NCBI GenBank assembly: GCA_024278375.1
Contig: JAJRTH010000025.1
Location: 1-41,251 of the forward strand
DNA: 41,251 bases
Source of the DNA: an archaeon
GTDB lineage: Archaea > Thermoplasmatota > Thermoplasmata > WALJ01
Direction: 5' to 3'
In this document: piece by piece, positions 1 through 41,251 of the stretch
Numbering within the stretch: the stretch's first letter is position 1
Layout of the letters: each line of letters begins with the position of its first letter
Notes under the pieces: generated by a model
What the model was told of the DNA's origin: nothing
What the model saw: only the letters and a program-made list of their open reading frames with translations
Databases searched by the model: none
Program-made: the position numbers and the translations under genes

Positions 1-74
1 AGGCGTTACTGTGCTCCTGCGCTCTTCTTAAAGAAGGCTGGGTCGCACAGGCGTTACTGTGCTCCTGCGCTCTT
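1..74. repeat. Two direct copies of a 26-nt sequence (AGGCGTTACTGTGCTCCTGCGCTCTT) at 1-26 and 49-74; the second is part of a GCACAG-GCGTTA-CTGTGC hairpin
   Basis: Read directly. The copies are identical with 48 bp spacing. The same GCGTTA-loop hairpin recurs at 24557-24578. Confidence 0.85.
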
Positions 75-199
75 TTCATGGTTTCGATGCGATGAAGATC
101 TTCAAGTCTCCTATATATGACAGATGTGGGTGTATAAGACAAAATGCCTTCAAAATGGAAATACTTAAATACAAGAAATAGATAGATCTTTGGAGGCGA

Positions 200-867
200 T
201 ATCACGCCATTAATAAAAATATATCCTTGGGAAGAAAAAATAAAGACAGTAAAAGATGTCCTGCTAGCAATAGGGGCATTCTTGTTCGTACTTTCCATGG
301 TTGCATTCAATATATCCTCTTTCGAAGGGTCCGGAGATGGAAAAAGTTATTTTCATATGATATGGATAGGAGGGCCTTTGGCAGCTGTGGGAATCAATTC
401 TCTTAGCTTCAGTTTTTGGTGCAAGAAAGGAAGTATCCACATACCCTAGAGGCACTGAGTATGTATTAAGTTCAAAAAGTGTGCTGTATCCAATATCTTA
501 CGCTATAGCCTTTATTTTTATTGCTGGTGCTATATTAACTATAGTAATTCTTTTTATGTCTATGCAGGTTTCAGGACAGTATAAAGAGACACACATGTCT
601 CTCTCAGTTTTGAGCAGTGTTTCTCTGCTTTTATCTGTTTTCCTCTCACCCTTGATATCTATTTTCTTGGCAAGATGGATGAGCTCTAAAAGGGAAGAAT
701 ATGAAAAAGAAGAATATAACAAAAAATTGTCTCAGGCCAGAAATTATGAAACCGCTATGAACTATGAAATGGCAATAAAGCTTTACGAAGAGCTTGGATT
801 ATGGGAAGATGCAAAAAGATGCAGACTACAGAAATCTTCCCAAAGCGGTGTAACACAAAACCCTTAA
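200..867 (+). pseudogene. Possible frameshifted small membrane protein; the downstream intact part is ORF 481-867
   Basis: Frame A (about 212-446) reads LIKIYPWEEKIKTVKDVLLAIGAFLFVLSMVAFNISSFEGSGDGKSYFHMIWIGGPLAAVGINSLSFSF... and ends at TAG 447. The frame of ORF 481-867 is open from about 370 (..SVFGARKEVSTYPRGTEYVLSSKSVLYPISYAIAF..). The frames meet near a TTTTT run at 413-417. C-terminus is a short YEMAIKLYEELGLWEDAKRCR helix-pair motif. Confidence 0.4.
481..867 (+). CDS. Hypothetical membrane protein with two TM segments and C-terminal AxxYExLGxWxxAxxxR motif
   Basis: ORF track; hydrophobic segments followed by a charged helix. Confidence 0.5.
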   Translation: MLYPISYAIAFIFIAGAILTIVILFMSMQVSGQYKETHMSLSVLSSVSLLLSVFLSPLISIFLARWMSSKREEYEKEEYNKKLSQARNYETAMNYEMAIKLYEELGLWEDAKRCRLQKSSQSGVTQNP

Positions 868-920
868 TTTAAAATGAAGCTCCCAACCGCAGCAAGCTGG
901 ATGTATAGGAATTAAATAAA

Positions 921-932
921 GCTGAGAGGGAG
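921..932. repeat. Echo of tRNA-Ser(TGA) 3' end (GCTGAGAGGGAG versus GCTGAGGGGGAG at 989-1000)
   Basis: 11/12 match, 68 nt beyond the tRNA 3' end sequence on the tRNA's downstream side. Confidence 0.6.
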
Positions 933-987
933 AGGAGCAACGATTCCGCAGGAATTGCGAATGATACTTTTTATATAATAAAAGTCA

Positions 988-1070
988 CGCTGAGGGGGAG
1001 ATTTGAACTCCCGTGGGCAGAGCCCACCGGCTCTCAAGGCCGGCGCCTTTCCGGGCTAGGCTACCTCAGC
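988..1070 (-). tRNA. tRNA-Ser (anticodon TGA)
   Basis: Reverse complement GCTGAGGTAGCCTAGCCCGGAAAGGCGCCGGCCTTGAGAGCCGG..variable arm..GGGAGTTCAAATCTCCCCCTCAGCG; acceptor GCTGAGG/CCTCAGC; anticodon loop CTTGAGA; long variable arm. CCA not encoded. Confidence 0.95.
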
Positions 1071-1145
1071 ACAGGAGCTTGGAAAATAGGCAGCTGATAA
1101 AAGGGTTTTGATTGATATGCTGTATTGTACAAATAATTTATAAGT

Positions 1146-1248
1146 CATGGTGCTATAGTTTCTGACATATACCAGAACCATTGACGGGGTGCACCATGGC
1201 CTATATGTTCATAAATTTTTATGAACAGAAGCCTTCTAATAGAAGGCT
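1146..1248. other. Hairpin-rich intergenic segment (possible structured RNA or terminator cluster)
   Basis: Inverted repeat CATGGTGC (1146-1153)/GCACCATG (1191-1198); palindrome GTTCATAAATTTTTATGAAC (1207-1226); stem-loop AGCCTTCT-AAT-AGAAGGCT (1230-1248). Confidence 0.5.
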
Positions 1249-1272
1249 ATACTATTTGTGCAACAGAGCATG

Positions 1273-2637
1273 TTAAGCCACGTTCATTCCCTTTACCAGT
1301 ATGGACGGTATTATGAAGCTAAAGCCGCCCATTGATGCTGGCAATGGTCTTTCATCGTCCCCTATGGCGATTATGTTTTTCAGCAGTTCCACACTGTTTC
1401 CGCCTATCATCGCCGAACTCACCGGATACTTTATTCCTCCGTTCTCCACATACAGCAGTCCCGTGGAATTCAGGGAAATATCGCCGCTTACCACATTGGA
1501 CGTGTGCGCTCCGAGCACACTGTATACCACTATGCCCCTGTCCATCTCGGATATCAGGCTGTCTATGCTCTTCACATCCGGGAATTCGAGCACGATGTTT
1601 CTCGCCACGGTCTCGGGCGGTGACGAATCCCTCGGTGTTCTGAACCTCGGACCGGTCCTCATCCCGTTGCCGGTGCTTTCCGCTCCGAACTCCTTTGCGC
1701 TCACGCTGTCGAACATGAAGTTTCTGAGCACTCCGTCTTCTATGAGCGGGAGCTTTCTCGATGCCCTGCCCTCATCATCGGACGGAGCGGAATAAAGTCC
1801 TAGCGGATTTGTCTGGTCATCATATAAGTTCAATCCCTTGGCGGCAATCTCCTTTCCCAGTATATCCGGCCTATATGGACTCTCTCCCCTGTGTGCTCTG
1901 TTCCCGTAGAGCTGCACCACAGTGGTGAACTCCAGTATCTGCTTTATGGCGTTCCTCATGAAAAGAACATCCATTTCACCGGACTTCTCAAGATTCTTCG
2001 CTCCATTGGTCTTGATGGCAATCTCGCTGGCCTCCTTTCCTATGGCGGAGAAATCGATATCCGGCTTGTGCGAGACTCGGGTGGAAGAGCCGTTGGAAAC
2101 CCCTTTGTCCTGTAGAATGGCATAGAGTCCACCTCCTATGAAACTCTCCTTTCCTTCCGCATAGGTTCCGTGGGAATTGTATACATAATATTCTGAATAT
2201 CCATATTTTATACCTCCCTCGGGAACGATGATGTCTCTCCTTATCTCTCTGGCGCTGTCCACCATCTCTTTGAGATTTTCTAGGCCTTCTTCCGGGCTGT
2301 AATTGACGATACGGTCGCTGTAAATCCCCTCTATTACCGGATACTCATCATCGCTGAGAAACGAATATCCGTCTATTTTCTTACCGAGTTTAGAAAGTTT
2401 AAGGGCACTTTCCAGAGCGGTTTCCACATCCTTCTCCGAGAAATAGCTGAATCCTATTCTTCCGTCCCTTAGAACTCTCACCGCATATCCCGTTGATGCC
2501 CCTCCGCCTCCGAAATCCACTTCGTTCTTTTCCACGCTTATCTCGGTGCTCACATCCTTTATCCAGAATACCTCAGCCTCGTTGGCACCCATTTTCTCGG
2601 CCATCCTGACGATATCTTCCGGCTCCATATCATGCAC
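1273..2637 (-). CDS. TldE/PmbA-like metallopeptidase-family protein
   Basis: 454 aa; TldD/PmbA architecture, paired with the upstream TldD gene; start overlaps the TldD stop (ATGA-type overlap at 2630-2637). Confidence 0.85.
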   Translation of the reverse strand: MHDMEPEDIVRMAEKMGANEAEVFWIKDVSTEISVEKNEVDFGGGGASTGYAVRVLRDGRIGFSYFSEKDVETALESALKLSKLGKKIDGYSFLSDDEYPVIEGIYSDRIVNYSPEEGLENLKEMVDSAREIRRDIIVPEGGIKYGYSEYYVYNSHGTYAEGKESFIGGGLYAILQDKGVSNGSSTRVSHKPDIDFSAIGKEASEIAIKTNGAKNLEKSGEMDVLFMRNAIKQILEFTTVVQLYGNRAHRGESPYRPDILGKEIAAKGLNLYDDQTNPLGLYSAPSDDEGRASRKLPLIEDGVLRNFMFDSVSAKEFGAESTGNGMRTGPRFRTPRDSSPPETVARNIVLEFPDVKSIDSLISEMDRGIVVYSVLGAHTSNVVSGDISLNSTGLLYVENGGIKYPVSSAMIGGNSVELLKNIIAIGDDERPLPASMGGFSFIIPSILVKGMNVA

Positions 2638-4012
2638 CTCCTACGTTTGCGGCCTTAATCCTCACATGCGGTCCGCCGTCGCTCACTGGCACCCACTGGC
2701 CCTTTCCGCAGCTTCCGGGATGGGCAAAGCGGAAATCGTTGCCCAGAGCATCTATGTTTTTCAGTATCTCAAGGGTGGAACCCCCGAACGACACATCCTT
2801 CAAGGGTTTGGTTATCTCGCCGTTCTCGATAAGATAGGCCTCCTGCGCATTGAACTGGAACGTTCCCTTGCCGGTGTCCACCTGCCCTCCTCTGCTTCCC
2901 TTGGCATAGACTCCGAACTTTATGTCCTCCATGAGTTCTTCGAAACTGTGGTCTCCGTTGGCTATGTAGGTATTGCTCATTCTGACCAGAGGTCTGTGCG
3001 ATATGGATTCGGCCCTTGCGCTCCCGTTCGGCTCCATTCCAAGTTTGAATGCCGTTTCTCTGCTCAGGAGATAGGTCTTCAGTATGCCTTTCTCCACAAG
3101 CACCTTCTTCCTTGCTCTGACACCCTCGTCGTCGTAGGGGAACGAGCCGTATACGTTCCCGGCGGTAGGGTCGTCTATTATCGTTACTATGTCTGAGCCA
3201 ACCCTCTCTCCGATCTTTCCCTCGAGACAGGAATCCCCGGCCATTATGAGATCCGCCTCCGTGGCATGTCCGAGAGCCTCATGGGCGAAGACTCCCGCAA
3301 GATCCTGGTCGGCTATTATGGGCATGACTCCGCTGGGGCTTTTTTCGGCATGAAGAAGTCTAACTGCCGTTTTCGCCCCTTCGACAGTGTTCTCTATCGG
3401 GTGCTGTCCGACCTGCTCGAATGCCTCGAAACCTCCCGTACCTCCGGCCGAGATTATCACGCTTGATGCGTTGCCAGCGTCCATGGCAACTATGGCAGCC
3501 CTGACATATGTTCTGGTCACCTGGGTTCTGATATCCGAGCCCTCTGAATTCACGAATCTCTGGAACAGGGTTTTATCCGAATATCCGGCGGTGACCGTCC
3601 TGACCTCTTTCTCTTCCTTGGCCATTGCCACCATGTCCTTAACGAGTTCGTATTTTTCCGAGATGTCTATGTCAGCAGGGTCCTTTTTCGGAACCCATAT
3701 AACACCGTCATCCACCACCGGGACCTCAGCCAGCCCGGTCTTTCTATTGCTGGCTCCAGCTGTGACCTTTGCAAGTTTGAATGCGGTTTCTAGGGCCTTC
3801 AACATGGATTTATCGCTGAGGTCATGGGTCGAGAAGAATCCCCAAGCCCCGCCGTAGAGAACCCTTATTCCAGCACCTTCGCTCTCCCCGAAGAGGGCCT
3901 TTTCCACATTTTTGTCTTTCAACTCCAGGCCCGTCCCGGAGCTTTTCGCAGTTCTTATATCGCAGTAACTGGCGCCCATTTCCAGCGCCTTTCTGACAAG
4001 CTTCTGTTCCAA
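2630..4012 (-). CDS. tldD: TldD-like zinc metallopeptidase
   Basis: 460 aa; HEALGHATEAD metal-binding motif, YDDEGVRARK, GxCGKGQWVPVSDGGPHVRI C-terminus. Confidence 0.9.
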   Translation of the reverse strand: MEQKLVRKALEMGASYCDIRTAKSSGTGLELKDKNVEKALFGESEGAGIRVLYGGAWGFFSTHDLSDKSMLKALETAFKLAKVTAGASNRKTGLAEVPVVDDGVIWVPKKDPADIDISEKYELVKDMVAMAKEEKEVRTVTAGYSDKTLFQRFVNSEGSDIRTQVTRTYVRAAIVAMDAGNASSVIISAGGTGGFEAFEQVGQHPIENTVEGAKTAVRLLHAEKSPSGVMPIIADQDLAGVFAHEALGHATEADLIMAGDSCLEGKIGERVGSDIVTIIDDPTAGNVYGSFPYDDEGVRARKKVLVEKGILKTYLLSRETAFKLGMEPNGSARAESISHRPLVRMSNTYIANGDHSFEELMEDIKFGVYAKGSRGGQVDTGKGTFQFNAQEAYLIENGEITKPLKDVSFGGSTLEILKNIDALGNDFRFAHPGSCGKGQWVPVSDGGPHVRIKAANVGGA

Positions 4013-4128
4013 ATAATCACCGGCGTTAATATGGGGGAAATAAATAAGTGATGCTCTCCTTTCAAAAAAACCAGCATCTCAAAAAACCTATATAGTAGAG
4101 GGCGTTTTGGCGGTAAAAATCAAAGAGA

Positions 4129-4920
4129 GTGAGGAAAATGATTAGAATGTGCGAAGAACACGGATACTTCAGGGGAGAGGTCTGCCCCGTGTGCGGCATG
4201 GAAGGAAGGTTCATACTGAACGATTATGAGATGGAGCACCTCGGAAAGACACTGGCAGGCGTTCTCAGACATTTTCCCGAGAAATTCGACCTCACCATGG
4301 ATCCGAGAGGATGGGTGGACGTACAGCAGTTCGTCAATGCAATCAAGGCCAGACAGAGAAGGTTCAGATGGCTGAGGGCATATCACATAGTGGCGCTCAT
4401 AAAGACCGATCCCAAGGGGAGATATGAGTACAGGGACGGTTACATAAGAGCCACATACGGACATACCATAGATGTGGACCTCGATTTTCCCACGGATAAT
4501 GTTCCCGAAAAGCTCTATTATCCCGCAACGGAAGAGGAGGAGGAATTCCTCAGGGAAGGGGGATTGAGACCTTCGGACAGGATATTCGTCCATCTCAGCA
4601 CCACCATGGAATCGGCGGTCGAGGCCGGAAAGGTCCGAAGTCCGAGGCCGGTCGTGTTCGAGATAGCCGCGAAGAAGGCCAGTGAGGACGGCATAGCCAT
4701 AATGCATGCAGCCCCTACAATATATATCACCAAGGAGATACCTCCACAGTATATGAGAGAAGCGGAAATCCCAGAAGAACTTCTCGGCCAGGATGAGGAG
4801 GAGAATGCCGAGGAGGCGGCGGAATCCGCCGGAGAGGAAGAAACTGCAGGAACTCAAGGGGCGGAGAGCACGGAAGACGAGAAACCCGAGGAAAACGGCC
4901 GAGAAAAACCGGAAGAATAG
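4129..4920 (+). CDS. kptA: RNA 2'-phosphotransferase (Tpt1/KptA) with N-terminal zinc-binding segment
   Basis: LGKTLAGVLRHFPEKFDLTMDPRGWVDVQQFV..RATYGHTIDVDLDFP..LYYPATEEE..VHLSTTMESAVEAGKVR; N-terminal CEEHGYFRGEVCPVCG. Confidence 0.9.
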   Translation: MRKMIRMCEEHGYFRGEVCPVCGMEGRFILNDYEMEHLGKTLAGVLRHFPEKFDLTMDPRGWVDVQQFVNAIKARQRRFRWLRAYHIVALIKTDPKGRYEYRDGYIRATYGHTIDVDLDFPTDNVPEKLYYPATEEEEEFLREGGLRPSDRIFVHLSTTMESAVEAGKVRSPRPVVFEIAAKKASEDGIAIMHAAPTIYITKEIPPQYMREAEIPEELLGQDEEENAEEAAESAGEEETAGTQGAESTEDEKPEENGREKPEE

Positions 4921-5049
4921 AAACAACCCCTTTCATCACTTATTTTTGCAATACACCGCATCCGAAGACCAGATCGGTAAGGACATAAAAGTCCTTTCCA
5001 ATAATAAACTACTTATACTCTGTTAGCCATCATAAAAAAGAGGTGTACT

Positions 5050-7455
5050 TTGAGCGCCGAAAAAAAAGTGGCCTGCCCCTTCTGCGGGGAAGAAATCGAC
5101 TCAGATGCGCTCCGATGCTCTAACTGTGGTAACGGATGGGACGGTCCGGAGGAGAGAGAGGCCATAAGGGCCATAATGAAGATGCCGGGAATGGGGGAGA
5201 AAAGGACAAGAAAACTATATGAGGCGGGCTTCAAGAGGATAAAGGACATAGAGGATGCGGACATAAAGGATATTCTGGAAAAGGCGGGAATACCTGTCAG
5301 CGTGGCCAGGGAAGTCAAGGAGAGGATTGAGGAAAGAAAGGGCCTCTATCTGTGTCCGGCCTGCGGTGCGTTCGTGAGTTCCGAGGCGACTGAGTGTCCG
5401 ATATGCGGAGCGGCGCTCTATGAGGAGGCCGAAGTCGAGGAGGAAGATACCGAAGGGATAGCACCTGATCTGAGTGCTCTTGAAGATGACCTTCAGATCG
5501 AGGAGAGGGTCTCCCTATACGTATGCCGAATATGTGGTGCCTTCGTATCCGGAGATGCAAAGAGATGTCCGGTATGCAGCGCCCCAATGCCAGAAAACAG
5601 GGCCGAAACCCCTCAGAAGATCAAAGACGATCTATTGGAGGATGAGAATGCCAACATAACCGCCATAAAGAAGTTCTTCGGGGTGGAGGAGATTTCCAGC
5701 ATATCCGAGATATCACTTCCCACGGACGATATACTCGAGACCACTCCGGAGATAGATATGTGCGGCAACTGCGGTGCATTCGTAAGGCCAGAGGCACTTC
5801 AATGTCCCGTATGCGGTGCCGCTTTGATACCTGAGATTTCCGTCGAGGAAGAGATTAAGGCGGAGGAGGAGGCATTAAATGCACTTGAAGAACTCAAAAA
5901 CGAGCTTGTCGGAGCGGAGATAGTTGCCGGAACGGAGGAAGAACCGCCTGCCGAGGAGTCAGGCGAAGAGACTGTAGAGTATGTATGTCCGGAGTGCGGC
6001 TCTGCCGTTCCGAAGGATGCGGTTACCTGTCCGGAGTGCGACGCTGTCTTCGGCGATACCGAAGATGAGACGGAAGAGGGTGTGGTCCTCCCCCTCGATA
6101 GCGTCATCTCGGAAGAGGCGTTACATGTCGAGAAAGAACCCGCCGAGGAGGAGATAAAGGCCGAGGTCGAATCGCTACTGAAAACCCAGAAAAAGCCTGA
6201 AAAGGAACTTATAGAGAGCTTCGAGTTAGAATATGGTCTAGAAGGCGGCTTCGACGAGATAGCCTCCATAGAGGTCAGGGAAAAGGAGACAGCGCCCAAG
6301 ATGCCCAAACTGGAGATACCGAAGAAGCTCAGGGATTGGCACAGGGTTGAGGATTTGCTGATGGCCTCGGGATCAATAGCGGCGGTGCTCCTGGCAGCGG
6401 AGTATCTTCTGACATACCCTGTCGTGAAGGACCCTAAAATGGCATATGGGAGCGCTGCCGTGCTAGTTTTCATACCTATCCTGGCATTTTCGCTGCTGAT
6501 GCTCTTCGTAGATCGAAAGAAGGTCTTTTCCAACCTCACATCCTCCGCGTTTCTTCTAGCTCCTTTCCTTATGGCCCTATTCGTCCCTCTCAGATGGTTC
6601 CTCGCTTTGGACTTCCAGAGGCCCCTATTATCGGATATTATGATAATGGCATTTTCCGCGGTCCTACTTCTGGCGATACTCAGGATATTCAAGGGCGATA
6701 CAAGCCCATTCTGGCTGTTTTTCCTGGGAATATCCCTCATATCTCTGCATTCCGTGCTGTTCCTGACGGATTTCTATACGTTATTCGTACCGGAGTATGA
6801 CAACGTACCGTCGCTCGGCATACCGATAATGGGAGGTGCAATGCTCGCAATGTCTGTATATCTGAGGATAGACTCTGCGGTGCGCTCCCTTCTTGCCACC
6901 AGAGATGTTCTTCTGGGGCACAGGCACTACATGGGCGGAGAATACGACGAGGCGATGAAGTACTATACCCGGGCGATAAAGAGGAAGAGAGGGGATGAAA
7001 GCGGGTACGACCTCGCATATTACAGCAAGGGTACCGCACTTCTCAGCGCAGGTAACGCCGTAGAAGCCCTCCGATATCTGAACAAGGCGCTTAAAGAAAA
7101 TCCCGGCAATGAGATGGCATGGAACAACAGGGGCATAGCGCTTTCAAAGCTGGGATTGACAGAGGCGGCACTGAAATCATATGACGAGGCCATAAGGCTT
7201 AACCCCAGATACGATGTCGCATGGAACAACAGAGGAAACGCCCTGGCAAGAATCGGCAGATATGAAGAGGCCCTGGAGTGTTACGACAAGGCCCTCAGCA
7301 TAAATCCGGAATACACGGATGCGTGGATGAACAAGGGGTATGTTCTCATAAAACTGGACAGATACAGGGAAGCGAAGGAATGTGCGGAACATATTCTGCC
7401 ATCCGCGAGAAAGACCGTCAAAGGCGGCCGAAGAGCGGAAAGGACCCCGGTATGA
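5050..7455 (+). CDS. Multi-zinc-ribbon, HhH-like, transmembrane and TPR-repeat protein
   Basis: 801 aa; at least five CxxC..CxxC ribbons; helix-hairpin-helix-like PGMGEKRTRKLYEAGFKRIKDIEDADIKDILEKAGI; several TM helices; C-terminal TPRs (NPGNEMAWNNRGIALSKLG.., NPRYDVAWNNRGNALARIG..). TTG start. Confidence 0.8.
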   Translation: MSAEKKVACPFCGEEIDSDALRCSNCGNGWDGPEEREAIRAIMKMPGMGEKRTRKLYEAGFKRIKDIEDADIKDILEKAGIPVSVAREVKERIEERKGLYLCPACGAFVSSEATECPICGAALYEEAEVEEEDTEGIAPDLSALEDDLQIEERVSLYVCRICGAFVSGDAKRCPVCSAPMPENRAETPQKIKDDLLEDENANITAIKKFFGVEEISSISEISLPTDDILETTPEIDMCGNCGAFVRPEALQCPVCGAALIPEISVEEEIKAEEEALNALEELKNELVGAEIVAGTEEEPPAEESGEETVEYVCPECGSAVPKDAVTCPECDAVFGDTEDETEEGVVLPLDSVISEEALHVEKEPAEEEIKAEVESLLKTQKKPEKELIESFELEYGLEGGFDEIASIEVREKETAPKMPKLEIPKKLRDWHRVEDLLMASGSIAAVLLAAEYLLTYPVVKDPKMAYGSAAVLVFIPILAFSLLMLFVDRKKVFSNLTSSAFLLAPFLMALFVPLRWFLALDFQRPLLSDIMIMAFSAVLLLAILRIFKGDTSPFWLFFLGISLISLHSVLFLTDFYTLFVPEYDNVPSLGIPIMGGAMLAMSVYLRIDSAVRSLLATRDVLLGHRHYMGGEYDEAMKYYTRAIKRKRGDESGYDLAYYSKGTALLSAGNAVEALRYLNKALKENPGNEMAWNNRGIALSKLGLTEAALKSYDEAIRLNPRYDVAWNNRGNALARIGRYEEALECYDKALSINPEYTDAWMNKGYVLIKLDRYREAKECAEHILPSARKTVKGGRRAERTPV

Positions 7456-7500
7456 AACACCCTTTCGAAAAGTTTTAATCCCAGTGCTTTATCCCACGAT

Positions 7501-8574
7501 ATGGTATCAAAGGAAGAGATAGGAAGAATTTTAGAAGGGTATGACAGAAAAAATCTCTCTATAGCCACCGTCTGCTCCCACAGCAGCCTTCAGATATTCA
7601 ACGGCGCCAGGAAAGAGGGTTTTTACACTATAGGTATAGCCATAAAGGAGAGAGCGAAATTCTACGACGCTTTTCCCCGGGGAAGGCCGGATGAATTCCT
7701 AATAGTGGACACCTACGACGAGATTTTCGACCTCACCGACGAACTCATAGAAAAAAATGCCATAGTGATACCCCATGGCTCCTTCGTCGAGTATCTTGGT
7801 GCCAACAGGTTCAAGGAACTTCCCCTGCCCACTTTCGGCAACCGTTCCGTTCTCGAATGGGAATCAGACAGGGACAAAGAAAGGGAATGGCTGGAAAAAC
7901 ATGCCGGAATAAAGATGCCCAGGAAAATCGAGGACCCGAAAAAGATAGACAGGCCAGTTCTTGTGAAATATCACGGTGCAAAGGGCGGAAAAGGATTCTT
8001 CATAGCCAAGGACTATGCGGAGTTCAAGCTCGGGATAGACTGGACGAAGAAGTACTCCATACAGGAATACATCCTCGGAACGAGATACTACATGCATTTC
8101 TTCTATTCTCCCATAAAAAACGACGGATACAGGGTTTCAAAGGGAACGATCGAGATGCTCAGCATAGACAGAAGGGACGAATCTAATATAGACGAGATAT
8201 ACAAGCTCGGAGCGCAGGAAGAGCTCAAGAAGATGGGCATATTCCCATCATTCGTTGTTACAGGCAATGTGCCGGTCGTCCTGAGGGAATCTCTGCTGCC
8301 CAAGGCATTCGAACTGGCGGAAAAGGTGGTGGAAAGTTCCATAAAACTCTTCGGAGGCATGATAGGGCCTTTCTGTCTGGAGTCCATCGTTACCGATAGC
8401 CTCGATTTCTATGTCTTTGAGATCTCTTCGAGGATAGTCGCAGGCACTAACCCTTTCATATCCGGCTCGCCTTATGCCGACCTAATAGAGCCAGGGATGT
8501 CCACCGGACAGAGGATAGCAAGAGAGATACGGATGGCAAACGAAAAGAACGCTCTCAGTGAAATAATATCGTGA
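7501..8574 (+). CDS. purP: Formate-dependent AICAR formyltransferase-type ligase (PurP)
   Basis: 357 aa ATP-grasp; SIATVCSHSSLQIFNGARKEGFYTIGI.., GAKGGKGFFIAKD, FEISSRIVAGTN. Confidence 0.9.
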   Translation: MVSKEEIGRILEGYDRKNLSIATVCSHSSLQIFNGARKEGFYTIGIAIKERAKFYDAFPRGRPDEFLIVDTYDEIFDLTDELIEKNAIVIPHGSFVEYLGANRFKELPLPTFGNRSVLEWESDRDKEREWLEKHAGIKMPRKIEDPKKIDRPVLVKYHGAKGGKGFFIAKDYAEFKLGIDWTKKYSIQEYILGTRYYMHFFYSPIKNDGYRVSKGTIEMLSIDRRDESNIDEIYKLGAQEELKKMGIFPSFVVTGNVPVVLRESLLPKAFELAEKVVESSIKLFGGMIGPFCLESIVTDSLDFYVFEISSRIVAGTNPFISGSPYADLIEPGMSTGQRIAREIRMANEKNALSEIIS

Positions 8575-8578
8575 TCTC

Positions 8579-9175
8579 ATGCGGAGATTCCTTGTGGTAG
8601 GTCACGGAGCGAACACTGATGGCGATTTTCGCCTGGACGACCTCCCGGGAACAGGGGGCAGGATGGACATAATCGCGATGTCCGTATCCTCGGCTCTATT
8701 TCTCTCCCATGAACTGAGAAAGGAGGTGGAGGTCTGGCTCGTTCTTATGGGAGGGGCGCCGCATACCCTTAAGATAATCGGTTCCGAGGCAAGATACCTA
8801 TTTCCCGACGAAAGGAACATTGCGGGAATGATAAGGACGAATCTTCTCAGACACAGGGAAGGGAAAAGAGAGACCCCGGGGATATATGTCTCTGACATGG
8901 ATTTCAGAGAGGCCGTGGAGAGCGCCTCCGAGGACTCCGAGATTTTTTATCTCAAAGAAGGCGGCAAGGACATAAGGTCTGCGAACATCAGCGGCAATTC
9001 GACCTTCGTTCTGGGGGACAACAAGGACCTTACACCGGAAGAGGAGGAGATGGTGGAAAAAATCGGCGCCCGTAAGATAGGTCTGGGTAAAAAAAGCCTT
9101 CACACCTACCAGGCCATAGTTGTGGCCAATTATGAACTGGACAGGAGGGAAGAGTCTGGAACAGGCGCTCCTTGA
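8579..9175 (+). CDS. trmY: tRNA pseudouridine(54) N1-methyltransferase (TrmY)
   Basis: FLVVGHGANTDGDFRLDDLPGTGGRMDIIAMSVSSALFLSHELRK.., FPDERNIAGMIRTNL, LGDNKDLTPEEE. Confidence 0.9.
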   Translation: MRRFLVVGHGANTDGDFRLDDLPGTGGRMDIIAMSVSSALFLSHELRKEVEVWLVLMGGAPHTLKIIGSEARYLFPDERNIAGMIRTNLLRHREGKRETPGIYVSDMDFREAVESASEDSEIFYLKEGGKDIRSANISGNSTFVLGDNKDLTPEEEEMVEKIGARKIGLGKKSLHTYQAIVVANYELDRREESGTGAP

Positions 9176-9176
9176 T

Positions 9177-9998
9177 ATGATCCTTCTGTTTGGTCTGGTA
9201 GTCGAGGGAATCGGATTTTTCTACCGGAAAAGGAAAAGGCACCTATTCAGGGCTTTCGGATGGGCATTGCTCGGCATATACTGGCCAACCCAGGCAGCGG
9301 GATTTCTGGGCATGGATGATTTAACGAACGCCTTCTTTTGCCTCGCCGCACTGCCTTTTTTCTTTTACCTGGGATACCACGAAATCCTCTCTTACAGGGC
9401 GGACGAAGACCATCACGGCCTGAAGTTCATAGCGGGAGCGGTCTTCCTCGCAGGGATGCCTTATTTCATAATAGACAGAATTCCAATAGTCGCCGGAACT
9501 CTGATCTCCATAGTTGCGGATCAGAGCATATGGCTCCTTAACCTTATGAGCGGCAACGGTTTCACCGTCGACCCGGTAAACTATTTCAATAACTCCCTGT
9601 GGTACAAAACGGATTTTGTGAACGAGATAGGTGCGCTGGTCCCCGAGGCCAACATAAGGATAGTACTAGCATGTACCGCCATCCAGAGCATTCTCATAGC
9701 CTTCGGAGTGGTGGTGGCCGCTCGCTCTCAATGGGACAGGAAAGCCAAGGCACTCCTGATAAACATCCCGACGATCTATCTATTGAATCTCCTGAGGAAC
9801 GCAGGCGTCATATATCTGACACATTACGGAATAACAGACTTCTACACGGCCCACCATGTAATAGGAAAGGGGGGAAGCCTGATAGCTTTGATAATACTTC
9901 TTTTCATAACATTCGAGATAATGCCGGAACTTTATGATGATATAGCGTCCCTTGCAAAGCTCCACGAGAGGTTCAACCGCTTGAGGAGGTCACGATAA
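9177..9998 (+). CDS. artA: Archaeosortase/exosortase family transmembrane protein (ArtA-like)
   Basis: Multi-TM protein with ACTAIQSI (Cys), NLLRNAGVIYLTHYG (Arg) and HHVIGKGGSLIAL motifs of the archaeosortase family. Track ORF begins 9120; ATG 9177, overlapping the TrmY stop region, is the more likely start. Confidence 0.85.
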   Translation: MILLFGLVVEGIGFFYRKRKRHLFRAFGWALLGIYWPTQAAGFLGMDDLTNAFFCLAALPFFFYLGYHEILSYRADEDHHGLKFIAGAVFLAGMPYFIIDRIPIVAGTLISIVADQSIWLLNLMSGNGFTVDPVNYFNNSLWYKTDFVNEIGALVPEANIRIVLACTAIQSILIAFGVVVAARSQWDRKAKALLINIPTIYLLNLLRNAGVIYLTHYGITDFYTAHHVIGKGGSLIALIILLFITFEIMPELYDDIASLAKLHERFNRLRRSR

Positions 9999-10176
9999 GC
10001 ACGACATCATCGTGCTCTTTAAGTCTTTCTGGCAGGGGGACGAACCTTCCGTTGACCTTCATAAGTGTTACCGGCGGTGGAGCTCCGAATTTCCTCGAGA
10101 GTTCCAGGCCGGTCATACCATCCTCTATTTCGACCATGCCGCAATCTTTCTCGTTTATCTTCAGCCGGATTTTCAC
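9973..10176 (-). CDS. Small ubiquitin-like beta-grasp protein (MoaD/ThiS/SAMP-like) ending in -SSSG
   Basis: 67 aa; MKIRLKINEKDCGMVEIEDGMTGLELSRKFGAPPPVTLMKVNGRFVPLPERLKEHDDVVLIVTSSSG. Confidence 0.8.
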   Translation of the reverse strand: MKIRLKINEKDCGMVEIEDGMTGLELSRKFGAPPPVTLMKVNGRFVPLPERLKEHDDVVLIVTSSSG

Positions 10177-10233
10177 GCAGGAGGATGCGCAATCTTTTTT
10201 AAGAATATCTGTTCACAAGCACGGTAACGGAAT

Positions 10234-10318
10234 GCCGAGGTGGCCCAGTCCGGCTAAGGCGGATGGCTCGAGACCATCTGGGTGCAAGCCCGCGGGAGTT
10301 CGAATCTCCCCCTCGGCG
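10234..10318 (+). tRNA. tRNA-Ser (anticodon CGA)
   Basis: GCCGAGGTGGCCCAGTCCGGCTAAGGCGGATGGCTCGAGACCATCTG..GGGAGTTCGAATCTCCCCCTCGGCG; acceptor GCCGAGG/CCTCGGC; anticodon loop CTCGAGA. Confidence 0.95.
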
Positions 10319-10327
10319 CTTCCCTTC

Positions 10328-10387
10328 GGTCAGTGCCTCGGCGCGACTTTTTGTTTTACAAAAAAGTCTGAGTCGCAAATACTGACC
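10328..10387. repeat. Nested hairpin downstream of tRNA-Ser(CGA), containing an echo of the tRNA 3' end (CCTCGGCGC at 10336-10344)
   Basis: Outer arms GGTCAGT/ACTGACC; inner GCGAC..GTCGC and ACTTTTTGTTTTACAAAAAAGT near-palindrome; CCTCGGCGC duplicates 10311-10319. Confidence 0.7.
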
Positions 10388-10470
10388 ATTGAAAGAGCTC
10401 TTGAAACAAACCCTCCTCAACAATCTCCACGCATCAAAAACTCTATAAAATATCCGGACATCGAGGATGC

Positions 10471-11637
10471 ATGGAAGAAAACGGAGGAAAAGGGCCCGGA
10501 AAAAGATTGAGGGTTCTGAATGTCGATGAGAACGAGAATCTGGCACTCTTTCGGGAAAACACGGAAGTGCTACGTGCCGGCTATGTTTATCTTGAACCGG
10601 GAAAGGAATGCGGGGAACATTCCACGGGAAAACATGAAGAGATGCTGATAGTGCTTGAAGGTGAAGGCAAGGTTATCGCGGAAAATGAGATGCACGAGGT
10701 AGGAAAAGATTCCGTGGTTTATATCCCGCCTTACACTCCCCACAATTTAAGGGCCAGCAACGGGCCGCTGAGATACATCTATGTTGTCGCTCCGGCCTTT
10801 TTCGATACGGAAAGGATTGACTGGATCGGGGTGTATAATCGGCTGGTCGCAAAAAGAATGCAGGGGATGCGTGCTGACAGGACAGAGGATCAGTGGAAGG
10901 ATCTGGCGGAGTATTACGATGAATGGTGCAGATTGACGAATTATCCCGGGAAGATACTGGACCGCGTCCTGTCATTCCTGGATAGAGATTTCAGGATTCT
11001 GGAAATCGGACCCGGAACAGGGGCATTCACCATCCCTGTTGCTGAGCATGTAAAAGAGGTCGTGGCACTGGAGCCATCCGGAGCCATGATAAATGTGCTT
11101 GAAAGGAAGATAAATGAGAAAGGTATCGACAACATCAGAATAATCAAATCCGGACTGGAAGAGGCCGAGTCGGAAAAAATCGGCAAGTTCGATATTGTAC
11201 TGGCGGCATACAGCCTCGGAGTCAGGGATTTCAGGACCGCAATCGAAAAAATGAACTCGTTTTCCGGGAAATACTGCATAATAATCGACGGGGATAGAAC
11301 CATGAACGATGGGGTCAGGACCGCCGAGAGGATATTGAGAGAAAAGCTCGGAATGGAAAGAAGGCCATATCTGCCCTATTTGTTCAAGGCAGATGCCCTG
11401 CGTCAGATGGGAATTCATGCGAATATCGAAATCGTGGACAGTAGAGCGGATGTTCCATGGGGGCTGTATATAAGAGACAGGAAAAACAGATACAGGGCCA
11501 GATGGAGGGGTGGGATTGAGGATGAGCTTCGGACGGATCTCAAAGACCGGGGTTTGCTTGTGAAAAGAGATGGGAAAACCTACATCATAAGCGACGGATG
11601 TCATGCAATGCTCTGGTGGAAAAGTCAGAAGGAATGA
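10471..11637 (+). CDS. Cupin-domain and class I SAM-dependent methyltransferase fusion protein
   Basis: N-terminal cupin (GKECGEHSTGKHEEMLIVLEGEGKVIAE..YIPPYTPHNLRAS); central Rossmann MTase motif I ILEIGPGTGAFTIPVA, VVALEPS; C-terminal small domain. Confidence 0.85.
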   Translation: MEENGGKGPGKRLRVLNVDENENLALFRENTEVLRAGYVYLEPGKECGEHSTGKHEEMLIVLEGEGKVIAENEMHEVGKDSVVYIPPYTPHNLRASNGPLRYIYVVAPAFFDTERIDWIGVYNRLVAKRMQGMRADRTEDQWKDLAEYYDEWCRLTNYPGKILDRVLSFLDRDFRILEIGPGTGAFTIPVAEHVKEVVALEPSGAMINVLERKINEKGIDNIRIIKSGLEEAESEKIGKFDIVLAAYSLGVRDFRTAIEKMNSFSGKYCIIIDGDRTMNDGVRTAERILREKLGMERRPYLPYLFKADALRQMGIHANIEIVDSRADVPWGLYIRDRKNRYRARWRGGIEDELRTDLKDRGLLVKRDGKTYIISDGCHAMLWWKSQKE

Positions 11638-11650
11638 AGGTAGATCGGAA

Positions 11651-13138
11651 TCACTCATAGCCAGGCGGTGTCTCGTTCTCATTCCAGTAATAGTATGGGC
11701 TCACAGCCTTCTGGGATGAGCTGATGTCTTTCGATACACCCGCCTGGTATGAACCGTACTTCTCCTTTATTTGCTCCTCCACGGTCTTGCTCCTGATTAT
11801 TCCCTCTTTCACATGCTTAGCCTCTATAAATTCCGAGCCCTCCATCACTGCTATGTCTCCCGCGCTCCTCACCACCCCGCCCATTTCTCTGAGCCTCAGT
11901 GTGAGGGATTTCTTCGCTCCGTCAATCTCCTTGGCCCTTTTTCTGGCCTCCTTTATTATCTCATCCACGGCCTCCTTCGTTGCATGGGGTATCCTTCTGT
12001 CCTTCACGATCTCCTGTGCCACGAACTGAGCGATCTTCTCCCTGTTCTCCTCGTTGTCCTCCATATATGTGTTCACGAATATCTCATACCCCGAGCCTAT
12101 TATCCTGGATCTGAGCGGAGAGAGAACGTTCGGAAGGTCCTGGATGTTGCATGCTCCGACAAATATGAAATCACAGGGCACATTATTGACCTTCACGCTG
12201 GCACCCGCACTCTGCGGGTTCCTTCCCACTATCGGGAATAACTTTTCCTGCATTGCCGTCAGTATGTATCTCTGCAGATGGCCCAGATGGGGAAGCTCGT
12301 CTATGAAGAGAACACCCTGATGTGCCTCATGGATTGCTCCTGTAACCACTCTCTCGTACGGTGGCGTACCAAGCTGGGGATGGCTGCCGTAAGGGTCGTG
12401 GCGAACATCTCCGAGAAGTTCGGTCTCACTGGCTCCCGTGGCGAGGACAAAGGGATTCCTGTCGAGGGGAACTATGACCTTATAGGGCCTTGAGAGACGA
12501 ATTTCCCTGCGCTTTTTCAGGGCGTTCTCATCAAGCATCCTTATCTTCTCTCCGGCATTCTCGTAAACTATGACCTTTTCGCCATCCGGGGAAGGTATCG
12601 TCCGCTCCACCCTTTTGGGTGTCGGAACGAGCTGGCTCATGGTGACTTCCACTATTCCGCTGAGCATGTCCCCGAAGGGATTGTCGCCGTACTTCTGAAT
12701 CCCGGCAACTTTTGGTTTCCCGCACCTGGGACATATCCTCTCCTGAGGAGGAGAATATTCTCCGCAGTGGGAACATCTGTATCCGAGCTCATCCGCCACA
12801 TCCGTCGGAACCTTCATCGGATCGAGAATATCACCCTGAACCTCCTCCATCATTCTCTTCTCCCTCATGACATCCTCGGCCTTCTTTATTTCCACGAACG
12901 GTTTTTCCGGATACTCCGGATTGTGCACCGCCCTTATCTCCTCTGTCGGCCGGGGAAGATGGAATGAGAGAGCCTGGGCAATCATGGACTTTCCGGTTCC
13001 GGGCGGTCCTACAAGGAGCAGATGTCTGTGCTGTTTCGCAGCTATCTTGGCAATCTCCACTGCCTTATCCTGGCCTATCACCCTCCTCAGCGGGTCGTTC
13101 GGAATGCTCACCTCTGCCGTTGTCTCGAACTCAAGCAT
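11651..13138 (-). CDS. LonB-related AAA+ ATPase with internal zinc ribbon, lacking the Lon protease domain
   Basis: 495 aa; Walker A GPPGTGKS, Walker B GVLFIDELPHL, zinc ribbon CSHCGEYSPPQERICPRCGKPK; no TM insertion and no Ser-Lys protease domain before the stop. Confidence 0.8.
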   Translation of the reverse strand: MLEFETTAEVSIPNDPLRRVIGQDKAVEIAKIAAKQHRHLLLVGPPGTGKSMIAQALSFHLPRPTEEIRAVHNPEYPEKPFVEIKKAEDVMREKRMMEEVQGDILDPMKVPTDVADELGYRCSHCGEYSPPQERICPRCGKPKVAGIQKYGDNPFGDMLSGIVEVTMSQLVPTPKRVERTIPSPDGEKVIVYENAGEKIRMLDENALKKRREIRLSRPYKVIVPLDRNPFVLATGASETELLGDVRHDPYGSHPQLGTPPYERVVTGAIHEAHQGVLFIDELPHLGHLQRYILTAMQEKLFPIVGRNPQSAGASVKVNNVPCDFIFVGACNIQDLPNVLSPLRSRIIGSGYEIFVNTYMEDNEENREKIAQFVAQEIVKDRRIPHATKEAVDEIIKEARKRAKEIDGAKKSLTLRLREMGGVVRSAGDIAVMEGSEFIEAKHVKEGIIRSKTVEEQIKEKYGSYQAGVSKDISSSQKAVSPYYYWNENETPPGYE

Positions 13139-13252
13139 AGTTCCATAGGAGCGCTCCAGAGATATAAAGGATTCTTTCGCGATTGTAGCTCGAACTGCGA
13201 CAAAACTTATATGATGTGCCCCTATCTTGGGGAAAAATATAGAGGTGATAAA

Positions 13253-14449
13253 TTGGCAAGAAATATTGTCGTTTCACAGCTCAATGAGAGGCCCATCGAA
13301 AAGCAGCCTGCGGAAATGGTGGAAAGAAAGGGAATAGGTCATCCTGATTCCGTGGCTGATGGTATTGCTGAAAATATGAGCAGGGCGCTCTCAAGGATGT
13401 ACAGGGAGCGTTATGACAGGATACTCCATCACAACACCGACGAAACGCAGATAGTGGGCGGGCAGTCACAGCCGAAGTTCGGCGGAGGGAGTGTCCTCGA
13501 ACCCATATACATACTGCTGGTGGGAAGGGCGGTCACGAATGTCAACGGTGAAAGATTGCCTTACAGATCAACCGCTTTGAAATCCGCATATGCCTATCTC
13601 AAAGAGAATTTCAGGCATCTCGATGTGGACGAGGACATAACGATGGACTGCAAGATAGGGCAGGGCTCGGTTGACCTCAGGGGAGTTTATGACACACAAA
13701 GACATCTCGCAAACGACACCTCCTTCGGTGTGGGATATGCACCTTTCAGTGAGACCGAGAGACTGGTCCTCGAGACCGAGAGATACATCAACGGAAAACT
13801 GAAGCATGAGATGCCTGCACTGGGAGAGGATGTCAAGGTGATGGGCGCCAGAATAGGCGAGAAAATAAAGCTCACCGTGGCCGTCGCAATGGTGGACAGG
13901 CATGTTAACGATCCCGACGAGTACAAGAACATAAAGGAAGAGCTTTACAACAGGCTAATGGATTACGGTACGAAGTTCACGGAAAGAGATTTCGAGATAT
14001 GCATAAACACGGCCGATGATTATGAAAAAGGGATATACTATCTCACCGTAACGGGTCTGAGCATGGAGAACGGGGACGACGGTTCGGTCGGCAGGGGAAA
14101 CAGGGTCAACGGACTTATAACTCCGTACAGACCGATGTCAATGGAGGCCGCTGCCGGAAAGAACCCGGTGACGCATGTCGGCAAGCTCTACAACCTGCTT
14201 TCAATGAAGATTGCGGAGGATATCGTAAAGGTTGCGGGCGGAGACGTCATTGAGGCAAGGGTGCGTCTGCTGTCCCAGATAGGAACGCCCATAGACGAAC
14301 CTCTCCTTGCCAGCACGGAGTTGATAATGGCCGAAGGAGTCCCGCTGGAAAAGGTGAAGAGCGAGGCGGAGGGAATAGTTGACAACTGGCTATCCCGCAT
14401 CTCCGAGCTCACGGACATGATAGTCAAAGGAGAAATCGCAGTCTTCTAA
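13253..14449 (+). CDS. mat: Archaeal-type S-adenosylmethionine synthetase
   Basis: [77 protein letters not shown] start preceded by GAGGTGAT. Track ORF start 13022 is too far upstream. Confidence 0.93.
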
Positions 14450-14505
14450 CACCATTTATCTTTTTTTAACAGGAATCTCCTTGGAGCGAAGAAGTAAAAT
14501 ACAGA

Positions 14506-15381
14506 GTGCTATTGATGAGCATGAAGGTTCTGTACGGGACTTCCTCACCCAAACTCGGAGTCGGAGTGGCAGATGCCCTCAACACGAATGCTTTTGCGAT
14601 CGAGCACAGGGTATTTCCGGATGGAGAGCAGTATGTGAGAATACCTACAGATATCAAAGGAGAAGATGTGATATTCATCCAGTCCACCAGTTCGGATTCA
14701 GCCATTCTAGAGACATTCTTCGTTCTGGATGCTCTTCAGGAGAACGGTGCGGGAAGAATAACGGTTGTAATCCCGTATTTCGGATACGGAAGGCAGGATA
14801 AGGTTTTCATTGAAGGGGAAGCGGTGAGCGCAAGGACGATTATTAGGGTGCTGAGCAATCTTTCGGACTCGCTCATAACCGTGGATATCCACGCACCCCA
14901 TGTCTTCGAGTGGTATGGGGACAACAGCATGAACATCATCCCGTACAGGTCCATAGCGGATAAGCTCAGCGAGATGGGCATAGATTTCGTTCTTTCGCCT
15001 GATAAGGGAGCACTCCACCGCGTCAAGTCAGTGGCGGATATCATGGACATTCCTTTCGACCACCTCGACAAGACCCGTCTTTCGGGAACGGATGTTGAGA
15101 TGGTGGAGAAAAGCCTGGATGTGAGCGGAAAAAGGGTTGCAATCGTGGACGACATAATATCAACGGGAGGTACCATAGCGAGGGCATCTGAGATGCTCAA
15201 GAAATCCGGTGCGAAGGATGTCTATGCTGTCTGCACCCACGGTCTGTTTATCGGGCCGGCCATAGAGAGGCTGAAAAAAGCAACGGATGGCTTCATGTCA
15301 ACGGACACCATAGAGTCGGAGTACAGTAAAATCAGCGTGGCGGAAGAGATTGCGAGAACGCTCAGAGAGAAGATGCTTTGA
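14506..15381 (+). CDS. prs: Ribose-phosphate pyrophosphokinase
   Basis: VIPYFGYGRQDK, VDIHAPHVFEW, VAIVDDIISTGGTIARA. Start probably ATG 14521 (MKVLYGTSS). Confidence 0.92.
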   Translation: MLLMSMKVLYGTSSPKLGVGVADALNTNAFAIEHRVFPDGEQYVRIPTDIKGEDVIFIQSTSSDSAILETFFVLDALQENGAGRITVVIPYFGYGRQDKVFIEGEAVSARTIIRVLSNLSDSLITVDIHAPHVFEWYGDNSMNIIPYRSIADKLSEMGIDFVLSPDKGALHRVKSVADIMDIPFDHLDKTRLSGTDVEMVEKSLDVSGKRVAIVDDIISTGGTIARASEMLKKSGAKDVYAVCTHGLFIGPAIERLKKATDGFMSTDTIESEYSKISVAEEIARTLREKML

Positions 15382-15541
15382 ATCGATTGCTACCCCATAC
15401 ATCTTTGTTGCGGTTGAGTCTTTAATTTTCTATTTTCTACTCTTGTGTTTCAGGAAAATTATGTTGAATATATTCTCTGAATATTTTTCTGAATTTATGC
15501 CAGTTTTCTGGGTTATCAAACCATGTTCTATGCAGTTTATT

Positions 15542-15871
15542 TTATGCTACAATAACAGGTTTCCAGGTCTCGAATAGTGCTTCATCTTTTCGATCGTAAA
15601 TAGTCTCACATATATTCCAAGAAATAAATGCATATGTTTCATATCTAATTAGTTCATCCTCATTTTTAAACGATTCTTTATAATTTTTTGTATACTTCGG
15701 ATTTCTAAATTTTGGATATTGTACCCCCAACTTTAGGAGCTCAAGGTATAGATCATCTAAATCAGCATATATTTTTTCTCTTTTTGAATAGTAATATGTA
15801 TATAACGAGAGTATTAACGCGAAACCTGAAAACGCCCCTATTATAATGTTTATTAATGTATTTTCATCCAT
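15542..15871 (-). CDS. Hypothetical protein with one N-terminal TM helix
   Basis: 109 aa; MDENTLINIIIGAFSGFALILSLYTYYYSKREKIYADLDDLYLELLKLG. Confidence 0.6.
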   Translation of the reverse strand: MDENTLINIIIGAFSGFALILSLYTYYYSKREKIYADLDDLYLELLKLGVQYPKFRNPKYTKNYKESFKNEDELIRYETYAFISWNICETIYDRKDEALFETWKPVIVA

Positions 15872-15882
15872 TAGCTCGCCCC

Positions 15883-16512
15883 CTATATCAATTCTACAGT
15901 AGAAGGTATGCTATTAATGAATGAATTTAATAGAGAATCATTTTCGTCTCGGCCATATACTTCTTTATAAATCTGGATGATAATCTTTTTAATAGACTTT
16001 CCTGGTATCTTACCATCATTCTATTCTGGCAATATCATTAATAACATCTCTGTAGGCGCGCCACCACCTATGGGTGGTAAAATGTATCTTAAATTTTTCA
16101 TTATTTTTGCACCGTGTCTCTTGTAAAACGCAACTCTTTTTTTTCTTTGTTCTTTGTTATCTCCATACTCGGGATTTTCTACCTCGAGTATTAGATATCT
16201 ATCTTTTACTTTTAGGATATCAAAAATATTTTCTAGGAACTTCGTACCTATGCCTTTATTTCTATAATTTTTCTTAACGGCCATATAATCAAATAGGATA
16301 AATTCTGTATTTTTTAAAGGCCAAAACAAAGCCATAAAAACAACTTCGTTCTCCAGACGCCCTATAAATAGCCTGTAGTAGCCACTTTCTATCCTCGTTT
16401 TTATAGTAGCGATGCTGTGTCTTTCATTCGGGGGGAATGACTCGATGTATATCTTAATCGCGTCTTCAAAGTCTTTATGGTTCGTATCATTGTTTTCATA
16501 AAACTTCACCAT
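15883..16512 (-). CDS. GNAT family N-acetyltransferase; annotated ORF stops at TAG 16021-16023 but the frame continues as protein-like sequence to TAG 15883-15885
   Basis: Acetyl-CoA motif region KKNYRNKGIGTKFLENIF; after TAG: NDGKIPGKSIKKIIIQIYKEVYGRDENDSLLNSFINSIPSTVELI. Confidence 0.65.
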
Positions 16513-16640
16513 AAATCACCCTCCTTAATGTTTGTCACATTTATAGAATTAAAGAATATTCTATTCATATCTTCTTGTTTTTCACTTCGATTTGAAGGCG
16601 TGTTTGAATTATTTTGCATATTCATCATTTGCTTATTCAT
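16506..16640 (-). CDS. Small Asn-rich ORF upstream of and overlapping the GNAT start
   Basis: MNKQMMNMQNNSNTPSNRSEKQEDMNRIFFNSINVTNIKEGDLW; preceded by AAAGGAG; below the ORF track cutoff. Confidence 0.35.
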   Translation of the reverse strand: MNKQMMNMQNNSNTPSNRSEKQEDMNRIFFNSINVTNIKEGDLW

Positions 16641-16788
16641 ATTTATTTCTCCTTTTTCTAGGCTTTGTTGTTATGAGATTTTCTGGAGCTTTTATGTTCC
16701 CAATGTTGGGTGTTTATATGCCACATATCCCTCTTTGGTTTTTAAATTTTTGTACTTTCCTATGATTGTTAACAAAAACATCTTGCCT

Positions 16789-17655
16789 TTAGTTATTTTT
16801 TTCATTCATACTCTCAATCACTTCTTCAGTAAAAACCCTCATGTTTCTCCTTATCGGCACCCATTCGAAATACGGGTTCTCAGCCCTTACTTTATCGGTA
16901 ATCTCCTTCGGGTCATGGAACTGCATGAGCTCTTTTTCGGGTAATTCGATTTCAGGCGGAAATATCTTGTCCGTGGTCAGGACCGCGATGAAATCTATCC
17001 CGGATTTTTCTGCGGCAACGGAGAGCGCGTACGTTCCGACCTTGTTTATGAGCATGTCTCTGTATATCGCATCCGCCCCCACAAGAACAGCATCCACTTC
17101 GCCTTTCGCAGCCATGGATATTCCATAGGCATCGGTGACAACCCTCACATCTTTTCCTTTTTTTGCAAGTCTTTCTGCCATTGCGGTGCCTTCAAGCATG
17201 GGTCTGCTCTCCATGACATAAATTTCCCCATCAAAGTAGGAGAGCGCAGATTCCACCGCAGAGCTTGAGCTTATGGTGAGCGCCCTTCTCATCCCCTTTT
17301 CTTTCAGATATTCCCCGGCCTTCTTTCCGGCATCCTCGTTTTTCTTTTTCATCTCCTCCATAAATTCCCGTACATTCCCCCCGCTCATGAATCTGTTTAT
17401 GCAGTTGAAAAGGAGCGCCATTGGTCTGTGGGCGGAGAGAATCTCTATCAGCATACTTTTCAGCTCTTCACGGGAAACTCCGGAGGAGAGTGCATTTTCT
17501 ATGAGCTCACATGTCTCAATGGTTATTCTCATGGAGCCTGAGCTATTGTCGGTTTTTATGCTCTGGAAAAGTTCATACAATGGGGCTTTCACAAAAGGAG
17601 AGATACAGACGGAGATTAAAATTCTTTCCCAAGATGAGAGAAATAATAAAATCAT
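16789..17655 (-). CDS. eIF2B alpha/ribose-1,5-bisphosphate isomerase family protein
   Basis: ALTISSSSAVESAL, VMESRPMLEGTAMAERLAKKG, VLVGADAIYRDMLINKVGTYALSVAAEKSG. True start possibly internal. Confidence 0.85.
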   Translation of the reverse strand: MILLFLSSWERILISVCISPFVKAPLYELFQSIKTDNSSGSMRITIETCELIENALSSGVSREELKSMLIEILSAHRPMALLFNCINRFMSGGNVREFMEEMKKKNEDAGKKAGEYLKEKGMRRALTISSSSAVESALSYFDGEIYVMESRPMLEGTAMAERLAKKGKDVRVVTDAYGISMAAKGEVDAVLVGADAIYRDMLINKVGTYALSVAAEKSGIDFIAVLTTDKIFPPEIELPEKELMQFHDPKEITDKVRAENPYFEWVPIRRNMRVFTEEVIESMNEKNN

Positions 17656-17687
17656 AAAAGGTTTTATTTATGTGTGCCTTTCCAGAC

Positions 17688-18158
17688 TCAGATTATCCAG
17701 CATCCCAGTATCACGCCGGCGGCTATGAGAAGACCTGCCCTGACAATCTTATCCAGTTCTTTTCTCAGTATTCCTGCAAGCATGAGAAATCCGGCTATGA
17801 AGAACAGTCCGAGATCCGTTAGAATGTTGCCCACAGCATTCAATGTGACGCCGAAGGCTTGGTCATCTGCTATTTTTCTCGAATCGTCCGGTGGATTGCT
17901 GCCATAATTGGTCGTCAGAGGGGCCACATGCACCAGTATCATACCCAGTAGTATCAGTATGACCCCCATCACGACAAGATTGGTAAGGGTACTGGGCTTT
18001 ACCATCCCTTCGAAGGCGCTCCTTCTTGGTTGGGGGGGATAAGGGTGCACATAGGGGGCATAGTGTCCCTGAGGCGGCTGCTGCGCCGGAGCTTGAGGCT
18101 GTGCCGGAGCTTGAGGCTGATTCCATTGCTGCTGATTCTCCTGAGGATTCGTTTCCAT
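17688..18158 (-). CDS. Hypothetical membrane protein with Pro/Gln-rich N-terminus
   Basis: 156 aa; [16 protein letters not shown] then three predicted TM helices. Confidence 0.7.
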
Positions 18159-18258
18159 GATCTCACCGCCTGACTTATGTCCTCTATTGTATATAAGATT
18201 TTCCTACGAACTCCGCAAAACATTTTTTATACATGAAGCATGGCCTTCTGTGATACAT

Positions 18259-18582
18259 ATGCATGTGGAAAACGGAGATTATGTAGAGGTCAACTACACC
18301 GGAAGGCTCGAGGACGGGACGATATTCGATTCTTCCGTGGAGGATGTGGCCAGAAAGGCGGGGACATACGATTCCGGAAGGAAATACGAGCCCCTTGGCT
18401 TCACCGTAGGGGAAGGTATGCTGATAGACGGCTTTGAAAAAGGTGTTCTGGGAATGGAAATCGGGGAGAAGAAGGAGATAAGGATTCCTCCGGAAAAGGC
18501 CTACGGTACGGAGGGAAAACATCCGCTCGCAGGAAAAACCCTGATTTTTGAGATAGAGGTCACGAAAATAGTAAAAAAATGA
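18259..18582 (+). CDS. FKBP-type peptidyl-prolyl cis-trans isomerase
   Basis: [66 protein letters not shown] at 18259 preferred over track start 18157. Confidence 0.9.
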
Positions 18583-19814
18583 TGGCCATGGAGGAAGAAC
18601 TCAGGAGATTTGCGAGATATCCCTTCACAGAAGGGGCGAAAAAATACATCTCCGAACGGAAGATATCGATAGGCGAAGTAATCTCATACGATATCACGGA
18701 TAATGGCGCCATTCAGGACGCATGGAATCGGGTTTACGGCGCATTTGTCGGAAAGATAGTCTTTCTGCCGGTTGTGGAGGACGAGGTGTGGAAACATGTG
18801 GAAAGGCATCTCTCGTCAGGAGAGATGGACCCGTCGGAAGTGCTGGAAGCCTCGGATAGAACGGCCGGAAAATACGCCGGTAGCGATGAGATAGACGTAC
18901 CCCACACTGAAGAAGGGATCAGAGCAAGGATAATATCTTACCCGCTTGCCAGAATAATGGTCTCTTGTATCTCAGAACCAAGATTTCTGAGGAGATATGC
19001 CCTAAAAGAGGCCGAACTGTGCAGAAGGACCCTTGAAATGGAGTGGGATTCCGGCACGGCCCCCGAATTCTTTGTGGAACTGGGGGAAGAGATGGGGCTA
19101 AAGATAGAAATCGACGATGAAAGGGCGGCGATGGATGCCATAAGCTATGTTAAGAACACGGCACAGATGAAGGACATGAGGAAGAAATTACTGTTTCAGG
19201 ATGTCCGGAACGGGATGGTGTATTTCGAAAGGAAAAAAGGCGATGAGGGCAGGGAATACATGGATGTTATATTCCGGTCCTTCCAGCAGGCACTTCAGGA
19301 GAGGATTGATTCCGAGCTTCCCCTGAGGGTACCGGGGGAACTCTGTCGAAAACTCGAGCCGCTCATCAAGGTCCTGAAATTCATAATAAACAACTACTAC
19401 GAAAACTACCATCTCGAGAACCTTGGAGAGGTTGAGACGGAGAAGTTCCCGCCCTGCATGAAAAAGCTGTTCTCAATGGCGAAGAGCGGTATGAACCTGC
19501 CCCACAGCGGAAGATTCGCGCTCACGGCCTTCCTCCACAGGGTCGGGATGTCGGTGGATGACATAGTCAAAGCCTTCGCCGCATCGCCGGATTTCAACGA
19601 ATCCATAACGAGATATCAGGTGAGACACATAGCCGGAGAGATTTCAGGGGTGGAATACATGCCCCAAAAATGCAGTGTAATGGTCTCCGAGGGGCTATGT
19701 CACAAGCCGGATACGCTCTGCAAAAAGGAATGGATGACACACCCTCTGATATACTACAGGGTGAAAAAGGAGGGAAAAAAACATGGTAAAACTGGAAAAA
19801 ATAGACATATATGA
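18579..19814 (+). CDS. priL: DNA primase large subunit
   Basis: [62 protein letters not shown] (4Fe-4S cysteines). Confidence 0.9.
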
Positions 19815-20874
19815 GGTTGAGGTCCAAAGAAAGTCCTTGTTCAGGATAGCAACAGGTACGTCTTCCACCGTGAGAAACACTGTGATAATAATAAAAAGCC
19901 GAGATAATGAGGGGTGGGGTGCGGGAGCACCTACCCGCGTTACCGGTGAGACACTGGAAGGAATAAGCGAAGCCCTTCATCTAATAAAGCGGGAAATTGA
20001 GGGAAAGGAATTCGAAACCCCGGAGGATGCCATAAATAGGGCTGAAAACCTCATCGGAAAGCATCCCTCTGCCATGGCTGCATTCGACATAGCTGTTTAC
20101 GACCTTTTCTCCAGAGAAGCCGGCCTGCCCCTTTACCTCTATCTCTCGGAAAGGCATGGAACGAAACCCAGAGAGAGGATAATGACGGACATGACCCTGG
20201 GAATAGAAAGCATTGAAAAAACCGTGGAAGAGGCGCTCCGCTCGAAAAAGGCCGGATTTCGGGCATTGAAGGTCAAGATAGGGCTGGACTTCGAGGAGGA
20301 CATGGAAAGGATAGAGGCCGTGAGAGATGCCGCCGGAAAGGATATTATGCTATGGGCTGATGCGAACCAGGGATATTCCGTGGATAACGCGATTGAAGCA
20401 TCCGACATACTTCATGATAACGAGTATCTTTTCTTTGAGCAGCCGGTGAAATGGGACGATTTCGAAGGGTTGAAAAAGGTCGGTGAAAAATCGAAAATCC
20501 CGGTATTTGCCGATGAGTCCGCAAAAAGCATCGAGTTTGTGGAGAGAATCGCAGAAAATCACATTGCGGACGGGATAAACATAAAGCTCATGAAGTTCGG
20601 GGGAATTCGGAGAGCGGTCGAGGTGAGAAACATCGCAAAAAGATATGGTCTGAAGCTCATGATTGGCTGCATGGGAGAAACCTCTCTCACGGTTGCCGCG
20701 GCACTGCATCTCGCCATGGCATTTCCCGAGATAGAATACGCAGATCTTGATTCGCAGTTCATGCTGAAAGAAGACCTCGCAGAGGGAATACTGTTCGAAA
20801 ACGGATTTTTATCGATAAAAGGTAGTGGGTTAGGTGTGGAGATAAAAAAGAAAACTCTGAAAACTATGGGTTGA
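19783..20874 (+). CDS. Enolase-superfamily dipeptide epimerase (mandelate racemase/muconate lactonizing family)
   Basis: FRALKVKIGLDFEEDMERI, DANQGYS, FFEQPVKWDD, VFADESAKS, INIKLMKFGGI. Overlaps priL by 32 nt. Confidence 0.87.
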   Translation: MVKLEKIDIYEVEVQRKSLFRIATGTSSTVRNTVIIIKSRDNEGWGAGAPTRVTGETLEGISEALHLIKREIEGKEFETPEDAINRAENLIGKHPSAMAAFDIAVYDLFSREAGLPLYLYLSERHGTKPRERIMTDMTLGIESIEKTVEEALRSKKAGFRALKVKIGLDFEEDMERIEAVRDAAGKDIMLWADANQGYSVDNAIEASDILHDNEYLFFEQPVKWDDFEGLKKVGEKSKIPVFADESAKSIEFVERIAENHIADGINIKLMKFGGIRRAVEVRNIAKRYGLKLMIGCMGETSLTVAAALHLAMAFPEIEYADLDSQFMLKEDLAEGILFENGFLSIKGSGLGVEIKKKTLKTMG

Positions 20875-20912
20875 AAACAAAATCGGTAGTTTAATAAGTC
20901 AATCCGAAATCT

Positions 20913-22523
20913 GTGGCCGTGGACGGCTATATCCTGGCGCTCCTCATAATCGTCGCATTCGTGGTCATTGCCTATATCATGCAGAAAAAGGGCATTCTTG
21001 AGAGATACAGTATGGAGCTCTACGGTCCTTTTATAATGTGGAAAACGAAAAAGGGCAGGGAACTGATAGACCGAACGGCAAGGAAAAGGGAGCGCTTCTG
21101 GGAGAGATACGCGGACATCTCTCTGGCGGTAATATTCTTCTTCATGTTTTTCGGTACCCTGCTCCTGATATGGGTGGCCACAATGGTCAGCAAAATTCCG
21201 GCATCGAAGGCCCCGAGTCCTCAGATGATGCTGGGCATACCCGGGATAAACCCGATAATACCAATATGGTACGGCATACTCGGTCTTGCTGTCGCCATAG
21301 TTTTCCATGAGTTCTCCCACGGAATACTCGCAAGGGTTGCAAAAGTGAGAATAAAATCCCTCGGCCTTCTGTTCTTCATATTCCCGGTGGGTGCGTTCGT
21401 AGAGCCGGATGAGGAAGAGGTCAACAGACTTCCGAAAAAAAAGAGGATGAGAATGTATGCTGTCGGACCGAGCGCCAACATATTTCTGGCAATCGTTTTC
21501 GCCCTGCTTTTCATAGGAATGGTTGGTCAGGCCCGGCCGATACGTGACGGAGTTATCGTATACGGCACATATGAAAACACACCTGCATCCGATGTTCTGG
21601 ACGCTGGAATGGAAATAACGGAGATCAACGGAACCGCCATATCCTCTCCCGCAGACCTCAACAATGCACCCCTTCCGCCCGCACCAGAGAAGGTAGAGAT
21701 AAGGATAACAGACGGTAGAACCGAAAGAAACTTGGAAATCACCTCTGGTCTGATAATTGTCGGCATAACGGAGGGCTATGCCGCATACGAATCGGGCATC
21801 GAAAAGGGAATGCTCATCTCCTCTCTAAACGATACGACCATACACAATTACAGCGATTTCACCTATGCTCTGTCTTTAATAAAGCCGGGACAGGAAGTCA
21901 ATATAACTCTTTACGAAAGAAATGGCGGAGAATATGTGCCTGCGAACATAAGCACCATAAGATTCACGGCGGATGACAAGTATTCCTACTACGAGCGGTA
22001 CTTTCCCCATGAAAACCGCGATGAGTACAGAGGAAAGGCAATCATGGGTGTTGCGGTCTCTACCTTTGGGATATACGCCATAGATGCGGAGGACATACCG
22101 AGGACTCTCGCACATCCTTTCTGGGGTGTGCGCAGCATGGACGACTTCGTTTCGAGCTCTCTGAGGTACCTTTCGCTTCCTGTTACCGGTGTGATGGGCA
22201 TGGCAGAGAAAACAGGACATCTTTACTCCTACGGGGTCCTGGATTTCTTGGGTCCGTCCGGCTTCTGGATACTCGCAAACATCCTTTACTGGATATTCTG
22301 GCTCAACCTCATGGTCGGGATAACCAACGCACTGCCGGCAATTCCTCTGGACGGAGGGTTCATCTTCAAGGATGCCGTGAAATGGCTCCTCGAAAAGCTC
22401 AGGAGGAATATGGACAAGGAGAAACTGGAGAAGATATCCGCCAGGATAAGCACCACAACGGCCTTCTTCATACTCTTCCTGATACTGTGGCAGATAATAG
22501 GGCCGAGATTGTCGCTTATATGA
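20913..22523 (+). CDS. Site-2 protease (M50) family membrane metallopeptidase with PDZ-like domains
   Basis: HEFSHGILARVAKVRIKSLG, GPSANIFLAI, NALPAIPLDGGFIFKD; PDZ-like GYAAYESGIEKGMLISSLNDTTI. Confidence 0.88.
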   Translation: MAVDGYILALLIIVAFVVIAYIMQKKGILERYSMELYGPFIMWKTKKGRELIDRTARKRERFWERYADISLAVIFFFMFFGTLLLIWVATMVSKIPASKAPSPQMMLGIPGINPIIPIWYGILGLAVAIVFHEFSHGILARVAKVRIKSLGLLFFIFPVGAFVEPDEEEVNRLPKKKRMRMYAVGPSANIFLAIVFALLFIGMVGQARPIRDGVIVYGTYENTPASDVLDAGMEITEINGTAISSPADLNNAPLPPAPEKVEIRITDGRTERNLEITSGLIIVGITEGYAAYESGIEKGMLISSLNDTTIHNYSDFTYALSLIKPGQEVNITLYERNGGEYVPANISTIRFTADDKYSYYERYFPHENRDEYRGKAIMGVAVSTFGIYAIDAEDIPRTLAHPFWGVRSMDDFVSSSLRYLSLPVTGVMGMAEKTGHLYSYGVLDFLGPSGFWILANILYWIFWLNLMVGITNALPAIPLDGGFIFKDAVKWLLEKLRRNMDKEKLEKISARISTTTAFFILFLILWQIIGPRLSLI

Positions 22524-22561
22524 GGCGCTTACCGAGGTAAAACTTTAATAATCGAAGATTA

Positions 22562-22798
22562 ATGGTGGAGTGTGATAACATGGACAGACTGAAACCACTG
22601 ACAGTACTGAATCAAGCCATGAACAGCCCGGTTATAGTCGAACTCAGAGGAGGTAAGGAGTACCACGGAATCCTGGACGGTTACGACCCGCACATGAACG
22701 TCGTGCTCAAGAATGCGGAATATATAGACAAGGATACCGTAAAGAGGTTCGATAAGATTATACTCAGAGGAGATAATGTTATATACATCTCACCGTAA
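22562..22798 (+). CDS. Sm-like archaeal protein (LSm)
   Basis: [58 protein letters not shown]. Start may be ATG 22580. Confidence 0.93.
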
Positions 22799-22809
22799 GG
22801 GGGAAGAAT

Positions 22810-22977
22810 ATGTCAAAAGGCACACCTTCAATGGGCAAAAGAAGCGGTAAGAAGACACATATAAGGTGCAGAAGATGCGGCAGGCACTCCTACCACGTCC
22901 GTCACAAAGTGTGCGCTCACTGCGGATACGGGAGAAGCTCGAAGATGAGGAGCTATAACTGGGCCAAGGTGCATTGA
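22810..22977 (+). CDS. rpl37e: Ribosomal protein L37e
   Basis: [55 protein letters not shown] (55 aa, below ORF-track cutoff); LSm-L37e adjacency is a common archaeal arrangement. Confidence 0.95.
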
Positions 22978-22978
22978 T

Positions 22979-24382
22979 TTGCCATTCGGAGAAGCCTGCG
23001 GTGTTGTGGGAATCTACTCCCATAAGCAGGTTTCTTACGATATCTTCACGGCATTGAGGGTTCTCCAGCACAGGGGGCAGGAGAGCGCAGGAATTTCCGT
23101 TTTCAACGATGGAATCCACACGTATAAGGACATGGGTCTTGTAACGGATGTTTTCAAACCCAAAACCCTTGAAAAGATGAGGGGAAACATCGGAATAGGA
23201 CATGTTCGGTACTCCACGGAAGGGGCATCCGTACAGAAAAACGCACAGCCGATAGAGATAAGCACGACAATAGGTCAGCTCGCCCTGGGACATAACGGAG
23301 AACTGGTCAATGCGAACGAACTGAGGGAAAAATACAAGGAGAAGGGATGGGCCTTCTTTTCAAACACGGACTCCGAGATAATAATCCGCGTACTGGCCAA
23401 GGAACTGCATGAAGGCAGAGACCCGGTATCTGCCATAAAAAACACGATGTATGAGATATCCGGTTCATATTCCCTTGTACTTCTCATAAACAACAGGCTG
23501 TTTGGTATAAGGGACCCGCTCGGGATCAAACCCCTTGCAATAGGAAAAAAGAGCGGAAAGTACATAATAGCCTCCGAAAGCGTTGTTTTCGACGCCCTTG
23601 ATGTCGATATGGTAAGAGATGTTAGCCCGGGTGAGATAGTGGAGATAGGAGAAAACGGCATAAATTCTTACAGAGTTCCGACACCGGAGCATACCGCGCA
23701 CTGCTTCTTCGAATGGGTTTATTTTGCAAGGTCCGATTCTGTTATGGACGGAGTTCTCGCATATGACGTGAGAAAAAAGATAGGGAACATCCTTTCCAGA
23801 GAACATCCTGTGGAGGCTGACCTCGTTGTGCCGGTACCGGATTCGGGCCGCTCCTATGCCATAGGATACTGTGAGGCCTCTGGAATAAAGTACGGTGAAG
23901 GGCTCATCAAGAACAGATATGTGGAGAGGACGTTCATAATGCCCGAGCAGGTCATGAGGGAATACAATGTCTCCGTGAAACTCAATCCCGTAAAATCCAT
24001 GGTGGAGGGTAAGAGAATCGTTCTGGTTGATGATTCCATAGTCCGCGGAACGACCATGGGAAAGATCGTTTCCATACTTCGAAAGGCCGGGGCAAAGCAG
24101 GTGCATGTGAGAATAGGATGTCCCATGATAATAGCACCCTGTTATCTCGGAATAGACATGAAGACAAGAGGACAGCTCATAGCCTCCAACAAATCGGTGG
24201 AAGGCATCAGAGAGACCATAGGCGCCGATTCCCTGGGGTATCTGAGCATCGACGGATTGATAGAGGCCATGGGAAAGGACAGGAAAGACCTGTGTCTGGG
24301 ATGCATCACCGGAGAATATCCGGTTAAAATAAGGGGTGAGAAGATGAGGGGTCAGGAGAGCCTGGACAGATATCTCGTGTAA
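22979..24382 (+). CDS. purF: Amidophosphoribosyltransferase
   Basis: CGVVGIYSH.., LQHRGQESAGISVF, GIGHVRYST, VLVDDSIVRGTTMGKIV. TTG start. Confidence 0.93.
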   Translation: MPFGEACGVVGIYSHKQVSYDIFTALRVLQHRGQESAGISVFNDGIHTYKDMGLVTDVFKPKTLEKMRGNIGIGHVRYSTEGASVQKNAQPIEISTTIGQLALGHNGELVNANELREKYKEKGWAFFSNTDSEIIIRVLAKELHEGRDPVSAIKNTMYEISGSYSLVLLINNRLFGIRDPLGIKPLAIGKKSGKYIIASESVVFDALDVDMVRDVSPGEIVEIGENGINSYRVPTPEHTAHCFFEWVYFARSDSVMDGVLAYDVRKKIGNILSREHPVEADLVVPVPDSGRSYAIGYCEASGIKYGEGLIKNRYVERTFIMPEQVMREYNVSVKLNPVKSMVEGKRIVLVDDSIVRGTTMGKIVSILRKAGAKQVHVRIGCPMIIAPCYLGIDMKTRGQLIASNKSVEGIRETIGADSLGYLSIDGLIEAMGKDRKDLCLGCITGEYPVKIRGEKMRGQESLDRYLV

Positions 24383-24445
24383 GATAAGCCTCATATACCT
24401 GTTCGTATAGTCGGAAAAACAGTTGGCAGAGCAGTATCGCAGAAA

Positions 24446-24518
24446 GCAGGCGTGATCTAGTTGGTTAGGATTAGGGCCTTCCAAGCCCTCTGCCCGGGTT
24501 CGAATCCCGGCGCCTGCA
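24446..24518 (+). tRNA. tRNA-Gly (anticodon TCC)
   Basis: GCAGGCGTGATCTAGTTGGTTAGGATTAGGGCCTTCCAAGCCCTCTGCCCGGGTTCGAATCCCGGCGCCTGCA; anticodon loop CTTCCAA. Confidence 0.96.
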
Positions 24519-24646
24519 CTCGCTCACTTCGTTCGCTCGTGCAGACAATCCCAAAAGTGCGAAGGCGTTACTTCGCACCCACGCACTCATATCCTCATGA
24601 GTGCTGCTCGCAAAATGCTTTGCATTTTGCTCGTCCCGGCGCCTGC
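24519..24646. repeat. Hairpin mosaic between tRNA-Gly 3' end and an echo of that 3' end (CCCGGCGCCTGC at 24635-24646)
   Basis: Hairpins GTGCGAAG-GCGTTA-CTTCGCAC (24557-24578), GCACTCAT-ATCCTC-ATGAGTGC (24583-24604), GCAAAATGC-TTT-GCATTTTGC (24610-24630); the 12-nt echo is identical to 24506-24517. Confidence 0.85.
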
Positions 24647-24668
24647 GTATAGGATATATCTGCAAAAT

Positions 24669-24686
24669 GCCACTATGGCTTAGCGG
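24669..24686 (+). repeat. Truncated tRNA-Thr 5' fragment (GCCACTATGGCTTAGCGG) followed by hairpin arms CTTTCTTTG/CAAAGAAAG
   Basis: 17/18 match to tRNA-Thr(GGT) positions 1-18. Confidence 0.85.
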
Positions 24687-24816
24687 CGGGCCCTTTCTTT
24701 GCTGCTCGCTCCGCTGGCTCGCCCTCCAAAGAAAGCCACCGGTGGTAAAGAAAATCGGGCTCACCTGCTCGCCCGCAATTTTCTTGTATTCGCCCACCAT
24801 CTCGCACCATTAACAT

Positions 24817-24948
24817 GCCACTGTGGCTTAGCGGTATCCGCACTCCTATCCTCAGGAGCGCTCTACCCTAAGCCTTCAACATGCCACTGTGGCTTAGCGG
24901 TATCCGCACTCCTATCCTCAGGAGCGCTCTACCCTAAGCCTTCAACAT
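24817..24948 (+). repeat. Two exact 66-bp tandem units, each starting with the 5' 21 nt of tRNA-Thr(GGT), abutting the intact tRNA gene
   Basis: Units 24817-24882 and 24883-24948; intact tRNA begins 24949. Each unit folds as GGCTTAGcGGTA..GCaCTCCT-ATCCTC-AGGAGcGC..TACCCTAAGCC. Confidence 0.93.
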
Positions 24949-25020
24949 GCCACTGTGGCTTAGCGGTATAGCGACGCCTTGGTAAGGCGTAGGTCGGGGG
25001 TTCGATTCCCCCCAGTGGCT
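24949..25020 (+). tRNA. tRNA-Thr (anticodon GGT)
   Basis: GCCACTGTGGCTTAGCGGTATAGCGACGCCTTGGTAAGGCGTAGGTCGGGGGTTCGATTCCCCCCAGTGGCT; anticodon loop TTGGTAA. Confidence 0.95.
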
Positions 25021-25087
25021 CTCAATAAGCGGAGCGTCCGGGGCATTTCCGAGGTGCGCTTTGCCCGAAGGGGTTAAAGGGCACTTC

Positions 25088-25113
25088 TTGATTCCGCCAG
25101 TGGCTCTCAATAA
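25088..25113 (+). repeat. Echo of tRNA-Thr 3' end plus flank (TTGATTCCGCCAGTGGCTCTCAATAA)
   Basis: CAGTGGCTCTCAATAA is identical at 25013-25028 and 25098-25113; the intervening sequence contains hairpin arms AGGTGCGCTTT/AAAGGGCACTT. Confidence 0.9.
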
Positions 25114-25135
25114 ACCGACCAGACATATGCAATCT

Positions 25136-25208
25136 GGGCCCGTGGTCTAGTGGTTATGACGTCCGCCTCACACGCGGGAGGTCGCCGGTTCAAATCCGGC
25201 CGGGCCCA
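25136..25208 (+). tRNA. tRNA-Val (anticodon CAC)
   Basis: GGGCCCGTGGTCTAGTGGTTATGACGTCCGCCTCACACGCGGGAGGTCGCCGGTTCAAATCCGGCCGGGCCCA; anticodon loop CTCACAC. Confidence 0.95.
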
Positions 25209-25245
25209 TCCCAAAAACTAAAAACATCCACTTTTTCCCTGTTCT

Positions 25246-26232
25246 GTGAAAGGATATGCCATATGGCTTTCCGGAGAGCATCCAACCCTTCCTTACGCCG
25301 AGCTGAAAGGTGCTGTTGAAGCCGAAGGAGCGGATATTCTGGGGACTTTCGAGAGGATAGCGGTTGTTGCCGGGAAAAATGCGGATATGGTGTTCCCGAG
25401 AATGGGCTATGCAAGGCGCTCCTCACTTCTCATATCTCATGGGGATTTCGAGACCGTGAAAAGAGGGATCGAGGATGCGGATTTGCCGGAGGGAAGCTTT
25501 GCCGTGAGAGCGTACAGGTACTGTGATTTCCCGGGAAAAAGAAGGGATGTGGAGCGCAAAATGGGAGAGATAATATCCAAGCAGAGAAATATAGACCTAG
25601 AAAATCCTGAGCATGTCCTGGAAATATATCTCGGAAATGAGATTTTCGCAGGTTTGAAGATCGAGGATAAAAGAAAACTTGCTGAGAGAGAGCCGCAGAA
25701 AAGACCTTTTTTCTCTCCTGTGACCCTCGGTCCGAAGATGGCCCGGGCTCTCATCAACCTTACGAGGGCGAAAAGGGGGAAAAGAATTCTAGACCCTTTC
25801 TGCGGGACCGGGGGAATTCTGGTGGAGGCCGGGCTGATCGGAATCACACCTGTTGGAGCGGATTTCGATGTTGAAATGCTCGAAAGAACCGGGGCAAATA
25901 TGCGATTTTACGGGGTCAACGCTGAGTTATACGGAATGGATGTAGGGGGGATAGTCTCTATAAAAGGCATACATGCGGTGGCCACGGATCCTCCCTACGG
26001 AAGGTCCTCGAAAACAGGCGGTGAACCGATAGAGAAAATATATGAAAGAGCATTCAGGGCAATGGCCGAGATGCTTGATGTTGGGAAATATGTCTCCATA
26101 ATACTTACGGATACAAGGCAATGTAAGATGGCCATGGGCTTCGAACTTGTTGAACGCCATCCTGTCAGGGTTCATCGCTCACTCACGAGGAACTTCTGCC
26201 TCTTGCGGAGGTATGATGATGTTGAAGTTTAG
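25246..26232 (+). CDS. trmG10: tRNA (guanine(10)-N2)-methyltransferase-like (THUMP + MTase)
   Basis: LDPFCGTGGILVEAGLIGITPVGADFD, ATDPPYGRSSKTGGE; THUMP-like N-terminus. Confidence 0.88.
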   Translation: MKGYAIWLSGEHPTLPYAELKGAVEAEGADILGTFERIAVVAGKNADMVFPRMGYARRSSLLISHGDFETVKRGIEDADLPEGSFAVRAYRYCDFPGKRRDVERKMGEIISKQRNIDLENPEHVLEIYLGNEIFAGLKIEDKRKLAEREPQKRPFFSPVTLGPKMARALINLTRAKRGKRILDPFCGTGGILVEAGLIGITPVGADFDVEMLERTGANMRFYGVNAELYGMDVGGIVSIKGIHAVATDPPYGRSSKTGGEPIEKIYERAFRAMAEMLDVGKYVSIILTDTRQCKMAMGFELVERHPVRVHRSLTRNFCLLRRYDDVEV

Positions 26233-27660
26233 GAACTTCGAACCCCCGCTCCTCACGGACATGAGAACACCTACCGTATAGTTTCCCGAGCTCACATTCT
26301 GAGGAATATCCACGGCGAGAGTCAGATTCCTGTACTCTCCGGGAGACATCCTGAAGCTGAAACTGCTTGATGCATTGGAGCTGTTGTATTCGAAGAAGTA
26401 CGCGCTCCACCCCGGCGGATAATCGGGAATCATAAGTGTTATGTCCTCTTTTGCAGTCCCGTTGTTCTTCACGGTGAAATTGAAATACACGCTTGAGTCG
26501 GGATATCCGACCGTGTTATTGCTCTCTCCCGGGAATATATATGCATCCACATCATGGATCTGTTCCATCTCCTGTATGGGTATGGGTACGAAACAGATTA
26601 TTAGGAGTACTATCCCGAGAACGCCCAGGACTTTTCTGTCCGGTTTAAGTTTCGACACGTCATTGAGAGGGGGGACATGGTTCAGGCCAAGGAATATTAT
26701 CAGGAATCCGAAGATAAGCCATCCGGGATATAACAACCCCAGACCCAGAAGCAGGAAGACCGAGGCGTAGCTTACATATTTCGCCCGGTCTCCGAAGAGA
26801 GCCCTTACTATATGTCCTCCGTCGAGCTGTCCTGCCGGCAGTAGATTTATGGCGGTGACTAGAAAACCGACCCAGCCCGCAAAGGCGGTTGGATGCATAA
26901 CGCCATCGAAGGGAATGAACGCTGAAATCATTCTGTAAATTATAGGGAGTTCTATTATGAGTACATTACCTCCGGCAGTTGCGGAGATTGGCTGTGGATT
27001 CATGTTGCCGAGCATTATGCCAACGATGGATACTGGTATCGCGACCAGAAAACCCGCTATGGGTCCCGCTATTCCTATATCCAAGAGAGACTTTTTGTCC
27101 GGTATGGGTTCCCTTATGCTTATGAAGGCGCCCATTGTGCCCAGAGGCGGCATAAATGGTATGAAGAAGGGCAGAGAAGCACTGACATTCCTTCTCTTTG
27201 CCATTAAATAATGCCCCATCTCATGTACTCCAAGAATGGTCAGAAGCGGTATCGAAAAGAACAGCTCTCCGTAAATGAAGTTTTCAAAGGTGAATATGCT
27301 GTTCGAGCCGACATATCCCGCCCACTGGAACATTCCGGCTATGGCCGTGGTTAATAGAGTTATAGTGAACATCAACAGGTTCAGTTTCTTACCTCTGAAT
27401 TTCTGGCGAGGGTATCTTTTCACGAAGATTATGTACTCGCCCTTCCTTTCCTTCAATATCGGAATGTACCCCGCATCCCTCATCTTAATTCTCAGGCGGT
27501 CGAAGTTGTTTTCGAGTTCGTTCTCGTCTATTTCACAGAAGAAACCTATGGCATCGTAATTCACAGATACGCGATAGATAGGGAAATAGAACGAAATCAT
27601 CGATTTCAGCCTTTCGATCTCAGCATCCGAGGGGTATGAGAGCATACCGTTGAACATCAC
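26179..27660 (-). CDS. Site-2 protease (M50) family metallopeptidase with C-terminal NEW3-like beta-sandwich domain
   Basis: LGVHEMGHYLMAKRRNVSASLPFFIPF, NLLPAGQLDGGHIVRALFG; extracytoplasmic FTVKNNGTAKEDITLMI..PPGWSAYF..LAVDIPQNVSSGNYTVGV. Confidence 0.88.
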   Translation of the reverse strand: MMFNGMLSYPSDAEIERLKSMISFYFPIYRVSVNYDAIGFFCEIDENELENNFDRLRIKMRDAGYIPILKERKGEYIIFVKRYPRQKFRGKKLNLLMFTITLLTTAIAGMFQWAGYVGSNSIFTFENFIYGELFFSIPLLTILGVHEMGHYLMAKRRNVSASLPFFIPFMPPLGTMGAFISIREPIPDKKSLLDIGIAGPIAGFLVAIPVSIVGIMLGNMNPQPISATAGGNVLIIELPIIYRMISAFIPFDGVMHPTAFAGWVGFLVTAINLLPAGQLDGGHIVRALFGDRAKYVSYASVFLLLGLGLLYPGWLIFGFLIIFLGLNHVPPLNDVSKLKPDRKVLGVLGIVLLIICFVPIPIQEMEQIHDVDAYIFPGESNNTVGYPDSSVYFNFTVKNNGTAKEDITLMIPDYPPGWSAYFFEYNSSNASSSFSFRMSPGEYRNLTLAVDIPQNVSSGNYTVGVLMSVRSGGSKFLNFNIIIPPQEAEVPRE

Positions 27661-27669
27661 TTCCCCATC

Positions 27670-28371
27670 CTACGTGCCTTTATAATCCTTCCTGTTAGAA
27701 ATCCATATGGCGGCATCATAGAGGTCGCTCGCGATATAATCGGCCGAACTGCCTCCCTTTTCTTCGGATATGCGTACTGTTATCATACCGAGATTTCCGG
27801 CACCTTCCACATCTCTTCTCTCGGAATCGCCCAAATAATAGGCTGTCTCGGGATTTTCCGCTTTTTTCATTGCAAGCTCGAATATTTTGGGGTTCGGTTT
27901 TCCTACCCCCGCCTCCTCGGAAGAAGTTATCTAATCGAATAATCCGTATATTTCGAGGGCCCTCAGAACCCGCCTCAAATAATCGTCATCGGCATCCGAT
28001 ATGACACCGAGATGTTCGGAAATAGACCTCATCAGTTTCAGACCTTTCAGGGAATTCTTGGAAAGTCCGGTAAATCTCTCGTGAACGGACACATACAGTT
28101 CTTCAATCCATTCCCTGTCCTCTTCATTCATCGGAATGCCGTGTTTTTCCAGCAGAATCTTCGTCCCGGCGGCAATCAGGTCCCTTATCGGTATGTAATC
28201 GAGACCCCTTGTCTCCAGGTATGGCCTTCTGTATTCCTCGATTTCCCACCATATTTCCCCGGGAGGTTCCGGAAGACCGAACCTTCGCTTTACCTCCCTG
28301 GCCATCTGGAGAAGCGCCGCTTGCTCGGTCTCCGGATCGGTTATCGTACCTACGAGGTCCAGAAATATCAC
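27670..28371 (-). pseudogene. HAD-superfamily hydrolase interrupted by one in-frame TAG (27931-27933)
   Basis: Motif I MIFLDLVGTI, motif II GVISDADDDY, then ..IYGLFD[TAG]ITSSEEAGVGKPNPKIFELAMKKAE..YYLGDSERRDVEGAGNLGMITV (motifs III/IV), all in one frame. Confidence 0.85.
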
Positions 28372-28958
28372 TTTTTTCGTTTTACCAGCTCACCCAGCTC
28401 TTCCATATAGTCCTTGAGGTCCGGATTTTCGTTTATCTTCAGCAGGGCAAGGAGAAGGAATGTGTTTATGAAGGTCCTGTTGTCCATGTTTATGTTCTTC
28501 TTCTCTATCTTCTTCCACTCTTCGGCAGTTGCCTTGTCGAGCGCATCCAGAAAGCGGAAGAAATCCCTTGAGAAGATTCTCTCGTTGTCTATCCTGTATC
28601 CCATGGCTTTTATTGCGTTCATCGCTTCCTTGGCCGTACCTCTTTTGTAGTAGACTATGGAATTGTGCTCGTTCCTGTCGATCTCCGGGATTATTATATA
28701 GGTCTTGGCAACTCTTCCGTATAGTGCCTCCGGTATGTGATGCACCTTTCTCTCACCGACTATCTTTATAAGTCCGTACGCTTCGAGCTTTTTGATATGC
28801 CTGTAAACCGTGGACTGGTCCTTTCCCAGTATCTGGGATATCTGGGAGATGCTGAGGTCATTCACTCTCAGAAGGGAGAGTATCTTTCTTCTCGTGGATT
28901 CCGTGGCGATCTTTACGATTTCAGGGTCATTGAGCACCATTACGTCTTTCTTTTTCAT
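28368..28958 (-). CDS. ArsR-like winged HTH transcriptional regulator
   Basis: IATESTRRKILSLLRVNDLSISQISQILGKDQSTVYRHIKKLEAYGLIKIVGERKVHH. Confidence 0.85.
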   Translation of the reverse strand: MKKKDVMVLNDPEIVKIATESTRRKILSLLRVNDLSISQISQILGKDQSTVYRHIKKLEAYGLIKIVGERKVHHIPEALYGRVAKTYIIIPEIDRNEHNSIVYYKRGTAKEAMNAIKAMGYRIDNERIFSRDFFRFLDALDKATAEEWKKIEKKNINMDNRTFINTFLLLALLKINENPDLKDYMEELGELVKRKK

Positions 28959-28965
28959 GATAACC

Positions 28966-29048
28966 CATATGACATTTTAGTATTTCTACTTTTGCATTAC
29001 CATACATAAATATGCGATTTTCCCATACACGCATTAAAATGCCATATG
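28966..29048. promoter_or_regulatory. Inverted-repeat operator candidate upstream of the wHTH regulator (divergent with aminopeptidase)
   Basis: CATATGACATTTTA (28966-28979) and TAAAATGCCATATG (29035-29048), 13/14 complementary; additional TATGG-type half sites between. Confidence 0.55.
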
Positions 29049-29127
29049 AGATTGGTTATGAACAATGCGTCCTTCTCTGCATAGAAAGACTTAAATAAAG
29101 TATCTGACAAATCCTTTCCGTGTTCCC

Positions 29128-30123
29128 ATGAATGACAGAGAATTCATGATAATGGTTGAACAGGCCGAAAGGGCGCTCAGACATGTTGTTGAGGCGGAGA
29201 AAAACGACGACGTGAAACTCATAACCGACAGAGAATGCGAGGAGATTGCCCTGGCTTTCCATGAGGCGTGCAAGAGACTGGGGCTGTGTTCGGAACTGAT
29301 AACTCTGCCCGGAAAAAGACCTCTGAAAGATGTGCCCAACTACCTGATCGAGAAGATAAACAATCCTGACATCTGTATAAATGCATTCAAGTCCAGTGCC
29401 GAGGAGACTCCTTTCAGGGTAAAGCTTATAGACATAGAGATAAAGAAGGGAGCGAAGGTGGCTCATGCACCCGGAATCACCAAGGACATGTTCATAGAGG
29501 GCGCTCTTCATGTGGATTACGGCGAGATGTGGGAAAATGCGAGAATGCTGATGGAAATTCTGGACAATGCCGAAACCCTCAGGGTGACCACAAGGAACGG
29601 GACAGACCTCGTCCTGAAGATAGGCGGCAGGAAGTTCCAGACGGACATAAAGATAAAGAGGAGGGAGATAGGCAATCTTCCGGCCGGAGAGATATGGTGC
29701 GCCCCCCATGAGGACGGTGCCGACGGTGTTGCCGTGATAGACGGGACCATAGGGGATCTGGGATTCGTCCCCTCACCTGTAAAGCTTCATATCTCCCGGG
29801 GAAAGGTGGTTAAGATAGAATGCGACGACGAGGATTTCAGAAAAAGACTGGAAGAACTCCTGAATGCCGATGAAATGGCTCCGGTAATAGGAGAACTCGG
29901 AATGGGTTTGAACCCGGGTGCGAAGCTGGTCGGCAACATGCTGGTGGATGAGAAGGCGGCCAGAACCATTCACATAGCGTTCGGGAACAATATGGACTTC
30001 CACGGCGGTAAAAACAACTCCTCCATGCACAGAGACTTTCTAATAAAGGAGCCGGATGTCGAGGTCATATATGCGGACGGCAAAAGAAAAACCATCATGA
30101 AAGACGGTATCATACTCAGTTAA
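29128..30123 (+). CDS. Aminopeptidase T/M29-like leucyl aminopeptidase family protein
   Basis: 331 aa; GITKDMFIEGALHVDYGEM, LPAGEIWCAPHEDGADGVAVIDGTIGDLG, IGELGMGLNPGAKLVGNMLVDEKAARTIHIAFGNN. Confidence 0.8.
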   Translation: MNDREFMIMVEQAERALRHVVEAEKNDDVKLITDRECEEIALAFHEACKRLGLCSELITLPGKRPLKDVPNYLIEKINNPDICINAFKSSAEETPFRVKLIDIEIKKGAKVAHAPGITKDMFIEGALHVDYGEMWENARMLMEILDNAETLRVTTRNGTDLVLKIGGRKFQTDIKIKRREIGNLPAGEIWCAPHEDGADGVAVIDGTIGDLGFVPSPVKLHISRGKVVKIECDDEDFRKRLEELLNADEMAPVIGELGMGLNPGAKLVGNMLVDEKAARTIHIAFGNNMDFHGGKNNSSMHRDFLIKEPDVEVIYADGKRKTIMKDGIILS

Positions 30124-30153
30124 CCTTTTAAATACGATTTTCATTCACTTTCC

Positions 30154-30900
30154 GTGCCCAAGAAGCGCAAGAGCATTTACAAGAAAATAGTTGGGACATA
30201 CAGGTCAGAGAATTCCAGGATTCCGGAAAATTTTGAGAGAGCGTCCTTCGAGAATGTACCGAGAGACCCTCTGGCGGAGGATTACATAAATGACTGCGCT
30301 CTTGCCCTGGGCATGGAGTATGTCATCGGGCGCAGGAACCTCGTGGATGGGGAGAAGAGCACGTTTTTCGTCATAAATGCCGGAGCGCCGCACCTCCCCC
30401 TAATGGCCTGTTTCCTGAAATCCCACGGCATAGAACCCTATTTCTACATAAGGGGGAGCGCCCCGTCCTGCACCACAAGTTTCATATATTTTTCCTCACC
30501 ATTCAAAAAGATAGACCTTCCCGAGGAGCCGGGACTGGCTCAGCTGTTCGACGCCCACGCGGACTTCGATAAGGTATCCGCAATGCCTGCCGTAACGAAG
30601 CTCAAGAAGTTCGGGATAGGCAGGGCCGTAGTCCTGGTGGAGTACAACTACCGCCCCCTCAATCACACATACAGAAAGCATCCGGAATTCGGAAAGAGGG
30701 TTGCGAAGTACAGAAAAAAGAGGATAGAGACCGAGATAATAGAGATAGACCCGAGACCCAGAGAGAAGGATTTCCAGAGAATAATAGATATGCTTGAAGA
30801 GGACGAGGAGGTGTTGAAAAAACTGGCTTTCTGCCTTAAAACAGACAGGGAAAAGGCAATGGAAATAATAAAAAATGGGAAGAAAGCGTTTTTCGGATGA
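30154..30900 (+). CDS. Conserved-looking hypothetical protein
   Basis: 248 aa soluble ORF in good coding context; family not recognised. Confidence 0.75.
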   Translation: MPKKRKSIYKKIVGTYRSENSRIPENFERASFENVPRDPLAEDYINDCALALGMEYVIGRRNLVDGEKSTFFVINAGAPHLPLMACFLKSHGIEPYFYIRGSAPSCTTSFIYFSSPFKKIDLPEEPGLAQLFDAHADFDKVSAMPAVTKLKKFGIGRAVVLVEYNYRPLNHTYRKHPEFGKRVAKYRKKRIETEIIEIDPRPREKDFQRIIDMLEEDEEVLKKLAFCLKTDREKAMEIIKNGKKAFFG

Positions 30901-33900
30901 TTATTTCCTTACCACCTTCTTCTTGACCACCTTCTTGACCACCTTCTTTGGCACCACAGGCGGCTTCTCTTCAGGTGCCCCGGTCTCCGGCGGCTTCTCA
31001 CCTGCGGGTTTTACCTCTTTAATCAGGTGCTCCGGCACGGTCGGTGCGGCTGGCGCACCCTTGTCCGGCTCTTCCGTTTTGAGTTGCTCTGAGGGGGGTT
31101 TCGGTGTCATCGGCTGTCTGACCACCTTTTTGACCACTTTCTTGGGTACAACTGGAGGCTTCTTTTCCTCGGCAAGAGGCATCTTCACGCCTTCCTCGGC
31201 TTTCTCAGCCTCCCCTTCCTCCGGTGGTTTTTCGCCCTCTTCTGCCTCTGCCTTCTCTTCGCCGGTTTCTTCGGACAGTTTCTCACCTGCTTCCTCCTTT
31301 TCCTCTTCAAGGGATGGCAGTTCTATCTTGGATATGGCCGCTTTCTCTATCCCTTCCTCCGCTTTGAGCTTTCTCTTCGTTGGTCTGAGCGGGCTTCCGC
31401 AGACATGGCAGACTATGTCAGTCTTGCTGTTGAGAGCGCCGCATTCCGGACAGAGAATTCCGCCCTTCTTCTTGCGCTCTTCCTCTCTCTTGAGCCAATC
31501 CTCGAAGGTGACATAGGATTTCTGAGACTTCCACCACTGCTGGAATTTCTCTTCGGTGAAGTCCTTGCCCATCTGTTCTCTGGCCTGTCTTCTGAACTTT
31601 TCAACGAACTCCTCGTACTGCTTCCTCATCTGTGTTTCGTAGTCCACTATCTCCTTGCCGGTGACCAGGAACTTGGCGCCGCACTTCGGGCACTCCTTGG
31701 CATCAGCCGGAATCCAGGCACCGCAGGCACTGCACTCGACGGTCTCCTTGTCAAACACGGCACCGCAGTAGGGACACTTGTCCGAACCGGCCGGAATCAT
31801 CTTTCCGCACTGTCCGCACTCAACGTACTTTCCGAGGGCGTACTTTCTCAGATACAGAATTGCGCCGACAACGATTCCGGCAGCAATGGCTGCGACTATG
31901 AGGATTATCATCCAGAATGGGAATTCAGTGACAGGTACCGGCCTCTGCAAGGAGAGATTTATGGGAGAGTAACTCGGAGTGAGCGCCGTTCCGTCGGGTT
32001 TCTCAGCGGTCACTACGACCTCATAATTGCCCGGGTTGGCGGGAAGGTTGATTTGAGCGCTGAACCTTCCGTCAGAGCCGGATGTAACCTGCTGGCTTGT
32101 GAGTGCCCCGGTCTCCACGTTCCGAATTCCTATGTTGAGCGTTATTCCAGAAACCGCGCCATTGTCCACGGAGTCTGTCGTCGAGCCAATGATGAAGATG
32201 CTGTTCTGTTCGTCGAGGTTTATCTCCTGCCCGTTCATCGGGCTGGTTATGGTTACTCTCAGCTGCATCTCTCTTATCTCCACAGTCCCGTTAACCAGAT
32301 TGTTGGTTTCCGAGGATTCGTCCACGATATTTTCCGAATCTATCAGCACATAGATATTGGCGGTTCCTGCCGGAAGCGTGAACCTTGTGATATTGAACGT
32401 GCGATTTACCGGAACGCCGGCATCCAGCTGGTCAAGCAGTGTCCGGTCGTCTATCGTTATGTTCCCTAGGCAGTTGCTCCAATCTCCTTCTACATAAGGT
32501 CCTGAAAAGAAGGATATAGTGAAGTATTCCACTCCGGAATAGTCAAGGCTGCCGTTGATGTTGTTCTCTATTGTTATATTCACCTTGAAGTCTCTCGATT
32601 CGGATATCCCTGCCGTGGCGTTTATGATGTTTCCGTTCCTGAGGAATGTAATGTTAGTTATCGTAAGGTCAGGTCTCGGGAGGATGTGAACAGAGAGAGT
32701 TTCTGTGTTATCGGCGGTATTTCCTTCCGGAGGCGTGGTGCTCGCAACGATTCTTACATATATTGTATGGTATCCAACACCCGAGGCACGCCATGTTACG
32801 CTGGCTTTAGGCTGCCAGTTCGCAGGCGGATCGGTATATGAAACCGTATCTATGAGTATTCCACCGTTATCCGGATTTCCATCATAGAAATATATAGTGA
32901 CGGTGCCAGTACAGCCTGTTCCGGTGTTTCTGATATCTGCAGATATTATAGCATCATGGTTATCCACAACCTCTGGCGTTCCATTATGCATAATATGTGC
33001 TGGATTCAGTATATTTATTGAGCTTATGGAGAATTCGGGTCTCGGACCCACGTATATGGTGGCCGTTGCCTGATTGTTCGATTCATTGGATTCGGATACA
33101 GCATCGGTCGAATCGACCTTTACTAATACGGTGTAATAATCTGATTTTGTTGCGGAAAAGACAATGGATACTGTCGTGCTCTCCCCGGCATTGAGACCGT
33201 CCACCGTCACATCATATGGAGCACTATTGATAAGGAACCTCACTGTGAACTGGTCGGTTATGTTTCTGTGTCCTATGTTGTAAACGGTGGCACTAATTGT
33301 TATGTCCTGATAAGTTAGAGGTGCGGCCGGCGTGTATGTGATGTCGGTGTCGCTTATTGCAAGGTCTATCGAGAGTTTGACATATATCGTGGATTCCATT
33401 TCATACCTGTTATTGTCGGTATAGGTCTCAGGCGGGTCTCCGGCGCTGTTTGAGAAACTGACGAGCGCATGGAATGCATGCTCGCCTTCGGGAGATACGG
33501 CAGTCCAGAGCATTGAGATCGGGATGGAACCTCCCGCTGACAGATTGGTCGTGACTGAAGCGTTGCCTATCCACTGCCCAGTGGTATCGTCATAGAAATC
33601 GACGGTAATCGTTCCGTTGGCGTATGTCTCGCCTATGTTGGTCACGGTTGCGGTTATCGTCACATTGTCATATTCCACCACCGCATCAGATGCGCTCATA
33701 TCGGATATTATAAGGTCCGGCGTGGGAAGAACTGTTAGAATATATATGGCGGTGTTGTTGAGTTCATCGACCTCGGAAATGACCCCTTTCGAATCGACCA
33801 CTACTTCGATTACATATGTCCCGGCCTTGCTCTCATTGAAATCAAAGTAAACATTTGCAGTCGCTCCAGGCAGCATCCCTCCTATTTCTTGTGTATTGCT

Positions 33901-36900
33901 CAGAGTCCCGTCGATATATATCGCAACCGTAAATGCCCCCACGCTCTCATTTCCGCTGTTATGCACGGTTGCATTTATCGTTATCTGCTGGTATGTGTAC
34001 GGACTTGCTGGGGTAGCGATTATGTCCGTATCCGAGATTGAAAGGTCAACATACGGATTGACAAGGATATCCGCAGTATTTCCGTTGTTTCCCATGTTCA
34101 TTTCAGGCGGATTTGAGCCCGCGGGTGTGAATGAGACCACTGCGTATATGGTATGGTATGTATTGGCAGGCCTCTTTGCATTCCATACTATATTAAGATA
34201 AAGCGAAGAGCCGGAAGACAGGTTCGCCGTTGTGATGTTCTGTCCGATGAACTGTCCTGTCGTGTTGTCGTAGAAATCTACGGTAATCGTTCCGTTGGCG
34301 TATGTCTCGCCTATGTTGGTCACGGTGGCGTTAATCGTTGTGTTGAAACCTTCTACAACAGGCGATGGGTCGAAGCTCAGGGAGTTTATTATGAGGTCCG
34401 GTGTCGGAAGAACGGTCAGATAGTAAAGGGCGGTGTTATTGGTCTCGAAGGTCTCGAGAATTCTGTCTCTCGAATCCACAAAGACCATAATCACATATTC
34501 GCCGGATGTGTTCACATAGGTAGATGCCTGTATTGTATACGCCTGTCCGGCACCCAGTCCGTAGACCGTTTCACCGTAAACCGCCTCACCCGGGTTGTTG
34601 AAGACATATGATGATGTGACCTCTCCGTAGTATGCTATGGTCTCCACATGTCTGACGATCACTCCGTTTTCGATCATCTCAAGAACAAGCGTATTGTTGG
34701 TCGCATCCTCTTTCCTGAATGTGGCGGTGACATCATTTCCTATGACCGTGAAATATCTCGGCCCGGTTCCCGAATAGGAATGGGTTCCGTTGTCGTCCGT
34801 TATCTCCCCGCTCCACGGCCCCGAGTAGTTCACATAGACCTGATTGGTACCTAGATATAGAATTACAAGGCTGTCAAACGTATCGGTTATGGCTTCTATG
34901 CCCGTATTGTAGAAGGTGGCTGTTATGTTTATTTTTTGATAGGTGTAAGGAGCCGAAGGTGTCAGAATCACATCGGAATTCGAAATCGACAGGTCCACAT
35001 AGGGACTTACCAGGATGTCTCCCGTGTTGGCGTTGTTCGTATCGTCCATCTCAGGCGGATCTGTGCCAGAGGGGCTGAAGGAAACGACACAGTATATAGT
35101 ATGATACGTGGATACCGGAGCCCTCGCCGTCCATGATATGGTCACATACGAATAGGAGCCGACGGAGATATTTGTGAGCACGGCAGTCTGGCCAATGTAT
35201 TCCCCTGTGGTGTTATCATAGAAATCAACAGTTATGGTGCCGTTCGCATATGTCTCCCCGACATTCCTCACGCTGGCATTTATTACCGTATTGAAACTCT
35301 CTATTACCGGCGAAGGATTGAAGGTCACGCCTTCGATTATCAGGTCCGGCACAGGCTCTGTGGAGAGAATCCTGTACGCAGTGTTATTCGTAAGGTTGTC
35401 GTCATCAATTCCGCTCGGGACGACAATCTCAACCGAAACATTGTAGTCTCCCGCGGTATCCGTGCTATAAGTCGCATTTGCAATGGCATAACCCCCGGCC
35501 GCTATACCGTTTATCACATCCGAACCTGTGAGCACTCCGTCCACATAGAAGTTCACGGTTATGTCTCCGGTTATGTCGGCATAACCTTCGTTTGTTACAT
35601 TCGCATAGACAGTGAGATTGATGTTGGTATAGCTGGCCCCATAGGTGGTGTTTTCCCACCATATGTGCAGCGGAATTATCGAGAGGTCATAGAGCGCATT
35701 GACGAAGCAATTTGCCGTTCTGTTGTTATTGCTTCTGTTGCCGTCGAGTATATTTCCTGCCGGGTCCACAACTATGGTTATTTCGCGATTGCCATAATCT
35801 CCATACACGGTCTGCCAGCTCAGGGAAACATTTACCACCCCACTGTTTCTTTCCACCATCTGACTTACCGTTGTGCTGTTAACCAAAGTTCCGTCCACTA
35901 GGAGGTCCACATCAAAGGCTTTTGTTACGTTTATTCCTCCGATATTCTGAATGGTTGCATTAATCCACACACGGTCTCCTCTTATGATGGTTGCCGGAGA
36001 AATCGAAATACTGGAAACAGTGAGGTCTCTCGGCGGATATTCCCAGGAAAAGGAATAATTTGCATTGAAAGTGTTATTTTCTGGAGATATGAGGGGATAA
36101 GGCTCAAAATTTATCTGCTGAATTACGCTTGTATTATGAACATACTCGTCCATTCTCACAAGATAATTTCCCAGAAATACTCCATTGAGGTCAGAAGCAT
36201 TTATTATCTGCTTCAGGAGAGGCATTCTCCCAACTCCAGAAGCATTTGTTATATTGTAATTTGTTTCATCTATTGCCCTGTCGAAGGATGTTCTGTTGAG
36301 ATATTCCAGTACCGGATCGCCGTTTCTAAGAGTGTTGTTGTCAGATGTTATGTTTATCGCTTTAGAGTTGGATGGGGCATAATATCTGGGTGTCATCCTG
36401 CAATATGGAACAGGTGTTGGGTTCGTGCTGTTTCCATCGGTTGAAAAAGCGTTGAGCCATCCATAAAAGAATATCTGGGAGGTGTCTTGAGGCAGGAAAA
36501 CGAAATCTGGATGCGCTCCTCCGGTCTCGCTTTCATCCACCGTGACATTGTAGAATCTTATCTCGGCACCGTTTCTTGACACGAATTTGTCAACCACCCA
36601 TGGCGATTTTGTTGCGGTCGAAGATGTACCCGAGGGCTCCAAGAAATCTAAATCAAAATACGAGTTTATCCCATAAAAACTCCCCCCATCAACAATTATA
36701 TCAAACGAAAGCGTTATATCTATCTGTATCAGGTCAAACGGTACGTTACCGGCAGTTCCGGTATGCGTGAAGTTAACGTCCATGGTCCTTATTTCGTCTA
36801 TGTTTCTGAAACCGAGGGATTTCAGATTTATGGACGCGCTCCCAGCACTTCCGTTGGGTTGAAAAGTAGTACGCTCGGCCGCTCCATCTTTTCCTACCCA

Positions 36901-37890
36901 TATATATCCATCCCCATCATATGTGTTGTTGGCGCCCCACACAATAGTTAATACGGCCGAGGAGATGGAAGTATAATCAGGTAACCAGTCAGGAAGGTTC
37001 AGAGAGGAGGAAAAATTGTCGATAAACATCTCTTCAGAAGCATTCACATAGTAATACACTCCGTCATAATCCCTAAGCGACTGTAAGTTTCCAGTAGTGG
37101 TGTCGCTAACTCCTTTGCTGGAGGGATAAAGATCTAACGTTCCAGACGGAGATATTGGCAAATTGCTGTTTTCATAGTAATCTTCAATTCTCGAATCTGC
37201 AAAGACCACTTTGCTGTTAATAAACGACATCAGGGGGCAGTCATCGTTGTCGTCCACATCGAAAGAATCGGCATTACCATCCTGGTTGTAATCATGGGTT
37301 GCCACAGTATCCAGTCCTTTGAAGGTGGTGTAATTGGCATACAGAATTCCGTTTAAAACGGTAAAATTCCCGGGAAAAGCGAGAACAGAGTTGTTCAACC
37401 GCGCTCTGCCTTCCACGGTCACCGGAAGTTTAAGATAGGGATTCACAGCCCAGTCCACAACAGTGAGGGTCGAATTATCCATTATCAGGTTCCCTCCGCT
37501 TTCTACCCTGAGCCAGTAGTGATGGTCATCGGATGGGTCTGTCGGGTTGTTTCCGTTGTCCTGAAGGAAGTACAGCTTAGCATTCCTAACTATCAATGTT
37601 CCTCCGTTCGCAACGGTTATGTTCCCGTCCTGGCCGTACATTCCGCTCTGGCCTGTAATTGGGTCTATCGTGTTTTCGTCTATCACGAATGTGCCCGTGA
37701 TAATAAGGTCCGTTACCGCATTTATACTGTTTTCCGGGGAGGTATCGGCTCCCGAACTCTGCAGCAGAATTGCCATCGGGCCCATTATGAATAACACTAC
37801 AACCATCAAGCTGAGCATCTTGTTGAGAGATTTCTTTGCCGTCATATACTCGCACCTCTGAGTGGGACTGAAGAATGAAAGTAATAGCAC
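30901..37890 (-). CDS. Giant CARDB-repeat surface protein with TM anchor and cytoplasmic zinc ribbons
   Basis: 2329 aa; N-terminal signal-like helix; about ten CARDB-like modules (PDLIIxxxxFxPSPVxExxNTxINAxVxNxGETYANG, VDLSISxxDIxxTPAxPYTYQxIxIxATVxN); TM FPFWMIILIVAAIAAGIVVGAILYL; then CGQCGKMIPAGSDKCPYCG, CSACGAWIPADAKECPKCG, CPECGALNSKTDIVCHVCG; KKVVKKVV-rich tail. Confidence 0.88.
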   Translation of the reverse strand: MLLLSFFSPTQRCEYMTAKKSLNKMLSLMVVVLFIMGPMAILLQSSGADTSPENSINAVTDLIITGTFVIDENTIDPITGQSGMYGQDGNITVANGGTLIVRNAKLYFLQDNGNNPTDPSDDHHYWLRVESGGNLIMDNSTLTVVDWAVNPYLKLPVTVEGRARLNNSVLAFPGNFTVLNGILYANYTTFKGLDTVATHDYNQDGNADSFDVDDNDDCPLMSFINSKVVFADSRIEDYYENSNLPISPSGTLDLYPSSKGVSDTTTGNLQSLRDYDGVYYYVNASEEMFIDNFSSSLNLPDWLPDYTSISSAVLTIVWGANNTYDGDGYIWVGKDGAAERTTFQPNGSAGSASINLKSLGFRNIDEIRTMDVNFTHTGTAGNVPFDLIQIDITLSFDIIVDGGSFYGINSYFDLDFLEPSGTSSTATKSPWVVDKFVSRNGAEIRFYNVTVDESETGGAHPDFVFLPQDTSQIFFYGWLNAFSTDGNSTNPTPVPYCRMTPRYYAPSNSKAINITSDNNTLRNGDPVLEYLNRTSFDRAIDETNYNITNASGVGRMPLLKQIINASDLNGVFLGNYLVRMDEYVHNTSVIQQINFEPYPLISPENNTFNANYSFSWEYPPRDLTVSSISISPATIIRGDRVWINATIQNIGGINVTKAFDVDLLVDGTLVNSTTVSQMVERNSGVVNVSLSWQTVYGDYGNREITIVVDPAGNILDGNRSNNNRTANCFVNALYDLSIIPLHIWWENTTYGASYTNINLTVYANVTNEGYADITGDITVNFYVDGVLTGSDVINGIAAGGYAIANATYSTDTAGDYNVSVEIVVPSGIDDDNLTNNTAYRILSTEPVPDLIIEGVTFNPSPVIESFNTVINASVRNVGETYANGTITVDFYDNTTGEYIGQTAVLTNISVGSYSYVTISWTARAPVSTYHTIYCVVSFSPSGTDPPEMDDTNNANTGDILVSPYVDLSISNSDVILTPSAPYTYQKINITATFYNTGIEAITDTFDSLVILYLGTNQVYVNYSGPWSGEITDDNGTHSYSGTGPRYFTVIGNDVTATFRKEDATNNTLVLEMIENGVIVRHVETIAYYGEVTSSYVFNNPGEAVYGETVYGLGAGQAYTIQASTYVNTSGEYVIMVFVDSRDRILETFETNNTALYYLTVLPTPDLIINSLSFDPSPVVEGFNTTINATVTNIGETYANGTITVDFYDNTTGQFIGQNITTANLSSGSSLYLNIVWNAKRPANTYHTIYAVVSFTPAGSNPPEMNMGNNGNTADILVNPYVDLSISDTDIIATPASPYTYQQITINATVHNSGNESVGAFTVAIYIDGTLSNTQEIGGMLPGATANVYFDFNESKAGTYVIEVVVDSKGVISEVDELNNTAIYILTVLPTPDLIISDMSASDAVVEYDNVTITATVTNIGETYANGTITVDFYDDTTGQWIGNASVTTNLSAGGSIPISMLWTAVSPEGEHAFHALVSFSNSAGDPPETYTDNNRYEMESTIYVKLSIDLAISDTDITYTPAAPLTYQDITISATVYNIGHRNITDQFTVRFLINSAPYDVTVDGLNAGESTTVSIVFSATKSDYYTVLVKVDSTDAVSESNESNNQATATIYVGPRPEFSISSINILNPAHIMHNGTPEVVDNHDAIISADIRNTGTGCTGTVTIYFYDGNPDNGGILIDTVSYTDPPANWQPKASVTWRASGVGYHTIYVRIVASTTPPEGNTADNTETLSVHILPRPDLTITNITFLRNGNIINATAGISESRDFKVNITIENNINGSLDYSGVEYFTISFFSGPYVEGDWSNCLGNITIDDRTLLDQLDAGVPVNRTFNITRFTLPAGTANIYVLIDSENIVDESSETNNLVNGTVEIREMQLRVTITSPMNGQEINLDEQNSIFIIGSTTDSVDNGAVSGITLNIGIRNVETGALTSQQVTSGSDGRFSAQINLPANPGNYEVVVTAEKPDGTALTPSYSPINLSLQRPVPVTEFPFWMIILIVAAIAAGIVVGAILYLRKYALGKYVECGQCGKMIPAGSDKCPYCGAVFDKETVECSACGAWIPADAKECPKCGAKFLVTGKEIVDYETQMRKQYEEFVEKFRRQAREQMGKDFTEEKFQQWWKSQKSYVTFEDWLKREEERKKKGGILCPECGALNSKTDIVCHVCGSPLRPTKRKLKAEEGIEKAAISKIELPSLEEEKEEAGEKLSEETGEEKAEAEEGEKPPEEGEAEKAEEGVKMPLAEEKKPPVVPKKVVKKVVRQPMTPKPPSEQLKTEEPDKGAPAAPTVPEHLIKEVKPAGEKPPETGAPEEKPPVVPKKVVKKVVKKKVVRK

Positions 37891-37913
37891 TATATATTAT
37901 TTTCCTACGCCTG

Positions 37914-38666
37914 CTACTCATCTATTGCCCGGATGTTGCCGCACATGCATGCGAGAGCACTCTTTAAAACGATAATGTTGCTGTATTTTTCGATGATGCT
38001 CATCAATTTTTCCGGGGAGGCTTGCCGCATTTTTCCGGCAATTTCCACCATGTTGGGAGCTGCCCTTGTTATGTTGTCGACAATCGTTATATCCGCCGTT
38101 TTCGCTGTCCTTGAAAGAGGATTCAGGTCTATGGTGACAACGGTTTTGCCCATTTTTTTAAGGGCCTGAGATCTATCTCCATCTTCAAGGGGCACAAGAA
38201 CGACATCTGCGTGGTATATGCCATCCTTATGACATAACCCGCGGGCATGTTCTAGCCCCGGGACTCTGGCATCTGGTTCCGGGCCCAGTATATCCTTTCC
38301 GCCAAGAGATTCCAGGTATCTTACTATCTTCTCAACCCTATCCTCGGTCCTGTGGAAAAGATTCACCTCTATTCTCGCATCCGTAAGCCCACCCAGATCT
38401 ATTAACTCTTTTCCGGCCAGTGCTGCGGCATTCCCGTTCACCGATATCACAGGCTTTTCCGCAAGAAGAAGAGCTGCGACACCTGCCTTCTCAGCCTCCA
38501 TAGCGAAATCGTTCGTCCTCTCGCCAATCAGATAGTCAAATGCCTCTCCTCTCCCATGGGCTATCAGTCCGGCCTCGCTCACAATGCCCCTGTGCATCAT
38601 CTCCACAAGTCTTTCTCTCATCACGAGCGACAGATATCTTGGGTGGGATCTGGGTATCTCGGTCAC
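37914..38666 (-). CDS. 4-phosphopantoate-beta-alanine ligase
   Basis: EIPRSHPRYLSLVMRERLVEMMHRGIVSEAGLIAHGRGEAFDYLIGERT.., GNAAALAGKEL, EVNLFHRTEDRVEKIVRYL, DLNPLSRTAKTADITIVDNITRAAPNM. Confidence 0.92.
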   Translation of the reverse strand: MTEIPRSHPRYLSLVMRERLVEMMHRGIVSEAGLIAHGRGEAFDYLIGERTNDFAMEAEKAGVAALLLAEKPVISVNGNAAALAGKELIDLGGLTDARIEVNLFHRTEDRVEKIVRYLESLGGKDILGPEPDARVPGLEHARGLCHKDGIYHADVVLVPLEDGDRSQALKKMGKTVVTIDLNPLSRTAKTADITIVDNITRAAPNMVEIAGKMRQASPEKLMSIIEKYSNIIVLKSALACMCGNIRAIDE

Positions 38667-38750
38667 GGGAGCCCATACGGGAGAGGGATTAAATCTTTTG
38701 TGAGCCCTTGGTAAGATTTATTACGTGGTTGTTCATGGGTCGGCGATATC

Positions 38751-39119
38751 ATGGCGAAAAAGATAACTCTGAACGGAGAAAAATACGACTATTCTGCGGT
38801 CTCTGTCGTCACCGGTGATAAGAGACCGGAAAAGCTCGAAAAATGGCAGGAGATCCTTGTGCACATCCTCGAATACCCGGATGATCTGCCCTTCTGCCTC
38901 GAAAATGTTGTGAAACTGAGGAAAACCGATAAACTGCGGCTTTCTCTTGTCAGGATACAGGTTTTTGCGGACCTCCACATGTCCGAGAACATGGAGGTCT
39001 ATCAGATGTGGAAGTATGTCGCCGAGAACATCGAGACCCTTCTATATGGTGCTCTTGCCCTTGACAAAGGCTTTAAGGAGAAGAAAAAGGAGAAAAAGTC
39101 CGGAAAAGCGAAAAAGTAG
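38751..39119 (+). CDS. Hypothetical protein
   Basis: 122 aa with Lys-rich tail; ATG preceded by purine-rich/promoter-like sequence. Confidence 0.7.
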   Translation: MAKKITLNGEKYDYSAVSVVTGDKRPEKLEKWQEILVHILEYPDDLPFCLENVVKLRKTDKLRLSLVRIQVFADLHMSENMEVYQMWKYVAENIETLLYGALALDKGFKEKKKEKKSGKAKK

Positions 39120-40679
39120 TCAGAATCTCTTTCCCATGTACGGCAAAACCCTTTCATATCCGAGTTTTTCGTAGTACTCTCTCACACCGACACCGCTCAT
39201 TATAAGAATTCCTTCCGTGCCCCACTCATCCCTTGCTATGTGCTCCGCTTCCCTCACAAGTTTTTTCCCATAGCCTCTGTGCTGCCATCTTCCCTTTGGT
39301 TCGTCGCCTATGGGCACCTGTGAGCCGAAGACCTTCAGTTCTCTTATTATCGCACCGTATTCCCGGGTTTCCTTCTTCCAGGAATCTTCGGGAAGATTTC
39401 TCAACCTGACAAAAGCTATCAACTCCATATTGGGCCCCTCGAACGAGAGGAATATTTCCCTCCCTCCGCCTGCTTCATACTCTCTTCTAACGAGAGAAAC
39501 ATCCTCCGGTCCGATGTCCGTATGGATGTGACCTATCTCGCGGCAGCGTATGCACCTGCAAATCTTCCCCCGCTCCTTCATCCTCTGAAGAACACATGCC
39601 CTCAAATCGCTGCGCTTCACCCCTGCCACTATGTACTGCACCGGGATGTCTCTCTGTATGCGCTGTATCCTTATCCAAGGAGGTACCATTTCTTTCACCT
39701 CCATTATCAGCTCTGCGGCCTTTTCGGTATCCAGGGGCTCATATTCTCCCTTTTTCCACATCTCATATAGTTCCGTGCCTTCGATAACGAGAGTGGGGTA
39801 TATCTTCAACATGTCCGGCATGAAATCCGGCTCGGTGAATATTCTTCCTAAAGAATCGAGGTCCTTCTTTTCATCGGAACCCGGAAGTCCGGGCATCATG
39901 TGATAGACTATCTTCATCCCGGCATCCCTTGCCAGCTTTGTCGATTTTATGCTGTCAGCCACGGTATGCCCGCGCTCAACCTTTTCAAGAATCTCGTCAA
40001 AAGTTGTCTGAACCCCCAGCTCCACTCTCGTTGCCCCCAGCTTCAGCGCTTCCTTTATCTGCTCTTCGAGGAACCAGTCCGGTCTTGTTTCCACGGTCAG
40101 CCCGATGCATCTATGTCTGGCACTCTCATTTCTCATCTGTGCATCTTCCAGGCTTTTAGAGGTGACCCCATTCATGGCATCGAAGGCACCTTTTACGAAC
40201 GCTTCCTGATACTCGGCAGGTCTTGCCGTGAATGTGCCTCCCATTATTATCAGGTCTATCTTGTCCGTGGGGTGTCCGATCTCTTCGAGCTGTGCTATCC
40301 TGTTCCTTGTCTGCATATAGGAATCGAATTCGTTCTGTTCGGCTCTCATGGCGGCCGGCTCATGTCCCGTATAGCTCTGTGCGGTACCCCTTTCCGGACC
40401 CCCCGGGCAGTAGATGCACTTTCCGTGAGGACACGAATGGGGAGAGGTCATTATCGCAACGACCGCAACACCCGAAAGGGAGCGGGTGGGCTTTATTCTG
40501 AGTATATGGTAGAATTCCTCCCTGTGCTCCTTGGGAATGTACTGCATTATTTCCGTATTGGAAGGTATCCTGTCAAGATGGTATTTTCCGGATATCCTTA
40601 CCTTCGCTCTGTTCAGTTCATCCTTGCTCATTATCTTTCCTGAAAGTATCATCTCCGCAAGCTCTTCAAGATGGTTCAC
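39120..40679 (-). CDS. elp3: Elp3-type tRNA uridine(34) carboxymethyl/acetyltransferase (radical SAM + GNAT)
   Basis: CPHGKCIYCPGGPERGTAQSYTGHEPAAMRA.., VELGVQTTFDEILEKVERGH, KIYPTLVIEGTELYEMWKKGEYEP, C-terminal GNAT GYGKKLVREAEHIA. Confidence 0.95.
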   Translation of the reverse strand: MNHLEELAEMILSGKIMSKDELNRAKVRISGKYHLDRIPSNTEIMQYIPKEHREEFYHILRIKPTRSLSGVAVVAIMTSPHSCPHGKCIYCPGGPERGTAQSYTGHEPAAMRAEQNEFDSYMQTRNRIAQLEEIGHPTDKIDLIIMGGTFTARPAEYQEAFVKGAFDAMNGVTSKSLEDAQMRNESARHRCIGLTVETRPDWFLEEQIKEALKLGATRVELGVQTTFDEILEKVERGHTVADSIKSTKLARDAGMKIVYHMMPGLPGSDEKKDLDSLGRIFTEPDFMPDMLKIYPTLVIEGTELYEMWKKGEYEPLDTEKAAELIMEVKEMVPPWIRIQRIQRDIPVQYIVAGVKRSDLRACVLQRMKERGKICRCIRCREIGHIHTDIGPEDVSLVRREYEAGGGREIFLSFEGPNMELIAFVRLRNLPEDSWKKETREYGAIIRELKVFGSQVPIGDEPKGRWQHRGYGKKLVREAEHIARDEWGTEGILIMSGVGVREYYEKLGYERVLPYMGKRF

Positions 40680-40764
40680 AGTGCTGAATTGCTCTGGGAT
40701 TTAAGGATTTGGGAGCACATGAAAGTCTCAAAAATAGAAAAATATAAAATAAAAGGAGGTGGGT

Positions 40765-41037
40765 TTACGGTTTCTCGAGATATATCTCAATGGAAGAAAC
40801 GTTCGCCGTCCTTCCCTCTTCTTCCACGGGCTCCGTGGCTATCTTTATTTCCTTCACTTCCGCATCTGGAACGAACCTGTTGCGGACAATCTCAGCCACA
40901 TCGACAGCCCTGCTTATTGCCCTACCTCTTGCTTTCACGACTACTTCTTTCGACCCACTGTTAAACTGGGTTACCACTGCCAGTACATAGTTCATGGCAG
41001 GTTTGCGTCCTATGAAGACTATGTTTTCGTCTGTCAT
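40765..41037 (-). CDS. alba: DNA/RNA-binding protein Alba
   Basis: [51 protein letters not shown]. Confidence 0.94.
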
Positions 41038-41144
41038 TTGTTATACCTCCTTTGTTTTTGGGAAAGAGAGTTAAAGAACGTCGGTATAAAAGATTTTTGG
41101 TGGTACAATCCGAGACTGCCAACATAACATTTATAAGATTAAAA

Positions 41145-41182
41145 CCCGTCCTAACTGATAATAAGCAGAACGTCAGGACGGG
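41145..41182. promoter_or_regulatory. Inverted repeat CCCGTCCTAAC..GTCAGGACGGG just upstream of the terminal partial ORF
   Basis: 8-bp perfect arms extended by AC/GT across a mismatch; TATA-like TTTATAAG at about 41130-41137. Confidence 0.5.
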
Positions 41183-41193
41183 GTGCATGCTCT

Positions 41194-41251
41194 ATGCTCG
41201 AACAACTGGTAAAATGGTTAAGGAGTAAAAAAGTTTTCGTCAGGGCAAGGA
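41194..41251 (+). CDS. Partial CDS running off the window end
   Basis: ATG CTC GAA CAA CTG GTA AAA TGG..: MLEQLVKWLRSKKVFVRAR; promoter-like upstream sequence. Confidence 0.4.
   Translation, partial: MLEQLVKWLRSKKVFVRAR

Follow-up and report, generated by a model that had tools for sequence, protein, structure and literature searches.

At about a third to half of the tRNA genes in one lineage of Thermoplasmata, interrupted copies of the tRNA itself are found, with hairpins at fixed loop positions. The inserts behave like tiny tRNA-seeking insertions, and the explanation that we favour, although we judge the case for and against it to be about evenly balanced, is that they are non-autonomous hairpin cassettes passing from one tRNA gene to another by insertion into a loop, the outer part of the tRNA being duplicated. 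The positions at which the copies break, their association with tRNA genes, a polymorphism with empty sites, the recurrence of one element (type B) at unrelated tRNAs and the nesting of another (type A) within it can be read directly from the sequences; the dispersal of type B, the nesting, the polymorphism and the fixed loop positions favour non-autonomous cassettes.

The window, meaning the whole 41,251 nt stretch of DNA that was analysed, comes from contig C4 of a Thermoplasmata MAG (G000; 1.42 Mb, 95 contigs, 91 % complete), the PurF of which shares 86, 81 and 68 % identity with that of three Thermoplasmata MAGs, apparently G002, G004 and G001 to judge from their contig numbers. The comparison set consisted of five genomes of the order (G000 to G004, G000 being the genome of the window), all of them MAGs with a completeness of 74–91 %. 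Each tRNA (42 in G000, 152 in the other four genomes) was checked for repeats of its own 5′ and 3′ ends in up to 300 nt of flank, using the stretches around the tRNAs with other tRNA genes masked; as the control, the same flanks were compared to the ends of the genome's other tRNAs. As the test considers exact matches and ignores degenerate copies, the counts are probably low. For the loci in the window, the control was dinucleotide-shuffled downstream sequence (200 shuffles).

Repeated tRNA ends in the window

An earlier note on this DNA had drawn attention to repeats of the 3′ ends of tRNA-Gly and tRNA-Thr downstream of the respective genes, and both were found where it had placed them. The tRNA-Gly repeat, TCCCGGCGCCTGC (24505–24517 and 24634–24646), is 13 nt long, one more than had been noted, and was matched in none of the 200 shuffles. 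The tRNA-Thr repeat, CCAGTGGCTCTCAATAA (25012–25028 and 25097–25113), does lie within a longer imperfect match (25 nt, 88 %; 25009–25033 and 25094–25118) and was equalled in one of 200 shuffles when its 10 tRNA nucleotides alone were counted. Three partial copies of the 5′ end upstream of tRNA-Thr (24669–24686, 24817–24837 and 24883–24903) had escaped notice, and the last two fall within an exact 66 bp tandem repeat (Table 1). As had been proposed, the segments are hairpin insertions that are bracketed by tRNA sequence and are too small for coding.

The element at 24582–24633 is a clean example of type A, with a folding energy of −22.5 kcal/mol (z −6.4). The fold-back arrangement at the 3′ end of tRNA-Gly also follows many other tRNAs, the 3′ arm of the hairpin in the 66 bp units is complementary to the tRNA D-arm, and hairpins related to type C precede the T-loop of other 3′ copies. 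Elsewhere, the window encodes a 2328-residue protein (30901–37887, minus strand) that contains eight or more CARDB repeats and, near the C-terminus, a zinc-ribbon.

Table 1. Coordinates of features in the window and of tRNA-adjacent tyrosine integrase genes in two of the genomes
Feature	Position	Strand	Basis or remark
Intact tRNA-Gly(TCC)	24446–24519	+	ARAGORN and Rfam RF00005
Fold-back hairpin: tRNA-Gly 3′ end (TGCAC) and inverted complement downstream	24516–24543	+	Sequence reading
H2-like hairpin GTGCGAAGGCGTTACTTCGCAC	24557–24578	+	Sequence reading
Type A double hairpin: H1 (24583–24604), TGCTCG, H2 (24611–24629), CTCG	24582–24633	+	
tRNA-Gly 3′ copy (T-arm 3′ strand and acceptor)	24634–24646	+	Repeat match, shuffles
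tRNA-Thr 5′ copy, nt 1–18, one mismatch, broken at D-loop	24669–24686	+	
Type B hairpin element, ends approximate	24687–24787	+	31 matches in five genomes, nearly all tRNA-adjacent
First 66 bp unit: tRNA-Thr nt 1–21, hairpin, 8 nt flank	24817–24882	+	Fold z −5.7
Second 66 bp unit, identical to first	24883–24948	+	
Intact tRNA-Thr(GGT)	24949–25021	+	ARAGORN and Rfam RF00005
Type C hairpin GAGGTGC...GGCACTTC	25051–25087	+	z −1.7, weak, computed on whole insert
tRNA-Thr 3′ copy, T-loop onward (GATTCCGCCAGTGGCTC), and 7 nt flank	25090–25113	+	
Intact tRNA-Val(CAC)	25135–25211	+	ARAGORN and Rfam RF00005
tRNA-adjacent tyrosine integrase gene	G000:C13:8064–8531		
tRNA-adjacent tyrosine integrase gene	G000:C18:2044–2532		
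tRNA-adjacent tyrosine integrase gene	G002:C183:447–932		
tRNA-adjacent tyrosine integrase gene	G002:C165:1622–2116		

Break positions and hairpin inserts in five genomes

When the scan was compared with its controls, repeats of the tRNA's own 5′ end of at least 12 nt were found for 11 of the 42 tRNAs in G000 (0.26 expected) and repeats of the own 3′ end of at least 10 nt for six of the 42 (0.38 expected), and the excess in the four relatives was similar or larger. At 12 nt or more, upstream repeats were found at 13/41 tRNAs in G001, 14/31 in G002, 14/36 in G003 and 7/37 in G004 (0–0.33 expected per genome from the ends of other tRNAs), and downstream repeats numbered 3, 10, 9, 9 and 10 in G000 to G004, respectively (0–0.30 expected from the same control).

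The copies break at very restricted positions. Forty of the 42 upstream copies that start from tRNA nt 1–3 break at nt 13–27, with a peak at nt 24, which corresponds to the D-loop region, and all 41 downstream copies begin 13–20 nt from the tRNA 3′ end, in the T-loop. An upstream copy runs from the first nucleotide of the tRNA, or from the flank preceding it, to the D-loop region and is followed by the hairpin insert; in many, the tRNA sequence resumes at about nt 23–28 and ends at about nt 37–53, after which an AT-rich spacer leads to the intact tRNA. Several upstream copies form tandem arrays. Downstream copies run from the T-loop to the end of the tRNA, often with the flank shared too. A few copies (L182, L202, L232, L233 and L234) are near-complete tRNAs broken solely in the T-loop, at TTCAAA^CACG...CTCG^TCCC or a close variant. 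Near-complete false tRNA copies are common in this lineage, a warning for tRNA annotation.

The typical insert at the break, type A, has the layout H1-GCTCG-H2-CTCG, and 11 of 11 examples fold as two hairpins (z-scores of −2.4 to −6.4). A covariance model of type A elements included just 5 base pairs and carries little information. Certain loops recur, namely TATCCTCA in many H1 and GCGTAA or TATC in many H2, and the H2 stems are varied, with 40 different stems among 61. As units at tRNA-Arg carry the same H1 and a wholly different, perfectly paired H2, single hairpins look exchangeable. The pattern TATCCTCA..GCTCG has 12 matches in the five genomes, all 12 near tRNAs (none for the reversed-pattern control), and the H2 loop pattern has 10, all of them near tRNAs and on the tRNA strand (one for the control). 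Counted on one strand, 146 kb of flank contained 61 H2 hairpins, compared to three in 374 kb lying more than 500 nt away and counted on both strands, and hairpins in the flanks were oriented with the tRNA's strand in 74 cases and opposite to it in 10.

Wherever a tRNA was found beside a match to type B, the two share a strand; several matches begin 2–4 nt past the tRNA, and copies at different tRNAs are 78–91 % identical over up to about 100 nt. In a G001 copy of type B upstream of tRNA-Thr, we read two A-type double hairpins as nested in opposite orientations. Dispersal over many kinds of sites was not seen, the type A patterns lying solely, and type B nearly solely, near tRNAs. Inspection by eye distinguished three further types, C, D and E. 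Upstream of a tRNA-Ser(tga) (L022) and downstream of a tRNA-Arg(ccg) (L030) there is a double-hairpin repeat that looks related, TTGCACAAATAGT ... GGCCATGGTGC, with no tRNA echo accompanying it. A viral carrier of type B was ruled out, as the ten viral contigs matched by the B core share only about 19 nt and not the element, and the matches listed when the viral collection was searched with the type A pattern, which is too short there, look like chance.

Presence and absence between species

The presence/absence polymorphism of the segments among relatives that the earlier note had envisaged was seen: 19 isoacceptors have an upstream unit, and 21 a downstream unit, in some of the five genomes and not in others. 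Most isoacceptors vary between species and many tRNAs have no unit at all; the units at Arg(tct) and Thr(ggt) persist across species. At tRNA-Thr(ggt) in G003, both 66 bp units and the 85 bp downstream unit are missing, leaving a clean empty site with a spacing of about 22 nt between tRNA-Thr and tRNA-Val, although precise deletion between direct repeats would produce empty sites just as well, insertion and deletion being indistinguishable at single loci.

The pattern extends to a second family of the class (f5), in which upstream repeats of at least 12 nt were found for 12/47 tRNAs (0.5 expected) and downstream repeats for 3/48 (0 expected), and the layout H1-GCTCG-H2-CTCG precedes the T-arm TCC at two loci (L424 and L436), with a variant at a third (L430). 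Its recurrence in five separate MAGs and a second family rules out an assembly artefact. Tandem upstream units of about 60 nt, each comprising tRNA nt 1–11 and two hairpins, were observed at tRNA-Asn in f5 (L306 and L308), and their stems are paired and differ between species. Elsewhere in the class the excess is weak (2/105 upstream at 12 nt or more, 0 expected), the cases including genuine-looking units at tRNA-Asn and tRNA-Met (L316 and L307), and a small sample from other classes of the phylum contained no echo of at least 9 nt in 24 tRNAs.

Explanations and comparison with known systems

If the inserts are cassettes, one of type A, B, C or another type would enter the D-loop, T-loop or anticodon loop of a tRNA. 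Entry into the D- or T-loop would be accompanied by duplication of the outer tRNA part together with some flank, such that one intact tRNA is always left, and the interrupted partial copies would end up outside it, 5′ copies upstream and 3′ copies downstream; an insert in the anticodon loop would occupy the canonical intron position, and splicing could remove it. Units would multiply in tandem afterwards, with single hairpins within them being swapped. Spread would occur through insertion and not gene conversion, and intact tRNAs would persist because only duplicating events survive selection. Fold-back arms, and loops that persist while their stems are rewritten, suggest a part for hairpin-primed template switching in the copying. 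However, the way in which upstream copies resume and end within the tRNA means that a separate tandem duplication step is needed, and the many stems that are peculiar to one locus are as compatible with local synthesis as with mobility. Searches with PF01797 and PF00589 found no transposase or integrase linked to the cassettes in the five genomes, and no autonomous partner with the same ends as the segments was found.

Local template switching is a serious rival. In this explanation, which we regard as rather doubtful, the tRNA genes are mutational hot spots at which replication stalls and fold-back or template-switch synthesis yields local tandem duplications and new hairpins, nothing being mobile. 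The conservation of loops would follow from loop-primed synthesis, in which the stem is rewritten and the loop retained, and template switching has been documented to make perfect stems in RNA hairpins, or to rewrite them, in one event with the loop kept (PMC8794818). Fold-back arms complementary to the tRNA itself (the 66 bp tRNA-Thr units and the Val units), the many different H2 stems with few recurring loops and the exchanged H2 of the Arg units would all be accounted for. What local synthesis does not provide is copying between loci, which the type B sequence common to unrelated tRNAs and the type A double hairpins nested in it need, and two families of the class share both the fixed loop positions and the GCTCG/CTCG spacers. 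Template switching is also a general, low-rate mutation process (PMC8794818), whereas the archaeal hairpins recur at dispersed loci and are targeted to tRNA loops. That the interrupted copies are instead functional RNAs or regulatory elements, transcribed and acting on tRNA expression, processing or modification, is unlikely. The strong bias to the tRNA's strand, the conserved loops with varied but paired stems, the AT-rich promoter-like spacers repeated before copies (judged by eye) and the persistence of the Arg(tct) and Thr(ggt) units are consistent with such a role, but most isoacceptors differ between species and many tRNAs lack units.

The earlier note was right to see non-coding, tRNA-bracketed insertions, and its idea survived the two tests by which it could have been refuted, as the repeats exceed controls genome-wide and the segments are polymorphic among relatives, but its suggestion that they are leftovers of integrases acting at tRNA 3′ ends is not supported. 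Scars of this kind, formed if tyrosine integrases placed elements at tRNA genes that were later deleted to their ends, are disfavoured by these data and we consider them very unlikely. The break points of the 3′ copies do fit the T-loop, a known place of integrase crossover, and direct repeats of the tRNA end are present at many tRNAs. Integrases are found in most of the five genomes and, as some of their genes lie about 100–250 nt downstream of tRNA 3′ ends (Table 1), true integrative elements also use these tRNAs. There is a one-locus precedent in Caldiarchaeum, where an integrating element is linked to both a 24/25 intron and a 5′ fragment of tRNA-Thr (PMC3293823), and the full and partial tRNAs left by integrating elements likewise form direct repeats, broken in the T-loop or at 24/25 (PMC9897764, PMC3293823). 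However, over half of the pattern consists of 5′ copies broken in the D-loop region, these are often in tandem arrays, and the units are filled with the same hairpin families, which recur at unrelated tRNAs. Known fragments pair singly with a kilobase-sized element carrying an integrase (PMC9897764, PMC3293823), whereas here dozens of tRNAs have hairpin-filled units of 60–230 bp, too small to carry one, and G001, in which copies of 12 nt or more number 13 upstream and 10 downstream, has no PF00589 match.

Short, non-coding, mobile-looking double hairpins occur in fungal mitochondria. Like the mitochondrial double-hairpin or repetitive hairpin-forming elements, including those of a sponge (PMC2800124), the archaeal inserts are short, non-coding and mobile-looking with no known enzyme, can sit within RNA genes, have two adjacent hairpins as the repeated unit and are present or absent at orthologous sites. 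The mitochondrial elements are, however, scattered through intergenic regions, introns and rRNA, whereas those described here are confined to tRNA genes, with fixed loops and duplicated partial tRNAs; in the sponge elements the stems are conserved and the loops vary (PMC2800124), the reverse of the situation here. REP/RAYT systems also have small hairpins in arrays and a short conserved tetranucleotide beside the stem (CTCG here), but are not restricted to tRNA flanks with partial tRNA copies. A simple REP/RAYT origin was ruled out, as a Y1 (HUH) transposase (PF01797) was undetected in G000, G001, G002 and G004, with fragments in G003, these genomes being incomplete.

Archaeal tRNA introns, too, interrupt tRNA loops, both at the canonical position and at others such as about 24/25 and 59/60 (PMC3218864, PMC4090602), but most of the inserts described here are in partial, non-functional copies beside an intact gene. 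The D- and T-loop inserts do not interrupt an otherwise complete functional tRNA, and on sequence grounds only those in tRNA-Pro look like introns. A 77 nt insert follows the anticodon of tRNA-Pro(cgg) in G000 and is absent from G003 and G001, where the site is cleanly empty. It closely resembles the insert of another tRNA-Pro in G000 and G003 and has short stretches in common with type B. We found no description of this pattern in the literature searched, which covered open-licence papers only, and we tentatively propose, as a possibility, an undescribed class of selfish DNA hairpins that would recognise tRNA-shaped single strands and insert in their loops, an intact tRNA being regenerated by duplication of the outer part and inserts in the anticodon loop becoming tRNA introns. 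If so, archaeal tRNA introns and fragments would arise directly from selfish hairpins. With its empty sites and graded divergence, this family makes it possible to test how tRNA introns, split tRNAs and tRNA fragments originated. Hairpin-rich inserts of 75–77 nt occupy the canonical intron position of three tRNA-Pro genes (L016 on G000:C38, L004 on G000:C94 and L140 in G003). In G000, two different tRNA-Pro genes have nearly identical inserts, which looks like the spread of an intron from one paralogue to another.
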